Both the position numbers and the translations under genes were made by a program. A stretch of DNA of 64,000 nt from a virus: IMG/VR virus record IMGVR_UViG_3300025120_014919, positions 41,614-105,613 of that record, one strand, 5' to 3'. A model generated the notes under the pieces. That model was not told the DNA's origin. It made no database searches and worked only from the letters and a program-made list of their open reading frames with translations. This document shows, piece after piece, positions 1 through 64,000 of this stretch (positions are counted from its first letter, which is position 1; each line of letters starts with the position of its first letter).

Positions 1-1158
1 CCTACTATTACTGAATTAAAGTCATACTTAATTAATGATGAACTTAAGGAAAGTTTTAGATCTGTTGTAAAGAATTTTCCTAATATTGATAAGAACTTTA
101 ATGATGAAGAGTTAACTTCTAATACTGAACGGTTCTTAAAAGAAAGAGCAATATATAATACAATGTTATCTGTTGCCGAGGACGTTAGTAAAGGTGAAGT
201 TAATACAAGTTTTATTTTAGATAGTTTCGAAAAAAGCTGTAACGTTAATTTAAAGGAAGAGATAGGTTTAGATTTATTTGAAAATATTGATAAGGTTGTA
301 GATGATCTAAACGTAGACCAACCTACAATATCTTCTGGTTGGAAATGGTTAGATGATAAGATAGAGGGAGGCTTCTTACAAAATGGTAGATCGTTGTACG
401 TATTTGCTGGTGAAGCTAATGTTGGTAAATCTATATTTTTAGGTAATATAGCTTGTAATATAGCTTCTAAAGGCAAGACGGTTTTAGTTATAAGCCTTGA
501 AATGTCAGAGATGATATACGCAAGAAGGTTATCATCTAATATAACTAGAATACCAATGAGAGAATTAAAAGGTGCTGGTCAATCTTTATCATCTCAAATA
601 AAGAGTTATAATAATGGTAAACCTAATAGTAAGATTTTAATTAAAGAGTTTCCACCTAGTACTGTTACGCCGCAGAATATACAAGGCTATATTACAGAAT
701 TAAAAAATAGAGGTATTAAAGTTGATGCAGTGGTACTTGATTATTTAAATTTGTTAAAAAGTCCTCTTGGTGATAACTCTTATGAAAGGGTTAAGCATGT
801 TGCAGAAGGTATTCGTGCTTTAAGTTATGTTTTTGAATGCCCGTTTATTTCTGCTACTCAGTTAAATAGATCTGGTTACGATGAAGCAAACCCTGGTTTA
901 GATACGATATCAGAATCGATTGGAATGGCTGCTACTGCTGACTGTATTTTCAGTATATTCCAAGACGATGAAGATAAAGAATTAGGTATAGTTAAAATGG
1001 GTATGATGAAAAATAGATATGGTGCTAATTATGGTCATACAGCATTACGGTTAGATTATGATACCTTAACTATTTCTGAAGATGAGACACTAAACGTTGA
1101 TGATGAAGGTAGTGAGATGTCTGATTTAACTAATACTCTTAACATGTTGAGTAATTAA
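1..1158 (+). CDS. gp41: Replicative DNA helicase, T4 gp41/DnaB family (5' end outside the window)
   Basis: RecA-fold hexameric helicase that should unwind DNA at the phage fork together with the primase at 10369. The frame is open from the first base of the window; the first in-frame ATG (163) is codon 55, so the true start lies upstream. A Walker A motif GEANVGKS lies at about visible residues 137-144, a Walker B-like VVLDYLNLL about 100 residues later, then a SATQLNR segment typical of DnaB/gp41 motif H3/H4. About 385 residues are visible against roughly 475 in T4 gp41. The C-terminal tail is acidic. It is followed by the DHH gene and the gp33/gp59/gp32 block. Confidence 0.93.
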   Translation, partial: PTITELKSYLINDELKESFRSVVKNFPNIDKNFNDEELTSNTERFLKERAIYNTMLSVAEDVSKGEVNTSFILDSFEKSCNVNLKEEIGLDLFENIDKVVDDLNVDQPTISSGWKWLDDKIEGGFLQNGRSLYVFAGEANVGKSIFLGNIACNIASKGKTVLVISLEMSEMIYARRLSSNITRIPMRELKGAGQSLSSQIKSYNNGKPNSKILIKEFPPSTVTPQNIQGYITELKNRGIKVDAVVLDYLNLLKSPLGDNSYERVKHVAEGIRALSYVFECPFISATQLNRSGYDEANPGLDTISESIGMAATADCIFSIFQDDEDKELGIVKMGMMKNRYGANYGHTALRLDYDTLTISEDETLNVDDEGSEMSDLTNTLNMLSN

Positions 1159-1180
1159 AAAGAGGAACTAAATAAAATAA

Positions 1181-2056
1181 ATGCCTAAGATCCATATAAT
1201 TACAGATGCAGATCTCGATGGAGCTGGTTCGTATCTTTGTTTAAAGCAAGCATATAAAGATACTACATTAACATACTCCGTTACAACTGAAAAAAAGTTT
1301 ATTAATGATATAGCCTATTTTAAATTTGAAGATTATGATTTAGTAATTATTAGTGATTTAAATCTAAAAGAAAGTGAAATTAGACTTTGTGATTTAAAAA
1401 ACGTCATTGTAATTGATCATCACGCTGAGCATATAGAACTAATTCATAATTATAAAAATGCTAAACCAATAATAAAGGATTATCCTTCATGTACTAAGTT
1501 AATATATGATACTTTTAAGTTAGAAGATAAGCTTAATAAAAATCAAAAATTATTGGTTAAACTAATAGATGATTATGATAGTTATACATTAAAATTACCG
1601 TTTAGTAAACCATTGAATCAAGTATTTTGGTCTTATACAGGTGACAGAGTTAATAAATTTGAAAATGATTTTAAAGATGGTTTCTTCGGTTTTAATCAGT
1701 TTCAAAAAAATGCTTTAAAAATTATTGAAAATAAAATTGAAAGATTTTTTAAAGAAGAAACAATTCATAGGGGTAATTTAAAAATAGGCGATAAAAATTA
1801 TAATGTTGCAGGTGTTGTGGTGACTTTTAGCCCTAATGAAATAGCAGAACGTATAATTAGTACATATGGAGTAGATTTTGTAATAATGATTAATCTAATC
1901 GGTAAGAGTGTTTATATGAGACGTAGTACAGATTGTACGTTAAATATGGGTAAAATAGCTGCAAAACTAATGAACGGTGGTGGTCATGAAGATGCCGCTG
2001 GTGGAACTTTAAACGATTCAGTCATTAATATTACTAAATTACTAAAACCCCTATAA
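1181..2056 (+). CDS. DHH/DHHA1-family phosphoesterase (RecJ- or NrnA-like)
   Basis: Predicted metal-dependent phosphodiesterase that could degrade single-stranded DNA or short oligonucleotides. Visible motifs are DADLDGAG near residues 9-16 (motif I), SDLN in the middle, the signature DHHAEH near residue 79, and a C-terminal DHHA1 glycine motif NGGGHEDAAGG near 266. At 291 aa it is much shorter than RecJ and closer to NrnA or oligoribonuclease-like members. It sits directly between helicase and gp33/gp59, which suggests a role in replication, recombination or nucleotide salvage. An AGAGG lies upstream, and a weak late-like ACTAAATA box ends 6 nt before the ATG. Substrate cannot be told from sequence. 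Confidence 0.85.
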   Translation: MPKIHIITDADLDGAGSYLCLKQAYKDTTLTYSVTTEKKFINDIAYFKFEDYDLVIISDLNLKESEIRLCDLKNVIVIDHHAEHIELIHNYKNAKPIIKDYPSCTKLIYDTFKLEDKLNKNQKLLVKLIDDYDSYTLKLPFSKPLNQVFWSYTGDRVNKFENDFKDGFFGFNQFQKNALKIIENKIERFFKEETIHRGNLKIGDKNYNVAGVVVTFSPNEIAERIISTYGVDFVIMINLIGKSVYMRRSTDCTLNMGKIAAKLMNGGGHEDAAGGTLNDSVINITKLLKPL

Positions 2057-2057
2057 T

Positions 2058-2348
2058 ATGTCAAAAAATATACCATACGAATCTCTATTAGAAGAAGAAT
2101 TTAATAAAATCTTTTATTCATTCTGTACATTTGTGGCTTTAAATTGTGATAAAAAAATGAATTTCGCAACAGTTTTTTTAAAGATACTAGAAAATAAAGC
2201 ATTCCGAGATATTTTTATTAGTGTTTTAGAAGAGGAAAACGAATTTACAGCAATTAAAAAATTTATACAGACTGAACCTTCAGTTACAAAAAGTAAATAC
2301 GTTACGAAGTTTTTAAACAAGTTTGGTGGTCTAGATGAACAATTTTGA
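2058..2348 (+). CDS. Small protein at the gp33 position (possible late-transcription co-activator)
   Basis: A 96 aa protein starting 1 nt after the DHH gene stop and overlapping the next gene by 14 nt. I do not recognise it by sequence alone. T4 gene order is 33-59-32 in the direction of transcription, and the next two genes here fit gp59 and gp32, so this is the positional equivalent of gp33 (112 aa in T4), which links the late sigma factor and sliding clamp to RNA polymerase. It is helical and charged, with a hydrophobic C-terminus ending in GLDEQF, which is not a clear copy of the T4 gp33 clamp-binding tail. The call rests on synteny and size. Confidence 0.4.
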   Translation: MSKNIPYESLLEEEFNKIFYSFCTFVALNCDKKMNFATVFLKILENKAFRDIFISVLEEENEFTAIKKFIQTEPSVTKSKYVTKFLNKFGGLDEQF

Positions 2349-2967
2349 AAAAATAATTTATAACAATTTTTTAGAAGTAAGTAAAAAAATAAATAACAAG
2401 CCAGTCAAGTATAGAAAGAATTTTGAAAACTTTCCGGATACTAATTATATTATAATAAACAAATTAAGTAACTTCTTTAAAAAATTTAACCATTTAAAAG
2501 TAAAAGACTTTTTTGAAGCCCCATATTTTGTTTATAATGAGAACTATTTTGATTTAAAATTTTACTTAAGTCCTAAAGCTATTAAAGCTTATACACTTTA
2601 TAATGATAAGTTTTTACTTAATAATCCTGATGATGGTAAAACGTTATTAAAAATGCAGGATTCGATAAAATTTATTTATAATTACTGTAAAGATAAAGGT
2701 ATCAATATAAATGAATACTTAAACATAAACGAAGGTGAATATAATGTTTTTCTGAAACATATTAAAAATAGAGATGTTATAATTTTTGTTTTGTTTGCTT
2801 TCAATAATTTCGAAAAAACTTTATCATTAATTGACGGTGATATTAAAAATATGTATAGTTCTAATTTTTCAAAACTTAACTATATTAGGACCAAATATTA
2901 TTCGAGTTCGAAGGCAAAAAAAATAATTAATAATTTTAAAATATTCGTTGAAAACCAAAAAGTATAG
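2335..2967 (+). CDS. gp59: Probable helicase loader, T4 gp59-like
   Basis: gp59 loads gp41 helicase onto gp32-coated forks. This 210 aa protein is close to T4 gp59 (217 aa), lysine- and aromatic-rich, and lies immediately before gp32 as in T4. Segments such as FFKKFNHLKVKDFF and a C-terminal helical part (VIIFVLFAFNNFEKTL) resemble the layout of gp59, but identity is low. The last 20 nt of the gene contain the -35 element of the gp32 promoter. Synteny carries much of the weight of the call. Confidence 0.6.
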   Translation: MNNFEKIIYNNFLEVSKKINNKPVKYRKNFENFPDTNYIIINKLSNFFKKFNHLKVKDFFEAPYFVYNENYFDLKFYLSPKAIKAYTLYNDKFLLNNPDDGKTLLKMQDSIKFIYNYCKDKGININEYLNINEGEYNVFLKHIKNRDVIIFVLFAFNNFEKTLSLIDGDIKNMYSSNFSKLNYIRTKYYSSSKAKKIINNFKIFVENQKV

Positions 2968-2975
2968 TCTATAAT
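2948..2975 (+). promoter_or_regulatory. Sigma70-like promoter of gp32
   Basis: TTGAAA at 2948-2953 and TATAAT at 2970-2975, spaced 16 nt. The hexamer ends 6 nt before the gp32 ATG, so the predicted transcription start is at or next to the A of the ATG. The promoter lies inside the end of the gp59-like gene. Confidence 0.7.
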
Positions 2976-2981
2976 AAGAGT

Positions 2982-3839
2982 ATGAGTAATATAACGAGTT
3001 CAATGTTTGATAGTATTAAGTCTGCATTAGCAGCAGATAACGATAATAATAAGAGTGCAATAGGTGATATCTTAAAGACACCTCCTGGTAATACCTTTAC
3101 TGTAAGGTTGTTACCTTATGCTAAAGATCCTTCTAAGACGTTCTTTCATTATTATCAGCATGGTTGGAATAGTTTTGCTACTGGTCAATATACTAGTGCA
3201 ATCTCTCTTCAAACCTTTGGTGAGAGAGATCCTATTGCTGAAGAGCGATATAAGATCCTTCGTACTGGTAATGAAGAAGAAAAGGAGAAGGCTAAGGCGA
3301 TCGTACGTTCTGAGAAATGGTTAGTTAATGTATATGTTGTTAATGATCCTGTTAATCCTGAAAATAATGGTAAGGTTAAAATGCTTCGTTATGGTAAGCA
3401 AATTCATAATATTATTACTGATGCAATTGAAGGTGATGATGCAGCTGAATTAGGTCCTCGTATATTTGATCTAGGTCCTGATGGTGTTAACTTTAGAGTT
3501 AAAGTTGAGAAGCAAGGAGATTTTCCGACTTATGTATCATCTAAGTTTGGTATGCCTAGTGCAATCGATAATCTGGATGAAGATCGTCATAATGCAATTT
3601 ATGAAAATGTATTTGAACTATCTAGTGTATTTAGCGTTAAGAGTGTAAATGAACTTAAAACGATGATGGATGAACATTATTACGTAAGAGATACGTCAGC
3701 TAATAATAGCGTTGTTGAGAATGTAATTGTAGATACGCCTATTGAGGAAGCAACCCCTGTTGTTGCTCCGGTAACTGAAACTAAAAAAGATGATGAAGAT
3801 GAAGTTCTAAAAGAACTACTTGAAGGTTTGGATGTATAA
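2982..3839 (+). CDS. gp32: Single-stranded DNA-binding protein, T4 gp32 family
   Basis: Coats ssDNA at forks and recombination intermediates. The core keeps gp32 landmarks: TVRLLPYAKDP, a YYQHGW segment, EKWLVNVYVVNDPVNPENNGKVKMLRYGKQI (here described, about residues 111-140) and a strongly acidic C-terminal tail (DDEDEVLKELLEGLDV) that in T4 recruits partner proteins. Length 285 aa against 301 in T4. Odd: the protein has no cysteine at all, so the T4 zinc site (one His and three Cys) is absent; the matching loop reads SLQTFGERDPI. It has its own sigma70-like promoter and no room for a Shine-Dalgarno after the predicted start. Confidence 0.93.
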   Translation: MSNITSSMFDSIKSALAADNDNNKSAIGDILKTPPGNTFTVRLLPYAKDPSKTFFHYYQHGWNSFATGQYTSAISLQTFGERDPIAEERYKILRTGNEEEKEKAKAIVRSEKWLVNVYVVNDPVNPENNGKVKMLRYGKQIHNIITDAIEGDDAAELGPRIFDLGPDGVNFRVKVEKQGDFPTYVSSKFGMPSAIDNLDEDRHNAIYENVFELSSVFSVKSVNELKTMMDEHYYVRDTSANNSVVENVIVDTPIEEATPVVAPVTETKKDDEDEVLKELLEGLDV

Positions 3840-3843
3840 TTAA

Positions 3844-4410
3844 ATGAGTGATCAATTACCACCAATGATTCCTATGCCAGAATCTGGTCAACCAGGACAA
3901 CCAGGTCCTACACCTGATCAGATTACTAGGCAATTAACTCCTAAGGAAGAGCAAGATGTATTGGTTAATTTTATGGGTAATATGTATGGTGAGTCTAAAA
4001 AAATGGATAACCATATTATTGCACCTTCTAGTACTTTACAAAGAGGTAAAAGCGAAGAGATAAAGAAACATATTGAACAAGTTATCGCTCAACCTCAGCA
4101 GTCTGTACCTCAACAGGTGCAGGCTGCTCCTCTTCAACCAGAGCCTCAGCAGCCTCAAGTACAAGCACCGGTACAGGTGCCGATTACACCTATTGAACAT
4201 CAATCAGTAGACAATAGTCAATTATCATTTAATTTTAATACTACTGAAAAAGATGAATTATTCATACTAATTGAAAAGGTGTCGACACGTTTAGATCGTT
4301 TACATAAGAAGGTTGATGATTTAACTGAAATAGTAAAGAATTCTAAAGTGACTTCTTTACCTATAAAGAAGGCAAAAAAAAAATCAGTTGATAAAAAAGA
4401 GGAAGTTTAA
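3844..4410 (+). CDS. Proline/glutamine-rich protein of unknown function with possible clamp-binding motif
   Basis: A 188 aa protein between gp32 and gp45 that I do not recognise. Residues 1-30 and about 81-120 are rich in Pro and Gln and look unstructured; residues about 135-165 look like a short coiled coil (heptad ELFILIEKVSTRLDRLHKKV); the C-terminus is lysine-rich. Residues 126-131 read QLSFNF, similar to bacterial clamp-binding peptides (QLxLF type), which is notable because the sliding clamp gene is next. It may be a replication adaptor; function is inference. The end of the gene carries the gp45 promoter. Confidence 0.7.
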   Translation: MSDQLPPMIPMPESGQPGQPGPTPDQITRQLTPKEEQDVLVNFMGNMYGESKKMDNHIIAPSSTLQRGKSEEIKKHIEQVIAQPQQSVPQQVQAAPLQPEPQQPQVQAPVQVPITPIEHQSVDNSQLSFNFNTTEKDELFILIEKVSTRLDRLHKKVDDLTEIVKNSKVTSLPIKKAKKKSVDKKEEV

Positions 4411-4416
4411 TATAAT
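4388..4416 (+). promoter_or_regulatory. Sigma70-like promoter of gp45
   Basis: TTGATA at 4388-4393 and TATAAT at 4411-4416, spaced 17 nt. The hexamer ends 11 nt before the ATG at 4428, predicting a leader of only about 5 nt. Lies in the end of the preceding gene. Confidence 0.65.
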
Positions 4417-4427
4417 AAACATAGTTT

Positions 4428-5159
4428 ATGAGTTATTTAAAAATAAAAAATAAAAAAGATTTTGTATCTAATTTTTTAGGACCTGTATCTAATTTAAATG
4501 ATGCTTGTATTTTATCTATAGAAGGTAATATTATAAGTTGTACTTTGGCATCCGCGGATGCTACTATTGTATGTAAATCGAAAATGGAAATAGATTCTGA
4601 TATCGATAATGTAAAATTAAATTTACCAGATATTAAAAAATTAGTTCGAGTGTTAGATATTATACCTAGTACTGAAATTGAATTAAAAATTAATGAAAAT
4701 AATATTTCGTATAATAAAGATGGCTATAAATTTAAATACCATTTATTAGATGATGGTATTATTAAGCAACCAGCATTAAATGTTGATAAAATAAATAAAC
4801 TTAATTTTAATACAAAGTTTACAGTCAAGGAAAATGATTTAAATACGTTGTTTAAAGGTAGTTCTTTTGCTACTGAAACTTCTAAAGTTTACTTATATGA
4901 AGAAGATGGTAAAATTTGCAGTGAATTAGGAGATCGTTCAAGACATAACTCAGACAATTTTGTATGCAGTCTAAGTGATAGTTTTGAAGGTAATATCGAT
5001 AAACCATTACCGGTTAATTTTGATTCTTTTAGACTAGTTAGTTTTAATGGTAGTAGAGAAGTAAATTTCAATATTAATACTGAGATGGGTGTGATTACTT
5101 GTTTGTTTAAAAAGGGTGATGCAGAATTGATTTATATTATTTCAGCATTAATTAATTGA
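4428..5159 (+). CDS. gp45: DNA polymerase sliding clamp, T4 gp45-like
   Basis: Trimeric ring that tethers DNA polymerase and, in T4, also activates late transcription. The 243 aa length (T4: 228) and the pattern of alternating beta strands, a central KFKYHLLDDG segment, a strand block KVYLYEEDGKICSELGD and the closing strand GDAELIYIISALIN match the gp45 fold. Sequence identity to T4 is low, as is usual for this family; position in the gp32/gp45 block supports the call. The clamp loader large subunit gp44 is far away at 32725. Confidence 0.82.
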   Translation: MSYLKIKNKKDFVSNFLGPVSNLNDACILSIEGNIISCTLASADATIVCKSKMEIDSDIDNVKLNLPDIKKLVRVLDIIPSTEIELKINENNISYNKDGYKFKYHLLDDGIIKQPALNVDKINKLNFNTKFTVKENDLNTLFKGSSFATETSKVYLYEEDGKICSELGDRSRHNSDNFVCSLSDSFEGNIDKPLPVNFDSFRLVSFNGSREVNFNINTEMGVITCLFKKGDAELIYIISALIN

Positions 5160-5160
5160 T

Positions 5161-5511
5161 ATGGTAGATTGGTCAGAACATAAAGTAAAAAATAAAATTA
5201 AAACCCCTGGTTATTTCATTAAGAGATTAAAGGATAACGGGTTTGTTGTATTAAAAATGTTTAATGCATATTCTAATGTAGATCCAAGAAGATGGACAGT
5301 TTTAGTCGACCCAGGTTACCATAGTGTATATATAACCTGTTATACAAATAAAGGTGAAAAAGGCGAGGTAATGTTTGAATTTGATGACGGTGGTAATAAT
5401 TTTAATAAAGGGTTTTATATTCAAACTAATAGTATTGAAAGCATAGTTAATAATCTAATTGAAAGGGGTGTTAATAATGACCCAAAACAAAACCCTTTTG
5501 CAAAAGCTTAA
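5161..5511 (+). CDS. Conserved-looking hypothetical protein downstream of the clamp
   Basis: A 116 aa protein starting 1 nt after the gp45 stop, so translated in the same operon. Not recognised. It has a short N-terminal basic part (KVKNKIKTPGYFIKRL), a central DPRRWTVLVDPG segment with beta-strand character, and an acidic turn EFDDGGNNF. No signal peptide or membrane segment. Its stop codon TAA is built into the CTTAAATA late box of the next gene. Confidence 0.65.
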   Translation: MVDWSEHKVKNKIKTPGYFIKRLKDNGFVVLKMFNAYSNVDPRRWTVLVDPGYHSVYITCYTNKGEKGEVMFEFDDGGNNFNKGFYIQTNSIESIVNNLIERGVNNDPKQNPFAKA

Positions 5512-5514
5512 ATA
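5507..5514 (+). promoter_or_regulatory. Late promoter box of the 5520 gene
   Basis: CTTAAATA, 5 nt before ATG 5520. The TAA inside the box (5509-5511) is the stop codon of the preceding gene. The same arrangement recurs at 10074. Confidence 0.55.
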
Positions 5515-5519
5515 ATTAT

Positions 5520-5825
5520 ATGGATGAAAAGGATAAAGGTAATGAAGTAGAAAAGAAATCTACTAGCAAAGCTGATATCCGGGCCGAAGAAGTTATTAGA
5601 GAAGCTTTAAAGAAATTTGTAACAGAAAATATTTCTGAACGAAATACTGATAACGATATTAATGCTATGGTTTCCACTTGTAGTGAATTTATGAAATCTT
5701 TTATAATTATGGGATATGATTTTCAGGGTAATGCAATCAAACCTGTTTTTTATGCTAAAACTGATATAGAAGCTGATGCATTAGCACAACATATGCAGAA
5801 GTTTTTTATATCACAAATGAATTGA
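5520..5825 (+). CDS. Small hypothetical protein, probably late
   Basis: A 101 aa charged, mostly helical protein with no recognised domain. The N-terminus is Lys/Glu rich (MDEKDKGNEVEKKST), followed by a helix IRAEEVIREALKKFV and a C-terminal half with two Met/Phe-rich helices. It starts 5 nt after a late box, so it is probably expressed late although it sits in the replication block. Its 3' end holds the -35 of the next promoter. Confidence 0.6.
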   Translation: MDEKDKGNEVEKKSTSKADIRAEEVIREALKKFVTENISERNTDNDINAMVSTCSEFMKSFIIMGYDFQGNAIKPVFYAKTDIEADALAQHMQKFFISQMN

Positions 5826-5849
5826 TTTACTAAAAATAGTTCATAAAAT
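5822..5849 (+). promoter_or_regulatory. Sigma70-like promoter of the sugar-nucleotide operon
   Basis: TTGATT at 5822-5827 and TAAAAT at 5844-5849, spaced 16 nt, ending 6 nt before ATG 5856. This matches the spacing seen before gp32, primase and dUTPase. It should drive the six-gene run up to RNase H. Confidence 0.55.
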
Positions 5850-5855
5850 ATATAT

Positions 5856-6728
5856 ATGAATATTTTAATTCTTGGCAAAGGTTATGTAGGTAACCATCTC
5901 CAAAAATACCTATCTGAGCAACAGGTACCGTATAATGATATATTTTTTAAATCAAAAAAAGATTTAGACTATACAAATTCAGAAGTGTTATATAACTTTT
6001 GCCTTTCAGAAGATATTGACACTGTAATTAATACATCTGGTTATACAGGTGCACCTAATGTAGATGGTTGTGAAGATAATAAAGAAGATTGTTTTTATTA
6101 TAATGTCAATGTACCTGTAATTATTGAAGGTATTTGCAAATCTTTAGATATGGATTTTATTCATATTGGGTCTGGTTGTATATATGGGGGTTATGATAAA
6201 GAGTATACAGAAGATGATACACCTAACTTTGGTGTATTTGAAAAGCAATCAAGTTTTTATAGTAAAACTAAACATATATCTGAACTAATGCTTGATACTA
6301 ATTTTACTAATATTATTCGAATTAGAATGCCTATCGAAAGTAAATTAACTAAGAAAAATCTATTAACTAAACTTATCAATTACCCTAATTTAATCGATTT
6401 CGTTAATAGTAAAACAGATATGGTAGTTCTATGCGAATTTATTGAAACTGTAATGAAAAACTTTAAAGCTGGTATATATAATGCAGTTCATCATAGATCA
6501 TTAGGTACTGAAGAAGTTATTGACATTTTAAAAGAATATGGTATTAAAAATGATAATTGGAAGTTTATACCTTATGATGAATTAGAAATAAAATGTAATA
6601 GAAGTAATTGCGTATTATCTAATCAAAAAGCAAAAGATGATTTTAACTTTGATTTCGGTACCGAAGAACATTATCTAAGATTGAACGCTTCACTTATAGG
6701 AAAGGAACTAAAATGGGAAAAGAAATAG
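5856..6728 (+). CDS. NAD(P)-dependent sugar reductase/epimerase, RmlD-like SDR
   Basis: Extended short-chain dehydrogenase acting on a nucleotide-linked sugar. Residues 1-20 form a Rossmann start (ILILGKGYVGNHL); IGSGCIYGG at about 104-112 is the conserved Ser/Tyr region, and Y135-x3-K139 is the catalytic pair. RmlD enzymes reduce dTDP-4-keto sugars, and the 4,6-dehydratase three genes downstream would make such a substrate. The C-terminal half is less conserved, so exact substrate is open. First gene of the cassette; overlaps the next by 16 nt. Confidence 0.82.
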   Translation: MNILILGKGYVGNHLQKYLSEQQVPYNDIFFKSKKDLDYTNSEVLYNFCLSEDIDTVINTSGYTGAPNVDGCEDNKEDCFYYNVNVPVIIEGICKSLDMDFIHIGSGCIYGGYDKEYTEDDTPNFGVFEKQSSFYSKTKHISELMLDTNFTNIIRIRMPIESKLTKKNLLTKLINYPNLIDFVNSKTDMVVLCEFIETVMKNFKAGIYNAVHHRSLGTEEVIDILKEYGIKNDNWKFIPYDELEIKCNRSNCVLSNQKAKDDFNFDFGTEEHYLRLNASLIGKELKWEKK

Positions 6729-7165
6729 TAGGTTTTACTGCAGGTAATTTTGACTTGTTACACCCAGGGTATATATATACTTTTGAAGAGGCTAAAAGAC
6801 ATTGTGATAGATTTTTAGTATTTTTACAAAAAGATCCATCTGCCACGAGGTATACAAAATATAAACCTGTAATACCTTATTATGAACGGTATAAAACTTT
6901 AATGGCAATACAATATATTGACGATGTTTATTTGTATCAAACAGAAGAAGAACTGATAGAGTTAATTAAATTTTTTAAACCTGATATTAGAATATTAGGT
7001 GAAGACTATATTGGTAAATCATTTACAGGTGATGATCTTTCTCCTGAAGTTATATACACAACCCGTTCACATGAATGGTCGACGACAAAAATTAAAGATT
7101 TAATCACGGTACAGACAATAACACAAAACCCTGATATAGTAAAAAATATACGTACAAAAAAATGA
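6713..7165 (+). CDS. Cytidylyltransferase-like nucleotidyltransferase (HPGY variant)
   Basis: Small (150 aa) enzyme of the CTP transferase-like superfamily that activates a sugar or polyol phosphate as a CDP/ADP conjugate. The N-terminal GNFDLLHPGYI aligns with the family motif HxGH, and the C-terminal STTKIKDLI with the ISTT motif. Odd: the second His of HxGH is Tyr20 here; that residue normally stabilises the leaving pyrophosphate. The enzyme may be altered or inactive. A clear Shine-Dalgarno (AGGAAAGGA) lies before the ATG. It overlaps the flanking genes on both sides, indicating coupled translation. Confidence 0.82.
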   Translation: MGKEIVGFTAGNFDLLHPGYIYTFEEAKRHCDRFLVFLQKDPSATRYTKYKPVIPYYERYKTLMAIQYIDDVYLYQTEEELIELIKFFKPDIRILGEDYIGKSFTGDDLSPEVIYTTRSHEWSTTKIKDLITVQTITQNPDIVKNIRTKK

Positions 7166-8019
7166 AAAATAAAAAAATATTAGTAACTGGAGGAGCGGGA
7201 TTTGTCGGTACAAATCTTATTAAAAAATTATTAAATGAAGGTCATACGGTAATATCAATTGATAATTATTCAACCGGATATGAAACAAATCATATAGATG
7301 GTTGTACTTATATTTCTGGAGATATTACAAATAATAAAGTTATAAATTTATTACCGACGGACGTCGATGTAATGTTTCATTTAGCAGCTCTTGCAAGAAT
7401 CCAACCTTCATTAGTTAACCCTAAAAATACAATAGAGAATAATTTCAACGGTACTCTAAACGTACTAGAATATGCTAAAGTAAATAATATTCAGGTCATA
7501 TATGCTGGTTCAAGTTCAATGCATCATGGATTATATGGTAGCCCATATGCATGGTCAAAGTTTGGTGGGGAGGAATTATGTAAATTGTACAGTTCAGTAT
7601 TCGACTTAAATACCACTATTTGCCGCTTTTATAATGTATATGGCCCACATCAATTAAAGACAGGTACATACGCTACCGTCATAGGTATATTTTTAGATCA
7701 ATTTAATAATAAACAACCTTTAACTATTACAGGGGACGGAGAACAACGAAGAGATTTTACACATGTTTTTGATATAGTAGATGCATTATATCTTTGTATA
7801 GGTAAAGATTTTAGAGGTGAATTTTTTGAATTGGGTCGTGGGGTAAATTATTCAATTAATGAATTAGCTAATATGTGGGGAGAGTATCCAAATGTACATA
7901 TACCAGCTAGACCTGGTGAGTATCCATTTACTCTATGTGAAGATAAAAATGCATATAACAAGCTTGGGTGGCAACCTAAAATAGATTTAGAATATTATAT
8001 TAAAAAGGAGATATTATAA
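7162..8019 (+). CDS. NAD-dependent nucleotide-sugar epimerase/dehydratase
   Basis: Extended SDR of the UDP-glucose 4-epimerase type. The Rossmann motif TGGAGFVG lies at residues 9-16, an AGSSS motif at about 115-119 supplies the catalytic Ser, and Y129-x3-K133 is the catalytic pair. FYNVYGPHQ and a GDGEQRRDFTHVFD segment are typical of sugar epimerases. At 285 aa it is a little short for the family. It starts 4 nt inside the preceding gene and is probably part of one sugar-activation pathway with its neighbours; substrate is not readable from sequence. Confidence 0.87.
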   Translation: MKNKKILVTGGAGFVGTNLIKKLLNEGHTVISIDNYSTGYETNHIDGCTYISGDITNNKVINLLPTDVDVMFHLAALARIQPSLVNPKNTIENNFNGTLNVLEYAKVNNIQVIYAGSSSMHHGLYGSPYAWSKFGGEELCKLYSSVFDLNTTICRFYNVYGPHQLKTGTYATVIGIFLDQFNNKQPLTITGDGEQRRDFTHVFDIVDALYLCIGKDFRGEFFELGRGVNYSINELANMWGEYPNVHIPARPGEYPFTLCEDKNAYNKLGWQPKIDLEYYIKKEIL

Positions 8020-8021
8020 TA

Positions 8022-8951
8022 ATGGAAAATAAAAATATATTAGTTACCGGTGGCTGCGGGTTTATAGGTGGTAATTTTATAAGGTTTTTAAGAGATAACT
8101 TTCCTAAAAATACTATAACATGTTTAGATAAATGCGGATATGCATCAAATTTTGAATACATAAAAGACTATATCGATGTGATGATTACTAAAGATATTTC
8201 TGAGGATATATCATCTGTATTTGCTATAAAATATGACTATATTTTTCATTTTGCAGCTGAAAGTCATGTCGATAATAGTATAGCGGATCCTACTATTTTT
8301 GTTAAATCTAACGTATTAGGTACACAAAATTTACTTGAAGGTTTTCGTGAAGCTAATTACGGAAAATTTATACATATTAGTACCGATGAGGTTTACGGAC
8401 ACTTAGGGTTCGATGATCCCTCATTTACTGAGTTAACCCCTATTGCACCTCGTTCTCCATATGCTGCAAGTAAAGCAGCAAGCGATCTCTTATGTTTATC
8501 ATATATTAATACTTTTAATTGTAATATTAGTATTACTCGCTGTTGTAATAATTATGGTCCTAATCAACACGATGAAAAATTTATACCTACTATAATTAAA
8601 TCATTGAAAAATGGTAAAAAAGTTCCAGTATATGGGGAAGGTATGAATATAAGAGAGTGGATTCATGTACATGATCATAATTTAGCAGTTTGGGCAGTTG
8701 CAAGGGAAGGTAAACAAGGGGTTTATAATATTGGATCTGGTTTAGAATTAACAAATATCGAACTTGTAGATAAAATATGTTGTGTATTAGGTAAAGACCT
8801 AGATGAAAGTGTTATTTTTGTAAAAGATAGATTAGGTCATGATTTCAGATATAGTATTGATAGTACAAAAATAAAAGATGAACTATGTTTTGAACCGGTA
8901 TATAATGATTTTGATAATCAATTAGAAGAATTGGTAAAAAATTATGGCTAA
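8022..8951 (+). CDS. dTDP-glucose 4,6-dehydratase-like enzyme (RmlB family)
   Basis: Converts an NDP-hexose to the 4-keto-6-deoxy sugar. TGGCGFIGG at 9-17 binds NAD; HISTDEVYGHLG at about 118-129 contains the T-D-E triad typical of RmlB; SPYAASKAASD contains Y147-x3-K151; NNYGPNQ and REWIHVHDH are further RmlB signatures. Length 309 aa against about 350 for cellular RmlB. A good Shine-Dalgarno (AAAGGAGAT) stands upstream. Along with the RmlD-like gene it gives two steps of a deoxysugar pathway; no RmlA or RmlC homologue is seen, so the starting sugar nucleotide must come from the host or from elsewhere in the genome. Confidence 0.9.
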   Translation: MENKNILVTGGCGFIGGNFIRFLRDNFPKNTITCLDKCGYASNFEYIKDYIDVMITKDISEDISSVFAIKYDYIFHFAAESHVDNSIADPTIFVKSNVLGTQNLLEGFREANYGKFIHISTDEVYGHLGFDDPSFTELTPIAPRSPYAASKAASDLLCLSYINTFNCNISITRCCNNYGPNQHDEKFIPTIIKSLKNGKKVPVYGEGMNIREWIHVHDHNLAVWAVAREGKQGVYNIGSGLELTNIELVDKICCVLGKDLDESVIFVKDRLGHDFRYSIDSTKIKDELCFEPVYNDFDNQLEELVKNYG

Positions 8952-9222
8952 GATAAAAATTAAAGCTGGTAACATGTATGCATGTCACCATGGTGAATAT
9001 GCTGGTCAGTTATTTGCATTTATTTGCCGAGATAAAAAGGAACAGACGTATAATTTTCTTAGAATGCCAGATATGATAATAACCAAAATGTCTCAAACCG
9101 ATTTTGATAATGGTTTAGATAAAGAAATTATTAAATTTGTAGAAAAATGTCCAAAATACGTGTTTAAAGTTATCCAATCACAATATAAGAAAAATGAAAA
9201 TACTGACAATAGACGGAAATAA
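8944..9222 (+). CDS. Small hypothetical protein between the sugar cassette and RNase H
   Basis: A 92 aa protein that overlaps RmlB by 8 nt and RNase H by 29 nt, so it is translationally coupled to both. Not recognised. The N-terminus MAKIKIKAGNMYACHHGEYAGQLFAFI looks like a small beta barrel (SH3-like) with a Cys-His-His cluster; the C-terminus is basic and probably flexible. Function unknown. Confidence 0.65.
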   Translation: MAKIKIKAGNMYACHHGEYAGQLFAFICRDKKEQTYNFLRMPDMIITKMSQTDFDNGLDKEIIKFVEKCPKYVFKVIQSQYKKNENTDNRRK

Positions 9223-10078
9223 TTTAGTACATCGGGTATATTGGGTTGCTAACAATATAAAAAACGTATCTGAAAACTATCACGTTTATATGTTTTTAAA
9301 TAGCGTTAAAAGTTATGTAGAAATGTACCAACCTGATAAAGTTATATGTGTATGGGATGAAAAACCTGACTATAGACCTAATAAACGTAAGGAACTTCTA
9401 GATGATTATAAAGGTAATCGAGATCCAGAGTATGGTAAAGAAGTTCATAATAAAAATGAAATGATTAAAGAAATGCTTAATACACTAGGAATACCGTCAA
9501 TTTTTCCTAGATCATATGAAGCAGATGACGTTATTAAGATAATTAACGATGCATACGATAAATTAAGTCAGACTAAATTTTATTTAACAAAAAAATTGTT
9601 CAAACATATTATTATTACCGTAGATAAAGACCTATGCCAGTTAATATCACATAAAGTCTCTGTATATGACCCAATAAAAAAGGTTGAAATTAATAAAGAA
9701 AATTTTGAAGAGGTGTTAAACTACAGTATAAAGGATTTTATCAAAGTAAAGGCATTAACAGGTGATAAAAGTGACAATATACCCGGTTTAAAAGGTTTTG
9801 GTAAAGTTAAAGTAAAAAAGTTTCTAGCTGGAGATGTTGTTTTAACTGAAAAGGAAAATGATACATATAAAAGAAATTTAGAATTAGTTACATTGACTGA
9901 TGATAAAGATGAAAAAGAATATGTGATTAATCAGTTATCTGAAATTAAAGATGAGACGGACTATGAACAGTTTAAAAAATTAAGTAAAGATTATAATTTA
10001 AGTCAAATTCTTAAAAATGATACAAAATGGTATACTACATTTTTCCAGAAAAATAGATTAATAGAATTACTATCTTAA
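9194..10078 (+). CDS. rnh: 5'-3' exonuclease/RNase H of the FEN family (T4 rnh-like)
   Basis: Removes RNA primers and flaps from Okazaki fragments. Acidic active-site motifs are visible in order: ILTIDGNNLVHR at the start, VCVWDEKPDYRPNKRKEL near 52-70, SYEADDVIKII near 110, ITVDKDLCQL near 147, and ALTGDKSDNIPGLKGFG, the helix-hairpin-helix DNA-binding part, near 190-207. Length 294 aa, similar to T4 RNase H (305). Its TAA stop lies within the CTTAAATA late box of the next gene. Confidence 0.93.
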   Translation: MKILTIDGNNLVHRVYWVANNIKNVSENYHVYMFLNSVKSYVEMYQPDKVICVWDEKPDYRPNKRKELLDDYKGNRDPEYGKEVHNKNEMIKEMLNTLGIPSIFPRSYEADDVIKIINDAYDKLSQTKFYLTKKLFKHIIITVDKDLCQLISHKVSVYDPIKKVEINKENFEEVLNYSIKDFIKVKALTGDKSDNIPGLKGFGKVKVKKFLAGDVVLTEKENDTYKRNLELVTLTDDKDEKEYVINQLSEIKDETDYEQFKKLSKDYNLSQILKNDTKWYTTFFQKNRLIELLS

Positions 10079-10081
10079 ATA
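10074..10081 (+). promoter_or_regulatory. Late promoter box of the 10087 gene
   Basis: CTTAAATA, 5 nt before ATG 10087; the TAA at 10076-10078 is also the stop of RNase H. Identical in sequence and geometry to the box at 5507. Confidence 0.6.
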
Positions 10082-10086
10082 TTAAT

Positions 10087-10332
10087 ATGCAAGATCAATT
10101 TATTAACCCTCAGCAAATCCGTTCACCATATACCGGTGAAACAGTTAGACCTACATATAACACATATGATGCCAATGGCAAAACCTATGAACAAGCAGTT
10201 ATGTCTGACCCAGTTACAGGTCATATAATTAAAAAAGGTCTTGTTTCTATTAAAGATACAAAGACCGGGGAAGTAATACAAGATTACCATTCAGCTTTAT
10301 CTCAAAGTAATACAACACAAAGCAGAGGTTAG
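10087..10332 (+). CDS. Small late hypothetical protein
   Basis: An 81 aa polar protein with no membrane segment and no family I recognise. It is rich in Gly, Thr, Tyr and Gln, with beta-prone repeats of the kind SPYTGETV and DTKTGEVIQD. A late box 5 nt upstream suggests expression in the virion assembly phase, possibly as a small structural or decorating protein; that role is inference from promoter class only. Confidence 0.6.
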   Translation: MQDQFINPQQIRSPYTGETVRPTYNTYDANGKTYEQAVMSDPVTGHIIKKGLVSIKDTKTGEVIQDYHSALSQSNTTQSRG

Positions 10333-10334
10333 AC

Positions 10335-10362
10335 TTGAAATATAGTATATTGCATTTATAAT
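10335..10362 (+). promoter_or_regulatory. Sigma70-like promoter of primase
   Basis: TTGAAA at 10335-10340 and TATAAT at 10357-10362, spaced 16 nt, ending 6 nt before the GTG start at 10369. An ATG 2 nt upstream is followed directly by TGA, so GTG is the usable start. Confidence 0.7.
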
Positions 10363-10368
10363 TATAAT

Positions 10369-11400
10369 GTGATAGTTATACCAGAGCAATACGTTGTAAA
10401 CGTTTTATATGAGAATATCTATAAGATCTCATATAATAAATACAATAAATCGTATAACGGTTGTTGCCCTATTTGTAAAGAAGGTAACTCGTGGGGTAAG
10501 AAAAAACGATTCTATTATATACCTGATAAAGAGTTAGCATATTGTCATAACTGCGGATATAGTAAAAAGGCTCTTACATTTATAACTGAAGTAACTAATA
10601 AATCTTTACATCAAATTATAAATGAAGTTAAAGAGTTTGATGTAGAGATTTTACCTATAGAAGAACCAATAGAAGTAAAAAAGGTAATAGATAAAAGTCT
10701 TCCGGAAGATTGTATTAACTTATCTGATATAAGTCAAATAGAGTACTATAAAGATAATGCAGTTGTAAAAACAGCTTTACAATTAATTAAAGATAGAAAA
10801 CTTGATAAAGGTATTAATAAACCTAAAACGTTTTATATATCACTAAAAGATGTAGTGCATAAAAATAGATTAATATTACCGTTTTACGATGAAAATGATG
10901 ATATAATATTTTATCAATCTAGAGGATTAACTAAAAAGGATCTATTTGAAAGACCGAAATACCTTAGTAAGGTAGGAGCAGAGAGAAGCTTATACGGTAT
11001 GCAAAATATAAATTCTAATTTAGATAACGTGTTTATATTTGAAGGTCCGATTGATAGTTATTTTGTTGAAAACGGTTTAGCTACTTGTGGTATTACCGAA
11101 AGAAGTGATAAGATGTTTACTTCTCTACAGAAGGAGCAGATCAATAAACTAAACTTATATGAAAAAATTTATGTGTTAGATAATCAGTACTGCGATAAAG
11201 CAGCTTTAAGTAAAAGTATTATATTGGCTGATAATAATGAAAAGGTTTTTATATGGCCTAAAGAATTAAAACGCTTTAAAGACTTTAATGATATATGCGT
11301 GGCTGGTAATAAAGACAAAATAAAACCTGAATTTATATTAAAAAATACTCATTCAGGTCTTAAAGCTAAATTATTATTAACTGAGATTAAAAATAGTTAG
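10369..11400 (+). CDS. gp61: DNA primase, T4 gp61/DnaG-like
   Basis: Makes RNA primers for lagging-strand synthesis in complex with gp41. An N-terminal zinc ribbon is visible (CCPIC near residue 30, CHNCG near 60), followed by a Toprim-like core with IFEGPIDSYF (catalytic Glu) near residue 223 and a YVLDNQYCDK acidic motif near 264. Length 343 aa, matching T4 gp61 (342). Start is GTG, chosen because the -10 hexamer ends 6 nt before it. The stop is interlocked with the stop of the convergent gene (TTAG). Confidence 0.92.
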   Translation: MIVIPEQYVVNVLYENIYKISYNKYNKSYNGCCPICKEGNSWGKKKRFYYIPDKELAYCHNCGYSKKALTFITEVTNKSLHQIINEVKEFDVEILPIEEPIEVKKVIDKSLPEDCINLSDISQIEYYKDNAVVKTALQLIKDRKLDKGINKPKTFYISLKDVVHKNRLILPFYDENDDIIFYQSRGLTKKDLFERPKYLSKVGAERSLYGMQNINSNLDNVFIFEGPIDSYFVENGLATCGITERSDKMFTSLQKEQINKLNLYEKIYVLDNQYCDKAALSKSIILADNNEKVFIWPKELKRFKDFNDICVAGNKDKIKPEFILKNTHSGLKAKLLLTEIKNS

Positions 11401-11945
11401 TTACGTTTATATTGACCAAGATCACGGTAACCCATTTGATCTTGCAAAAATCCTTTTAATATCTCAAATTCTTCTCCACTTAGATTAACTAAGTATTCTA
11501 ACTCAATATCTCCAATAGAATCAGCGAACTTTTCAGCCTTATCTTCAAAATTAGAAGAATCGCCTACTGATTCATCTTCTTCATTACTTTTTCTAACGTA
11601 TTCATCTTCATCATCATCATAATCCCAATCATTGGCATCAAAATTTTTAAAGTTTTGTACCATTTCATACTCTTCAGGAGATAAAATAGACAATTCTTCA
11701 AGAGATGTATTATCTAAGTTATCTTCTTCCATTTCACCGTGAGTCTTATTAGATTGAGCACTTGGAGGTCGAGTTTTTCTATATCTACCACCTGAACCAT
11801 CTCTTGCAGCGTCCACATTACTTGGAGCACCACCACGTGACATATCATATGATTTACCTTTTGGAGCTTTAGAAGTGCCAGCTTCCCAATCTTCAGTTAA
11901 AGTTTGTGTATAAGCTTCGAAAATTAAATTTTGATCTGTATTCAT
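11397..11945 (-). CDS. Acidic late protein with capsid-targeting-like N-terminus
   Basis: A 182 aa acidic protein on the reverse strand. The N-terminus NLIFEAYTQTLTEDW matches a motif shared by several small late proteins here and resembles the T4 capsid-targeting sequence, which is cut by prohead protease after (I/L)xE. The middle is low-complexity (Gly/Arg/Ser, then Asp/Glu), and two C-terminal segments repeat a pattern (SILSPEEYEMVQNF and NLSGEEFEILKGF). Function unknown; a packaged internal head protein or core protein is inferred. A weak TTTAAATA box lies 3 nt before the ATG. Confidence 0.7.
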   Translation of the reverse strand: MNTDQNLIFEAYTQTLTEDWEAGTSKAPKGKSYDMSRGGAPSNVDAARDGSGGRYRKTRPPSAQSNKTHGEMEEDNLDNTSLEELSILSPEEYEMVQNFKNFDANDWDYDDDEDEYVRKSNEEDESVGDSSNFEDKAEKFADSIGDIELEYLVNLSGEEFEILKGFLQDQMGYRDLGQYKRN

Positions 11946-11948
11946 TAT

Positions 11949-11956
11949 TATTTAAA
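11949..11956 (-). promoter_or_regulatory. Weak late-like box of the 11397-11945 gene
   Basis: TTTAAATA on the reverse strand, only 3 nt before the ATG at 11945. The spacing departs from the usual 5 nt, so read-through from 12377 may be the main source of transcripts. Confidence 0.3.
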
Positions 11957-11960
11957 TAAG

Positions 11961-12377
11961 TTAGTTAAACTTATATTTAGGATCATTAGCACCTGCTAAA
12001 TAACCTTTTAAGATTTCACTAAGTGAAGAAACTTCCATCGCAACTCTAGCAATCTTCTTTGTTTCGGCATTTGAAATACTATCAAAAATTGTATCTCCTT
12101 CAGCTGAATTAAGCGAAGTTTGGATACTATCTGAAGTACCATTCAAGTAATCAGAAAATTCATCCATTTTTTGGATCCAACTATTTAACTCCTCGAACAT
12201 TTGTTTTGATTGAGAGCTTATTGGGCTATCTCCTTCAGGTACATCGACATCAAACTCATCAATCGATGTGTCGGGATCTAATGTAGAAGCCATTGCTTCT
12301 TGATCAGTTAATTCATCAGTATTTTCATCATCTTGCTCTCTTAAAAACTTAGAGAATCTTTTTTGGTATAAGCTCAT
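11961..12377 (-). CDS. Late hypothetical protein with capsid-targeting-like N-terminus
   Basis: A 138 aa acidic, helical protein from the ATG at 12377. A longer in-frame ATG at 12422 would run through the promoter, so the shorter start is chosen: a TATAAATA box ends exactly 5 nt upstream. The N-terminus LYQKRFSKFLREQDDEN looks like an amphipathic capsid-targeting helix followed by a protease-type LRE site. Later, an IQKMDEFSDYLNGT segment and a C-terminal helical pair follow. Not otherwise recognised. Upstream partner of the 11397 gene on the same strand. Confidence 0.65.
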   Translation of the reverse strand: MSLYQKRFSKFLREQDDENTDELTDQEAMASTLDPDTSIDEFDVDVPEGDSPISSQSKQMFEELNSWIQKMDEFSDYLNGTSDSIQTSLNSAEGDTIFDSISNAETKKIARVAMEVSSLSEILKGYLAGANDPKYKFN

Positions 12378-12382
12378 ACAAT

Positions 12383-12394
12383 TATTTATAAATA
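12383..12394. promoter_or_regulatory. Palindromic bidirectional late promoter
   Basis: The 12-bp perfect palindrome TATTTATAAATA contains a TATAAATA box on each strand, overlapping by 4 bp (12387-12394 on plus, 12383-12390 on minus). Each box ends 5 nt before the ATG it faces (12400 rightward, 12377 leftward). The two start codons are only 22 nt apart. Confidence 0.75.
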
Positions 12395-12399
12395 TTAAT

Positions 12400-12771
12400 A
12401 TGAGATATACAGGAAAATTCAATGATTTTGTAAGATTACTTGAAGAACAAGATATGATACCAGATTCTAACAGGCAGGTATCCGGGATGGCAACTGAAAA
12501 TGAGCCATTAGCAACTAATGTTAATGACTTTTTTTCAAGTATTCAGAGGAAAGATGTATCACCAGAAAACATACCATATCCGTTGAATGAATTTGATAGC
12601 GTAGCTAGTGACGCATACATAGCAATACAAAATTTAGAAAATATATTAAAAATAGCTGAAACTAATGCAGTTATAAAAAATAAAAATTCTATAAGACCGA
12701 TAATGGGTGAACTTATGGATTTAAAAAAAGAAATAGTTGATATTACGAATAAAGTCGGTAAAATAAAATAA
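12400..12771 (+). CDS. Late hypothetical protein with capsid-targeting-like N-terminus
   Basis: A 123 aa protein read from the right side of the palindromic late promoter. The N-terminus GKFNDFVRLLEEQDMIPD resembles that of its divergent neighbour (FSKFLREQDDEN), as if both carry the same targeting signal. The rest is helical and moderately acidic, with an NLENILKIAETNAVI segment. No known domain. It heads a small rightward operon of five genes ending at 13947. Confidence 0.65.
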   Translation: MRYTGKFNDFVRLLEEQDMIPDSNRQVSGMATENEPLATNVNDFFSSIQRKDVSPENIPYPLNEFDSVASDAYIAIQNLENILKIAETNAVIKNKNSIRPIMGELMDLKKEIVDITNKVGKIK

Positions 12772-13133
12772 TGAAGAAGATACTAACCTCTTTAACTCTT
12801 ACCATTTTAGTAGGTTGTCTATTTGGTATATTATTTAAAAGTTTTTCAGTATTTGCAATTGCAATTATTTTACAATTTTTGTTTTTCTATTTCTTCAATT
12901 CAGCATATGAAAATCTACTCGTACAAAGAGTAGTAACTGCAAATATTGAGTTAGAAAAATCAAAAATAATAAATACCCTTGAAGTAAAATGCCCTTGCGG
13001 TGGTAAACAGGATGTTTTACTTTCATTTAGTGAAGATACTATATACAGGTGTAATGAATGTAAAAATGAGGTAAGAGTAGCAGTTAATATCGGTACAGCT
13101 TTAGTAACTAACCCTATATTTACGGAAAAATGA
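12771..13133 (+). CDS. Membrane-anchored zinc-ribbon protein of unknown function
   Basis: A 120 aa protein starting at the last base of the previous gene. Residues 5-48 form two hydrophobic stretches (ILTSLTLTILVGCLFGILF and VFAIAIILQFLFFYFF) consistent with a two-pass membrane hairpin; the C-terminal domain has CPCG and CNEC pairs spaced as in a zinc ribbon. It overlaps the next gene by 4 nt. A host-membrane role, for example lysis control or exclusion, is possible but not shown. Confidence 0.65.
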   Translation: MKKILTSLTLTILVGCLFGILFKSFSVFAIAIILQFLFFYFFNSAYENLLVQRVVTANIELEKSKIINTLEVKCPCGGKQDVLLSFSEDTIYRCNECKNEVRVAVNIGTALVTNPIFTEK

Positions 13134-13528
13134 ACGAATTAGAAAAACTTACCAAAGAAGTTAATCAAGACGGGTTTATTAAAAATAAAGAGGTTAACAA
13201 AATTGATATAGACGATATCGTTAATTTTTTTACAGATGACAATTTTGATAATAAAAGTAGGGTCATTGCCGGTAGAGTGTTTCAAAAAAATAAAAAAAAC
13301 GATACCATCGAAACGTTTTTTAAATTAATTGAAGGGGAAATTAAAAAAATAGAATCTAAAAATAATAAAGATCCTGACAATTCATTTTTTAATCTTAATA
13401 AAAAGATTTTATCTAATAATATATACAACCTTAAAGAGATTATAAGAACATACGATATTGATAACGAAAAAATATTATATTTTTTAATAGGAACTTTGAT
13501 ACAATATGTATATGAGTCAAAACGTTGA
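13130..13528 (+). CDS. Hypothetical helical protein
   Basis: A 132 aa Lys/Asn/Asp-rich protein, predicted all-helical, starting with an ATGA overlap with the membrane protein and overlapping the next gene. Segments DDIVNFFTDDNFDNKSR and KILYFLIGTLIQYVYESKR are the most hydrophobic. No family recognised. Confidence 0.6.
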   Translation: MNELEKLTKEVNQDGFIKNKEVNKIDIDDIVNFFTDDNFDNKSRVIAGRVFQKNKKNDTIETFFKLIEGEIKKIESKNNKDPDNSFFNLNKKILSNNIYNLKEIIRTYDIDNEKILYFLIGTLIQYVYESKR

Positions 13529-13769
13529 TATAATAGAAGAATATGGTATAGATTTTGTAGCTAGATTTGCATGCCTCTATGAGGGTGTAAATACAGCATG
13601 TGATAGAGCTGAAAGGCTAGGTTACGATACCCAGACGAGTAATGTTTGGTGTAAACCTACTGCTTTACAAAAATATGTAAGTGAAAGGTATTTAGATATG
13701 AAACATGAAATACAATTACACCAGAAAGGTATTAATACAGATGAAATTTATCCCTGGAGCAAAGTTTAG
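13506..13769 (+). CDS. Small hypothetical protein
   Basis: An 87 aa protein (85 aa if the second ATG at 13512 is used). It contains EEYGIDFVARFACLYEGVNTACDRAERLGYD, here paraphrased as a helical pair with two Cys, then a segment ending WCKPTAL. It has no membrane segment or known domain. It overlaps the gene before it by 23 nt, so translation is coupled. Confidence 0.55.
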   Translation: MYMSQNVDIIEEYGIDFVARFACLYEGVNTACDRAERLGYDTQTSNVWCKPTALQKYVSERYLDMKHEIQLHQKGINTDEIYPWSKV

Positions 13770-13947
13770 TAATAGTACAATGAAAAATACAAAACTCTTT
13801 AAACCAGGAGTTTTGTATATACTAAAAAACATTAATAAAACTGAAGAAGGCTATACATATACCTTTACAGTTAATGGTGAGTCTAAAGACATTAAGTTCA
13901 ATAGTGTACAGCAAGCTGATGAGTGGTTGAATACTATTATTTTTTAA
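13741..13947 (+). CDS. Very small hypothetical protein (start uncertain)
   Basis: A 68 aa protein if the ATG at 13741 is used, or 55 aa from ATG 13780; a still earlier ATG at 13705 lies deep inside the preceding gene. Sequence LFKPGVLYILKNINKTEEGYTYTFTVNGE suggests a small beta-rich domain. Its TAA stop is interlocked with that of convergent gp14 (TTAA at 13944-13947). Not recognised. Confidence 0.5.
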   Translation: MKFIPGAKFSNSTMKNTKLFKPGVLYILKNINKTEEGYTYTFTVNGESKDIKFNSVQQADEWLNTIIF

Positions 13948-14747
13948 TAATAATCACCATATACATCAGTATTGTTCTGAGACATATCAAATATATCATT
14001 TTTACTAACGTTATCTACATTGTAATCGTCGTACCCTGGCTTCTTAGTTTGTGATTCTGGGTTTGTACCTCCGCTTAATCTACCACTAAATGAATCTTCA
14101 AATACTTGATTATTACCTGAAATACCTTCAAACCTATTACTTGCGTTTTTATTATTGAAAGGTATATTAGGTTCGAAACTATAATCTAGACGTTTAGCTT
14201 TTAATAAAAATACGTAATGACCTCCTAATTGATTCATTGCTAATATATCTTGATCTAATTTTTGTGTAATTTCAAAATATTTACCTTGTCTATCATTCGG
14301 TCTATCGTTACCATATTCACTTAATTGGAATATATCACCTGCTTTAGGCTCAACTATACTGTATTGATTTTCAAAGGCACCACTTAAAGTAAAAAAGGTA
14401 TCGAAAAAACTAGATATATGAATATATGCAGTAATTTCATCATCACTTTCAAAACCATATTGTGAAAGAGTAATTGCATTTTCATTTAAGGTTGCTGCTA
14501 AAATTAATTTTCTAGGCTCAGCAAATACTTTATTAGGGTCTTCACCGTAAAAATTATCTGCACTTAATACGTTATATGTATTGACGAAATAATCTACCTT
14601 TGTACCATATAAATTAATTTGTTCTCTCCACCAATTACTAAACAAAGTTCTTTCATTTTCCTGAATAGATTTATCAGAAAATCTGAAACAAGTTTCATCG
14701 GTTTGTACTAAACCTGGGAAATCACAATTATAATCTGGTTGGCTCAT
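13944..14747 (-). CDS. gp14: Neck protein, T4 gp14-like
   Basis: Head-completion/neck protein placed between portal and tail. 267 aa against 256 in T4. The order of conserved segments matches T4 gp14: YFVNTYNVLSADNFYGEDPNKVF (here about residues 53-75; T4 has YYVPREYV..LIFGED), ITAYIHISSFF, EPKAGDIFQLSEYG and YFEITQKL...NQLGG. The C-terminal third is polar and variable. It starts inside the stop of the preceding reverse-strand gene and so depends on its late promoter. gp13 is not seen in the window. Confidence 0.85.
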   Translation of the reverse strand: MSQPDYNCDFPGLVQTDETCFRFSDKSIQENERTLFSNWWREQINLYGTKVDYFVNTYNVLSADNFYGEDPNKVFAEPRKLILAATLNENAITLSQYGFESDDEITAYIHISSFFDTFFTLSGAFENQYSIVEPKAGDIFQLSEYGNDRPNDRQGKYFEITQKLDQDILAMNQLGGHYVFLLKAKRLDYSFEPNIPFNNKNASNRFEGISGNNQVFEDSFSGRLSGGTNPESQTKKPGYDDYNVDNVSKNDIFDMSQNNTDVYGDYY

Positions 14748-15073
14748 CTTTCAATTACAAATTTATTTAAGTTAGAATCAAAATACAATTTAATACCAGT
14801 ACTACCTAATTTTTTAACTTCACCTTTATAGGGTATTACCTTATACTGGCTTTTTATATAATCTAAATCAACAGGAAAGCATACTTTCTTACCATGACCG
14901 TCTCTTAATTGTTCAATTTTTTGATTTTTAGATGGATCAGTTTTTAAGTAATCAGCCATTATGTTACCTTTTTTACGACTATTACTATTTGGTATAACTT
15001 TTCTATGCCAGTGTTCAACCCCTGGTTTAGGCTTCTGATATTTATTCTCAAAAAACTTATCAAATCTTAACAT
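14744..15073 (-). CDS. Small basic late protein upstream of gp14
   Basis: A 109 aa basic protein (many Lys and Arg), unrecognised. The N-terminus MLRFDKFFENKYQ is a weak match to the capsid-targeting-like pattern; the C-terminal half (LDYIKSQYKVIPYKGEVKKLGS) looks beta-rich. It starts 5 nt after a CATAAATA late box and overlaps gp14 by 4 nt, suggesting a head or neck-related role. Confidence 0.6.
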   Translation of the reverse strand: MLRFDKFFENKYQKPKPGVEHWHRKVIPNSNSRKKGNIMADYLKTDPSKNQKIEQLRDGHGKKVCFPVDLDYIKSQYKVIPYKGEVKKLGSTGIKLYFDSNLNKFVIER

Positions 15074-15078
15074 ATTTA

Positions 15079-15086
15079 TATTTATG
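15079..15086 (-). promoter_or_regulatory. Late promoter box for the gp14 operon
   Basis: CATAAATA on the reverse strand, ending 5 nt before ATG 15073. It directly follows the terminator of the upstream gene, so the gp14 operon is a separate transcript. A second TATAAATA overlaps the ATG itself. Confidence 0.65.
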
Positions 15087-15087
15087 G

Positions 15088-15116
15088 AAAAAAAAGCACA
15101 ACCAAATGGTTGTGCT
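15088..15116 (-). terminator. Rho-independent terminator
   Basis: Hairpin with 9-bp stem AGCACAACC/GGTTGTGCT and loop of 4 nt, followed on the reverse strand by a run of seven T. It ends transcription of the 15138-16010 gene. On the plus strand the stem is not followed by a T-tract. Confidence 0.8.
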
Positions 15117-15137
15117 CTCTTTAATTATGTATTTTTT

Positions 15138-15653
15138 TTATTCGAAGAAATCTTGTCCGGTATGTAACCCAACTTTATTATTTTTACCTTGTAAATGAGC
15201 TTTCTTATCTCCTAATTCCTTAGGTTCTGCTTCAACATACTTTTTAGTTGAATCAGATGCTTTATTACCTTTTGCTTTAATTGAACCTACTTTATTATTC
15301 TTTGACATTAATGATTGACCTGCAGAACTTGGAACTTCTTTCATCTCAACTGCTTCTTGATGAGTATCGTCTTCCTCTTCTTCTGTATCTTCTTCTGCCT
15401 CTTCCATTTCCATTGAATAATCTTCATCAGCATCTGCTTCTTCACTATCATCATCTTCATCTCCCATTGCTGCTTGCAACATGTCGCAAAGTGACTTAGC
15501 CATATCACGATCAATCGTGATTGTAACTTCGTCTGATTCGGTTTCACCCACTTCGGTATCGATACCGAGTGCGTCCAATTCTTGTTCTTGGTCTGAGTGA
15601 CCCATTTCTTCACCCATCACATTTTCAAATAATTTATCAAAAGTAGATTTCAT
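15138..15653 (-). CDS. Nested in-frame short form of the acidic head-core-like protein
   Basis: In-frame ATG at 15653 preceded by TATAAATA with exactly 5 nt between, the standard late-gene start unit of this genome. The product is 171 aa and begins MKSTFDKLFENVMGEE, very like a T4 capsid-targeting sequence (short amphipathic helix ending in a protease-type Glu). I infer two products from one frame. Alternatively the 16010 start adds a separate leader domain that is rarely made. Confidence 0.6.
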   Translation of the reverse strand: MKSTFDKLFENVMGEEMGHSDQEQELDALGIDTEVGETESDEVTITIDRDMAKSLCDMLQAAMGDEDDDSEEADADEDYSMEMEEAEEDTEEEEDDTHQEAVEMKEVPSSAGQSLMSKNNKVGSIKAKGNKASDSTKKYVEAEPKELGDKKAHLQGKNNKVGLHTGQDFFE

Positions 15654-16010
15654 AAAAATATTTATACTCTCTTTTACTTTTTTCTCGATTTTTTTATCTT
15701 TTTTATCCTTTTTATTATAATTTTCTGCAGAATACTTATCACTATCATATAATTCGTCTTCCTTCTTGCTATGTTTAGGATCTATAGGTTTATTTAAACC
15801 ATCAATTTCATAAACCGGTTCCGTGGTTCTTGGTCCTTTAGAATGCTGTTTATTTTTAGATTTATTAGAGTTTAAATCAACAGCACCGGGTCCTGGTTTC
15901 ATTCCCATATTTTTAGTACCACCTTCAATAGGTCTACCTGCTTTACCTTCGCTGATAATATTATTATTATATGTATCCCATATTTCGGTTAGAGTATTTG
16001 CTCTTGTCAT
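15138..16010 (-). CDS. Late acidic head-core-like protein, long form
   Basis: A 290 aa protein with an N-terminal TLTEIWDTYNNNIISEGKAG segment similar to the capsid-targeting-like motif, then a Lys/Gly-rich linker, then a second such motif (STFDKLFENVMGEE) at about residue 121, a very acidic region (residues about 190-225) and a basic C-terminus. This alternation of targeting motif and acidic low-complexity resembles prohead core or internal proteins. TATAAATA lies 5 nt before ATG 16010. A second complete start unit inside the gene gives a 171 aa short form. Confidence 0.7.
   Translation of the reverse strand: MTRANTLTEIWDTYNNNIISEGKAGRPIEGGTKNMGMKPGPGAVDLNSNKSKNKQHSKGPRTTEPVYEIDGLNKPIDPKHSKKEDELYDSDKYSAENYNKKDKKDKKIEKKVKESINIFMKSTFDKLFENVMGEEMGHSDQEQELDALGIDTEVGETESDEVTITIDRDMAKSLCDMLQAAMGDEDDDSEEADADEDYSMEMEEAEEDTEEEEDDTHQEAVEMKEVPSSAGQSLMSKNNKVGSIKAKGNKASDSTKKYVEAEPKELGDKKAHLQGKNNKVGLHTGQDFFE
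15659..15666 (-). promoter_or_regulatory. Internal late promoter box
   Basis: TATAAATA on the reverse strand inside the 15138-16010 gene, 5 nt (TTTTT) before the in-frame ATG at 15653. Confidence 0.6.
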
Positions 16011-16015
16011 TTAAA

Positions 16016-16023
16016 TATTTATA
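16016..16023 (-). promoter_or_regulatory. Late promoter box of the 15138-16010 gene, overlapping a divergent box for gp17
   Basis: Reverse-strand TATAAATA ends 5 nt before ATG 16010. On the plus strand TTTAAATA (16010-16017) overlaps it by 2 bp and lies 11 nt before the gp17 ATG; it may serve gp17, with a predicted leader of about 6 nt. Confidence 0.65.
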
Positions 16024-16028
16024 CGTCA

Positions 16029-17714
16029 ATGGTAAAAAATAAACAAAACTATATGAATAACCCTAATTTACCTGTGGTTGGGGCCGAATTCGAGTATACT
16101 CCTGAAATGGTAACAGATTTAAAGAAATGTCAAAAAAATATTTTATATTTTGCAGAAAGATTTTTTTATATAATATCTCTAGATGAAGGTAAACAAACTA
16201 TAGACTTACATTACTGTCAAAAAAGAGCTTTACGTAAAATGAGAGATAATCGTTTTTTTATATTATTAGCGAGTAGACAGATTGGTAAAACTACTATGAT
16301 GACAATTTATGCTTTATGGGTTGCTTGTTTTAACTCAGATCAAAGAATATTAATTGTAGCAAATAAAGAAGGAACTGCTTTAGAAATAATGAGCAGAATA
16401 AGAATGGCATATGAAGAATTGCCTAATTGGTTAAAACCTGGAGTTAAAGAATATGGTAAAACCGCTATAACGTTAGCCAACGGTACACGAATAGGTATAT
16501 CAACAACCACTGGCACTGCTGCTCGTGGTCAATCAGTTAATTGTCTTATATTAGATGAGCTTGCCTTTATTGAACCACATTTGGTTGACGATTTTTGGAA
16601 ATCAGTATATCCTATTGTTTCTGCATCTAAAAAATCTAAAATCTTTATAGCTTCGACTGCTAACGGTACAGATAACCTCTTTTATAAACTCTATTCAACT
16701 GCTGATAATGGGGAATCTAATTGGGCTAGTGATAGAATATTGTGGGATGAAATACCAGGTAGAGACGAACGTTGGAAAAACGATACTATATCATCGATTG
16801 GTTCGATGGAAGCATTTAATCAAGAATTTAACTGTGAATTTATATCTAGCGGTGAAAGTTCAGTTAACGATGAATTATTCCAAAAACTTGCTACAAAAAC
16901 GTCTGAACCGTTATTCGTATTTGATGATGGTAAGTATTTACTGTGGGATGAACCTAAAGAAGATAGAATATATGTTGCTAGCGTCGATACAGGGGAAGGA
17001 TTAGGTAAAGATTCATCTGTAGTGCAAGTTTTAGATTATACAGACTTAACTAATATTAACCAAGTAGCTGTTTATAGTAATAATGAAATCGGTCCATATA
17101 ATTTCTGCGAAAAAGTATTTGAAATATTACAGCATTGGGGTAACCCTTTAGTCTGTGTTGAAAGAAACAATAGTGGGGGTCAAATAGTCGATATATTAAA
17201 AAATACCCATAATTACGATAATATAGTATCATGGGGTAGTAAAGTAGCTGGTAGAAATAAAAGTCAATTAGGTATAGTTTCTCATACTAATACAAAATAT
17301 AAAGCAGTTACTAATATGAGATATTGGGTTAACGAATTAGAGTCAGTTAATATAAATGATTTAAGAACTATAAAGGAATTGAAAAACTATGTAAAAGCAG
17401 CTAACGGTACATGGAATGCGAAGAAGGGATATCACGATGATTTAGTCACCTCACTAATGTGGAATCTTATTATATTAGCTGATGAGTTAGTTGAAACGTA
17501 TTTTGAGGTGGTAAAAAGAGACTCAAATAATAAACCTTTACAACTACAGCAAATGGAGTTTGGTATTAAATACTTTTTAGACCCAACTTCATTATATACT
17601 AATGAAAAACATGGTCAAGTAAATGCTTTACCAATTGTTATAGGGAATACAACTAAAACTGATAATGACATACAACAATTAGAAGCACAAGGATATAAAA
17701 TATGGCAACAATAA
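16029..17714 (+). CDS. gp17: Large terminase subunit, T4 gp17
   Basis: ATP-driven DNA packaging motor and headful nuclease. The ATPase part has Walker A ASRQIGKTT near residues 81-89 and Walker B LILDELAFI near 175. The RNase H-like nuclease part shows VASVDTGEG (first Asp near 319), CVERNNSGG (Glu near 377) and YHDDLVTSL (Asp near 469). Length 561 aa against 610 in T4. Head of the long rightward tail operon; overlaps the next gene by 13 nt. The small subunit is not adjacent but at 31448. Confidence 0.97.
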   Translation: MVKNKQNYMNNPNLPVVGAEFEYTPEMVTDLKKCQKNILYFAERFFYIISLDEGKQTIDLHYCQKRALRKMRDNRFFILLASRQIGKTTMMTIYALWVACFNSDQRILIVANKEGTALEIMSRIRMAYEELPNWLKPGVKEYGKTAITLANGTRIGISTTTGTAARGQSVNCLILDELAFIEPHLVDDFWKSVYPIVSASKKSKIFIASTANGTDNLFYKLYSTADNGESNWASDRILWDEIPGRDERWKNDTISSIGSMEAFNQEFNCEFISSGESSVNDELFQKLATKTSEPLFVFDDGKYLLWDEPKEDRIYVASVDTGEGLGKDSSVVQVLDYTDLTNINQVAVYSNNEIGPYNFCEKVFEILQHWGNPLVCVERNNSGGQIVDILKNTHNYDNIVSWGSKVAGRNKSQLGIVSHTNTKYKAVTNMRYWVNELESVNINDLRTIKELKNYVKAANGTWNAKKGYHDDLVTSLMWNLIILADELVETYFEVVKRDSNNKPLQLQQMEFGIKYFLDPTSLYTNEKHGQVNALPIVIGNTTKTDNDIQQLEAQGYKIWQQ

Positions 17715-18286
17715 ATCAATCACAGTTAAATAAAGGAAGGTTAGATAAGTTTTTACTTGTTTTAAATTTACCAACCGCTATGCGAGCTGATACAAAAAAG
17801 ACTTTAACTGGTAGAAGTAATAAAAATACAATACAAGATAGTTTACAATTTTCAGTATACGGTTCTATAGTGCCAAAAGTCGTAGTCCCGGAAGAAACAT
17901 TAGGATATGCAGGTCAATCATTTAAAAAATCGACACATACAAGACCTCCATATGAAAATATTACTGTTAACTTTACAATTGATAGTGAATTTAATAATTA
18001 TTGGGTAATTTATAAATGGCTAGATTTAATGAATGATGAAAAGACGTCACATTTTAATTCTAAAAAAGCCGCCGGTACAAATAAATCATTTAAATCTCCT
18101 GACTTATACCAAACAAATTTTTCTATTTTTGCTAAAGATGAATTTGAAAAAAATAAAGTAAAGTTTACTTATACTAATGCTTTCCCAGTAAGTTTAGGTC
18201 AAATAAGTTATAATTATAGGCAATCGGGTGAAATTGAAACTACCTTTGAATTCGCCTTTTCTCAAATGATAGTCGAATTATTGTAA
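17702..18286 (+). CDS. Tail-tube-fold protein between terminase and sheath (gp19-like paralogue)
   Basis: A 194 aa protein with the strand pattern of phage tail-tube proteins: a polar N-terminus, VPKVVVPEETLGYAGQ followed by the NITVNFTIDSEFNNYWVIYKW core (described, about residues 80-110), and a closing strand ETTFEFAFSQMIVELL. The classical gp19 of this phage is at 22568, so this is a second member. Possible jobs are tube terminator, completion protein or variant tube; I cannot decide. It has an AAGG Shine-Dalgarno inside the end of gp17. Confidence 0.6.
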   Translation: MATINQSQLNKGRLDKFLLVLNLPTAMRADTKKTLTGRSNKNTIQDSLQFSVYGSIVPKVVVPEETLGYAGQSFKKSTHTRPPYENITVNFTIDSEFNNYWVIYKWLDLMNDEKTSHFNSKKAAGTNKSFKSPDLYQTNFSIFAKDEFEKNKVKFTYTNAFPVSLGQISYNYRQSGEIETTFEFAFSQMIVELL

Positions 18287-18304
18287 ATTTTTAACTCGGG
18301 AAGC

Positions 18305-18312
18305 CATAAATA
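18305..18312 (+). promoter_or_regulatory. Late promoter box of gp18
   Basis: CATAAATA, 5 nt before ATG 18318. Confidence 0.7.
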
Positions 18313-18317
18313 ATTTT

Positions 18318-21300
18318 ATGGCACGTACAATACAATCTCCCGGAGTAGAAATAAAAGAAATTGATTTAAGTTTGAGAGCAAACTTACCAATAGGTACTAA
18401 TATTTTAGTACCAGGGTTTGCTGATGAAGGACCAACAGATCAAATTATTCAAGTTACATCAAGAAGTGAGTTTGAAACTATTTTTGGTCTACCTAAGACA
18501 CCAGCTGAAAGATATTTTTACCATACAGTTACACCATTATTTGATTCACCAGCAAAGGTAAGCGTATATAGATTACCTTATGGTTCTAATAAAGGTGAAG
18601 GCTTTTCTTCAAACTATAGTGCATTAGCATATCCTGCTAAAGGTATTAGTATTAGTACAGAAGGAGCTGGTGCATCAGCAAAAGCTTCAGTTCATGAAGT
18701 TGCATTACAGACAAGAACATCTGATAATACATATTTTGGAGCTGCATCAGCTAGTTTAAGTGCATTCCAAGTTACGACACCTGATGGTACAGTTGCAGAA
18801 GCACCAGCATTAACACTTAACGATCCGTCAAACAAATTTGTATTTAGACAATATGATGGTTCAAATGCAGGTATAACAGTTACTGGTGGTTCTAATGCAA
18901 TACCATTTGGTTTTACAACAGCCCTTTCAGGTGGTACTGATTTTACAACCAATGTAAAGTATTTCTCAGGTGGGTTTGATAAAGCATCAGGATTTCCTCT
19001 AGATACAGCTGAGGAAGTGACCTTAGACTTTTATAGAAACACAGTATTACCTACAGTTTCAGGTGCAGTAGTAGCATTTACAGCATCAGGATCAGTATCA
19101 GGTAGTAATAAAGCACCATTCGTACAAGTTACTGCAGCAGATGGTGATAATTTAAGTCTTTTCTATACCGCTGCATCTTCGGTTAAGACTAAAGTATTAG
19201 GAGGAGTTACCCAAACAGTAACTCGTACAAATGGTTACCCTGACGGAGGCGCTGGTTTCTTTGGTAATACAGTTAATCTTGATTTTAATGAAAATAGCGA
19301 AATACAAGGTTCAAATTATGGTCAAGGTTTAACCACATATAATGAGCAAGCTTCAGGTAACTTGTTTGTTCTAGGTAAGCCAATACATTTCCAACTTACT
19401 GAAGACCAATACAACAATATCCTACAAAAGAAGACATTTGATTGGGAAAATAGTATTGCAACATCTGCTACTTTAAGTAGTTTTGGTGAATTAGGTAAAT
19501 CAGCAATGATTGTTCTAAATAAAGGTCAAACATCAATTGATGATAAGTTCCAAGGTTTTTATGTTGGTGCTCTTGATAATACAAATCTTAACCCAGCGAC
19601 TAATTTTGATGGATTATTAACTGTTGAATCAGTAGCTCAATCAGCTAATATAACATCCACATATACCACACTACCAGTACAAAGACTTGATTTCTCATTA
19701 TCTTCGATATCTGATAATAATACCGATACATTCGGTCAAGTTACTGATAGTCTTTCAGAAATAATGGAGAATGTGCAGTCATTTGATATATCTGATAAAG
19801 AATTCGATGATACGATTTCAGTAGGATTGTTTAGATTAAATCGTTCTAATTACTCACCAGACACCATTAAGTTAGCAGCTGGTTTAGGTGAAAAATATGT
19901 AGGTACATTCGATTATCATCGTCAAGTTAATAATCCTAATGGAGGTACACCAGAAAGCTTCTCATTGGAAACAAAAGAAGATGGTTCACCTAATGTTCAA
20001 ATTATTGTTAATGAGTTCTTAAGTCATAAAGATGGTAGTTCATATTTAGATATTAACGGTAATCCGACAACTAAGATAAGATTAGGTTCATCTAAGATTG
20101 ATAGTAATGCATCTTCATTTGCAGATAGAATAACTTATTTCCAACAATTATCTACAGAATATGGAGCTACGACTCGTACGCAAGCAACAATTCTATCAGG
20201 AGCGGTTGAATCAGCAGTTACAAGTGATATATTCCCAGCAGATTCGTTGTTTCCTTTAGGTAGCTACCAAAATAGTAGTAATGCTAAAGTTAAGAATTTA
20301 GGGTCTATACCTAAGAAGTTGAATAGATTAACTGATCTAGCAGAAGATCGCGATTTATTTGATATCGATCTTACAGTAGATGGTGGTTTAACTACTATTA
20401 ATGCAGTTTCTGAATACTTAGAACGAGGTGGTAAAGGTAAATACTTTGATGATACGGTATCGGTTTCAGCTATTGAAGGTTTTTATGAATCAAATATATT
20501 AGATATATCACCTGAAGCAGTAGCATTTAGAAGCGACTGGAAGACAGTATTTGATGTATTTGCTAATTTTGCAGAATTCCGCAGAAAAGATCATATGTTT
20601 ATTGCTGACTTACCGAGACATATATTCGTTCAAGGTAAAAACTTTAAGACATTAAATGATGATACTAAGAGCTTTTCATTTAACTTGATGAACCCACTAC
20701 GAGCAATGGTATCAGTAGTCAATACAAGTTACGCAGCAACGTATGCTAATTGGGCTCAAGTTTATGACCCAGTTTTAGATGACCAAGTTTGGGCACCAAT
20801 CTCAGGCAATATAGCGAAAACGATGGCTAATTCGGATAGTAATTTCCAACCATGGTTTGCACCAGCTGGATTCACTAGAGGTATTATTACCGGGGTTAAT
20901 GACTTGGCACTATATCCAAAGCAGTCACAGAGAGATCAATTATACAATCGTTCAATTAATCCTATAGCATTCTTTCCGAATGAAGGTTTTGTAACATTTG
21001 GTCAAAAGACATTGCTTAAGAAGCCAAGTGCTTTCGATAGAATTAATGTAAGAAGACTATTCTTAAATCTAGAAAAAGCAACTAGACGTACAGTTAAGTT
21101 CTTCGTATTTGATCCGAATACGTTAGTTACCAGAACAAGGTTAACAAATGTAATTCAACCTATATTTGAGAATGCTAAAAATACTGAAGGCTTATATGAT
21201 TTCTTAATTGTATGTGATGAAAGAAATAATACACCAGAAGTAATCGATCAAAATGAGTTAAAGGTAGATATATACCTGAAACCAGTAAGAGCAGCAGAAT

Positions 21301-21359
21301 TTATATTAGTTAATTTCTTTGCTACCAGAACTGGTGTTGATTTCAACGAACTTATTTAA
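18318..21359 (+). CDS. gp18: Tail sheath protein, T4 gp18
   Basis: Contractile sheath subunit. The N-terminal part starts RTIQSPGVEIKEIDLS, the usual opening of sheath proteins, and the C-terminal 300 residues hold the conserved polymerisation core (SVVNTSYAATYANWAQVYDP, PWFAPAGFTRGII, RSINPIAFFPNEGF, NVRRLFLNLEKATRR). At 1013 aa it is much larger than T4 gp18 (659); the extra length lies in the middle (about 100-650), Ser/Gly/Thr-rich and probably surface-exposed domains. Own late promoter, and a strong terminator follows. Confidence 0.96.
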   Translation: MARTIQSPGVEIKEIDLSLRANLPIGTNILVPGFADEGPTDQIIQVTSRSEFETIFGLPKTPAERYFYHTVTPLFDSPAKVSVYRLPYGSNKGEGFSSNYSALAYPAKGISISTEGAGASAKASVHEVALQTRTSDNTYFGAASASLSAFQVTTPDGTVAEAPALTLNDPSNKFVFRQYDGSNAGITVTGGSNAIPFGFTTALSGGTDFTTNVKYFSGGFDKASGFPLDTAEEVTLDFYRNTVLPTVSGAVVAFTASGSVSGSNKAPFVQVTAADGDNLSLFYTAASSVKTKVLGGVTQTVTRTNGYPDGGAGFFGNTVNLDFNENSEIQGSNYGQGLTTYNEQASGNLFVLGKPIHFQLTEDQYNNILQKKTFDWENSIATSATLSSFGELGKSAMIVLNKGQTSIDDKFQGFYVGALDNTNLNPATNFDGLLTVESVAQSANITSTYTTLPVQRLDFSLSSISDNNTDTFGQVTDSLSEIMENVQSFDISDKEFDDTISVGLFRLNRSNYSPDTIKLAAGLGEKYVGTFDYHRQVNNPNGGTPESFSLETKEDGSPNVQIIVNEFLSHKDGSSYLDINGNPTTKIRLGSSKIDSNASSFADRITYFQQLSTEYGATTRTQATILSGAVESAVTSDIFPADSLFPLGSYQNSSNAKVKNLGSIPKKLNRLTDLAEDRDLFDIDLTVDGGLTTINAVSEYLERGGKGKYFDDTVSVSAIEGFYESNILDISPEAVAFRSDWKTVFDVFANFAEFRRKDHMFIADLPRHIFVQGKNFKTLNDDTKSFSFNLMNPLRAMVSVVNTSYAATYANWAQVYDPVLDDQVWAPISGNIAKTMANSDSNFQPWFAPAGFTRGIITGVNDLALYPKQSQRDQLYNRSINPIAFFPNEGFVTFGQKTLLKKPSAFDRINVRRLFLNLEKATRRTVKFFVFDPNTLVTRTRLTNVIQPIFENAKNTEGLYDFLIVCDERNNTPEVIDQNELKVDIYLKPVRAAEFILVNFFATRTGVDFNELI

Positions 21360-21383
21360 AAAAATAATTATCAATAATAAAAA

Positions 21384-21420
21384 AAAGACCGGACTAATTA
21401 ATTTTAGTTCGGTCTTTCTT
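21384..21420 (+). terminator. Rho-independent terminator after gp18
   Basis: 14-bp stem AAAGACCGGACTAA/TTAGTTCGGTCTTT (one G-T pair) around a 6-nt loop, followed by a T-rich tract. The stem's A-run on the left could also stop leftward transcription. Confidence 0.85.
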
Positions 21421-21438
21421 TATATTTTACTTTTTGTA

Positions 21439-21446
21439 AATAAATA
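21439..21446 (+). promoter_or_regulatory. Late promoter box of the 21452 gene
   Basis: AATAAATA, 5 nt before ATG 21452, directly after the gp18 terminator. Confidence 0.65.
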
Positions 21447-21451
21447 TTAAT

Positions 21452-22516
21452 ATGGCTGACAGTAGACTTACAGATTTACCAAACTTTACAGAAATAGACA
21501 ATAATGATATTTTATATATTGTTGATGTGTCACAGGATACATCCAATAAAATAACTTATGGTAATTTAATAGGTAATAGAATAGACACAATAAGTAATAC
21601 AATAGACAGTTTAGGTATACCTAATATTGCATCTCTAACCACTAAGGTTGCAACTCTTTCGGTCATACAAAGAGACAAAGCAGACCAAAGTTCTCTTAAT
21701 GCTACTGATGTAAGGGTAGAAGACTTAGAAATCGATAATACAGCAAATAAAAATAACATTGCCCAACTTCAAATAGATACAGGGTCATTATCAGGTACAG
21801 GTATTGCTGGTAAAGCACCTTTATCCGCTATACAATTAATTAATAGTACTACTAGTTTCTTATCTACTCAAATTGATACAAAAGCAACTCTTGTAGAAGA
21901 TAGTTTAAAAGTTAATCAAACACAATTTGATAGTTTATCAAGTATAACATTTAATTTATCATCAGGTATTACCTTTAACGAGCAAGATATAGATTTATTG
22001 CAAGCAGCTAATAATACACTTGATTCTGAATTTCAGGTGTTGAGTACTAATGTAACAACTTTATCTACAATAATACCGAATTTAGTATCTAACACAGTAG
22101 CATTTGAATTAACTGCAGGTGTGCTAGACTTAGAAGACGCTGTCGATGATATAGAAACTGGTCTTAGTTTATCAGCTACAGTTATAAAGGTACCATTTGA
22201 TATTAACATTCAAAGTAATACTAATGTATTATGTACATATACAGGGTTAACAGGTGCTCAAGGGTTATCATCAATTCCAATCGAACCTAATATATTAGGT
22301 ACTGTAGTAACTGCATATATTAGTTCAGGTAATATGAACAGATATTTAAGTATGGAAGGTTTAATAACGCAGACGGTAGTAGTTAGTAGTGGTGCTATTG
22401 AATTTAATGCTTTTAACCCTACAGGTAGTACTATAACCTTTGATGATGAAACTTTAATCTTTTATGTAGACAACGCTCTCAAGTATACAAGATATATTGA
22501 AAGAGGTAGTGAATAA
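21452..22516 (+). CDS. Coiled-coil structural protein (fibre- or whisker-like)
   Basis: A 354 aa protein. The N-terminus DSRLTDLPNFTEIDNNDILYI resembles tail-fibre attachment ends; residues about 40-230 are long heptad-like stretches of Leu, Ile, Ser and Thr (for example TDVRVEDLEIDNTANKNNI), fitting a trimeric coiled coil; the last 110 residues form a beta-rich knob. It is placed between sheath and tube genes with its own late promoter. It could be a collar whisker or tail fibre; not assigned to a T4 gene. Confidence 0.65.
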   Translation: MADSRLTDLPNFTEIDNNDILYIVDVSQDTSNKITYGNLIGNRIDTISNTIDSLGIPNIASLTTKVATLSVIQRDKADQSSLNATDVRVEDLEIDNTANKNNIAQLQIDTGSLSGTGIAGKAPLSAIQLINSTTSFLSTQIDTKATLVEDSLKVNQTQFDSLSSITFNLSSGITFNEQDIDLLQAANNTLDSEFQVLSTNVTTLSTIIPNLVSNTVAFELTAGVLDLEDAVDDIETGLSLSATVIKVPFDINIQSNTNVLCTYTGLTGAQGLSSIPIEPNILGTVVTAYISSGNMNRYLSMEGLITQTVVVSSGAIEFNAFNPTGSTITFDDETLIFYVDNALKYTRYIERGSE

Positions 22517-22554
22517 TAAAGTAATAGATTAGTACATAAATCTTTAACAAATTT

Positions 22555-22562
22555 AATAAATA
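22555..22562 (+). promoter_or_regulatory. Late promoter box of gp19
   Basis: AATAAATA, 5 nt before ATG 22568. Confidence 0.65.
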
Positions 22563-22567
22563 ATTAT

Positions 22568-23110
22568 ATGGCAGACACAACACAAACAATTCAAGGTTTT
22601 TATACCCAAGCACAAGCTAAAGACTTTGCAAGAACCAATTTATTCAGGGTGTTAAATATCCAAATAGGTAACACAGATGTAAATTTTGGTGAAGAAGATT
22701 TAGTATATGCGACAACAGCTACATTACCTGGTAAAACAATAGGTAACATAGCAGTACCATACATGGGATTAAACTTCAATGTACCTGGTAATGTAACGTA
22801 TCCTAATAGTGAAAATTACCAAATTACATTTAGATCAGATGAAAGTTATGACCTAAGAAATAAATTTTTACAAGCTTTAGATGATACATTTGACGATGCA
22901 GATTCAACAGGTAATTATTTTACACCTACTGCTGATTCGGTAATCGATTTAGTTTTACTTGATAAAGAATTAAACAAGACTGATCAATATCAATTAGTAG
23001 GTTGCGCAGTTAAAGATGTACAACCTATTACATATAATATTTCAAATGCTGGTACACAGGTTGATTTTCAGGTAGGTATTTCATATCATTACTTTAGAAG
23101 AACAACTTAA
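22568..23110 (+). CDS. gp19: Tail tube protein, T4 gp19
   Basis: Forms the inner tail tube. The protein is 180 aa (T4: 163) and keeps the family order: AKDFARTNLFRVLNIQIG near the start (T4: GDFARPNLFQVEISYLG), TATLPGKTIGNIAVPYMG, YPNSENYQITFRSDESYDLR (T4: DRTFDDWTVTVMNDEAHDAR), and a closing beta strand. It is followed by a strong terminator, which lets the tube be made as a separate abundant transcript. Confidence 0.93.
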   Translation: MADTTQTIQGFYTQAQAKDFARTNLFRVLNIQIGNTDVNFGEEDLVYATTATLPGKTIGNIAVPYMGLNFNVPGNVTYPNSENYQITFRSDESYDLRNKFLQALDDTFDDADSTGNYFTPTADSVIDLVLLDKELNKTDQYQLVGCAVKDVQPITYNISNAGTQVDFQVGISYHYFRRTT

Positions 23111-23135
23111 TAGATTTACAAAAGAATTTCTAATT

Positions 23136-23164
23136 AGCTCTCATATATATGAGAGCTTTTTTTT
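23136..23164 (+). terminator. Rho-independent terminator after gp19
   Basis: Perfect 22-nt inverted repeat with arms AGCTCTCATAT/ATATGAGAGCT, followed by seven T. The next late box starts only 2 nt after the T-tract. Confidence 0.85.
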
Positions 23165-23165
23165 G

Positions 23166-23173
23166 CATAAATA
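23166..23173 (+). promoter_or_regulatory. Late promoter box of the gp54-like gene
   Basis: CATAAATA, 8 nt before a GTG at 23182. It lies downstream of a longer in-frame ATG (23149, inside the terminator), which argues for the GTG start. Confidence 0.55.
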
Positions 23174-23181
23174 TAATTATA

Positions 23182-24030
23182 GTGAGTATTCTAAATTCAA
23201 TTAATAACGCTGTTCAAGGTATATCTAACTCTGCAAATAGTTTATTTGGTGGGTCAGTTGCTATGCCTGGTTTATCTCTTTTAGGTACAAATTTACCATT
23301 TAAACCTTTAATTAGTTTAAGAGATAATTTTTTAGATAATCTTTCTCAGTGGACTAATAGTATACCTAACGATACTCAATTTATTATTATATTTGATAGA
23401 TTTCCATCCGGTGTTTCTACGAATGTAATACAAAATTTGGAACCCATTGTACATAATACAGGTTTTGATATAACATTACCTAAAGAAATAACAACTAATT
23501 TTAAAAATCAAGGTATTGTTGGTTGTATATTTGCGACAGGCTTTGATATAGGTGGAGAAGAATTAGATTACGGTAGTGCGGAAATAGAAAATAATAGAGG
23601 ATTTATATCTGGTACAATTTTAAAGGATAGAAAAGCATTTTCAAGTAATGAGTTAACTATGGAGTTTAGAGAAACTAATACATCATTTACAGATTTCGTA
23701 TTAAGACCCTGGCTTGTAGCTGCAGCTCATTTCGGTTATGTAGCAAGGGATCTAAGTGACCCAGTTGAAAATTTAAAAAATGTTAAAACTAATGTTTCTA
23801 TAATACAGTATTCAAGATCCGATAAAAACTTATCTCAAATACCGAGAAAGATTTTTAGATTTTATAATTGTGTACCTGTAAGAATTAATAATAGAGATGG
23901 TAATTTTAGTAATACCGATGTATCAAAAACTATTGACACTACATGGGTTTACGATAAATATGAAATACAGTCTAATTTATATTTAGATATACCTGGCCTC
24001 TTAAAATCTTTAAACCCTTTTTCTTTTTAA
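23182..24030 (+). CDS. gp54: Baseplate tail-tube initiator, T4 gp54-like
   Basis: Predicted 282 aa protein (T4 gp54: 320) on which tube polymerisation begins. The start GTG 23182 is preferred over ATG 23149, because the latter overlaps the terminator hairpin and precedes the late box. The C-terminal part has a tube-like fold: NELTMEFRETNTSFTDFVLRP then W/F-rich strands and IFRFYNCVPVRINNRDG. The N-terminus is Ser/Asn-rich. Location just after gp19 and before the tape measure fits gp54; gp48 is separately assigned at 27511. Confidence 0.65.
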   Translation: MSILNSINNAVQGISNSANSLFGGSVAMPGLSLLGTNLPFKPLISLRDNFLDNLSQWTNSIPNDTQFIIIFDRFPSGVSTNVIQNLEPIVHNTGFDITLPKEITTNFKNQGIVGCIFATGFDIGGEELDYGSAEIENNRGFISGTILKDRKAFSSNELTMEFRETNTSFTDFVLRPWLVAAAHFGYVARDLSDPVENLKNVKTNVSIIQYSRSDKNLSQIPRKIFRFYNCVPVRINNRDGNFSNTDVSKTIDTTWVYDKYEIQSNLYLDIPGLLKSLNPFSF

Positions 24031-24033
24031 ACT

Positions 24034-26019
24034 ATGAATATCGCTGACGAAGGTTTCAATTTATTTACCAGAATATCATCTTCTACATTAAGTAGAATGA
24101 AAAAGTTAGAAAGTGGTTTGTCTACGTCCACTCCATCTAATGGTCGTAACGGTGTGACAGGTCAAGTGGCAAATAAAGCTCGTAATGTCAATTTAAAAGC
24201 CATACAACCAGCTCTCAAATCTAATGAAGTAAAAACTACTTTAGAGAAACCAAAACCAGTAAGTTTAGTAAATGTTTCTAAAGAAGCTTTAAACGATCTT
24301 AAAAGTATAATTTCTAAACAAGCAGTTGATAGCGCTGTAGCAATTTCACCTAAAGGTAAAAAACCTATTTCTACAGTTGCAAAATATTTAGCAGCTGCAG
24401 CAGCAACTTATGGTATTCTTTCAAACTTTAAATTAGAAAATATCCCCGGGTTAATACAAGGGTTACAAGGTGCTAGAAGACAAGTATTAAAATTAAAAAG
24501 AAGGATGCGACGCGTATTTAATGGATTAAAAAATGCAGCAAAAAGATTAATACCAAAAAATTTAAGAGCTACTTTAAGAGCTAATATTAGCAAATTTAGA
24601 AAATCTGCAATCGATGCAGTAAAATCTGCAAAAAAAAGTATAGTTAATGGAGTTAAAAATATGGGTACTAGAATAGTTACCATGTCTAAAGATTTAGGTA
24701 AAATAGCTTTAGAAAAATTAACGAAAAATTTTAATTCATTTAGAACTGCAGCGATGGGTGCATTAAGATCTGCAAAGGGTTTGCTAACTAGTACGATTGA
24801 TAATATGGCCACATCTGTAACACGCATGCGGTCTTCGATACCTAGGGCTAATCCAGCTTCGGCGACGCGACCACAGATGTCAATGCCGAGGTCTAGTCCA
24901 AGCGTGAGTGGATCATCAGCATCGGGCGGCTTTTTAAGCTCCATGACCCCGAATTGGATGAAAAATGCCTACAAAACTAGCGCTAATTTTGTATCTACAC
25001 AAGCTGATAATTTGACTACAGGTGCTAGAAATCTAGGTAATAGTGCACTGGAGGTGGTTGGTGATGCTGGTAAAGCTCTCAAAAATAAAGGTGGTCAAGT
25101 GCTCGACGCCACGGTTGATGCTGGTAAATACGTCGGTGGTAAAGTACGACAGGGGGCAGCTGTTGTTGCTGATACCACAGTAGACGCTGCCAAATATACT
25201 TTTAAGCAAGGAGTGAGGGCTCTAGGAGGTGTAAAATACGTTGCAAAAGCAATATTAAAATCACCACTTTTAGCTCCATTAGTTGAAAGTATATTTACAT
25301 ATATAGACATTAATAAAGCTATTAAGGAATATAATAAAGGAGAATTAAAAAGAGAAGAATTAGATAAAAGAGTAGGTAAAAGAGCTATTCAAGGGGTAGG
25401 GGGTTTAGCAGGTGGTCTACTAGGAGCTGGTTTAGGTGTTGCTACTCTTGGTAGTTTATCATTTGGATTAGCTGCTCCGTTAGGAGCAATAATAGGTGGT
25501 GTTGGTGGGGATATGGCTGGCAGATTCTTAGGAGGGGTAGTTGCTGATGTTATGGGGGATAAAACAGGTGGTTTAGGTAGTGGTATAATAGACTCTAAAT
25601 TCTTTAAGAATAAATTACTAGAAAATCAATCAAAAGAAAACGCATCAGGAGAAAGTAAGGCTAAAAAAGAAAAACCAGTAGAAATAGAAGATGGTATTAT
25701 TACCAAGACTGGTCAATTAATAAAACCTCATGCACAAGATTTTATTTATGCTATGAAAGAAGGGGGACCTTTAACAAATGCAATGGATAATGACAATATA
25801 ATTGCTAAGAAAACGCATGTTTTATTAGATGAAGCCAATAAAGCCAGCCAAAACATAATGAATAGTCAAACAAAAATACTTAACGAAAATACAAAATTAT
25901 TAAAACAGTTTTTAGATAAGGAAGCATCTAATAACAATATTGTATCATCAAATAGTAATACTACAAATATAAATTATAAAAGTTCAGGATTACGTGAACT
26001 TCAATTAAAGTATGTGTAA
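24034..26019 (+). CDS. gp29: Probable tape measure protein, T4 gp29-like
   Basis: A 661 aa protein (T4 gp29: 590) that should set tail length. It is mostly helical and basic (KLKRRMRRVFNGLKNAAKR near 150), with repeated amphipathic helices, and a Gly/Ala-rich hydrophobic stretch at about 455-500 (GGLAGGLLGAGLGVATLGS) typical of tape measures that enter the inner membrane. Followed by two putative hub/chaperone genes, as expected. Odd: bases about 24815-24960, coding for a Ser/Pro-rich linker, are much more GC-rich than the surroundings. Confidence 0.7.
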   Translation: MNIADEGFNLFTRISSSTLSRMKKLESGLSTSTPSNGRNGVTGQVANKARNVNLKAIQPALKSNEVKTTLEKPKPVSLVNVSKEALNDLKSIISKQAVDSAVAISPKGKKPISTVAKYLAAAAATYGILSNFKLENIPGLIQGLQGARRQVLKLKRRMRRVFNGLKNAAKRLIPKNLRATLRANISKFRKSAIDAVKSAKKSIVNGVKNMGTRIVTMSKDLGKIALEKLTKNFNSFRTAAMGALRSAKGLLTSTIDNMATSVTRMRSSIPRANPASATRPQMSMPRSSPSVSGSSASGGFLSSMTPNWMKNAYKTSANFVSTQADNLTTGARNLGNSALEVVGDAGKALKNKGGQVLDATVDAGKYVGGKVRQGAAVVADTTVDAAKYTFKQGVRALGGVKYVAKAILKSPLLAPLVESIFTYIDINKAIKEYNKGELKREELDKRVGKRAIQGVGGLAGGLLGAGLGVATLGSLSFGLAAPLGAIIGGVGGDMAGRFLGGVVADVMGDKTGGLGSGIIDSKFFKNKLLENQSKENASGESKAKKEKPVEIEDGIITKTGQLIKPHAQDFIYAMKEGGPLTNAMDNDNIIAKKTHVLLDEANKASQNIMNSQTKILNENTKLLKQFLDKEASNNNIVSSNSNTTNINYKSSGLRELQLKYV

Positions 26020-26764
26020 TTTAGATTATTATAAATATAGTTTTTTTAATAAAGATTTTTTAGTTAAGGAGGTTTCATTTTATGAAACGAGATTATTATT
26101 AAAAAAAATTAACTCTCCGGATTTAGAACAAGTGTTTGATAATTTACTATCTATTTGTGTTAAAAATAAAAATTTAAATGTATTAGAAAAAATTATTTTA
26201 CTTTTTTATGTAAGAGGTTTTATTTTCGGTAATGAGATTACCTTCATGAAGGATGGTAAAGAAGTTACAGTTGATTTAAACGATATAGTTGGTGAATTTA
26301 CCAAAGAACAATCAACTTTAACTATTAAAATAGGTGGTTTAAATTATGATTTTAGTTATGTTAATAATTTTGATAATTTTGATGATAAGCTTTCACTTAT
26401 TGAAAGTAGTCTTGTAAGTGTTAATGGTTTAAATATACAAAATATTGAAGATAAATTAGGATATTTACCCGCTGTAAATATTAATGATATTTATACTCAA
26501 ATATTTGAGCATTTTTATTCTTTTAATTATGAGTTAAAAATATTAGATTATGATTTAAATATTAATAATATTCTTATTTTTATGAAAACTATCTTTACTT
26601 GTGAATTAATGGATTTATATGAAATAGAATATAAACTAAGAAGATTGTTAAATTTTACTACTGAAGATTTAAAAAATAACTCTTTACCTGAATGTAGAAT
26701 ACTTATGAATTTATATGTTAAGGAAAATAAGGAAAGTGAAGTTGAACAACAGATGAACCAATAA
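26012..26764 (+). CDS. Putative baseplate hub assembly/tape-measure chaperone
   Basis: A 250 aa Asn/Leu-rich acidic protein overlapping the end of the tape measure gene by 8 nt. In tailed phages the gene next to the tape measure is often its chaperone; T4 gp51 (249 aa, baseplate hub assembly) has the same size. Sequence similarity is not clear to me, so the call is by position and length. Its TAA stop lies at the edge of the next late box. Confidence 0.4.
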   Translation: MCNLDYYKYSFFNKDFLVKEVSFYETRLLLKKINSPDLEQVFDNLLSICVKNKNLNVLEKIILLFYVRGFIFGNEITFMKDGKEVTVDLNDIVGEFTKEQSTLTIKIGGLNYDFSYVNNFDNFDDKLSLIESSLVSVNGLNIQNIEDKLGYLPAVNINDIYTQIFEHFYSFNYELKILDYDLNINNILIFMKTIFTCELMDLYEIEYKLRRLLNFTTEDLKNNSLPECRILMNLYVKENKESEVEQQMNQ

Positions 26765-26770
26765 TAAATA
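26763..26770 (+). promoter_or_regulatory. Late promoter box of the gp26-like gene
   Basis: AATAAATA, 5 nt before ATG 26776, overlapping the stop codon of the preceding gene. Confidence 0.55.
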
Positions 26771-26775
26771 ATGTA

Positions 26776-27489
26776 ATGGCCGAAAGTTTAAATGATATTT
26801 TAGAAAACCTTAATTCGTTAAAAAAGAATAGTAATATTTTTATACCATCGTTAAAAAAGAACGTTGATTTTAAAGGTATTACTTTAAAACAACAAAAAGA
26901 AATAATTGATAGTGTCCTTTCGGGGGATTCAGTTGAAATATTAAACTTTTTCGATGTTTGTTTTAATATATTAAAGGAAAATATACAAGGTAATAGTATA
27001 GAACAAATTAATATAGTAGATAGACCAAATTTATTATTAAATTTAAGATTTAATATTGATTCAAAATATGAAGGAATTAATATCGAAGAGCTTATTGAAA
27101 CAAATAAAAAAATTAAATTACCTGAATTGCAAACTACTATTGAAACTGATGATTTTATTTTTACAGTTGAGTCACCGAATATAAAGAAAGATGCAAATGT
27201 AAATAATTATATAGTAAAAACTTTTTTAGATCGAGAAAAAATATTAGGTAATTTATATGCTGGCGAGCTAATAAAATTTATCACTACTGTAAAGTTTAAA
27301 GAGAGTGAAAATGTAATCAATTTTGACGATCAATCTAACAAAAATAAATTTACAATTATTCAAAGCATAGATACAAAACATTTTAAAGAAATTTTTGCTT
27401 TTATCAATAGTATAAGAGATATTGAAACTGAATTCCTAACCGTACAAGATAAACAAATTGATATAACGCCTGATTTTTTCATATTTTAG
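26776..27489 (+). CDS. gp26: Baseplate hub subunit, T4 gp26-like
   Basis: A 237 aa protein (T4 gp26: 208). Its N-terminal half carries NIFIPSLKKNVDFKGITLKQQKEII, the type of segment found at the start of T4-type baseplate (gp26 family) proteins, followed by a helical middle and a C-terminal beta part. Sits between the putative gp51 and gp48, consistent with baseplate hub assembly. No catalytic motifs. Confidence 0.6.
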   Translation: MAESLNDILENLNSLKKNSNIFIPSLKKNVDFKGITLKQQKEIIDSVLSGDSVEILNFFDVCFNILKENIQGNSIEQINIVDRPNLLLNLRFNIDSKYEGINIEELIETNKKIKLPELQTTIETDDFIFTVESPNIKKDANVNNYIVKTFLDREKILGNLYAGELIKFITTVKFKESENVINFDDQSNKNKFTIIQSIDTKHFKEIFAFINSIRDIETEFLTVQDKQIDITPDFFIF

Positions 27490-27496
27490 TATTGCC

Positions 27497-27504
27497 ATTA
27501 AATA
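27497..27504 (+). promoter_or_regulatory. Late promoter box of gp48
   Basis: ATTAAATA, 6 nt before ATG 27511. Confidence 0.5.
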
Positions 27505-27510
27505 TAATTA

Positions 27511-28674
27511 ATGGCAAGTAATTTGTGGAGCTTAGTTTTTGGACAAGATGGTACCCTACCAGTTTTGGTTAGGGAAGGTTCTGACGTCGATGTCAATAAT
27601 ATCAACTATATAACCAATACAGTTTATGGTAATTTAGATACTTATGGTGATGATATTGACGTGATTAATGATTTTCAATGGACGAAGAGTCCTAAAACTA
27701 GTAGATCTGATGTACCTAGACTAATATTAAAAGAGAAGAGGTTAAAAACTAATAGCACAGTTTCGAACGCAGCATATTCTTTAAATACTTTACTAGATGT
27801 GGCGCCTGCTGCAGAGGCTGCAGCTACTAGTTTTAGTAAAAAAATAACCGGTAATAGTATAATAACTAAATCTGTTGAATCTGTAGGTAAAGGTGTTTCC
27901 AAAGTTACCGAAACATTAGCTAGTGTTTCTAAAGAAATAATAGAAAATGTAGTTGGTGAGTATGAAACGTTTGGTGAAGATAGCGTTTTAACCCCTTATA
28001 ATGGTTTATATAGGCTAGAAAAAACAGGTTTTAAATATGTTTTACCTTATTTACAAGATGGTTACAATTCATTAGAAAATACAATGGATACAAGTGTAGG
28101 TTCTTCAATAATATCTAAACTTACTGAAGGAGTGGGTGAAATAGCTTCCCAGGCAGCAGGGTTAGCTTTTGCATTAAGACCAGGGGTTTATATAGAAGAA
28201 AGTCAGCAATATAATATGCCTCAAGAAGGTAGAAAGGTTAATATATCTTTCCCATTACTAAATACAGGTAACTATGCAGATATATTACAAAATTGGCAAT
28301 TATTATTTGGTTTAATTTACCAAAATAGACCTGGTAGGATAACTAAAACGTTAGTTGATATACCAGTCTTATATGAATCTATAGTTGAAGGGCAATTATA
28401 TATGCCATATTCTTATATAACTAATTTAGAAATAAAACATGCAGGTAATAGGAGATCGATGAAAATTAATGTACCTAAAGTTGAAAATAATAAAGATACA
28501 AATCCAAGTAATTTAGAAATAACCGCTGTAATTCCAGATGCGTATATGGTTGATATAACTTTAACTAGTTTAAATGAAGAAACGAGAAATTTCTTATTTG
28601 AAAGTATTAAACCTGGTTTAGTTACATCAAGAAAAGTTAATACACCAGAATCAATTACCACTGAAATAGCGTAG
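27511..28674 (+). CDS. gp48: Baseplate-tail tube junction protein, T4 gp48-like
   Basis: 387 aa (T4 gp48: 364). The first half is Ser/Val-rich and variable. The second half has the gp48-type tube fold: RKVNISFPLLNTGNYADILQN followed by a WQLLFGLIYQNRP helix, then YITNLEIKHAGNRRSMKINVP and a C-terminal strand AYMVDITLTSLNEETRNF, matching the T4 order (RKVFTWDLTP, IQSIRFDKTPNG, FTLEITMREI). It should sit atop the hub under the first tube ring. Confidence 0.75.
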   Translation: MASNLWSLVFGQDGTLPVLVREGSDVDVNNINYITNTVYGNLDTYGDDIDVINDFQWTKSPKTSRSDVPRLILKEKRLKTNSTVSNAAYSLNTLLDVAPAAEAAATSFSKKITGNSIITKSVESVGKGVSKVTETLASVSKEIIENVVGEYETFGEDSVLTPYNGLYRLEKTGFKYVLPYLQDGYNSLENTMDTSVGSSIISKLTEGVGEIASQAAGLAFALRPGVYIEESQQYNMPQEGRKVNISFPLLNTGNYADILQNWQLLFGLIYQNRPGRITKTLVDIPVLYESIVEGQLYMPYSYITNLEIKHAGNRRSMKINVPKVENNKDTNPSNLEITAVIPDAYMVDITLTSLNEETRNFLFESIKPGLVTSRKVNTPESITTEIA

Positions 28675-28684
28675 AAAGGATTAT

Positions 28685-29050
28685 ATGGAAGGTAAATATC
28701 AAAATCAAATTAACGAACTACCAGGTTTAGAATCCTTTAGATATGAAAACATATTTAAAGTCTATAATACTGGCGATAAAGACTTTTTTTACTATAATAT
28801 ATTAAAAAAAGTATCCTTACCTGATAATATTAACGGAGCGTTATTAGATACGGTAATTATGAACAACCAAACACCATTAACTACTTTATCTTACCAACTT
28901 TACGGTACGATGCATTTATGGTGGTTAATATGCGTGGTAAATAATATACAAAATCCTGTGACTCAATTACCTGTAGGAGAGGAAATAAAATATGTAAAAA
29001 AAATATTTTTGAAAGAAGTTATTAACAGTATAATGGACCAGTTACAATGA
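28685..29050 (+). CDS. gp53: Baseplate wedge subunit, T4 gp53-like
   Basis: 121 aa (T4 gp53: 196). The C-terminal half has the gp53/LysM-like signature TTLSYQLYGTMHLWWLICVVNN followed by IQNPVTQLPVGEEI. In T4 gp53 joins wedges around the hub. AAAGGA Shine-Dalgarno upstream; ATGA overlap with the next gene. Confidence 0.8.
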   Translation: MEGKYQNQINELPGLESFRYENIFKVYNTGDKDFFYYNILKKVSLPDNINGALLDTVIMNNQTPLTTLSYQLYGTMHLWWLICVVNNIQNPVTQLPVGEEIKYVKKIFLKEVINSIMDQLQ

Positions 29051-30594
29051 GATATCGTAAAACTATAGAAAAGGTATTTCCAAAAAATGAAGATTTTTTA
29101 AATAGGGTTGACCAACAAAATTACATAATTAGAAATGTAATTTTCAATCCTGATAAAAATATAGTTTCAATACCCCAACAAAGTATTATATCTTTACAAA
29201 TAGAAGATAGTTTATTCGACCCTTTTGATAAAGGTCAAATTATATTTAAAGACAATCAATTTGCTTTAGAAAGAAATAGTACCCAAGAAAATGCTTTCAA
29301 CGGTATTAATTTTAGAGGGGATGGTAAAGATCTATATCATTTAGATATGTTACCGGTAGAAAAGGAAGAAGAATTATTGGACGATGATTTCTATAACGTA
29401 TTTGGATACAGTAAAACTTTTAGTGTTTACGATGTTGAAAACTTATTAGATGATCCGAATAATATTATAAAAAAGTTAAGTTTTTACGATTATGATAAAC
29501 AATTGCTTTTAGATAAAACTATTTTCTTTTCTACATCAAAAATAGGTAAAGTAGAAGAATTAAAAAATTTAATTTTTTTAAATAATCAAGAAAGAGGATC
29601 GTTAACCGGTATTGCTTTAAGAGATATTTTAAAAAATGGTATGAACGTTGATGATGATACTTTAATTTTCGATAAAGATGACGAGGGTAATTATGTAGAT
29701 TTTGAAGATGGTAAATCATTTATGTTCTATACATCGCCTCCAAACAATAAAGCTTATGAGGATTTATTGTATTTTTGCGATAATCATGTAAGTGATTCAA
29801 CTGGTGGAGATTTTTCATTTTTAAAGAAAAACAATTATAACGGTAAATATGGTCTTCAAAGTTTAAGTGAAATTTATAAACAAAACTATCGAGAAGGTCA
29901 AGACGAACCTGGAAGCTTATTCTTTGAAAAAATAATTATTTCAAATTCTGGAGAGTTTAATGATGATCCGATCGGAAGTGATTTAAAAACACCAAAAAAT
30001 TCACCATCTTTTGGTGAAAAAAGCTCTGCAATAAATTATAATTTCTTTAATATTAATACCGTACTAAATGTAGAAAATGTTAATTCAAAAATTGTACATT
30101 CTTATAATCACGATAACAAATCATTCCAGTTTGATGTTGAAAAGGGTAATATCGAGAATGCAAAGGATTCTTTTAATTTTTTATACGTAGCCGGTAAAGT
30201 AAAAGGAAAAGATAAAAGTCCATTTTCGTCTTTTTTAATTAATAATACGAAAAAATTAAATTTAAATTATGAAAATGTTTATTCTTTATATGGTCAAAAT
30301 GAAAATGTAAGATTGAATAAAGGTTTAAACAAATTATTAAAAAATAATTTTTTAACCAATATAGGTGTTGAAATTTATATAAAGGGCCAGGTTTTTAGAA
30401 AATCAGGTACTTTTTTTGCTTTAGAAAGAGCAGAAAATTACGTTGAAAATGATTTTGATAATAAATTACTCGGATCTTATTTAATTTTAAAGGTAGAGCA
30501 TATTTTGGATGATAAAAATAAGTATTATAATAAACTAGTTGGGGTAAAAACACACTTTTACCGAGACCCTATAATAAACGAAGATATATTATGA
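29047..30594 (+). CDS. Baseplate hub protein (gp27-like)
   Basis: 515 aa. The C-terminal part IGVEIYIKGQVFRKSGTFFALER, then LLGSYLILKVEHILDDKNKYYNKL, is the typical pattern of the hub-ring fold of T4 gp27 and related phage tail proteins. The N-terminal half also fits a tube-like barrel (SIISLQIEDSLFDPFDKGQI). No lysozyme domain or beta-helix spike is visible, so the cell-puncturing part of T4 gp5 must be encoded elsewhere. T4 gp27 is 391 aa, so about 120 residues are extra. Confidence 0.6.
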   Translation: MRYRKTIEKVFPKNEDFLNRVDQQNYIIRNVIFNPDKNIVSIPQQSIISLQIEDSLFDPFDKGQIIFKDNQFALERNSTQENAFNGINFRGDGKDLYHLDMLPVEKEEELLDDDFYNVFGYSKTFSVYDVENLLDDPNNIIKKLSFYDYDKQLLLDKTIFFSTSKIGKVEELKNLIFLNNQERGSLTGIALRDILKNGMNVDDDTLIFDKDDEGNYVDFEDGKSFMFYTSPPNNKAYEDLLYFCDNHVSDSTGGDFSFLKKNNYNGKYGLQSLSEIYKQNYREGQDEPGSLFFEKIIISNSGEFNDDPIGSDLKTPKNSPSFGEKSSAINYNFFNINTVLNVENVNSKIVHSYNHDNKSFQFDVEKGNIENAKDSFNFLYVAGKVKGKDKSPFSSFLINNTKKLNLNYENVYSLYGQNENVRLNKGLNKLLKNNFLTNIGVEIYIKGQVFRKSGTFFALERAENYVENDFDNKLLGSYLILKVEHILDDKNKYYNKLVGVKTHFYRDPIINEDIL

Positions 30595-31451
30595 GTTTTA
30601 AAATTACAGCTTTACCAGACTATCTAGACACTATAGTTTTTCAATCTACTGATTTCTATGAGCAAAATAGTAATTTATTAGATATTTTTAGTGATTATTT
30701 AACTGAATTAAATTTAAATATAGGCTATGAAAAAGGAAAATCTTCAGGTGATATTTTAAAAAATAATAATGATTTTTTTAAAAAATTAAATGACGAAAAT
30801 TTTATTATAGATGGTGTTCAAATCGATGAAATTAATAAAAACTATTATATCGAAAAATATAATAGTTTGTTTTCAACTATTAAAGATTCTGTAAGTACAG
30901 TTATAAGTGATAGCAATATATATTTTAAAAATTATTCAGACGATGTCGGTACATTAACTGATTCCTCTTGTATATTAGATGATAGTATTATACCATGGTA
31001 TGATATTTTTAATGAAGATATAGAAATGCCTAATAATTTAAATAGTACCATTTTCAATAAAACGTCAAATAATAATAAAACATTACAATTAAAATTTACT
31101 AAATTTAATAATGCAATACTTAAAAATAATATGAAAGGTATAGTTGATTACACAAATGTAGAAATTAGTAAGTCTAAAAAAGCACATGGTAGTAATTTAG
31201 TTACCGACTATTATTACTATAAGAGATTATTCTTATATAAAGAATTAATTGCACAAAGTATTGGTCAATTGTTAAAAGGTTTAGGGGACTATATTTTTTA
31301 TATTAAAAATTTAAATATGAGGCAAAATTCATATAAAGCTACTCTTTTTAAGTATACTGCTAAAATAGAAAATGTAGAACAACAAATAGATATACTTAAA
31401 AATAGAATATCTAGCACAGCATATCTTACTGACGCAATTATTAAAAATTAA
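30591..31451 (+). CDS. Late structural protein of unknown function at the end of the tail operon
   Basis: 286 aa, Asn/Asp-rich and largely helical, starting with an ATGA overlap with the hub gene. A C-terminal coiled-coil-like stretch (TAKIENVEQQIDILKNRISS) is visible. Not assigned; a baseplate or hub-cap role follows only from its position. Its TAA stop is interlocked with the stop of convergent gp16 (TTAA). Confidence 0.6.
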   Translation: MSFKITALPDYLDTIVFQSTDFYEQNSNLLDIFSDYLTELNLNIGYEKGKSSGDILKNNNDFFKKLNDENFIIDGVQIDEINKNYYIEKYNSLFSTIKDSVSTVISDSNIYFKNYSDDVGTLTDSSCILDDSIIPWYDIFNEDIEMPNNLNSTIFNKTSNNNKTLQLKFTKFNNAILKNNMKGIVDYTNVEISKSKKAHGSNLVTDYYYYKRLFLYKELIAQSIGQLLKGLGDYIFYIKNLNMRQNSYKATLFKYTAKIENVEQQIDILKNRISSTAYLTDAIIKN

Positions 31452-31900
31452 TCACTTTGAACGTTTATAAGTTTAGCATCATCAATTAACTTATTCAATA
31501 ATTCTTCTCTATTAATTGTAATGCCAATACGTTCGTTATTTTTTTCTTGCAATTCTTTCTTACTCTCAATATCCATTTGTTTTACCTGAATTTTAGCTTC
31601 ATTGGCTTTATCTTGCAAAAGTATTTTATTTAAACTTTCAATCGCTGAAGCAGATGCCCCTACTAATTTACTTAGAGCATCAACATCTCTTGAATCAGGA
31701 GCAGATGTAATAAATTGTTTTACTTCTTCTACATAATCTACAGTACCTTTAATCAATTTACCGGAATAGTTTAATAAAAAATTTTCTAATTCTTCTTTAT
31801 CTAGATTAAATTCATCTTTTTGTAGTTCTCTTGAAACTTTTGCAGACCCCTTTAATTGAGAAAGCAAATCATCAACAACTATATCTACATCATGGTCCAT
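31448..31900 (-). CDS. gp16: Small terminase subunit, T4 gp16-like
   Basis: 150 aa (T4: 164). Predicted long helical hairpin, as in T4 gp16: the segment APDSRDVDALSKLVGASASAIESLNK aligns with T4 [25 protein letters not shown]. The flanks are acidic and variable. Its role is DNA recognition and stimulation of gp17. Odd: it lies about 14 kb from gp17 and on the other strand, whereas T4 has the two genes adjacent. Late box 7 nt upstream. Confidence 0.7.
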   Translation of the reverse strand: MDHDVDIVVDDLLSQLKGSAKVSRELQKDEFNLDKEELENFLLNYSGKLIKGTVDYVEEVKQFITSAPDSRDVDALSKLVGASASAIESLNKILLQDKANEAKIQVKQMDIESKKELQEKNNERIGITINREELLNKLIDDAKLINVQSD

Positions 31901-31907
31901 ATAAAAA

Positions 31908-31915
31908 TATTTAAT
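31908..31915 (-). promoter_or_regulatory. Late promoter box of gp16
   Basis: Reverse-strand ATTAAATA, 7 nt before ATG 31900, back to back with the sigma70-like promoter of dUTPase, so one 56-nt gap holds a late and an early-type promoter. Confidence 0.45.
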
Positions 31916-31922
31916 AATAAAG

Positions 31923-31950
31923 TTGAATAATTAAACATATACGTTATAAT
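31923..31950 (+). promoter_or_regulatory. Sigma70-like promoter of dUTPase-gp44 operon
   Basis: TTGAAT at 31923-31928 and TATAAT at 31945-31950, spaced 16 nt, ending 6 nt before ATG 31957. Confidence 0.7.
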
Positions 31951-31956
31951 AGGTTA

Positions 31957-32418
31957 ATGAGTAAAGTTAAAATTAAATTTATAAGAACGCATGACGATGC
32001 TATTCTACCTACTAAAGCTCACGACGGTGATAATTGTTTTGACCTATATGCAGTTGAAGATACTGTTATACCCTGTAGTAGTTCTTGGATTGGCGATGTA
32101 ACTGTTGGTAACGCTGTAATACCTATAGGTATTACTGTTGCTGATATTACTAAAGGTTATGGGTTTGTATTGAGACCTAAGTCTGGTTTAGGTTTCAAGG
32201 CCGGCTTACAACCGCATCTAGGGGAAATTGATAATGGTTATAGAGGTGATTGCGCAGTTAAAATGTATAACTTTAGCAGTAAGAATTATACTTTTAAGAA
32301 AGGTGATAAAGTCGCCCAGATTAAAATTGAAAAAATTTACGATACAAGTGTTGAGTGGGCTAAAAAGACATCTAAAGCAAAACGTGGAGATGCAGGGTTT
32401 GGGTCCTCAGGTAAGTAA
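31957..32418 (+). CDS. dut: dUTPase (trimeric type)
   Basis: Hydrolyses dUTP to dUMP, keeping uracil out of DNA and feeding dTMP synthesis. All five motifs are visible: AHDGDNCFDLYA (motif 1, near 21-32), RPKSGLG (2), GEIDNGYRGDCAV (3), KGDKVAQIKI (4) and RGDAGFGSSG (5, at the C-terminus). Length 153 aa is typical. First gene of an operon with gp44, so it belongs to the replication-time programme. Confidence 0.96.
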   Translation: MSKVKIKFIRTHDDAILPTKAHDGDNCFDLYAVEDTVIPCSSSWIGDVTVGNAVIPIGITVADITKGYGFVLRPKSGLGFKAGLQPHLGEIDNGYRGDCAVKMYNFSSKNYTFKKGDKVAQIKIEKIYDTSVEWAKKTSKAKRGDAGFGSSGK

Positions 32419-32420
32419 TT

Positions 32421-32615
32421 ATGGGAACTAAAGGATGTAAAGAGCGGGAAGGTGTAAATCATGCAAAATATAGAGATAATTATGACTCTATATTTGGTAA
32501 AAAAACTAATGGGAACTCAGATATAATTAGTAGTAAGGAAAGTTCTAAACAAATTATTAGAAAAGGTAAATGTTCTACGAATAGAACAACTAGTCGATAT
32601 TATACAGATATTTAA
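32421..32615 (+). CDS. Small hypothetical protein downstream of dUTPase
   Basis: 64 aa, Ser/Lys/Asn-rich, 2 nt after the dUTPase stop. It contains KEREGVNHAKYRDNYDSIFG, then a polar basic tail. Not recognised; likely co-translated with its neighbours. Confidence 0.5.
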   Translation: MGTKGCKEREGVNHAKYRDNYDSIFGKKTNGNSDIISSKESSKQIIRKGKCSTNRTTSRYYTDI

Positions 32616-32617
32616 TT

Positions 32618-32725
32618 ATGGGAAAAGTAACAAGACAAAAGATAACCGAAAGAAAAGTCGGTAATGCGAAGGTGAGAAAGACGGTAACAGTAACTGTTAC
32701 AAAGCCATCAAAAAGAAAAAAATAA
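32618..32725 (+). CDS. Very short basic protein coupled to gp44
   Basis: 35 codons from ATG 32618 (MGKVTRQKITERK...), about one third Lys/Arg. The TAA stop overlaps the gp44 ATG as TAATG, a common sign of translational coupling. It may be a real nucleic-acid-binding microprotein or just a leader that sets gp44 translation. Confidence 0.45.
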   Translation: MGKVTRQKITERKVGNAKVRKTVTVTVTKPSKRKK

Positions 32726-33642
32726 TGTTTAATAACTTATACGTAGAAAAGTATAGACCTAAAACGTTAACAGATTTGGTATTATCTGATAGTAATAGAA
32801 AGTATTTCGAATCTATTACCGAGGAAATACCAAATCTGCTTTTCGTCGGTACACCTGGGTTAGGTAAGACTACATTAGCTAGGATATTGGTAAATGATAT
32901 ATTAGAATGCCAATACCTTTATATTAATGCCTCAGATGAGAATGGTATCGATACAATACGCTCTAAGGTAGTTGGCTTTAGTCAGACTAAGTCTCTCAAT
33001 GGTAAACATAAAGTAGTCATACTTGATGAAGCCGACGGTATCACCATTGACGGGCAACGCGCACTACGTAATACAATGGAGGAATATAGTAGTATGACTC
33101 GTTTTATACTTACAGCTAATTATAAACATAAAATTATACCTGCTATTCAAAGTAGAACTCAATTTTTTGATTTAACTCCTCCGTTTGATGATGTAGTTAA
33201 AAGAGTAGTCGATATTGTAAAGCAAGAAGGTATAAAAATAGAAACTGATCAGAAATCTAATTTTGTTAATGTAATTAAGCAAAGTTACCCGGATATCCGT
33301 AAGGTATTAAATAGTATTCAAAAAGCTACTATAGGTAATATTTTTACAGTAGACCATAGCGTTGATAGTAAAGAGATAGTTAATGTTATCCATAAGCATA
33401 TGACATCTAAAGATTCTCTAAAGCTAAGAAAGTATCTAATTGAAAACGAAAATGAGTTTCAAGGGGATTACCATAATTTAATGAAACAGTACTTAAATTA
33501 TGTATACACTTGTAGTATAGACGATAATAAAAAACGTCAATATATAGTAACTATTTCAGATCATATGTATAAAGACGTATTTGTCTTGGATAAGGAAATT
33601 AATGCTTTTGCCTGCTGGGTTAATTTAGAAAAACTTGATTAA
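32725..33642 (+). CDS. gp44: Sliding clamp loader large subunit, T4 gp44
   Basis: AAA+ ATPase that opens the gp45 ring. Motifs in order: VEKYRPKTLTDLV at the start, Walker A GTPGLGKTT near 42-50, Walker B VVILDEADG near 97-105, sensor 1 FILTANYKHKIIPAI with SRT box (QSRT, arginine finger) and a C-terminal helical collar. Length 305 aa (T4: 319). No gp62 homologue is recognised next to it, unlike in T4. Its stop TAA is embedded in the ATTAAATA box of the next gene. Confidence 0.95.
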   Translation: MFNNLYVEKYRPKTLTDLVLSDSNRKYFESITEEIPNLLFVGTPGLGKTTLARILVNDILECQYLYINASDENGIDTIRSKVVGFSQTKSLNGKHKVVILDEADGITIDGQRALRNTMEEYSSMTRFILTANYKHKIIPAIQSRTQFFDLTPPFDDVVKRVVDIVKQEGIKIETDQKSNFVNVIKQSYPDIRKVLNSIQKATIGNIFTVDHSVDSKEIVNVIHKHMTSKDSLKLRKYLIENENEFQGDYHNLMKQYLNYVYTCSIDDNKKRQYIVTISDHMYKDVFVLDKEINAFACWVNLEKLD

Positions 33643-33645
33643 ATA
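33638..33645 (+). promoter_or_regulatory. Late promoter box of the 33651 gene
   Basis: ATTAAATA, 5 nt before ATG 33651; the TAA at 33640-33642 is the gp44 stop. Separates an early-type operon from a late gene without any spacer. Confidence 0.6.
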
Positions 33646-33650
33646 GTTAA

Positions 33651-34103
33651 ATGAAAGATGATCTATATCTAATTGCTGAACAATATAATGTAGTTTTAAC
33701 TGAAGAACAGGAAAAAGAAGAAGAAAAAAATAAAGCTATCGATAAACTTCAAATAGCTTTAGATATAGCTGGTTTCGAACCTACATTTGGAAGTATAGCA
33801 GATGCAATAAATGTTGTGATATCTACTTTAAGAACAGGGTTATCTTTAGCGCGACTAGAAGGTGATAAGGCAAAGGAACATGCTATTAATGCTGGTATAT
33901 CTGCTATTTCTTTATTACCATTCGCAGATGTAATTAAAGTATTAAAACTACGTAAATTAGGTAAAGTTAAACGTCCGGCGACAAAGTTAGCTGTAAAAGG
34001 TGGTAGAGCCATCAAAGGGTATGGGAAGAGGCAAAAGCAAAAAAGAATTGATGATTATCGTCAATCTCAGGAATTAGATCAAGATAATATCGAGCTAGCT
34101 TAA
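33651..34103 (+). CDS. Putative packaged protein with hydrophobic pre-toxin-like domain
   Basis: 150 aa. N-terminus LYLIAEQYNVVLTEEQ belongs to the capsid-targeting-like set of this window (E-A/Q-Y-x-x-V-x-x-E). Residues about 35-105 (DIAGFEPTFGSIADAINVVISTL, then ALLSL-like ISAISLLPFADVIKVL) look like the paired hydrophobic hairpins with P and G/AD turns of pre-toxin TG domains, which often interact with membranes. The C-terminus is strongly basic. Inference: packaged in the head and ejected, perhaps acting at the inner membrane. Confidence 0.6.
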   Translation: MKDDLYLIAEQYNVVLTEEQEKEEEKNKAIDKLQIALDIAGFEPTFGSIADAINVVISTLRTGLSLARLEGDKAKEHAINAGISAISLLPFADVIKVLKLRKLGKVKRPATKLAVKGGRAIKGYGKRQKQKRIDDYRQSQELDQDNIELA

Positions 34104-34110
34104 TTTACAA

Positions 34111-34431
34111 CTATGCAATTGGTTTACCAATTATTTTTTCCATGGCTTGTTTTTGACCCATTTCTTCGTCACTAATCTTCATTTTACCAGCTTTTTTCAT
34201 TGCAGCGTCGCCAAGATCTTTAAGCTGTTCAGCTGTAAGGTAATTTAAAGCATCAAATAATTTTTCTAGAGTCATTCCAGTACCTTTTACCACAGCGCCG
34301 GTTGCTGCTAACCCAACTTTACCAGCAGTGCGACCTGTTAATTTAGCAGCTCCTTTGGCAAAGTCACCAAAACTCTCCTCATGTACCTGGGTATATGCTT
34401 CTTCTAATAATTTTGTATCGTTATTTTTCAT
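34111..34431 (-). CDS. Small late protein with capsid-targeting-like N-terminus
   Basis: 106 aa. The N-terminus KLLEEAYTQVHEESFGDF is the clearest example of the motif family with the 11397 gene (FEAYTQTLTE). A Gly/Ala-rich, weakly hydrophobic region follows (GKVGLAATGAVVKGTG), then a basic C-terminal helix region. Second gene of a reverse operon with 34436; 4 nt gap. Unknown function; packaged protein inferred. Confidence 0.65.
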   Translation of the reverse strand: MKNNDTKLLEEAYTQVHEESFGDFAKGAAKLTGRTAGKVGLAATGAVVKGTGMTLEKLFDALNYLTAEQLKDLGDAAMKKAGKMKISDEEMGQKQAMEKIIGKPIA

Positions 34432-34435
34432 AAAT

Positions 34436-35020
34436 TTAACCGTTTATTGGCATATACTGTGATGTATAGTTTTCATTAACTGCGGGTGATGGTGTTGCTG
34501 GAGATGAAGGAATCTTTGTATTTTTTGTTGCATTAGTAAGATTCGTCTTTTTAAGACTATCTCCTTGTTGGGTCATCCTTGTTATTTCAATTTCATCTTC
34601 TTCGCTAACTTCTCTTGGATCGATCTGAACTTTATTATCACCACGTGTTTTAGGGTCTACTGGGTGTCTATTAATACCTAAATCAATGGTATCCAGCATA
34701 TCACTAGTAAGCTTTACTTGACCCTTTTCATCATGCAAACCCGGTGCTATTTCTCTTGCTACTGTTATATAGAAGAAATTTTGTCTATTATCATCATTAC
34801 CAGGTTGTCTCGATGGGTACTTATTAACTACATTAGTTATAATGTAATTGCTATCCGTATCAAAATAATCATCAATATATTTTTTCTGTTCACTATTTTG
34901 TTCTTTATAGCCATCTTTGGATTTATAATCACTAGCTAATTTAACTAACCCTCCAGGTTGAAACCCGCTATTCATTTTATCTGTAATTTGCTCAATTAAT
35001 TTTAAAAACTTACGCTTCAT
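34436..35020 (-). CDS. Late hypothetical protein with capsid-targeting-like N-terminus
   Basis: 194 aa. N-terminus MKRKFLKLIEQITDKM is a basic amphipathic helix of the same sort. The body has FFYITVAREIAPGLHDEKGQ and a polar, acidic middle; the C-terminal 50 residues are Ser/Thr/Pro-rich and likely flexible. AATAAATA lies 5 nt upstream. Not recognised. Confidence 0.6.
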   Translation of the reverse strand: MKRKFLKLIEQITDKMNSGFQPGGLVKLASDYKSKDGYKEQNSEQKKYIDDYFDTDSNYIITNVVNKYPSRQPGNDDNRQNFFYITVAREIAPGLHDEKGQVKLTSDMLDTIDLGINRHPVDPKTRGDNKVQIDPREVSEEDEIEITRMTQQGDSLKKTNLTNATKNTKIPSSPATPSPAVNENYTSQYMPING

Positions 35021-35025
35021 ATTAT

Positions 35026-35033
35026 TATTTATT
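35026..35033 (-). promoter_or_regulatory. Late promoter box of the 34436-35020 operon
   Basis: Reverse-strand AATAAATA ending 5 nt before ATG 35020. Confidence 0.6.
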
Positions 35034-35052
35034 TACATCTACACTATTTTAA

Positions 35053-35060
35053 ATTAAATA
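35053..35060 (+). promoter_or_regulatory. Late promoter box of gp25
   Basis: ATTAAATA, 6 nt before ATG 35067; divergent from the box at 35026. Confidence 0.5.
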
Positions 35061-35066
35061 TTAGAA

Positions 35067-35546
35067 ATGGCTAAAATTACTTTAGATATTCTTAAAAAAA
35101 CTGAAGAAAGACAACCTGGTGACCTGTTTAGAGATCTAAATTTAAGTTATCTATTCGGTAAGGATGTTGATGGCGAACTTGAAAAGCAATATCAATTAAT
35201 AGATATATTTACTGATACGAACTTAAATGCTATAGCTAATTCATTTGTATCAATTTTAACCACAAGCCCTGGTAGTAAGATACTAAATCCTAGATTCGGA
35301 GTTAATCTAGGAAATCTTTTATTTTTACCGGTTACAACAGGTAGAGGTCAAAGTATAGGTGAAGGGGTTGTACAAGCTTTACAAAAATATGAACCGAGAA
35401 TTTTAGTTCAAGGTTTGGAAGTCTTAGCAGACCCGGAAAACAATCAATATACATTAAATCTTAGATTTAAGGTACCTACTTTCAATAATGAGGTATTTAC
35501 CATAAAAGGTAGATTTAAAGAAGGAGGATTTTATATAGAAAAATAA
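35067..35546 (+). CDS. gp25: Baseplate wedge subunit, T4 gp25
   Basis: 159 aa (T4: 132). The gpW/gp25 core is plain: NSFVSILTTSPGSKILNPRFG (the family's L-x-T-x-x-G-x-R-x-x-x-P-x-F-G pattern), GRGQSIGEGVVQALQKYEPRI and LNLRFKVP. The first sheath disc assembles on gp25. An extra 25 or so N-terminal residues exceed T4. Head of the wedge operon gp25-gp6. Confidence 0.93.
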   Translation: MAKITLDILKKTEERQPGDLFRDLNLSYLFGKDVDGELEKQYQLIDIFTDTNLNAIANSFVSILTTSPGSKILNPRFGVNLGNLLFLPVTTGRGQSIGEGVVQALQKYEPRILVQGLEVLADPENNQYTLNLRFKVPTFNNEVFTIKGRFKEGGFYIEK

Positions 35547-35550
35547 TATT

Positions 35551-37371
35551 ATGGCAATAGAAACAGATTTCAATTTACAAAAAAATGCGTACACATCATT
35601 TGACGCTTCAACGTTAAAAGATTTAATACTAAAAAGATTAACTGATGATGGTAAGTTTACTGACCAATTATTTGAAGGTAGTAATATTAATGCTGTCATT
35701 GATATAATATCGTATTCGTACCACACTCTATTATTTTATCTAAATCAAACTTCTTCTGAGTCTTTATTTTCAGAAGCTACTTTATATGAAAATATGAATA
35801 GAATAGTTAAATTAATTGACTACAAGCCGACTGGTTTTAAAACGTCTCTTTTAGCATTCAAAGCAACTGGTTCAGCTAACCTACCAAATAATTTATATAC
35901 TATACCAAGATATTCATTTTTCATTGTCGATGGTGTTTATTATTCATTCAATCAAGATGTTTCGTTCGCTAAAACTACAAATGGTGTTGAAAAATTAACT
36001 TCCCTTTCAGAAAATAGTTTATTATACCAGGGTAGATATTTTGAATTTCCAGAACAGGTCGCAATAGGAGAAGAATTTGAAACAGTTACTTTATCAATAA
36101 AAGATATAAATTCTAATAAATCTTTTTTAGTTGACCATGACTCAGTAGATGTATATGTTGAAAATATTAATACCGGTGCATTTACAAAATTTAATGAAAC
36201 TAATTCATTATTTGCTGAAACCGCTCTACCGGTATATGAAAAAAGAATTAACGAAAATGGATTTTATGAAATAAAATTTGGGGATGGTATTTTTGGTAAT
36301 AAATTAAACGAAGGTGATAAAATATATATTTTTTATCTAAAAAGTGATGGTCAATCAGGTGAAGTATCTTCAGGAAAATTAGATGGTAATGAAATAAACT
36401 TTTATACATCGGCATTATTTCAAAGAATACAAGAATTTATATATAAAGATGCTAATTTAACCTTTTTAACACCAACACAAGTATCTGAAATTGCCTTTTT
36501 AAATGAGGTACCATCAACTCAGTTTAAAGATAAAGAAAGTGTTGAAGAAATAGAAAAAAATTCACCTAAAATATTTTCTTCGCAAGATAGATTGGTAGTA
36601 AACAATGATTTTACCAATTTTATCGAAAAACGTTATTCAAATATAGTTAGAGGTGTTAACGTTGTTAATAATAGAAACTATATTAATGGTTATATGACAT
36701 ATTTTTATAATTTAGGTTTTAATCGTCCTAACGATGACCCAAGATTTTTACTCAATCAATTAAAATTTTCATCAAGTTCAGAAATCAATAACATTTATAT
36801 ATTTTTAGTACCTAAATTTAACCAATATGACCAAGGTAACATTGAAAATAATTACTTAACAACGTCTCAAAAAAATACAATTATCAATTCAATGGAGGAT
36901 ACGAAGTTAATATCGTTAGATTTAGTACCAGTTGATCCCATATATCAAGCATTTGGTATTGGCTTAGAAATAGATAATTTAGAAAAAATAGATAGCACTT
37001 TGATAGAAGAATCATTTTTAGTAATAGAAAAAAATGAATCTTCACTTATAAATGATCAAAATATTATACAAGAAGTCAATAATATTTTTATAAATTATTT
37101 TAAAGGTTTAACTTTAGGTAAACCTGTTAGTATTTTAACTTTAAAGAGTAGTATATTGTCATTACAAGGTGTAGTAAATTTAAAAACTAGACGGGTTCGG
37201 AATGGTAGTACCGTTTCTGAAGTTGATAACATTTCACTACTAAAATTTAATCCAGTATATCCAGATATTGATATAGAAATAGTTTCAAATGAATTTGCAA
37301 CACAATATTTTCAATTCCCATTCTTGTATAACAATACTATAAAAAATCAAATTATTGTAGAAAATGCCTAG
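35551..37371 (+). CDS. gp6: Baseplate wedge subunit, T4 gp6
   Basis: 606 aa (T4: 660). The N-terminus matches the gp6/gpJ-like wedge fold: STLKDLILKRLTDDGKFTDQ, INAVIDIISYSYHTLLFYLNQ and SLFSEATLYENMNRIVKLIDY. The middle EIKFGDGIFGNKLNEGDKI is the conserved FGDG motif. The C-terminal part has LTLGKPVSILTLKSSILSL, also typical. Follows gp25 with a 4-nt gap and overlaps the next gene by 8 nt. Confidence 0.92.
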   Translation: MAIETDFNLQKNAYTSFDASTLKDLILKRLTDDGKFTDQLFEGSNINAVIDIISYSYHTLLFYLNQTSSESLFSEATLYENMNRIVKLIDYKPTGFKTSLLAFKATGSANLPNNLYTIPRYSFFIVDGVYYSFNQDVSFAKTTNGVEKLTSLSENSLLYQGRYFEFPEQVAIGEEFETVTLSIKDINSNKSFLVDHDSVDVYVENINTGAFTKFNETNSLFAETALPVYEKRINENGFYEIKFGDGIFGNKLNEGDKIYIFYLKSDGQSGEVSSGKLDGNEINFYTSALFQRIQEFIYKDANLTFLTPTQVSEIAFLNEVPSTQFKDKESVEEIEKNSPKIFSSQDRLVVNNDFTNFIEKRYSNIVRGVNVVNNRNYINGYMTYFYNLGFNRPNDDPRFLLNQLKFSSSSEINNIYIFLVPKFNQYDQGNIENNYLTTSQKNTIINSMEDTKLISLDLVPVDPIYQAFGIGLEIDNLEKIDSTLIEESFLVIEKNESSLINDQNIIQEVNNIFINYFKGLTLGKPVSILTLKSSILSLQGVVNLKTRRVRNGSTVSEVDNISLLKFNPVYPDIDIEIVSNEFATQYFQFPFLYNNTIKNQIIVENA

Positions 37372-38605
37372 TTTAGATTATATTTTTAAAAATGATTATA
37401 ATAATTTGCGTACAACTAACGTAGATGTACGGGTAACTGATTATAATGATGTAGAAACATTATCTGCATATTCAGGAGGTATTGGTAAAATAACTGTTAC
37501 ACCGAAATTTATAGATTTCTCAACAGGAGACACGCAGATAGCTAGTAGTAATAATTACATTATAGATCTTGGTGACGGTACAATAACAAAAAGTTTATCA
37601 ACTAAACATTTTTATAAAAATGCTGGAGAATATGAAATAAAAATTATAGTAGTAGATAAATCTGGTGCTTTATTAAGATCACCTATTACTAAAAAAATTA
37701 AAGTAAATGATATAATACCAGATACTCTTTACCTTACATACGGTAATAATTATTATACACCTTTAGGCTATTCAGGTGGTTCTCAACCTATATCAACAAT
37801 GGCTCAAGAATTTTTCGTTACAAGGTATAATACTACAGTTTCATCTAAAATTTTAGAAAATAATGATTATAAAGTAAATTTAAGCGTAGATGGTAATGAA
37901 ACTGAATTTTATGATGTAGAAAAATATAATAATGATAGGGATTTCCAATTGAAAAAAGTATCTTTTTTCTGCGATAGAAAGGACAAATTTAAAATAATAG
38001 ATTCAGTAACCACCACTAACGTTAATATTTACGCAGGTATAAAAATTAATGAAAATGCAGATAATGAAATTATAGTAAAACCTGAAGTATTGGTAACGAG
38101 AGATGAAAAATTATTTACTTCAATAGTAGGTACATCAGGGGTTGGTCAATTCTTTTACTATGAAGACCCAAAAGATGATTTTAAAATTGATATTCCTAAA
38201 ACTTTTTCATGCTTACCACCAATAAATTATTTTTTATACGATAATGATGGGTTCTATTTTAATAATATTACTACATTAGATTTAGGTGCTTCAAATGGTA
38301 ACTATATTTTAAAAAATGTACCTAAAGAATATCCAATAACAATATTAAATGGTGGTAGTACCTATATACAAATTTTAACCGGTCTTAGTGAAACATATTA
38401 TGGTAGTAAAACAGTTATAAATACTGAAAATGATGGTAAATATAACTTTTATTATGGCGATGTAGCTTTTAATATTAATGGTAATTTTGGATTTACTAGT
38501 TTTTATACATTTTTCAATGGTTACTTTGGAGGAAAGAATATATTACAGTATAAACATGAATGTATAATTGATCAATTGGAAAGTAACTTTATAATACAAA
38601 ATTAG
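37364..38605 (+). CDS. Baseplate wedge-region protein with PKD-like domain
   Basis: 413 aa, at the T4 gp7 position but much shorter than gp7 (1032 aa). Residues about 66-100 fit a PKD/Ig-like fold (IIDLGDGTITKS, then HFYKNAGEYEIKIIVVD). The rest is beta-rich with many Tyr and Asn. Overlaps gp6. Probably a structural wedge or fibre-anchoring protein; the PKD call is by pattern only. Confidence 0.6.
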   Translation: MPSLDYIFKNDYNNLRTTNVDVRVTDYNDVETLSAYSGGIGKITVTPKFIDFSTGDTQIASSNNYIIDLGDGTITKSLSTKHFYKNAGEYEIKIIVVDKSGALLRSPITKKIKVNDIIPDTLYLTYGNNYYTPLGYSGGSQPISTMAQEFFVTRYNTTVSSKILENNDYKVNLSVDGNETEFYDVEKYNNDRDFQLKKVSFFCDRKDKFKIIDSVTTTNVNIYAGIKINENADNEIIVKPEVLVTRDEKLFTSIVGTSGVGQFFYYEDPKDDFKIDIPKTFSCLPPINYFLYDNDGFYFNNITTLDLGASNGNYILKNVPKEYPITILNGGSTYIQILTGLSETYYGSKTVINTENDGKYNFYYGDVAFNINGNFGFTSFYTFFNGYFGGKNILQYKHECIIDQLESNFIIQN

Positions 38606-38606
38606 T

Positions 38607-38614
38607 TATAAATA
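38607..38614 (+). promoter_or_regulatory. Late promoter box of the 38620 gene
   Basis: TATAAATA, 5 nt before ATG 38620 and 1 nt after the stop of the preceding gene. Confidence 0.7.
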
Positions 38615-38619
38615 TTAGT

Positions 38620-40305
38620 ATGTCTGTACGTACCATTAATGCTAGTTTTGATTTAAGATTTAAGGATGATCCTGAATCAAAATTTTACGAGACACCATTA
38701 CCTGAAATTAATATTTTAAATACTGTTGGAGCGTCTATACCTCTAAGCCTTATAGGTGATCAAACCTTTTTAGAGAAAAAATTAGTAATAACAACTAATG
38801 GAATGGATGGTATTGGTTATGAAGAAAATTTATTCGACTTAAATAAATTCTATTATACCGATCAAAAAATTTATTTTATTTGCAGGGTAAAAACATCTGA
38901 CCTATTTCCAGTTAAAAATTTACCTAATTTTACGTTATCTAATGGTGGTTTCAATTTAAAAATAGATATATTTGATAAAAATAATAATAAATTAGATATC
39001 AACCTAAACACCTTCGAAACTCCTGCATCTTCAATCGATAATTATAGCGGTGGTTATTTTAAAGGTTATTTTACAATTGATGAACCTATAAATGATATAA
39101 AAATAAAATGTGCAGGTAATACTAAAGTCGGGTTATTAACAGGAGAATCTAATCTATTCAGTATATACAATAAAAAAGGAAAAAATCATATTAGAAAAAT
39201 AAACGAAGATTTTGATCAAAAAAATTATTATAAAAGTCTTAGATATCAAGAAGTGCTAAAAAATAAAGATAACTTTTTTGATAATTTCTTAGGTAAAATA
39301 GTTGGGGATAAAAATTCTGACCCAAATACTTTAGGTATTAAAACTTACGAAAAAATAAGTAATTTTGTTAGTAATACAGCTGATATTGATAAAAGTAATA
39401 TACGAAGTTTTTATTCAATGCAGAACCTTATCAATTCTAATATAAGTATTAACAGTGTAGCTTTTCCTGCTAGTATTCAAAGATTAGTTGATATGTTTTC
39501 GATTAACTTAAGTTTATTAAAAGGTAGTATAAATTATTTTAACTTTGACTATGATGATAAAGGTTTATTTATAAGTAAAACTTTAGGTAAAAATAAAGGC
39601 GATTATTTGCCATTTACTGAAACCATATTAAGCACTGGTAGTAATTCAAAAAAAATAGTAGCTTATGAAAAATTTAGTGAAACTTATTCTTTATTAGACA
39701 CAAACATACTAAGTGCGAAAGAATTTAGATATTTAGATAGAAATACCCAAACATACGCTTTATCTGATTATAACAATACGTGGGGATGGAAACTTGTTCT
39801 TCCGAAAGGTTTAGGATCAGTAGATACATTAATTATTGAAAATAGTACAGATAATACACGAAATGATGATTTATTTGGTTTAAATTTAAGTTTACAAGAT
39901 AATTATAGTAGACTATTAAAGCAAACTGTTAATTTCGATAAAAATTATATTGGTAATATTAGTAATTTTTATGATTTTTATGAGTATGTACCTACATATC
40001 AAGGTGACAATATACAAAAATTTATAGATTTCGATAATGGTAATACAGTTTTAAATAATTTATCATCTTATCGAGAATTTTATTCTGACGATGGACCTGT
40101 TGATGAAATAATTTCAAATAATTTATTTAAAAATACCGTATTTTTAGATTCTTATACCGAAGATAATTTTAATGCTCATTACATGTATGATAGTAGTGGT
40201 ATTAGGATTTTGGTAAAAGATTACGATAAACATTTAGAATTATCTAATAAAGGCTATACTCATTATGACCCGTTAAATAATATTAATAACAATAGCACCT
40301 ATTAA
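38620..40305 (+). CDS. Large structural protein of unknown function (baseplate region)
   Basis: 561 aa, Asn/Asp/Tyr-rich, mainly beta with a helical middle (about 190-300). No domain recognised. It lies in the wedge operon where T4 has genes 7-10, with the next gene starting 2 nt after its stop; a wedge or fibre-hinge role is likely. No signal peptide, no membrane segment. Confidence 0.6.
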   Translation: MSVRTINASFDLRFKDDPESKFYETPLPEINILNTVGASIPLSLIGDQTFLEKKLVITTNGMDGIGYEENLFDLNKFYYTDQKIYFICRVKTSDLFPVKNLPNFTLSNGGFNLKIDIFDKNNNKLDINLNTFETPASSIDNYSGGYFKGYFTIDEPINDIKIKCAGNTKVGLLTGESNLFSIYNKKGKNHIRKINEDFDQKNYYKSLRYQEVLKNKDNFFDNFLGKIVGDKNSDPNTLGIKTYEKISNFVSNTADIDKSNIRSFYSMQNLINSNISINSVAFPASIQRLVDMFSINLSLLKGSINYFNFDYDDKGLFISKTLGKNKGDYLPFTETILSTGSNSKKIVAYEKFSETYSLLDTNILSAKEFRYLDRNTQTYALSDYNNTWGWKLVLPKGLGSVDTLIIENSTDNTRNDDLFGLNLSLQDNYSRLLKQTVNFDKNYIGNISNFYDFYEYVPTYQGDNIQKFIDFDNGNTVLNNLSSYREFYSDDGPVDEIISNNLFKNTVFLDSYTEDNFNAHYMYDSSGIRILVKDYDKHLELSNKGYTHYDPLNNINNNSTY

Positions 40306-40307
40306 AA

Positions 40308-42068
40308 ATGTCTAACACTTTAAATCAACAATTAATTTTATCTGATGAAATTTTAAATACAGCCAGTACTAACCCAATTAGTGCTGATAATTTCCTGAAT
40401 TTAAATCAAGCATTATTAAATTTAATTAATGAAAAAAATATTACTTTAGAAGAACTTGGTGACAACAGCCCTGCAGTAACTTTTGATACTGTAAGTGCTG
40501 ATTTGTTAAATGATTATGATTATATTAATTATGATAAATTAGAACCTAGTGAACTTAATATATTGTTTAATAATCAGTTAATCGAAAATTTAATAGGTAC
40601 AGATGTTTATTACTTATCAGCAAATGAAACTGAAAGATTATCTGGAGTTTTAGTAGACGCGAAACAAAATGTATTTAACTTTTTTAACGTTAATAATGCA
40701 ACTACTAATACGATACCAGTTACATCAAGTACATTTGAAAAGGAAATCGGAGGATTTTTTCTACCTAATAAACAAAGTATACTTAAACTTACCGGTAAAT
40801 ACGATTATTACATAGATGAAAATTTAGAAAAAAATAAAATTTATACGTTTCCGAACCCTGATATACAAGGTAATGTTGCTGGTCTGAGTAAAAACCCTAT
40901 TAAATCACCATTAAAATTTAGTTCTAAAAAATCAGAATTTAAAAATATTTCTTCATCTTACGGTAGACGTAATGTTAAAAGTAGTAATTATAATCAAAAT
41001 TTTTATGCGTATGACTCCTTAGAACAGAAAAGATTAAACAATAGTATTAATTTTTCTAGTAGATTTGATAGAGAAATAAGTAACTTAATTAATTACGGTT
41101 TAATTACTAATATCAATTATGACATATACGGTAACGGTTTTGTTGAATTTTTAAAAGACTCAAGTATCGTTAATAACATTAGAGTAGATTCAACTTTAAA
41201 TTCCGGTGGTTTCAATAATTCAGAAACTGTTTCTGCTAAAGAAAATTTATTATACAGAAATAAAAATTTAAAATTTCCTAAAATTATAGAAAGAGAAGAA
41301 AAAATTAAAAATACTTTTGTTATTAACAAATTTAACAGTACCTTTTTACCACTTAGCACTGAACTTTCAAATGCTTTTAGCGAATATAAAGAATTTCCTA
41401 TCTTATATAATGAATTGCAAGGTAAAATTGAAGATATTAAAATTTATAAAGACATATTTTCTATTAAGACAAAAAGTTATTATATTATTGATAATTTAAA
41501 TTATGAGGATGGTATATATAAAAGAGGTAATACAGGTTCGCTTATTTTAGATAATTCCCAACTTGAAGGTAAACAATTATTATTCGGTTTAAGTAATGAC
41601 TATATAGTTAAAAATGTTATATATAAAGCTAGGGTTAAAAAACTTGAAGATGAAAGTAAAAGAAATGATATTTTTAATTATGAAATTTTCGGATATAACA
41701 CTGCTACTAAAGAAGTTATTGAACTGTTGAATATAAAAAATACACCTACAGACTTTTTTTATGATAATTTCAATTTAAATTTAGATAGAATACCGCAAAG
41801 AATAATAAATGTTTCACTTTCATACAATACAAAATTAAGTATGTTTAATTTAGTTACTCAATATAATGATTTAAATGATAATATTTTTATACATAGTTTA
41901 TCATTTAAAATAATGAAAAATAAAGTTACTTTTGAAGAAAATGATATATACACACCTAGTAATTATTTTAAAACAAGTAATTTTTATAGATCCACTGAAT
42001 TGAAAAATAATTATACATCTACAATTTCTTCATACCAAGACTTTTATCAAGGAGTAATATTACTATAA
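40308..42068 (+). CDS. Large structural protein of unknown function (baseplate region)
   Basis: 586 aa, Asn-rich, beta-dominated. The N-terminal 100 residues are helical and acidic (NQQLILSDEILNTAST); the C-terminal half has jelly-roll-like strands around IIDNLNYEDGIYKRGNTGS. Its last base is shared with the next ATG. Not assigned to a T4 gene; a baseplate role is inferred from the operon. Confidence 0.6.
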   Translation: MSNTLNQQLILSDEILNTASTNPISADNFLNLNQALLNLINEKNITLEELGDNSPAVTFDTVSADLLNDYDYINYDKLEPSELNILFNNQLIENLIGTDVYYLSANETERLSGVLVDAKQNVFNFFNVNNATTNTIPVTSSTFEKEIGGFFLPNKQSILKLTGKYDYYIDENLEKNKIYTFPNPDIQGNVAGLSKNPIKSPLKFSSKKSEFKNISSSYGRRNVKSSNYNQNFYAYDSLEQKRLNNSINFSSRFDREISNLINYGLITNINYDIYGNGFVEFLKDSSIVNNIRVDSTLNSGGFNNSETVSAKENLLYRNKNLKFPKIIEREEKIKNTFVINKFNSTFLPLSTELSNAFSEYKEFPILYNELQGKIEDIKIYKDIFSIKTKSYYIIDNLNYEDGIYKRGNTGSLILDNSQLEGKQLLFGLSNDYIVKNVIYKARVKKLEDESKRNDIFNYEIFGYNTATKEVIELLNIKNTPTDFFYDNFNLNLDRIPQRIINVSLSYNTKLSMFNLVTQYNDLNDNIFIHSLSFKIMKNKVTFEENDIYTPSNYFKTSNFYRSTELKNNYTSTISSYQDFYQGVILL

Positions 42069-42754
42069 TGAACTACGACACTAAGACAATTATTTTAAGT
42101 AATGTGGCTCCTATAATAACTGTTACAGGGGATACATATGTAGAAAATAAATTTACTGTAAAAGGTGAGCAAAAAATTATTTTAGATTTATCTAATATAC
42201 ATACTGAAACATCCGCAGGTGAGGTTTATTATATTTATAAAACAAGAGCCCAATGGGGGGATGGAACCGATGAATACTATGAAAGTATATATAATTCAGA
42301 GACTTTAAAGATTGAACCTCCTAAAACAATTGAACACACCTATTCAATTACTACATCAGCTGATGTATTGCAAGGGTTAGTTTATTTTGAGTTTCAAAAT
42401 GGGTTAACTAGTTTTTGCCAATTATGTGCTTTTTGTAGTAAAGCAAATTTAATTGATTTACAAATGAAGAATTTAGAGAATCAATTATTTGTAGTAGAAG
42501 ATATCAAAAAACTTACAACATATGTAGATAAAGATAACAATTTATATAACTTAGCTTTAACACCTCAGTTATTAACTAGGTATGATTCAAGTCAGCAAGA
42601 TATTATAGAGATACCAGAAGACGAAAGGCTATTCTTACAAAGTTCTGAATTAGGAGATATGGTAAATGTTTTATCTGCTACCGATATACAAGCTAACGAT
42701 TCTTCGGCCGGGGCACCTATTGATTATACAGGATCAAGATTTATCGTTTATTAA
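42068..42754 (+). CDS. Small PKD-like structural protein
   Basis: 228 aa. Residues about 55-105 carry a PKD-like RAQWGDGTDEYYES and HTYSITTS pair, like the 37364 gene. A Cys-rich spot CQLCAFC follows, then an acidic C-terminus. GGAG Shine-Dalgarno 12-15 nt upstream. Its end overlaps the convergent fibre gene by 21 nt. Probably an adaptor at the base of fibres. Confidence 0.6.
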   Translation: MNYDTKTIILSNVAPIITVTGDTYVENKFTVKGEQKIILDLSNIHTETSAGEVYYIYKTRAQWGDGTDEYYESIYNSETLKIEPPKTIEHTYSITTSADVLQGLVYFEFQNGLTSFCQLCAFCSKANLIDLQMKNLENQLFVVEDIKKLTTYVDKDNNLYNLALTPQLLTRYDSSQQDIIEIPEDERLFLQSSELGDMVNVLSATDIQANDSSAGAPIDYTGSRFIVY

Positions 42755-44374
42755 TTTATTAAGCCTTTTTACTTCTTCGATTAAAACCGGTATCAATTGA
42801 ACATAATCTAAAGCTTTAGTACCATCTTCTCTTGTACATACTGCTGTTGGTAAGACCTCTTCAACCTCTTGAGCAATCAAACCTAATTGGCTACCTTCTC
42901 TATCAGATTTTTTATTCCAATCAAAAGAATAACCACTAACTTTATTAATGATATTCTCTGTATCGCATATTTTAATTATATTATCTTTTAAATTCTTATC
43001 GGACGATGAAAATGCTATAATATCCCCAGTTGCACATACTTTTCCGTTGAATATATAATTGCTATCTCCACCGAAACTCATATTAGTACCATCGGTGATA
43101 ATACAAGCTGTAGTAGCACTCCCGGTAGCAGTGTGAAACTCTATTTCACTTCCAATGTGCATTTCACCAGCATCTTCTGTATGCACCACAGCGCCGAATC
43201 TTTTAGTACTACATGTAAGTTGATGACTTTGTAAACAACATGCATTAAGATTAGGTAATCTAGCTGCAGCAATGGTACCTGTTAACCCTGCAGCTTTAAG
43301 TTCAGTAACCTCTATAGTTATATTTGCAGAACCATCGAAAGGTTGAGCAGTAGCAGCTACCTGACCATTTAAGTCTATATTTCTTGGAGTCGCTAATTTA
43401 GTGGCTTCGTCTGCAGAGGCAGAACTAAGTCCAGAAGGATCAATCCATTTAACCTTAGTACCGGTTGAACATAAAATATAGTTCTGAGTGGCACAACCGG
43501 CACAGTCTAGGATACCGTTATTAAATCTAGCATTTGCATTAAAAGTAGTGCCTCCATTTATTTGCGACGCCCCGGTTATCCTTATACCAGCACAAGCTTT
43601 AATTTGATTAGTTGATTGTAATGCACCTCCTACAGTAAGGTCATTATCAGTTGATCGAGCGCCGCATATATTACCGCATAAATTACCTTTGAAACTTGTA
43701 CCTGCAACGTTACCATTAACGTCTAATACTTCACTAGGTGCTTTATCGATACCTATTTTACTTGAAGTTTCTCGTATAATTGAATTTGATATACCACATG
43801 CTCCGTTAAACTTTACAATACAACCATTAGTACCACCATCGTTACTGATAGTATCCCCTACACAACCTTCACCTACAAGAGTGGTCCATTGAAGAGCTGG
43901 TCGATTCGTACCCGGATCAGTGGCACCTAAGGTTTTTAAAACCTGACCATTGGTGCCTATTGTTTGACTACAATCTACTATATGTTTAGCGTACAAACAA
44001 TTAGTTGCTGAAAGATTTCCGATAACTGTTAATTTTGCATTAGCACTAGAATCGCTTAATTCATCTCCACCTACCACTACTCTACAAGTAGCACCTGAAT
44101 GGGCTGCAAATAAATTACCTCCGGTCTCAATACATGTAGTTGCAAGTAATATATCAGCAGCAAACGTTTGATCAACAGTTAAGTTACCTGTAACTTGTGC
44201 AGGTCCACATATTTTAGCACCGCTAGCATCTTTACCTAAACTCAACGATGAAGCAATACCTGACCCATCAGTTATTCTCATTAATGAACCATCAGCTGGT
44301 AAAGCACAATTGTCGCAAGTTTTTAATAAACTTTCATAAGTTGCTGCTATGGTATTATTTTCTAAAGTAGCCAT
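42734..44374 (-). CDS. Tail fibre with C-terminal S74 self-cleaving chaperone (paralogue A)
   Basis: 546 aa. The last 110 residues are an intramolecular chaperone of the peptidase S74 type: SSSDKNLKDNI (catalytic Ser and Lys), YSFDWNKKSDREGSQLGLIAQEVEEVLP (described), then a Leu-zipper tail. The body is a Gly/Thr-rich beta-helix with about 23 cysteines. The N-terminus (TYESLLKTCDNCALPADGS) matches that of the 52820 gene on the opposite strand. Receptor binding is the probable role. Late box 5 nt upstream. Confidence 0.88.
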   Translation of the reverse strand: MATLENNTIAATYESLLKTCDNCALPADGSLMRITDGSGIASSLSLGKDASGAKICGPAQVTGNLTVDQTFAADILLATTCIETGGNLFAAHSGATCRVVVGGDELSDSSANAKLTVIGNLSATNCLYAKHIVDCSQTIGTNGQVLKTLGATDPGTNRPALQWTTLVGEGCVGDTISNDGGTNGCIVKFNGACGISNSIIRETSSKIGIDKAPSEVLDVNGNVAGTSFKGNLCGNICGARSTDNDLTVGGALQSTNQIKACAGIRITGASQINGGTTFNANARFNNGILDCAGCATQNYILCSTGTKVKWIDPSGLSSASADEATKLATPRNIDLNGQVAATAQPFDGSANITIEVTELKAAGLTGTIAAARLPNLNACCLQSHQLTCSTKRFGAVVHTEDAGEMHIGSEIEFHTATGSATTACIITDGTNMSFGGDSNYIFNGKVCATGDIIAFSSSDKNLKDNIIKICDTENIINKVSGYSFDWNKKSDREGSQLGLIAQEVEEVLPTAVCTREDGTKALDYVQLIPVLIEEVKRLNKLINDKS

Positions 44375-44379
44375 ACTAT

Positions 44380-44387
44380 TATTTATT
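44380..44387 (-). promoter_or_regulatory. Late promoter box of fibre paralogue A
   Basis: Reverse-strand AATAAATA ending 5 nt before ATG 44374 and overlapping the stop of the preceding gene, so this fibre can be expressed independently. Confidence 0.6.
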
Positions 44388-46383
44388 GTAAAGGTACGGT
44401 AGATAAAGGTGGTATTCTAGTACCAAATCTTTCCACAGCGTAAGCACTTAAAAGTAATTTTTGATAATCGTATATTTTACCTATTGTTCTATTAAAAACG
44501 TCAATATTAATAGTTTCATTATTACCAATAAAAATTTCATTTTGATCTAATAACTTAGTACTTTCAGCTACAGCAGGTAAGATATTAGAAAAAGAGTTAA
44601 ATAATAGTTCTTGTTTTACATATTTTGTAGTTAAAAATTTATTAATATTTTTTGAAAGTAAATTACAATTATATAATATATTATAAAAACTACGATTTAA
44701 CGAAAAAGCATTAAAATAATCATCATCAATTGTGATTTGATTTCTAGTAAAATATGGGATTGTAGAATTAGTTAAATTTACATAACCAGAATTTTCAGTT
44801 AACTCAAGAAAAACTTTATCAGTAATAAACCATAGTTTTTCGGAATTACCTTCCATACCTAAGTTAACCGCAGCAACCGGTTGAATAGTAGGATTTACCT
44901 GCCATTCGTTAATTTTATTCTCCCAATGGTCTTCTTCACCAGCATCTAATACATATTCTTCCCAGTGTAATACAAAAGCTAAATCAGGTTGTATAACTAA
45001 TCTAGCTATTAAAGATGCTTCACCATCTTTCATCCTACTTACAAATCCTTTATATACACCGTTAGTAGTAAGCATATAATATATGTTACTATCATTTTTC
45101 GAGAAAAAGATTCCTTTTGCAAATAGATTAGTCATTCTACTTGGTTTTACTGTATAATTTGCTATAACTTCAAATGTTATTGAATCTAAAACTAAAATTT
45201 TAAAATTTTCACTTAATATATACAGTTTTCTATTAAACGGGTTAATTTTATATTGAATAACTGGGTTATTTTTAAAATAACTCTCATTTCTATATCTGTT
45301 TTTAAATACAAACTCTTTAGTAAACATTTTAAATTCTTTAAACCCGCTATCGTATGTATATAGATAATTATTAACAAACTCTATGTCGTCTAAATTATTG
45401 AAACTATAGTTATAATCTTTACCAGTTAATGCAGTCCCTCCCATACTGTCCAATAACTTAAATACCTTCTCCCCGGTCCTATCACTACCTACAATACTAC
45501 TAACATCAAATTTATATATAGTATTTTTTACATCATCTGCCACAAATAATATTTTATCACCGTCATCTGTTGTATTGTTAATATGGTCAAAAGTTAATTC
45601 ATTAAAATTACCAAAATTAGTAGCGCTGAATACAAAATTGAAACTAGTATGAGGAGTATTTACTTTATTTCTATCTATGTCATAGGTAAATATAACATTT
45701 GAAACACTAGCAAATAAAGTAGCTGATGCTGAAAGATTATTATAAAATATATTTAGTGATTCATTTTGACCTGTAAATGCATGATTATAATCAGTAAAGG
45801 GTCGTAAATCAGTTGATACATACTTTTCAGTAATGGTATTCTGTAACCATACTACCTGTGAGCTGTCCGTAGCACTTACAGTCGGGTTAGTAGAAGCTGC
45901 AGCATAATAAGTTTGATTTAGAGGTAATTTAGGTAAGGATAATACTGAAAATCTATATAATTCTAAAAAGTTATCGTATAGATGTTCAATCTTCGAATTT
46001 AAAGAATTTCTATTTATTAATTCATTAGGAGCAAATTGTATTTCATTGTCTGTATACGGTAATACGAGATCATCACCCAATGTTCTATCAAAATATAAAT
46101 TATTGTTAAGATAAATTTCACCTCTTACGTTATCATAAGGGGTTAAAATTTCATCTGTATCAAACTTTCCGGTATATACTGAACCATTATCTCTAATATT
46201 AAAATAACCTGTATACTCTACACCGGATAATTTAAAGTCATTTAATGAATAACCCATTTTAGTTATTATATTTGATACTGCAGGACCACTTGATTGGTTA
46301 TTATTTGTATTACTTTCAATCGAAGTACTTGTTGTTGTACCAGGGGTGGTTGGGTTATTATAATTATTTGAATGGTAAGACAT
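44383..46383 (-). CDS. Adhesin-like structural protein with beta-propeller-like repeats
   Basis: 666 aa. The N-terminus is Ser/Thr/Asn-rich and disordered; a middle section (about residues 250-440) has repeating strands with x-Y-x-F/L-D turns (KILFVADDVKNTIYKFDVSS; KLYILSENFKILVLDS; NIYYMLTTNGVYKGF) that fit a beta-propeller. The C-terminal part is helical. Neighbour of a larger related protein at 46385. Probably a tail-fibre or baseplate-tip adhesin; no T4 match. Confidence 0.6.
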   Translation of the reverse strand: MSYHSNNYNNPTTPGTTTSTSIESNTNNNQSSGPAVSNIITKMGYSLNDFKLSGVEYTGYFNIRDNGSVYTGKFDTDEILTPYDNVRGEIYLNNNLYFDRTLGDDLVLPYTDNEIQFAPNELINRNSLNSKIEHLYDNFLELYRFSVLSLPKLPLNQTYYAAASTNPTVSATDSSQVVWLQNTITEKYVSTDLRPFTDYNHAFTGQNESLNIFYNNLSASATLFASVSNVIFTYDIDRNKVNTPHTSFNFVFSATNFGNFNELTFDHINNTTDDGDKILFVADDVKNTIYKFDVSSIVGSDRTGEKVFKLLDSMGGTALTGKDYNYSFNNLDDIEFVNNYLYTYDSGFKEFKMFTKEFVFKNRYRNESYFKNNPVIQYKINPFNRKLYILSENFKILVLDSITFEVIANYTVKPSRMTNLFAKGIFFSKNDSNIYYMLTTNGVYKGFVSRMKDGEASLIARLVIQPDLAFVLHWEEYVLDAGEEDHWENKINEWQVNPTIQPVAAVNLGMEGNSEKLWFITDKVFLELTENSGYVNLTNSTIPYFTRNQITIDDDYFNAFSLNRSFYNILYNCNLLSKNINKFLTTKYVKQELLFNSFSNILPAVAESTKLLDQNEIFIGNNETINIDVFNRTIGKIYDYQKLLLSAYAVERFGTRIPPLSTVPLQ

Positions 46384-46384
46384 C

Positions 46385-49300
46385 TTATATATTTATATCA
46401 AAGTTGAAATCTACAAAATCCACGTTTGATGGGAGTTGCGTAGGAAGCGCTTCTTTTAAATATTTTTCAACTGTTTCTCGAGTTAAACTATTCATGTAAG
46501 CATTTTTAATATATACCCTAATAGTATTATTTTTTCTACCAGGAAGTATATAGCTATATAAATTATCTACTTCTTCGATATTATTTCTCGTACCACAAGG
46601 TACGTCTAAGTTTAAAGAGTCAATTTTTTTATCTTTTAAGTATAAGTATTGAGCCAATGGTGAGTTAGCAAGTGTGTTATAAACTTTTAAGTTTGTTATA
46701 CTACCACCTTTACCGTAAAATTGGTTTGATTCTATAAACTTTGATATTGTATCTCTAAATAAGTTAGGTATATTAATAAAAATATTTGGAAATAATATTC
46801 GAGTATTAGGAATTATGTTACTATCAAAAGTAAACTTTTTAACCATTTCACCATTTAAATATAAATTTATTATACCAGCAGGTATATTAAAATCTATACT
46901 AATAGTATTATCTAAATTTATATAAGGTAAAGGAAATATTGTTTCTTCGACACTTTCTGCCTCAACATCTACTATTTGAGAATCCCACGGAGCGTAAATC
47001 GGGTTATTACTACCGGGGTCGTTCCAACTATCCGGATTATTTTCTTGCCATTCAGGGTCTATTAACAAACTTTTTAGAAAATTATCAATACAAAATTGGA
47101 AACATAATTTATTTTGAACGTCTTTATATTTGTTATGTACATATTGAAAATTAACCGGACTTATAAATTTATTATTAGTTAGTGGTGTATCAGCTCCTGA
47201 TATATTTAAAAAATATGTTTCTTTAGAATAATTATCAAGACTTATTTTATCAATAACTAATTTTTTATCATTTTTTCTCGATACAGATAATAGTTTTACT
47301 TCTCTTTCATCTTCAATAAAATCTAAATATTGACCAGATACAGATTCGGCTGATAGACTAAACGATGTAAGTAATTCTCGTTCTGAAGAATATACGCTAA
47401 TTTTACCTTCATTAGTATGAGAAAAACTTTGGATATATAATTTTTTATCATACGCTGCAATAGAATATATTTTACCACTAAAAGCTCTAATAGGATTATA
47501 CGTTTCAGTATTATCATCTATATTCGTGAATATGATAAGATCATTACCGGTATCAGCAAATTGAGTACTGATAGAAGCTACTATACTTCCATCTAATAAA
47601 ACAGGGTTTATACCATTAACCCCGACAAAACCTTTATCTTTCGGTTTTAATATATTTTTAAATGAACTTAAAGCAGGAGCTTTTAACTCAGAATCACCAA
47701 AAGCACTAACAGCCAAGGTATTCATATCCAATATAACAGGTGTATTACCTTTTGCAGGATCAAAATAATTATTAGCACTTAGATTAAAGACTACTTTATT
47801 ATAATCATAAAAATATCTTGACTGATAACCACTTAATATATTACCGACATCAGTTAAAATGTCGGGATCCGTCACTTTATTTTCGTCTAATATTTCACCG
47901 GTGACAGAAGTTTTGACAATACTATCTTCAGTAACCAATACAAAATTACTTTGTTGTTCTAAGTATAGAACGTCTTTAATTCTATTAATAGTAGGGTATA
48001 TATTTTCTTGTATTAAATTAAAATTTGAATCATATGCATAAATTTTATTATCTTCATGCATTATAAAAAACGGAGTAAAGTAAAAATTATTTCTTAATGA
48101 AAACCCGTCTTCGTATTTATTACCAATTATTTGGTAGCTATCCAACGAAGTCGGGCTGTCTAATTTTAAATCAAAAGTTATATTAAAAATATTAGAATCT
48201 AAATTTTCATCTATTTTTATATCATCGTAACAATATTCATCAAATACTAATTTATTTAAACCATCTATTTCTTCACCAGAAAATTTATTAGTTAAAGTTG
48301 ATTTTATCAAATGGTTATCAAAATTATTAATAGTATTTTGTATATAATTATTACCTATTCTTTGATAAAATAAAGTATTTTCAGGAGTAAAAACTAAATT
48401 ACTTTCTACATCAAAAAATGTATTTACTATACCATTTTTTATAAAATAATTATTAGCATCTCTAAGATTATTAAAAATTTCATTTGGAGTACCTAATTTA
48501 TGCTCCGTATACTCATTAGGGGTTGAAAAATAATATCTATCAAACCATCTACCTTTATTACCAATACCACCACTTAACCACGCACATACAAAGGAAGCAT
48601 TATTATTAGGTTTAATAAATGTAGATTGCAATTTCAATAAATTATCATCATTTTGCAATGTAATAGGAAAACTATTTTGATCAACCATTATATCTTCAAG
48701 TTCTAAAGACGAGGTTGTATTCCTATTTGAATCCATTTCCTTATAAATTTTATCACTAAAATATGGTGATAAAGATGCATATGATCCATTGTTAGCTAAG
48801 TTAGTATCTTCAATATTAATTCTATTGTATGGGTATAAAGACCCAGGTAATTTAAACTTAGTAATTTTGTCTGGTGAAAAAAGATATTCCTTAGTATAAA
48901 AATTATAATTAAAAAGTAAATTTTCTTTGCTTTCTGAAGTATTATTTTCGTTTAAAATGGTATTGTAATTTCTTTGTTTAGTAGGTATATCAAAAGGTAA
49001 AGTAGAATTTACATAATTATTATTTGATATATGATTTTTTAAATCGAAATAATTAAGCACGTTAAATAGCTTTCTACCAGTAACCCTACTACCTGAAAGG
49101 GTAGTAGCTTCATACGGGTAATATGTAAGTAAATTGCTCTTAATACCAGATACACTTGTATTACTTATATTGTAATCCCCACTCAATACTTCATAGAAAT
49201 TAAAATTATTTAAATTATTTCTAGAGACCTTATTTAGACCGCTACTTAATTTTATTACACCTTTATCTAAATTATAACGAGTAGGTGGTTGAGCTGTTAA

Positions 49301-49963
49301 CACTGGACCACTAGTTGCTGATAGGCCAGAAATTACGTGAAATTGTCTACCATTTGACATATGTACAAATTGATATAAAGTTAAAAAATTATTTTGGTCA
49401 TCATAGTTATATAAAAATTTATAACCACTAAATGCCTGCGCCGAAGTTCCTGGGGAAATAGTTTCAAAAGATAGTTGTCTATGATTACCACTATTTATAT
49501 CATTTTCAACATTTAAAAGTTTATTATATATACCATCGAAAAAACTAATTTGAACATATGAATCATCTACAAAATCAATATTAAAATTTTGACCAATACC
49601 GCTAGTATAATTACTAAGAGAAGTTGGTGTACCCGCTGCAGAAGAGTTTTGTGTAGTAGTTACAGCTCTTGACGACGGATTAATATTTTTACCGTCCAAA
49701 AACAAATAACTGTTCAAATCTATTTTTGTTAAATTGTTATCAGAATCAAAATTTATTACTTCATTTAAGTTTTTTTCTTCAGTTAAAATATTAACAGTAT
49801 TATTTTTAATTTTTTTATCATTTATATTTTTAAATATACTATAACTTACAAGGTCCATCCCTTGAGCCGTGTTGAATTCGTTATAAACTAACTTATTATC
49901 TTCGTTGGCTAGATCATAAAAAATTGGTTCAACCAAATCAAACGTTTTTTTTGTTGCAGGCAT
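46385..49963 (-). CDS. Large adhesin-like protein with propeller- and LamG-like regions
   Basis: 1192 aa, one of the largest complete genes here. Mid part (about 640-930) shows propeller-like repeats (KIYAYDSNFNLIQENIYPT; NFVLVTEDSIVKTSVTGEI; KLYIQSFSHTNEGKISVYSS). The region about 990-1100 looks like a lectin/LamG sandwich (IDFNIPAGIINLYLNGEMVKKF). The C-terminus is Asn/Pro-rich. Likely an extracellular carbohydrate-binding tail component. Late box 5 nt upstream. Confidence 0.6.
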   Translation of the reverse strand: MPATKKTFDLVEPIFYDLANEDNKLVYNEFNTAQGMDLVSYSIFKNINDKKIKNNTVNILTEEKNLNEVINFDSDNNLTKIDLNSYLFLDGKNINPSSRAVTTTQNSSAAGTPTSLSNYTSGIGQNFNIDFVDDSYVQISFFDGIYNKLLNVENDINSGNHRQLSFETISPGTSAQAFSGYKFLYNYDDQNNFLTLYQFVHMSNGRQFHVISGLSATSGPVLTAQPPTRYNLDKGVIKLSSGLNKVSRNNLNNFNFYEVLSGDYNISNTSVSGIKSNLLTYYPYEATTLSGSRVTGRKLFNVLNYFDLKNHISNNNYVNSTLPFDIPTKQRNYNTILNENNTSESKENLLFNYNFYTKEYLFSPDKITKFKLPGSLYPYNRINIEDTNLANNGSYASLSPYFSDKIYKEMDSNRNTTSSLELEDIMVDQNSFPITLQNDDNLLKLQSTFIKPNNNASFVCAWLSGGIGNKGRWFDRYYFSTPNEYTEHKLGTPNEIFNNLRDANNYFIKNGIVNTFFDVESNLVFTPENTLFYQRIGNNYIQNTINNFDNHLIKSTLTNKFSGEEIDGLNKLVFDEYCYDDIKIDENLDSNIFNITFDLKLDSPTSLDSYQIIGNKYEDGFSLRNNFYFTPFFIMHEDNKIYAYDSNFNLIQENIYPTINRIKDVLYLEQQSNFVLVTEDSIVKTSVTGEILDENKVTDPDILTDVGNILSGYQSRYFYDYNKVVFNLSANNYFDPAKGNTPVILDMNTLAVSAFGDSELKAPALSSFKNILKPKDKGFVGVNGINPVLLDGSIVASISTQFADTGNDLIIFTNIDDNTETYNPIRAFSGKIYSIAAYDKKLYIQSFSHTNEGKISVYSSERELLTSFSLSAESVSGQYLDFIEDEREVKLLSVSRKNDKKLVIDKISLDNYSKETYFLNISGADTPLTNNKFISPVNFQYVHNKYKDVQNKLCFQFCIDNFLKSLLIDPEWQENNPDSWNDPGSNNPIYAPWDSQIVDVEAESVEETIFPLPYINLDNTISIDFNIPAGIINLYLNGEMVKKFTFDSNIIPNTRILFPNIFINIPNLFRDTISKFIESNQFYGKGGSITNLKVYNTLANSPLAQYLYLKDKKIDSLNLDVPCGTRNNIEEVDNLYSYILPGRKNNTIRVYIKNAYMNSLTRETVEKYLKEALPTQLPSNVDFVDFNFDINI
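46390..46397 (-). promoter_or_regulatory. Late promoter box of the 44383 gene
   Basis: Reverse-strand TATAAATA, 6 nt before ATG 46383, within the last codons of the 46385 gene. Confidence 0.6.
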
Positions 49964-49968
49964 ATTAT

Positions 49969-49976
49969 TATTTATA
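49969..49976 (-). promoter_or_regulatory. Late promoter box of the 46385-49963 gene
   Basis: Reverse-strand TATAAATA ending 5 nt before ATG 49963. Confidence 0.7.
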
Positions 49977-49994
49977 ACTAATTTGAGGAGTTAA

Positions 49995-50002
49995 CATAAA
50001 TA
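49995..50002 (+). promoter_or_regulatory. Late promoter box of the 50009 fibre gene
   Basis: CATAAATA, 6 nt before ATG 50009; divergent from the box at 49969 with 18 nt between them. Confidence 0.65.
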
Positions 50003-50008
50003 TTATTA

Positions 50009-52408
50009 ATGGCAACAGGAATTCCAATAGATGATTTAGTTAAACTTCCGTTTAGTTTTGAAAATAATTGCAACGATGCAGTCTTCCCTTTAGTTTATGG
50101 TAATGGAGGAACATATAAGGTATCGGTTGATCAAATATTTTTCAACAATTCAATAGAAAATAGTTCTTTACAGGTTAATAGTGTAACTACGGATAAAATA
50201 ACTGATTTAAGTATAACGACAGACAAAATTGCTGAGCAAGCAATTATACCTGAAAAAATCCAAAATAATAGCATAACTTGTAATCAAATAGCTATATGTG
50301 GTATTGGTAATGAAAACATGACACCGAGAACCATCCAAGGTGTTATATTACGTGAAAAAACTATTACTAATTTAGAGTTAGCAGATAATAGTGTTAATAC
50401 AGATAAAATTCAAAATAATTCTATTATTACAGATAAAATAAACGATGCTGCAGTAACTACAGATAAATTGAATAGTCAATCAGTTACTAATGATAAGATT
50501 GCAAATAACACTATAGCATCAACAAAAATAGAGTTTATTGGTGATGATTTAACTAGAGCCCCGGGTGCAATATTAATACACAACCAGGGTAAATATAATA
50601 GCTCTATTATGAGCGGTGACGGCACTTTAAATAGTACTGGTGTATTTAATTTAAACCCCATACCGACTAATAAATTACTTGACGACGCTGTAACTACACC
50701 TAAAATCTTAGATAAAAATATAACAAAAGGAAAAATTGCAGATAAAACAATTACTAATGAGCAAATAGCTAATGCTACTATTACTAATGAAAATATGATT
50801 CAAAGAAGTATACAAGGTCTTATACTTCAATGCAAAACAATTAACAATGAGGAATTAGCTGATAATTCAGTAGGTACTAGAAATATTCAAGAACAAAGTA
50901 TTAGTCCAGGCAAAATACAAAATGGTACCATTGCTGCAAAACAAATAGCTAGCCAAGGTGTTAGTAATGATAATTTACAAGATAGAAGTATAGAAGGTGG
51001 TAAACTTATAACTAGTACTATTAGTAATGATGAGTTAGCAGATAATTCAGTTAATAATGCAAAAATTGACAATAGTGGGGATTATACATTTAATAGTATT
51101 ACAAATACAACTGAAGATGTAGGTATAAATGGTATTGAATATAAATTTCCAAATACTTTAACTAACGACAGATTTCTTAAGCATTCAGTTGCAGGTAAGT
51201 TAGAGTGGGTAACCCCGACAGAATTTAGTCCAAGAGCACCGACAACGGTATTAGATAAAGTTCTTCCTATAGGTGCAATAATGTCTTACGGTGCAAATAC
51301 TCTACCAGCAGATGGTAAATTTTTACCTTGTGATGGTTCAGAGCAAAATACAGCTGATTACCCAGACTTAAGCAAATTAATAAAAGGGATATATGGAGCA
51401 GCTAGTTCTGCTTCAAAATTTGTATTACCTGATTTAAGAGGTAGAGTACCTGTCGGTTATAGTGCATCAGATAGTAATTTTAACAGTGTAGGAAAAGTAG
51501 GAGGTTCTAATGATCAACGTATATGTACAACAACTGACGGTCATAACCTATTAGAATCAGAATTACCAGCACACTCTCATTGTTATAGAAATGATTATTT
51601 CATGGAAGTTAATCGAAACTGTAAATGTGTAGATTATAAAGAAGATGTAGGTTCAGGTTTACATGGAAGTGGTGATTCAGATAATGATAATACAACTGTA
51701 TTTGGAAGATGCTCCAGAACTGCTAGTACAGGTGGTAGCGCTTCTCATTCCCATACCATATCATTTAATGGGGATAATAAAAATATTCAAAAGTATAATA
51801 CTATTCCATATATTATTAAAGCTTTACCTGATAGAGTAGTTCAATTAGATGTTGAGTTGGGACCAGGATTAGTCGGTCAAAGAAGTAATCCGGTCTCCAC
51901 GACGAGTAATATTACTTTAGATAGTACGTGTCTAAATTTAGTAGTTAAGCCCTCTCAATTATGTTTTAATAATACAAATCAACTGGCCATAAGCGATAAT
52001 TTTATAACAGATTTTGCTAATGATGGAGGTATTACCTCAGCTACAAGTACTGACAATACAATACCCACCACAAAAGCTGTTAAGACATATGTAGATGGTC
52101 GTACAACTACTAAATATTTTACCGGTACAAGTACTAAATACTCTATCTCTCACGGGCAAAGTAGAGCCCCTGATGTATTCCAGATCTTTTTAGATTCCGT
52201 GCTCGGAAGAACAGATATTACTTCACTGCATATCGCAAATGGTACTGATGGGGGTCGAATACATGTAGGTATTCAAGCCGATGCAACAAAAATTGAGGCA
52301 TTTATAGCGACGGCCACAGGTGGTGTAGCGACATCGTCCTCGAGCCTGAACTTGGGCGTCGTGCCTGACGCGGCTACGAAATTGTATACTGCAATATGGT
52401 ACGACTAA
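50009..52408 (+). CDS. Short-tail-fibre-like protein with collar domain (gp12-like)
   Basis: 799 aa. Residues about 55-360 are tandem 10-11 residue repeats of the type SITTDKIAEQAI, a shaft. Residues about 425-480 are a phage tail collar domain (VLPIGAIMSYGANTLPADGKFLPCDG ... FVLPDLRGRVPVGYS, described). Two His motifs, AHSH and SHSH, recall the metal-binding HxH of T4 gp12. The C-terminal 200 residues form a separate knob. The final about 40 codons are GC-rich, unlike the rest. Overlaps the next gene by 13 nt. Confidence 0.85.
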   Translation: MATGIPIDDLVKLPFSFENNCNDAVFPLVYGNGGTYKVSVDQIFFNNSIENSSLQVNSVTTDKITDLSITTDKIAEQAIIPEKIQNNSITCNQIAICGIGNENMTPRTIQGVILREKTITNLELADNSVNTDKIQNNSIITDKINDAAVTTDKLNSQSVTNDKIANNTIASTKIEFIGDDLTRAPGAILIHNQGKYNSSIMSGDGTLNSTGVFNLNPIPTNKLLDDAVTTPKILDKNITKGKIADKTITNEQIANATITNENMIQRSIQGLILQCKTINNEELADNSVGTRNIQEQSISPGKIQNGTIAAKQIASQGVSNDNLQDRSIEGGKLITSTISNDELADNSVNNAKIDNSGDYTFNSITNTTEDVGINGIEYKFPNTLTNDRFLKHSVAGKLEWVTPTEFSPRAPTTVLDKVLPIGAIMSYGANTLPADGKFLPCDGSEQNTADYPDLSKLIKGIYGAASSASKFVLPDLRGRVPVGYSASDSNFNSVGKVGGSNDQRICTTTDGHNLLESELPAHSHCYRNDYFMEVNRNCKCVDYKEDVGSGLHGSGDSDNDNTTVFGRCSRTASTGGSASHSHTISFNGDNKNIQKYNTIPYIIKALPDRVVQLDVELGPGLVGQRSNPVSTTSNITLDSTCLNLVVKPSQLCFNNTNQLAISDNFITDFANDGGITSATSTDNTIPTTKAVKTYVDGRTTTKYFTGTSTKYSISHGQSRAPDVFQIFLDSVLGRTDITSLHIANGTDGGRIHVGIQADATKIEAFIATATGGVATSSSSLNLGVVPDAATKLYTAIWYD

Positions 52409-52788
52409 ACATACACGACATAATAAAATATATAAAATCTTTGAATCGTGTTGGGTGCAGTGCTTTTAAGTTTATATCACAAACAGAGTTAATTAATCAA
52501 TATAGAAATACTGACTTTACACTTGTAGAAGATTTAAGCTATGATTCAAAATTAGTTAATTGGGAAAATATAAAAGATTATTCACCCAATATTACGTTAA
52601 AAATAGATAGGAAAATAAAAGATAAAAAGTTAAATTTATATTATAAGAATGTTGTTTATAATGACGTATTAAAAAATCCGGTAGTTATAGGCCACCAGGG
52701 GTTAGTAATTGATGGTTATCACAGATTAAAAAATATACAAATTAATAAATTAAGTTTTAATGCTTGGATAGCGACTAATTATAAATAA
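52396..52788 (+). CDS. ParB-like-fold protein between fibre genes
   Basis: 130 aa. The C-terminal part contains NPVVIGHQGLVIDGYHRLKN, which fits the DG-x-HR motif of the ParB/Srx-like nucleotide-binding fold (residues 106-110). The N-terminal 90 residues are not recognised. Known members bind CTP or ATP or cut DNA; here the protein overlaps a tail fibre gene by 13 nt, so a role in fibre modification, such as nucleotidylation, is conceivable. Function unknown. Confidence 0.6.
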   Translation: MVRLNIHDIIKYIKSLNRVGCSAFKFISQTELINQYRNTDFTLVEDLSYDSKLVNWENIKDYSPNITLKIDRKIKDKKLNLYYKNVVYNDVLKNPVVIGHQGLVIDGYHRLKNIQINKLSFNAWIATNYK

Positions 52789-52806
52789 CTAATATAGATA
52801 ATATAG

Positions 52807-52814
52807 ACTAAATA
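52807..52814 (+). promoter_or_regulatory. Late promoter box of fibre paralogue B
   Basis: ACTAAATA, 5 nt before ATG 52820. Confidence 0.55.
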
Positions 52815-52819
52815 ATAAT

Positions 52820-54640
52820 ATGGCCGTAGGATTAACAAATAAATGTATAAACGCAACTTACCAAGGTTTAATAAAAACATGCGATAATCTAGTTTTACCC
52901 GCCGATGGGCAAGTACTTTTAACAGATGGACAAGGCACTGAGTCTAGCCTTAGTATTGGTAAAGCCAATAATGGTATTAGCGTACTTGGAGTTTCAACAT
53001 TGTGCGGTAATATCACGCAAGAAGGTTCAAGCACCACAACGTTAAAAGCTACTACTATCACTGGTGCAGGTACAGTATGCGGTGCTACACTTTTATGCAA
53101 TAGTGCTGAAGTTTGCTGCGCGCTTACTACACATGCTAATAATACTTTTTGCGGAGAATGTACATTTGTAGAAAAAAGAGCTGCTATAGGTTCTAATACT
53201 AATGCTGATGACTCTACAATTTTAACTGTAAAATCAACGTGTGAAGATTGTTCAGCTGTTACTTTAATAGGTAACGGTGTTAGCCCCCATATACGATTAT
53301 TTGAGGAAGGGGCAGGAACATGTTTTGCAGTAGGGTTGGATAGTAATGATTCTAATAAATTTAAAATTGTTAATGGCCCGACAATGAGTCAAAATAATGC
53401 AATAGTTATAACAGCAGGTGGTAAAGTAGGTATTAATAACTCACCATTAGCAACTTCAGAAGAATTTAATGTTTGCGGTAATTCTTTATTTTCAGGCAAT
53501 ACCACCATTTGCGATTCAGCTTTAAAATTAACTAGAGATTCATCTATAGAAGTTTCTAACGGTACAGGTAATGTCGGTGAATTTATAGGAAAAACGACAG
53601 CAGGTCGTTTAACATGGCAAAGCCCAGGTGGTGGTGCAAATTGCACTGGTAATATATGTAGCGGTACTACAGTATCTCCAAACATATTACCGAAATTTCA
53701 AGACCCTGGAGGAGGAATCACAACTTCATGTACTTTAACAGATAGTAATATAAGTGATGATGGTACTACAGTCTTAGTACAACAACAATTGAATGTAGGT
53801 GGCAACACTTCGTTTATAGGAAGTGCTCACTTTTTAAGTACTTTAAAAGATGAAACTGCTGGTAACGGGGTAAATGGTCAAGTTTTAACTTCTACTGGAA
53901 GTGGAATAAAATGGACAAATTGCAATACTAGTGCAGGTTCATTAGAAGTTCAAAGTACTTTTAATGTAACAGGTGGTCTTACAGGTGTACCACAAAGTTT
54001 TAACGGTACACAAGACGTTAATATTCCTGTTAATGCAATAAATGCTGCATGTTTAAAATCAGGATTAGTACCACAAGCTAGATTACCTGACATTAATGCA
54101 TGTCAATTACAAAGTCTAAATTTATCATCACCTGGTAATAGATTTAATGTTATCACGCATGTTGAAAATGACGGTTCAATGGAAATAGGAAGATTTATCG
54201 ACTTTCATTTAGATACGACGAGCTCATCTAATTGCAACGCAAGTATACAATTATTCGATAACAATAGAATGCATTTTACCGGAGCGAATGTTTCAGAATT
54301 CCAATTTGATGGTAACGTGTGCTCAACCAAAGATATTATAGCTTTTACAACATCTGATAAAAATCTTAAAAAGGATTTAAGTTGCATAACTAATAGTAAT
54401 AACATTATTAATAATTTAAATTCATATTGCTTTAAATATAATGAAAAATCTGGTAGAAATAATGAATTAGGTATCGGTTTTATTGCTCAAGAAGTTGAAG
54501 AAGTATTACCAAGAGCTGTCCAAACTAGAGAAGATGGTAGTCTTGCAGTTGATTACTTACAATTTATACCAATTCTTTCAGAAGAAATTAAAAGATTAAA
54601 TTCAAAAATAGAAGAATTAGAATCTAAGATAGGCAATTAA
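52820..54640 (+). CDS. Tail fibre with C-terminal S74 self-cleaving chaperone (paralogue B)
   Basis: 606 aa. Same layout as the 42734 gene: N-terminus ATYQGLIKTCDNLVLPADGQ, Cys-rich beta body (about 24 Cys), then a conserved segment LPDINACQLQSLNLSS and an S74 chaperone (TTSDKNLKKDL with Ser and Lys; GFIAQEVEEVLPRAVQTREDGS). The middle third differs from paralogue A. Probably an alternative receptor-binding fibre. Stop interlocked with the convergent lectin-like gene (TTAA). Confidence 0.88.
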   Translation: MAVGLTNKCINATYQGLIKTCDNLVLPADGQVLLTDGQGTESSLSIGKANNGISVLGVSTLCGNITQEGSSTTTLKATTITGAGTVCGATLLCNSAEVCCALTTHANNTFCGECTFVEKRAAIGSNTNADDSTILTVKSTCEDCSAVTLIGNGVSPHIRLFEEGAGTCFAVGLDSNDSNKFKIVNGPTMSQNNAIVITAGGKVGINNSPLATSEEFNVCGNSLFSGNTTICDSALKLTRDSSIEVSNGTGNVGEFIGKTTAGRLTWQSPGGGANCTGNICSGTTVSPNILPKFQDPGGGITTSCTLTDSNISDDGTTVLVQQQLNVGGNTSFIGSAHFLSTLKDETAGNGVNGQVLTSTGSGIKWTNCNTSAGSLEVQSTFNVTGGLTGVPQSFNGTQDVNIPVNAINAACLKSGLVPQARLPDINACQLQSLNLSSPGNRFNVITHVENDGSMEIGRFIDFHLDTTSSSNCNASIQLFDNNRMHFTGANVSEFQFDGNVCSTKDIIAFTTSDKNLKKDLSCITNSNNIINNLNSYCFKYNEKSGRNNELGIGFIAQEVEEVLPRAVQTREDGSLAVDYLQFIPILSEEIKRLNSKIEELESKIGN

Positions 54641-55449
54641 CCTGAAACGGTACCTGAAAAGGTTATATCTTTAATAGGTAATTTCAATTTACCGCTATAG
54701 GCTATACCAAATTTAACCCTATAAGGTATAATTGAAGGGTCTAATCCTGTATTAAAAGTAAATACATTAGTATACTCATCAAAAATATTGTTTCTAAAAT
54801 CTAACTGATAAGTGGTTAGATTATTGCTAAATCTAATTCTAATATTTTTATTTTTAGTATTAAAATTAAACAACTCACTTTCATCTAATACCTTTGTAGT
54901 TAAATGCTGATAAGTTGTATCACCGCTAACTCTTAATGTAATAGATTTAGGACTTCTTTCTGTAAGGCCAGTAGACACATCTCTAAATTTAGTTGATAAG
55001 CAATAACCACCTGATAAATCTATAGCTAAAGAGGCAATATGCCCGGACATATTAACTGAAGTAGTTTCTAAATGATCTGTTGGTGATAATAAACCTAAAC
55101 CATCTCCTGCTGAACCGTGGGTCATTAATGTATCAATCCCATGCCCGGCTGGATCTGCATCAGAGTCAATAAGAAAAAATACTATACCATCTCTATAAAA
55201 ATTATAACTATCAATATCAACCCCTATATTTCTATTACTTGGAAAAAGACCATCAGGTTCTTCACCTTGTATATATAAGTTTTCCGGGCTTGAACTATCG
55301 ATATTATTTTCACCAAGAATATTAATATCAATCTCAGGTATATTAACCGATACATATATATCATCCTGAGGGTCAAAAGATGAAAGCTCCGGGTTAAACA
55401 CAACTCTATTATGTTTACTTAATGACATTGAATCGTACGATACACTCAT
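54637..55449 (-). CDS. L-type-lectin-like adhesin
   Basis: 270 aa. The middle part DGIVFFLIDSDADPAGHGIDT, followed by a Gly-rich GSAGDGLGLLS loop and GGYCLSTKFRD, resembles the metal-binding core of legume/L-type lectins (DGFAFFL ... GGxLGL). The C-terminal 90 residues are beta-rich. No signal peptide, as expected for a virion protein. It may bind host glycans. Late box 5 nt upstream; monocistronic or followed by read-through. Confidence 0.6.
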   Translation of the reverse strand: MSVSYDSMSLSKHNRVVFNPELSSFDPQDDIYVSVNIPEIDINILGENNIDSSSPENLYIQGEEPDGLFPSNRNIGVDIDSYNFYRDGIVFFLIDSDADPAGHGIDTLMTHGSAGDGLGLLSPTDHLETTSVNMSGHIASLAIDLSGGYCLSTKFRDVSTGLTERSPKSITLRVSGDTTYQHLTTKVLDESELFNFNTKNKNIRIRFSNNLTTYQLDFRNNIFDEYTNVFTFNTGLDPSIIPYRVKFGIAYSGKLKLPIKDITFSGTVSG

Positions 55450-55453
55450 AAAA

Positions 55454-56263
55454 TTATTTAATTAAAAAAAATAGTTTAATATAGTCAATTATTTCTTGCA
55501 TTTTTTCTTTTGATATTACTTTTTCAAACTCATCAATAACGTCATCGTATTTTTCACCTAGTTCTATTCTACCAGCTACATAATTATTAAACCTATCTTC
55601 GTATGTGTTATTAAAAGGTATACCATGCGGTCTACCAAATCTATGTAACCATTTAAAGTTTTTAACACAAATACATCTACCTCCTTTTTTTCTGTACTTA
55701 TTATGTATGTAGTATTCCTCTCCACCAAAACCTTTAAATATTTCATTAAAGCCGATCCATTCATTTTTTTTACATGAAAAAACTCCCATTCCTTGCGCTG
55801 GTATTTCTTGATAAGATTTATTAATTTTTATATTATCCCACTTACCGAAAAAATAAGACCCCCACTCTTGTTTTAAATAATTACTTTCATTTTTTAAATC
55901 ATCTAACAATAGAGGTCCTTGTACCAAATCGAAAGGTTTGTGGTAATTATCGTAAAAATCTTTTAACGCGTCAAAACTTTTCAAAGGAAATAAAACATGA
56001 CAATCACATACAACTACTATATCATTTGAAGCATATTTAAATATTTCACCTTTAACCGCGGTACTAGTTTTCTTATTATATGTGTAGTATTTTATCTTAT
56101 TTGACGTACTAGCTAACTGTTTACAAAGCTCAGAATGTTTAGACGTTGGGTTATTATCTACTATTATAATTTCTGTAACTAACGGATGGTATAATTGTAA
56201 ACTTTGAATAGTAAAATATACCCCATCATAATCATCATAAGTACACATTCCTACGGTAAACAT
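55454..56263 (-). CDS. Family 2 (GT-A) glycosyltransferase-like protein
   Basis: 269 aa from ATG 56263. A longer frame from 56332 adds a 23-residue hydrophobic stretch, but it is rejected because a late box ends 5 nt before 56263 and MFTVGMCTYDDYDGVYFTI is the natural GT-A start. EIIIVDNNPTS near 35 and VVVCDCHVLF near 85 (DxD-like DCH) are GT2 landmarks. Transfers a sugar from a nucleotide donor; target could be virion protein or host polysaccharide. Late timing favours virion or exit-stage glycan. Confidence 0.8.
   Translation of the reverse strand: MFTVGMCTYDDYDGVYFTIQSLQLYHPLVTEIIIVDNNPTSKHSELCKQLASTSNKIKYYTYNKKTSTAVKGEIFKYASNDIVVVCDCHVLFPLKSFDALKDFYDNYHKPFDLVQGPLLLDDLKNESNYLKQEWGSYFFGKWDNIKINKSYQEIPAQGMGVFSCKKNEWIGFNEIFKGFGGEEYYIHNKYRKKGGRCICVKNFKWLHRFGRPHGIPFNNTYEDRFNNYVAGRIELGEKYDDVIDEFEKVISKEKMQEIIDYIKLFFLIK
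55455..55462 (-). promoter_or_regulatory. Late promoter box of the lectin-like gene
   Basis: Reverse-strand ATTAAATA ending 5 nt before ATG 55449, overlapping the end of the glycosyltransferase gene. Confidence 0.55.
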
Positions 56264-56268
56264 AATGA

Positions 56269-56276
56269 TATTTAGA
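56269..56276 (-). promoter_or_regulatory. Late promoter box of the glycosyltransferase gene
   Basis: Reverse-strand TCTAAATA ending 5 nt before ATG 56263. Confidence 0.55.
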
Positions 56277-56282
56277 AATAAG

Positions 56283-56310
56283 TTGATAATATTCAATATT
56301 AAGTTATAAT
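56283..56310 (+). promoter_or_regulatory. Sigma70-like promoter of the GMP reductase operon
   Basis: TTGATA at 56283-56288 and TATAAT at 56305-56310, spaced 16 nt, ending 8 nt before ATG 56319. Divergent from the late box of the glycosyltransferase. Confidence 0.65.
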
Positions 56311-56318
56311 ATATATAT

Positions 56319-56516
56319 ATGAGTAAGTACAATGCTATACGAGAGCAATTGCGGGTAGAAGTAGATAAAAAACAACAAGGTACAGTCGATACCGTTTTAA
56401 GAGATATAGAACTAAGACATAGCCAAGATGATTTTTGTGAACAGTATGTAAAGTTACAAGATGTAGGCTTCAGTCCATACGATTGTTTAATTGCATATAT
56501 GAAAGGTATAAAATAA
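56319..56516 (+). CDS. Small hypothetical protein upstream of GMP reductase
   Basis: 65 aa, charged helical N-terminus (REQLRVEVDKKQQGTVDTVLRDIE) and a C-terminal DVGFSPYDCLIAYMKG. Its TAA overlaps the next ATG as TAATG, so it is translationally coupled to the enzyme. Not recognised. Confidence 0.6.
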   Translation: MSKYNAIREQLRVEVDKKQQGTVDTVLRDIELRHSQDDFCEQYVKLQDVGFSPYDCLIAYMKGIK

Positions 56517-57535
56517 TGAATACAGCTTATAGTTACAAAGATATAGTATTACAACCTGCTTACTCGGAAATTAGATCAAGATCATCTTTAGATGTATCGG
56601 TAAAGTTTTTAGGTAAAACATTTGAAAGTGCTGCTATACCAGCTAATATGAAATGCACTATTGATTTTAATAAAGCAAAAGAGTTAAGTGAAGCTGGTTA
56701 TTTTTATGTACTGCATAGATTCTACGATTACGAAGATATTATAGATTGGATGGTCGAAAACAAAGATATGAGAACTATTTCAATATCTGTTGGAGTAAAT
56801 AAAAAGGATCGAGATTTTATTGATAAGATTGTAGAAAAAGATATAGGTGTAGATTTTATTACTATTGATGTAGCCCATGGTCATCATGTGCTAGTGAAGA
56901 ATATGATTACATACATCAATAATAAATTAAGTGTCAATGTTATTGCAGGTAATGTAGGTACTTACCAGGCAGCTAAAGACTTATATGATTGGGGAGCTGA
57001 TGCAGTTAAAATTGGATTATCGATGGGTAAGAGCTGTACTACGTATAACTGTACAGGTGTAGGTACCCCGATGTTCAGTGCAGTCTCATCTATTGCTAGA
57101 AAGAAATTTAGTAAGTATGTAGTTCATAAGCAAGGCGGTTTAGCTGGTGAATATAAAGAGATATCAATACCTGTTATTGCTGACGGTCAGATTAGAGAAG
57201 TAGGTGACGTATGTAAAGCATTAGTTGCAGGAGCTAATATGGTAATGATTGGTAGTGAGTTTGCAAAGTGTGAAGATAGCCCTGCTGACATTATAGGAGG
57301 ACCTGCAATGGGTAATACTAATAAGAAAGTTTTTTATGGTAGTGCCTCATCAACAAATAAAGGTCATCAGGGTTTTGTAGAAGGTCAGACAGTATATATG
57401 GATATGAGAAACGAGACTTACATACAATATTTTAATAGGTTAAATCAAGGTATTCAAAGTTGTATGAGTTATGCGGGGATTGAAAATATTTTTGAGTTAA
57501 TACATATGGATTTTCAAGTACATACCAATAATTAA
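56516..57535 (+). CDS. GMP reductase / IMP dehydrogenase family enzyme
   Basis: 339 aa from ATG 56516 (a longer frame from 56483 would lie in the upstream gene). TIM-barrel landmarks: AIPANMKCTIDF, TIDVAHGHH, VIAGNVGTY, and the active-site loop GKSCTTYNCTGVGTP with Cys174. No CBS domain, and length near bacterial GuaC (347), favour GMP reductase, which converts GMP to IMP with NADPH. It may help rebalance purines from degraded host RNA toward an AT-rich genome (adenine via IMP). IMP dehydrogenase activity cannot be excluded. Confidence 0.87.
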   Translation: MNTAYSYKDIVLQPAYSEIRSRSSLDVSVKFLGKTFESAAIPANMKCTIDFNKAKELSEAGYFYVLHRFYDYEDIIDWMVENKDMRTISISVGVNKKDRDFIDKIVEKDIGVDFITIDVAHGHHVLVKNMITYINNKLSVNVIAGNVGTYQAAKDLYDWGADAVKIGLSMGKSCTTYNCTGVGTPMFSAVSSIARKKFSKYVVHKQGGLAGEYKEISIPVIADGQIREVGDVCKALVAGANMVMIGSEFAKCEDSPADIIGGPAMGNTNKKVFYGSASSTNKGHQGFVEGQTVYMDMRNETYIQYFNRLNQGIQSCMSYAGIENIFELIHMDFQVHTNN

Positions 57536-57539
57536 TAGT

Positions 57540-58439
57540 ATGAGTAAAACCAATTACGTTATTTTTAACCCTGAAGGAGGGCTTGGTAAAATAATTGCTT
57601 CAACAGCAATAATAAAGTTCATTCAGAAAAAATACCCAGATCATAAAATAGTAGTTATAACGCCTTGGGCTGAAATGTTTTTAAATAACCCTAGAGTTGA
57701 TAGAGTTTTTAAATCAGGTAATCATCCATATTTTTATAAGGACTATATTGAAGGTAGAGAGAGTGTTGTACTAAAAGGTGAACCTTATTTTAACACTGAA
57801 CACTTATATAGTAAACAACATTTAGTTGAATCTTGGTGTGCTCTTCATGATTTACCATTCGATGGAGATATAAAACCAGAGTTATATTTTAATATAGCTG
57901 AAAAAGATTATTATGGAAATAATATTTCAGCTGATAAACCTATTCTTTTATTGCAAACTAATGGAGGACCTTATGATGATGCTAAACAATATTCATGGAC
58001 CAGAGATATACCACAATCTCAGTCGCAAATTTTAGTAAATGAATTACAAAATCAATATAGTATTTTCCACGTATGTAGAAAAAACTCACCTCATTTAAAA
58101 GGGGTAGAAAGAATTGATCAAGTAGATAATAAAAGAACATTTTTATCTTTATTGTTTAAATCACAAAAGCGTTTATTAATTGACAGTTGCATTCAGCATG
58201 CTGCAGCTGCTTTTGAATTACCATCGACTGTTTGTTGGGTAGGTACATCACCAGATGTGTTCGGCTATAAAATTCATAACAATATATTACCTGAATCGAA
58301 AATAGTATCTGAAACTGGTGGTAGAATGATAGATAGTTTATTTTTCGATCATGATTTTAATGGCCCTGAGCATGAATACCCTTTTGAAGATTATGGTATA
58401 TTTAACCTGCAGAAGGTTTATGATAGTATTGTCAAATGA
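57540..58439 (+). CDS. Glycosyltransferase family 9-like (heptosyltransferase-type) protein
   Basis: 299 aa. N-terminus FNPEGGLGKIIASTAIIKFIQKKYPD fits the GT9 start (G-x-G/LGD and promoter-independent helix), then VVITPWAEMFLNNPRVDRVF, and a C-terminal half with SCIQHAAAAFELPSTVCWVGTSPDVFG, the donor-site region of heptosyltransferase-like GT-B enzymes. ATGA-type overlap with the sulfotransferase. Could add a sugar to LPS core or another surface glycan. Confidence 0.78.
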   Translation: MSKTNYVIFNPEGGLGKIIASTAIIKFIQKKYPDHKIVVITPWAEMFLNNPRVDRVFKSGNHPYFYKDYIEGRESVVLKGEPYFNTEHLYSKQHLVESWCALHDLPFDGDIKPELYFNIAEKDYYGNNISADKPILLLQTNGGPYDDAKQYSWTRDIPQSQSQILVNELQNQYSIFHVCRKNSPHLKGVERIDQVDNKRTFLSLLFKSQKRLLIDSCIQHAAAAFELPSTVCWVGTSPDVFGYKIHNNILPESKIVSETGGRMIDSLFFDHDFNGPEHEYPFEDYGIFNLQKVYDSIVK

Positions 58440-59260
58440 AAGTAATTTTTAACTCTTCCATGCCTCGAGCATGTAGTACTTTATTACAAAATATATTTGC
58501 TCAAAACCCTGCTTTTTATGCTACACCAACAGATGGGCTTTTAGAGCTTTTAGAAGGAGCAAGACAACGATTTACAGATAGTGTTGAATTTAAAGCAGCA
58601 GTAGATCAAGATTTAGCATTACAATCTTGGCGTAATTTCTGTAAAGGTGGTTTCGAAGGGTATTGTAATACATTAACTGATAAACCATTTATTATTTTAA
58701 AAGGTAGAGGTTGGAAAGGTAATATTAGTTGGGTAGAAAATTTCTTAAGTGAAAAACCTGTAATTTTTTGCATGGTAAGAAATTTAAAAAGTATAGCAGC
58801 ATCATTTGAAAAATTACATAGAAAGAATCCAGATAAAACTTCCCAGTGGTTAATAAATTATGAAAACAGAGGTACTACTGTATATAAAAGAGTTGATATG
58901 TATTTAAATAACATACCTGTAAGTATTAGTCTAGATAGAATACAAGAGATACATGAAATGGGTTCAGAACAAAAAATAATGTTTATACGTGCTGAAGACC
59001 TTGCTTCTAAACCTGATGAAATAATGAATGAAATTTATGATATTTTAGGTTTAGAAAGATATAATCATAACTTTAATAATATCGAGCAAATTACAAAAGA
59101 AAACGACGTAATACATGCCCTAGATAATGACTTACACACTATTAGAAATAAAGTAGAACCTTTAATAGATAACTATCAAGAAATTATTGGTTTAGATGGA
59201 TGTAAGTATATAGATGATAATTATAGATGGTACCAAGAAAAGTTCGGGTATATTGATTAA
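58436..59260 (+). CDS. Sulfotransferase-like protein
   Basis: 274 aa. The N-terminal NSSMPRACSTLLQNIFAQNP fits the 5' phosphosulfate-binding loop (S-R-S/A-G-ST-L type) and FCMVRNLKSIAASFEKLHRK the 3' phosphate-binding R-x6-S region of PAPS-dependent sulfotransferases; IMFIRAEDLASKPDEIMNEIYDILGL is the typical C-terminal helix. It probably transfers sulfate to a glycan. Its stop interlocks with that of the convergent giant fibre (TTAA). Confidence 0.8.
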   Translation: MKVIFNSSMPRACSTLLQNIFAQNPAFYATPTDGLLELLEGARQRFTDSVEFKAAVDQDLALQSWRNFCKGGFEGYCNTLTDKPFIILKGRGWKGNISWVENFLSEKPVIFCMVRNLKSIAASFEKLHRKNPDKTSQWLINYENRGTTVYKRVDMYLNNIPVSISLDRIQEIHEMGSEQKIMFIRAEDLASKPDEIMNEIYDILGLERYNHNFNNIEQITKENDVIHALDNDLHTIRNKVEPLIDNYQEIIGLDGCKYIDDNYRWYQEKFGYID

Positions 59261-62200
59261 ACGCTTATTTTAAGTGTACCGCTATCGTTCCAAACAACAC
59301 CAGCTATGCTTGGATCAGAGGTGGGTAACGTTGAAGCTTTTAAGAATAATCCATTTGCATGTAACAAATTAGATGAGACTGTTGTAATACTTGTACCAGC
59401 AATAACCGAATTAATATCATCTACCCTGACGCAATTACATTGACCACCTAAAACCGCTGAATTACCACCGCATGCCTGGTTACAAAAACCACCAGTAACA
59501 ACTGAACCGCCTCCATATGCTGTATTACGACTACCAGCCCCGATAAACGCTTTACTTCCTACCGCATCGTTCGCGCAACCAGCACCGATAAACGAATAAG
59601 ACGCAGCATTAACAGTTCTATTATTTCTACCACCTCCAACAATTGAACAATCTGCATATACAGTATTGCACATACCACCTACAATAGATGAATGATCGTT
59701 TCCAACGCATATAAGATTTTCAAACCCACCACCGATGAATGTATTATTACTACGGTTACAATTACTACTACCTCCAACTATACTAGCTGATAGACCGGTT
59801 ACTGCATTACTTGTACCACCGCCGATGAATGAATGACTACCAGTAGCTCTACTACTAAACCCGCCAACTATAGTTGAGTGTATTCCTTGAGCTTGATTAC
59901 TTGTACCACCTACTACAGATGACCTAAGAGCGGTGGCTTCATTTTCGCCACCGCTACCTACAAATGACCCGTTACCGGTAGCTTTATTATTAGCACCGTT
60001 ACCTACAAATGAATAGTTCTGGCATGCCAAATTGGTATTACCTTGTACTATAGTACTGTGAGTGCCGCATGCTTTATTCATATAACCACCACCAACAAAT
60101 GAACAAGCACCTATAGCACAACTATAGGTTCCATTAATGTTTGAAGCGCCACTACCGCATGCTTTATTCTGATAACCACTAATACCTACAAATGAGTAAG
60201 CACCGGTTGCGTAACCCCTTCTACCACCTCCAACAAATGAGTAAGCACCGGTTGCGCTATTACCATAACCATTAACTACAGTTGTATTATTACTGGAAGC
60301 TAAATTACTATAACCATTTCCGATAAATGAGGTTGCACCGGTAGCTCGATTACCATTCAAACCTCCTACAATAGCTGAATGTGAACCAGTCGCACAATTA
60401 GCATTACCACCACCAACAAATGAGTTTGAACCGGTAGCTTGATTATTAACACCACCAGTAATTTTACCAACTCTAATATCACCAGCTGATAGAGTATTGG
60501 TAGTTAAATTATTACTTGCCTTAACATTGGTTGCTGATAGCGTCACAGCTGTTAAATTGTTACTAGCTTTAATATTCGTCGCTGATAGCGTCACAGCTGT
60601 TAAATTGTTACTAGCTTTAATATTCGTCGCTGATAGCGTCACAGCTGTTAAATTGTTACTAGCTTTAATATTAGTACCTGATAAAGAAATAGCTGTTAAA
60701 TTATTACTTGCCTTAACATTGGTTGCTGATAGCGTCACAGCTGTTAAATTGTTACTAGCTTTAATATTAGTACCTGATAGAGTAACTGCAGTTATATTAT
60801 CACTAGCCTTTATATTATTAACAAATGTCGTACAAGCTGCATCTGCTGTTATATTACTACCTATAATAAATGAACAAGTATAAGAAGTGTCGATTACATT
60901 AGCCTTACCACCGAATATACCTGAATAATCAGCTTTAGCACAATTATGACAAGATGGGTTACCGTTAGTATAACCGCCACCGACAACAATTGAACAAGCA
61001 CCTGTTGCGGAATTATACCCACCTGAGCCGATGAATGAATTATTACCACAAGCGTTATTATTTTTACCAGCACCAACAAATGATTGACATTTTGTCATAT
61101 TGCAATATCCACCACCAATGGCTGATTCATTACCACAAGCAACATTTAAACACCCACCAGTGACACCTGATTTACTACCACAAGCTTGATTAAAAAAACC
61201 ACCACCCACGAATGAACAACCACCAATAGCTTTATTGAAGGAACCACCACCGATGGATGAATGAACACCGGTAGCACAAATATAATAACCATTTCCGACA
61301 AATGACTTATCACCGGTTGCTTGATTGAGATAACCATTTCCGATAAATGAGGTTGCACCGGTAGCTCGATTACCATACGTACCATTTCCGACAAATGAAC
61401 AATTACCAGTAGCATGATTACAAGTACCACCACCAATAAATGATCTAGCACCGGTATTTGTATTACCAAACCCAGCAGTAATTTTACCAACTCTAATATC
61501 ACCAGCTGATAGAGTATTGGTAGTTAAATTATCGCTAGCTTTAATATCAGTTGCTGATAGTGTAACTGCAGTTAAATTGTTACTAGCTTTAATATTCGTC
61601 GCTGATAGAGTAATAGCCGTTAAATTGTTACTAGCTTTAATATTCGTCGCTGATAGAGTAATAGCCGTTAAATTGTTACTTGCCTTTATATCAGTTGCTG
61701 ATAAAGAAATAGCTGTTAAATTGTCAGTAGCTTTAATATTCGTACCTGATAGAGTAATAGCCGTTAAATTGTTACTGACTTCAACATTACCGCTAGTAGA
61801 AATAGCTAATTTATTTTGAGCAGCATAAGACGATTGATTACCATCAGAAGCATAACCAATATTAAATCCAGTCTGTAAATAGCCTGAACCAATAAACCAT
61901 TCACGATTACTAGCTGCAGCTGCGCTATTTTTGCTATCTTGGATTTTAATACCAGCTCCACGGCCTTCATACCCGTTAATGTCTATTATAGCAGCAACCG
62001 CTGGTGAACCACCACTATCAGGTACATCTAATTTAAATAAGGTATCTGACTTAATTGAGCCACCTGCATCTACGCTACCAACGGCGTTAACATCACCACT
62101 TAAGTTTATAGAACCTGTAATATCGAAACCAGATAATTCAACCGAAGTGATATCAAGATATCTTACATTGGATGAAACAGCTGTTATAACTGTAGCACTT

Positions 62201-64000
62201 AATGATTCCGTAACTATATAACCAGTATTTGCAATATTTGTACTACTTAATGTTGTTGTAGTTAAATTATTACTTGCTGTTAAATTATTACTTGCCTTTA
62301 TATCAGTAGCTGATAGAGTAACTGCTGTAATATTATCATTAGCTTTTATATCAGTAGCTGATAGAGTAATAGCCGTTAAATTGTTACTAGCTTTAATATC
62401 AGTTGCTGATAGAGTATTGATTGTAATATTATCACTAGCTTTAATATCGGTAGCTGATAGAGTAATAGCCGTTAAATTATTACTTGCCTTTATATCACCA
62501 ATAACATCTAATTTAGTAACCGGCTGATTAGTTCCGACACCAACATTACCTGCAAAGTAATTAGGATTAGAACCTGAAGCACTTAAAGAACTATTCGTTT
62601 CAATCTGACCAACAAAGAAATTACGATTAGAACCTAAAGCACTTAAAGAACTTTTCGTTTCAATATAACCATCAACTAATAAATTACTAGTAGCTGATAT
62701 CGTGGCAGAAGCTAAATTGTTTGAAACTAAATTATTTGAAGCTTTTATATTAGTAGCTGATATCGAGGTAGAAGTTAAATTATTATCAGCTTTTATATCA
62801 ATAGCTGATAGAGTAATAGCCGTTAAATTATTACTGATTGTTAAATCAGAAGCTTCAATTTTTGTCTCTAATACTGGTACAGTTAATCTACCTGTCGCTG
62901 ATATATTACCTACAACCGTTAACGTTTCATTAGGGGTGTTAGTACCAATACCTGTACGATTATTTACTGAATCTACAACTAGATTATTATTACCTATATT
63001 AGCTGATGTACCTATTACCAAATCACCGTTTGAACTAATATTACCTGAAACTGTTAATCTTTCTGCTGGGGTATTATCTCCAATACCTATTTTAGCTCCA
63101 TCAGCAAAAACAATACTATCTCCACCTACATCCTCAAATGTTGCTAATGTACCTGGTCCACAGAATTGTTTTAAAACTAAAGCAGGGTCTGAATCATAAC
63201 TAAAAACTGATAATGTACTAGTTGTTATGTTTAATGTAGTATTAAAAACACCTGTTACTAACAAATCTCTTGCTGTAAGAGTATCAGTTTCTATAAAATC
63301 ATTTGCCCATATACCGTTAGTAGATAAAAGATTAACATAAGCTCTATCAGCTGATAATCTTTCAGCAGATAATGAACTAACTTTAATACTATCAGCTGAT
63401 AAAGAATTGCCTGATAAAGACTCTACATTTATAAAATGTGATGAAAGACTATTAGCTGATAAAGTAAACGCATCAATATAATTAGCAGATAAAGATTTAG
63501 CTGATAATGAAATAACACTAATGAAATTTGAAGATAAGGATGCAGTTGATAATGAAACTATTTCTGTTGAACCACTAATAATATTTTTACCAACAAAAGC
63601 ACCTGTACCTGGGTTAAGTATAATATCACCACCAACACCATTAACTGAGTTAGCTCTTCCTCCGCAAATTAATATATCTCCCCCTTGTGAGTTAACTTCT
63701 TCCGAATCACCACCGCTTAGTGTAATACCTCCACCGATACCACCAGGGCATTTATTTCTTAATCCTTTAATTAATATCTGTTTAGCGCATGCATCAGATC
63801 TATTATCATCTATACATACATATAAATCACTACTAAAATCTCCACTTATGGTATTTATCGCTGTTTCAGAACTTAATCCAATTTTGTTAGTGCATACTTG
63901 ACCAACTTTAAAAGTTTTAATTGCATATGGTCCTATGTTAAATACATCAGCTGATATTGAATGAACACTTAAACTTTTTGTTGTACAATTACCTTGACCT
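59257..64000 (-). CDS. Giant repetitive tail fibre/adhesin, 5' end outside the window
   Basis: Reverse-strand frame open from its stop at 59257 to the window end: about 1580 residues visible, start not seen (a TTG at 63264 is only an internal codon). From the visible N-terminal side: short SLSAxxLSA repeats (about 63330-63560), Gly-rich beta segments, three arrays of 16-residue repeats of type IKASNNLTAVTLSATN, and two blocks of YadA-head/Hep_Hag-like repeats (NxATGxxSFVGGG), some with Cys. The C-terminus ends in ASTLPTSDPSIAGVVWNDSG, common in phage fibres. A trimeric fibrous adhesin is inferred. Confidence 0.85.
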   Translation of the reverse strand, partial: GQGNCTTKSLSVHSISADVFNIGPYAIKTFKVGQVCTNKIGLSSETAINTISGDFSSDLYVCIDDNRSDACAKQILIKGLRNKCPGGIGGGITLSGGDSEEVNSQGGDILICGGRANSVNGVGGDIILNPGTGAFVGKNIISGSTEIVSLSTASLSSNFISVISLSAKSLSANYIDAFTLSANSLSSHFINVESLSGNSLSADSIKVSSLSAERLSADRAYVNLLSTNGIWANDFIETDTLTARDLLVTGVFNTTLNITTSTLSVFSYDSDPALVLKQFCGPGTLATFEDVGGDSIVFADGAKIGIGDNTPAERLTVSGNISSNGDLVIGTSANIGNNNLVVDSVNNRTGIGTNTPNETLTVVGNISATGRLTVPVLETKIEASDLTISNNLTAITLSAIDIKADNNLTSTSISATNIKASNNLVSNNLASATISATSNLLVDGYIETKSSLSALGSNRNFFVGQIETNSSLSASGSNPNYFAGNVGVGTNQPVTKLDVIGDIKASNNLTAITLSATDIKASDNITINTLSATDIKASNNLTAITLSATDIKANDNITAVTLSATDIKASNNLTASNNLTTTTLSSTNIANTGYIVTESLSATVITAVSSNVRYLDITSVELSGFDITGSINLSGDVNAVGSVDAGGSIKSDTLFKLDVPDSGGSPAVAAIIDINGYEGRGAGIKIQDSKNSAAAASNREWFIGSGYLQTGFNIGYASDGNQSSYAAQNKLAISTSGNVEVSNNLTAITLSGTNIKATDNLTAISLSATDIKASNNLTAITLSATNIKASNNLTAITLSATNIKASNNLTAVTLSATDIKASDNLTTNTLSAGDIRVGKITAGFGNTNTGARSFIGGGTCNHATGNCSFVGNGTYGNRATGATSFIGNGYLNQATGDKSFVGNGYYICATGVHSSIGGGSFNKAIGGCSFVGGGFFNQACGSKSGVTGGCLNVACGNESAIGGGYCNMTKCQSFVGAGKNNNACGNNSFIGSGGYNSATGACSIVVGGGYTNGNPSCHNCAKADYSGIFGGKANVIDTSYTCSFIIGSNITADAACTTFVNNIKASDNITAVTLSGTNIKASNNLTAVTLSATNVKASNNLTAISLSGTNIKASNNLTAVTLSATNIKASNNLTAVTLSATNIKASNNLTAVTLSATNVKASNNLTTNTLSAGDIRVGKITGGVNNQATGSNSFVGGGNANCATGSHSAIVGGLNGNRATGATSFIGNGYSNLASSNNTTVVNGYGNSATGAYSFVGGGRRGYATGAYSFVGISGYQNKACGSGASNINGTYSCAIGACSFVGGGYMNKACGTHSTIVQGNTNLACQNYSFVGNGANNKATGNGSFVGSGGENEATALRSSVVGGTSNQAQGIHSTIVGGFSSRATGSHSFIGGGTSNAVTGLSASIVGGSSNCNRSNNTFIGGGFENLICVGNDHSSIVGGMCNTVYADCSIVGGGRNNRTVNAASYSFIGAGCANDAVGSKAFIGAGSRNTAYGGGSVVTGGFCNQACGGNSAVLGGQCNCVRVDDINSVIAGTSITTVSSNLLHANGLFLKASTLPTSDPSIAGVVWNDSGTLKISV
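60310..61532 (-). repeat. Two copies of a module offset by exactly 1020 bp
   Basis: 60310-60356 equals 61330-61376 and 60456-60512 equals 61476-61532, both at an offset of 1020 bp (340 codons). The unit contains the end of a YadA-head block plus the start of a 48-bp array, so the module was duplicated in frame. Confidence 0.8.
60485..60820 (-). repeat. 48-bp tandem repeat array (coding)
   Basis: About seven units of 48 bp inside the giant fibre; those at 60533, 60581 and 60629 are near-identical, later ones diverge. Each encodes 16 residues (type ASNNLTAVTLSATNIK). Confidence 0.85.
61497..61790 (-). repeat. Second 48-bp tandem repeat array (coding)
   Basis: About six units of the same 48-bp type, 1020 bp from the first array, with adjacent units around 61600-61680 almost identical. 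Confidence 0.8.
62280..62510 (-). repeat. Third, shorter repeat array (coding)
   Basis: About five more divergent 48-bp units in the upstream part of the same gene. Confidence 0.7.

Follow-up and report, generated by a model that had tools for sequence, protein, structure and literature searches.

Two predicted late promoters and two in-frame starts within one gene of an aquatic T4-like phage

Can a single reading frame of a T4-like phage carry two late promoters and yield two proteins that differ only at their N-termini? The question is raised by a 290-codon gene on the minus strand of a 64,000-nucleotide stretch of DNA (the window; positions given without a contig name refer to it). The window belongs to G000, a 105.6-kb uncultured viral contig whose source is an aquatic T4-like phage. 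G000 carries T4-like terminase, sheath, tail tube and primase genes, with distant sheath and terminase matches in Pelagibacter, Sinorhizobium, Pseudoalteromonas and cyanobacterial phages, and the gene studied here is directly divergent from the large terminase gene. A homologue of the late sigma factor gp55 is also encoded (PHROG 234, E = 2.2e-29, L023:7500-7973). Full T4 late transcription requires gp33 and gp45; the one gp45-like candidate ORF in G000 gave no match.

Two starts in one frame and the spacing of late boxes

The original prediction placed a late box 5 nt ahead of an in-frame ATG at 15653, inside the 290-codon gene, and gave the long form a late box of its own. Both are exactly as described (Table 1): TATAAATA runs from 16023 to 16016 on the minus strand and is followed by 5 nt and ATG 16010, and the internal copy stands at the same distance from ATG 15653, whose product begins MKSTFDKLFENVMGEE. 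The T4-type late octamer, as TATAAATA or a close variant, is thus found at both starts, and the internal promoter and start are in frame with the longer frame left intact.

Table 1. Features of the nested gene and its two predicted products (window positions)
Feature	Position	Strand	Description
Long form	15138..16010	-	290-codon ORF from ATG 16010; 32.4 kDa, pI 4.6; homologues in IMG/VR contigs
Short form, same frame	15138..15653	-	171 codons from Met120 (ATG 15653); 19.0 kDa, pI 4.2
T4-type late promoter octamer of the long form, TATAAATA	16016..16023	-	5 nt before ATG 16010
Internal late promoter octamer, TATAAATA	15659..15666	-	codons 115-118; 5 nt before ATG 15653
Leader of the long form, MTRANTLTEIWDTYNNNIISEG	15945..16010	-	codons 1-22; predicted helix, conserved [ILV]-x-E end
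Linker, long form only	15654..15944	-	variable in sequence and length, frame always kept
Leader of the short form, MKSTFDKLFE	15624..15653	-	residues 1-10; candidate capsid-targeting peptide, L-x-E end
Acidic segment common to both forms	15336..15458	-	residues 185-225, 61% D/E, net charge -24

The octamer TATAAATA alone is not enriched in the window, with 16 copies observed and about 31 expected from shuffles. Its distance from the start codon follows a rule: TATAAATA-N5-ATG occurs at 9 sites and the reversed pattern at 0. Across the contig TAAATA-N5-ATG occurs at 30 sites, compared to 1-11 sites at each other gap from 0 to 15, and to 4 sites for the reversed pattern and 3 for an 8-nt gap used as controls. 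ORFs of at least 60 aa are opened by 29 of these 30 sites, and 26 of the 125 gene starts in G000 have TAAATA exactly 5 nt ahead of the ATG (examples in the window are 12377, 12400, 18318, 38620 and 49963). Of the 30 sites, 15653 alone is embedded far within a longer ORF of the same frame. The rule is strong in the related contig G001 (54 sites, control 4) and moderate in the Pelagibacter phage HTVC008M (14 sites, control 4), where the sites coincide with annotated starts of late genes for head closure, tail tube cap, baseplate wedge, tape measure and DNA end protector proteins; it is absent from a cyanophage (1 site) and from phiM9 (0 sites).

The T4 late consensus spans -13 to about -6, with A(-13) as a common variant (PMC2988020). 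A box in this position combined with a 5-nt gap would place the transcript start at the A of the ATG, and we predict from this geometry that the late messages of this phage group, including the internal one, are leaderless. T4's own boxes lie mostly much further upstream, ahead of AGGAG-like ribosome sites. The spacing rule suggests that late mRNAs are largely leaderless in these phages, with the cultured HTVC008M showing the same spacing at annotated late genes, and it offers a simple means of finding late genes and correcting start codons in these genomes.

The reading that we consider very probable, because all relatives that allowed a check retain the arrangement, is that two promoters drive two proteins from one frame with a shared tail. 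In the late phase of infection, RNA polymerase carrying the phage sigma factor gp55 would initiate at both boxes. The upstream box would yield the mRNA for the 290-residue protein, and the internal box an mRNA that begins with the A of ATG 15653 and is read as a leaderless message into the 171-residue protein. The two forms would have the same acidic, largely disordered body and basic C-terminus and would differ in the leader helix. The transcript starts, the leaderless translation and the existence of both proteins are inferred.

Two other ways of using the internal site were weighed against this one, and we hold each to be very improbable. The short protein could come mainly from internal ribosome entry on the long mRNA, the box giving merely a late boost, as T4 gene 21' is recorded as a case of internal translation initiation. 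However, it is the A/T-rich box itself that precedes ATG 15653; the closest stretch of purines, AAAAGAGAG, stops some 14 nt short of the ATG, which is too far and makes a usual Shine-Dalgarno site unlikely. Alternatively, the internal promoter could be real but serve the minus-strand genes 14744-15073 and 13944-14747, with no protein made from 15653. These genes do lie downstream of the nested gene on the same strand; however, the former is preceded by a box of its own, CATAAATA, which stands 5 nt ahead of the ATG at 15073, and this explanation leaves the exact 5-nt gap to an invariant in-frame ATG unaccounted for.

Several further sites in these genomes bear on box placement. Two small genes with ATGs at 12377 (minus strand) and 12400 (plus strand) in the window each have a late box at 5 nt, and these two divergent boxes overlap at 12383-12394, with TATAAATA on both strands; the same arrangement occurs in G001. 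In two relatives (L180 5700, which is G001 19699, and L182 7168, which is G005 99167) the major capsid gene gp23 is preceded by a ribosome site of the AAGGA type and lacks a late box at the 5-nt distance, in contrast to many other late genes, which have one there. Within gp23 of G001 an in-frame TTAAATA-N5-ATG occurs at codon 48 (19840), which we take as a probable chance occurrence.

Conservation of the internal box and of both N-termini

A single genome would be unconvincing: when the same protein was recoded synonymously, TATAAATA-N5-ATG arose in about 22% of the recodings. We therefore turn to relatives, collected by IMG/VR searches that were independent of the box and used the whole protein, the short form or the N-terminal part alone. 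In all 53 distinct contexts obtained in this way, exactly 5 nt separate [T/A/C]ATAAATA from the internal ATG, which is in frame, and the upstream frame is open. The first base of the internal box is T in 41, A in 8 and C in 4 of these contexts, parallel to the variation at -13 in T4. With box-conditioned searches added, TAAATA stands at 5 nt in 65 of 65 contexts, and the upstream frame is open for at least 60 codons in each. The query made of the N-terminal domain is blind to the internal start, and the internal start was found at every locus spanning the place. Even the most divergent relatives (L089 and L259-L262), which have a different long leader, retain the same internal start.

Codon changes were then counted on a tree built without the region of the internal box. 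The box codons 116, 117 and 118 show 0 synonymous changes, whereas most neighboring codons of invariant residues show 2-12. A few other codons (K110, E129, Y14 and E219) also have 0-1 changes, so the argument rests on codons 116, 117 and 118 taken together. The amino acid at codon 118 varies (N, I or S) while its first base is always A, and at codon 115 the residue can be S, D, G, A, N, L or I, with a third base that is mostly T. The retention of the box in 53 of 53 contexts, together with the lack of synonymous change at its three codons, excludes chance. Since the box codons lack synonymous changes, and codons 115 and 118 exchange residues yet keep the bases of the box, these comparisons indicate that selection acts on the DNA as well as on the protein.

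The same data bear on the reading in which the long protein is the sole product, MKSTFDKLFE forms a helix within it that may hold a protease site between two domains, and TATAAATA is a by-product of encoding S-I-N-N. The Ile-Asn pair within the box is invariant as protein, AlphaFold predicts one continuous helix over residues 95-136, and with the codon usage of this genome the box is a fairly likely way of encoding S-I-N (the 22% given above). Against this, the box bases stay where residues 115 and 118 vary freely, synonymous changes are missing at the box codons, and the 5-nt gap to an invariant ATG is the genome-wide promoter rule. We regard production of the long protein alone as improbable.

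The long form is conserved as well. Its box at the 5-nt gap is kept in nearly all relatives and its residues 1-21 are conserved in the alignment, while the short-form N-terminus, MKSxFDKLFExV, is invariant among relatives. The two leaders are conserved islands separated by a linker of variable length: among 47 sequences there are 15 different distances from start to start, between 91 and 120 codons, and all of them keep the frame. Because the N-terminus is conserved and the linker changes length without breaking the frame, the alignments indicate that the long form is maintained and is also under selection. Conservation of both starts in related genomes, named as a check in the original prediction, is thus what the comparison returned, and this comparative evidence lends strong support to the idea of two late promoters and two N-termini in a single frame.

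An origin from separate upstream and downstream genes was also considered, and in none of the relatives found by searches from either half does a stop codon separate the two starts. Three queries against about 50,000 records of cultured or named phages gave no homologue; there is no confirmed homologue in bacterial or archaeal genome contigs, and no match to the nested-gene protein in Pfam or PHROG.

Leaders, protein body and a possible role in the head

The two N-termini had been expected to carry similar motifs. They are instead of different types, LTEIWDTY...[ILV]xE in the long form and MKSTFDKLFE in the short form. Both types recur on other genes of the genome (MTFDKLYY, MLRFDKFFEN, LIFEAY and LIFEQY), and a late box often accompanies them. 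Small proteins with the N-termini LIFEAY, LIFEQY or LLEEAY are found at 11397-11945 and 34111-34431 in the window and at L022 18340, and could belong to a common family of head-targeting leaders. A common acidic tail had also been proposed. An acidic stretch is indeed shared by both forms; its position is not that of a tail, as it lies in the middle of the protein and is followed by a basic C-terminus with a recurring NNKVG motif. The AlphaFold model of the protein is poor (pLDDT 50) and mostly disordered, with a low-confidence helix at residues 7-23 of the long form.

The suggestion that the leaders target the capsid is weakly supported. MKSTFDKLFE resembles MKTYQEFIAE of T4 IPII and IPIII in its length, its N-terminal position, its MK start and its [IL]-x-E end, a likeness too short for a significant score. 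The T4 prohead protease cleaves after sites of this kind (ITE and LTE in Alt; PMC5694885), and a gp21-type prohead protease is encoded in the close relative G001, which has both gp21 and gp23. The likeliest single role would be that of a prohead-core or internal head protein supplied as two forms, and from the sequence features we judge a head-targeting or head-core function of the nested protein to be close to an even prospect. More speculatively, each form would be anchored in the assembling core by its leader, which the gp21-type protease would then remove by cutting after [IL]-x-E.

Almost as plausible, if still short of an even chance, is that both forms are made and the protein does not belong to the head, being a chaperone, for instance, or an acidic host-takeover protein that mimics DNA. 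In its favor, the protein has no homology to any head protein in Pfam or PHROG, and its gene lies about 100 kb from gp21-gp22-gp23 in G001. It is opposed by the late promoter and the divergent large terminase gene, by the recurrence of the leaders on other genes with late boxes and by the [IL]-x-E end like that of IPII and IPIII. Returning to a role in the head, the fullest version of the proposal, in which much late expression in this group of aquatic T4-like phages is leaderless and the two promoters of one gene serve to load two isoforms of an acidic core protein, with different docking leaders, into the head, is offered tentatively.

Known nested genes and the annotation of late genes

Nested in-frame products as such are already known, since T4 genes 17 and 21 and the Shigella gene virF give shorter in-frame products. 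The T4 records describe 17' as "internal transcription and in-frame translation" and 21' as internal translation initiation; 17'A, 17'B, 17'' and 21' are, like the predicted short form here, shorter proteins from an internal in-frame start of a late gene. T4 49' is also a nested in-frame product. The case presented here differs from 17' and 21' in that the protein is unrelated, a full-consensus internal box stands at a fixed 5 nt and is conserved across a large group, the message is predicted to be leaderless, and each form has its own conserved leader. In virF, a promoter within the gene drives a leaderless mRNA for the shorter in-frame protein VirF21 (PMC5101355). The nested phage gene would share the internal promoter, the leaderless message and the shorter in-frame product; however, virF is a bacterial regulator transcribed by the host, and its sequence and role are unrelated. 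What appears to be new is the protein family itself, a consensus promoter that is strictly and widely conserved within a gene, the geometry expected of a leaderless message and the two conserved alternative leaders.

Among T4 head proteins, IPII and IPIII have a leader of about 10 residues with an MK start and an [IL]-x-E end (PMC9958956); past this short pattern there is no homology, and the nested protein is otherwise acidic and disordered, with two alternative leaders. The prohead core proteins gp67 and gp68 are likewise small, and gp67 has a strongly acidic tail, whereas the acidic segment of the nested protein continues into a basic C-terminus. No homology to gp67 or gp68 was detected with Pfam or PHROG, and the gene lies outside the 20-67-68-21-22-23 cluster, its homologue in G001 being about 100 kb from gp21-gp23.

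Standard annotation allows one start per frame, and promoter pipelines drop promoters that are not intergenic. The study of the methylophage Melnitz left out non-intergenic promoters, and in pelagimyophages the prediction of late promoters was unsuccessful (PMC9004378, PMC7029224). A protein conserved over a large group of aquatic phages has therefore probably gone unannotated.

Two further observations concern other genes of the contig. The tail sheath protein at 18318-21359 is unusually long (1013 aa), with only about its last third matching the sheaths in phage records. Outside the window, at G000 1-1983 (L022), are curlin-repeat, CsgG and CsgF genes, and a late box precedes the starts of the curlin-repeat gene and of CsgF by 5 nt; CsgG and CsgF have been reported for pelagimyophages and the methylophage Melnitz as well.
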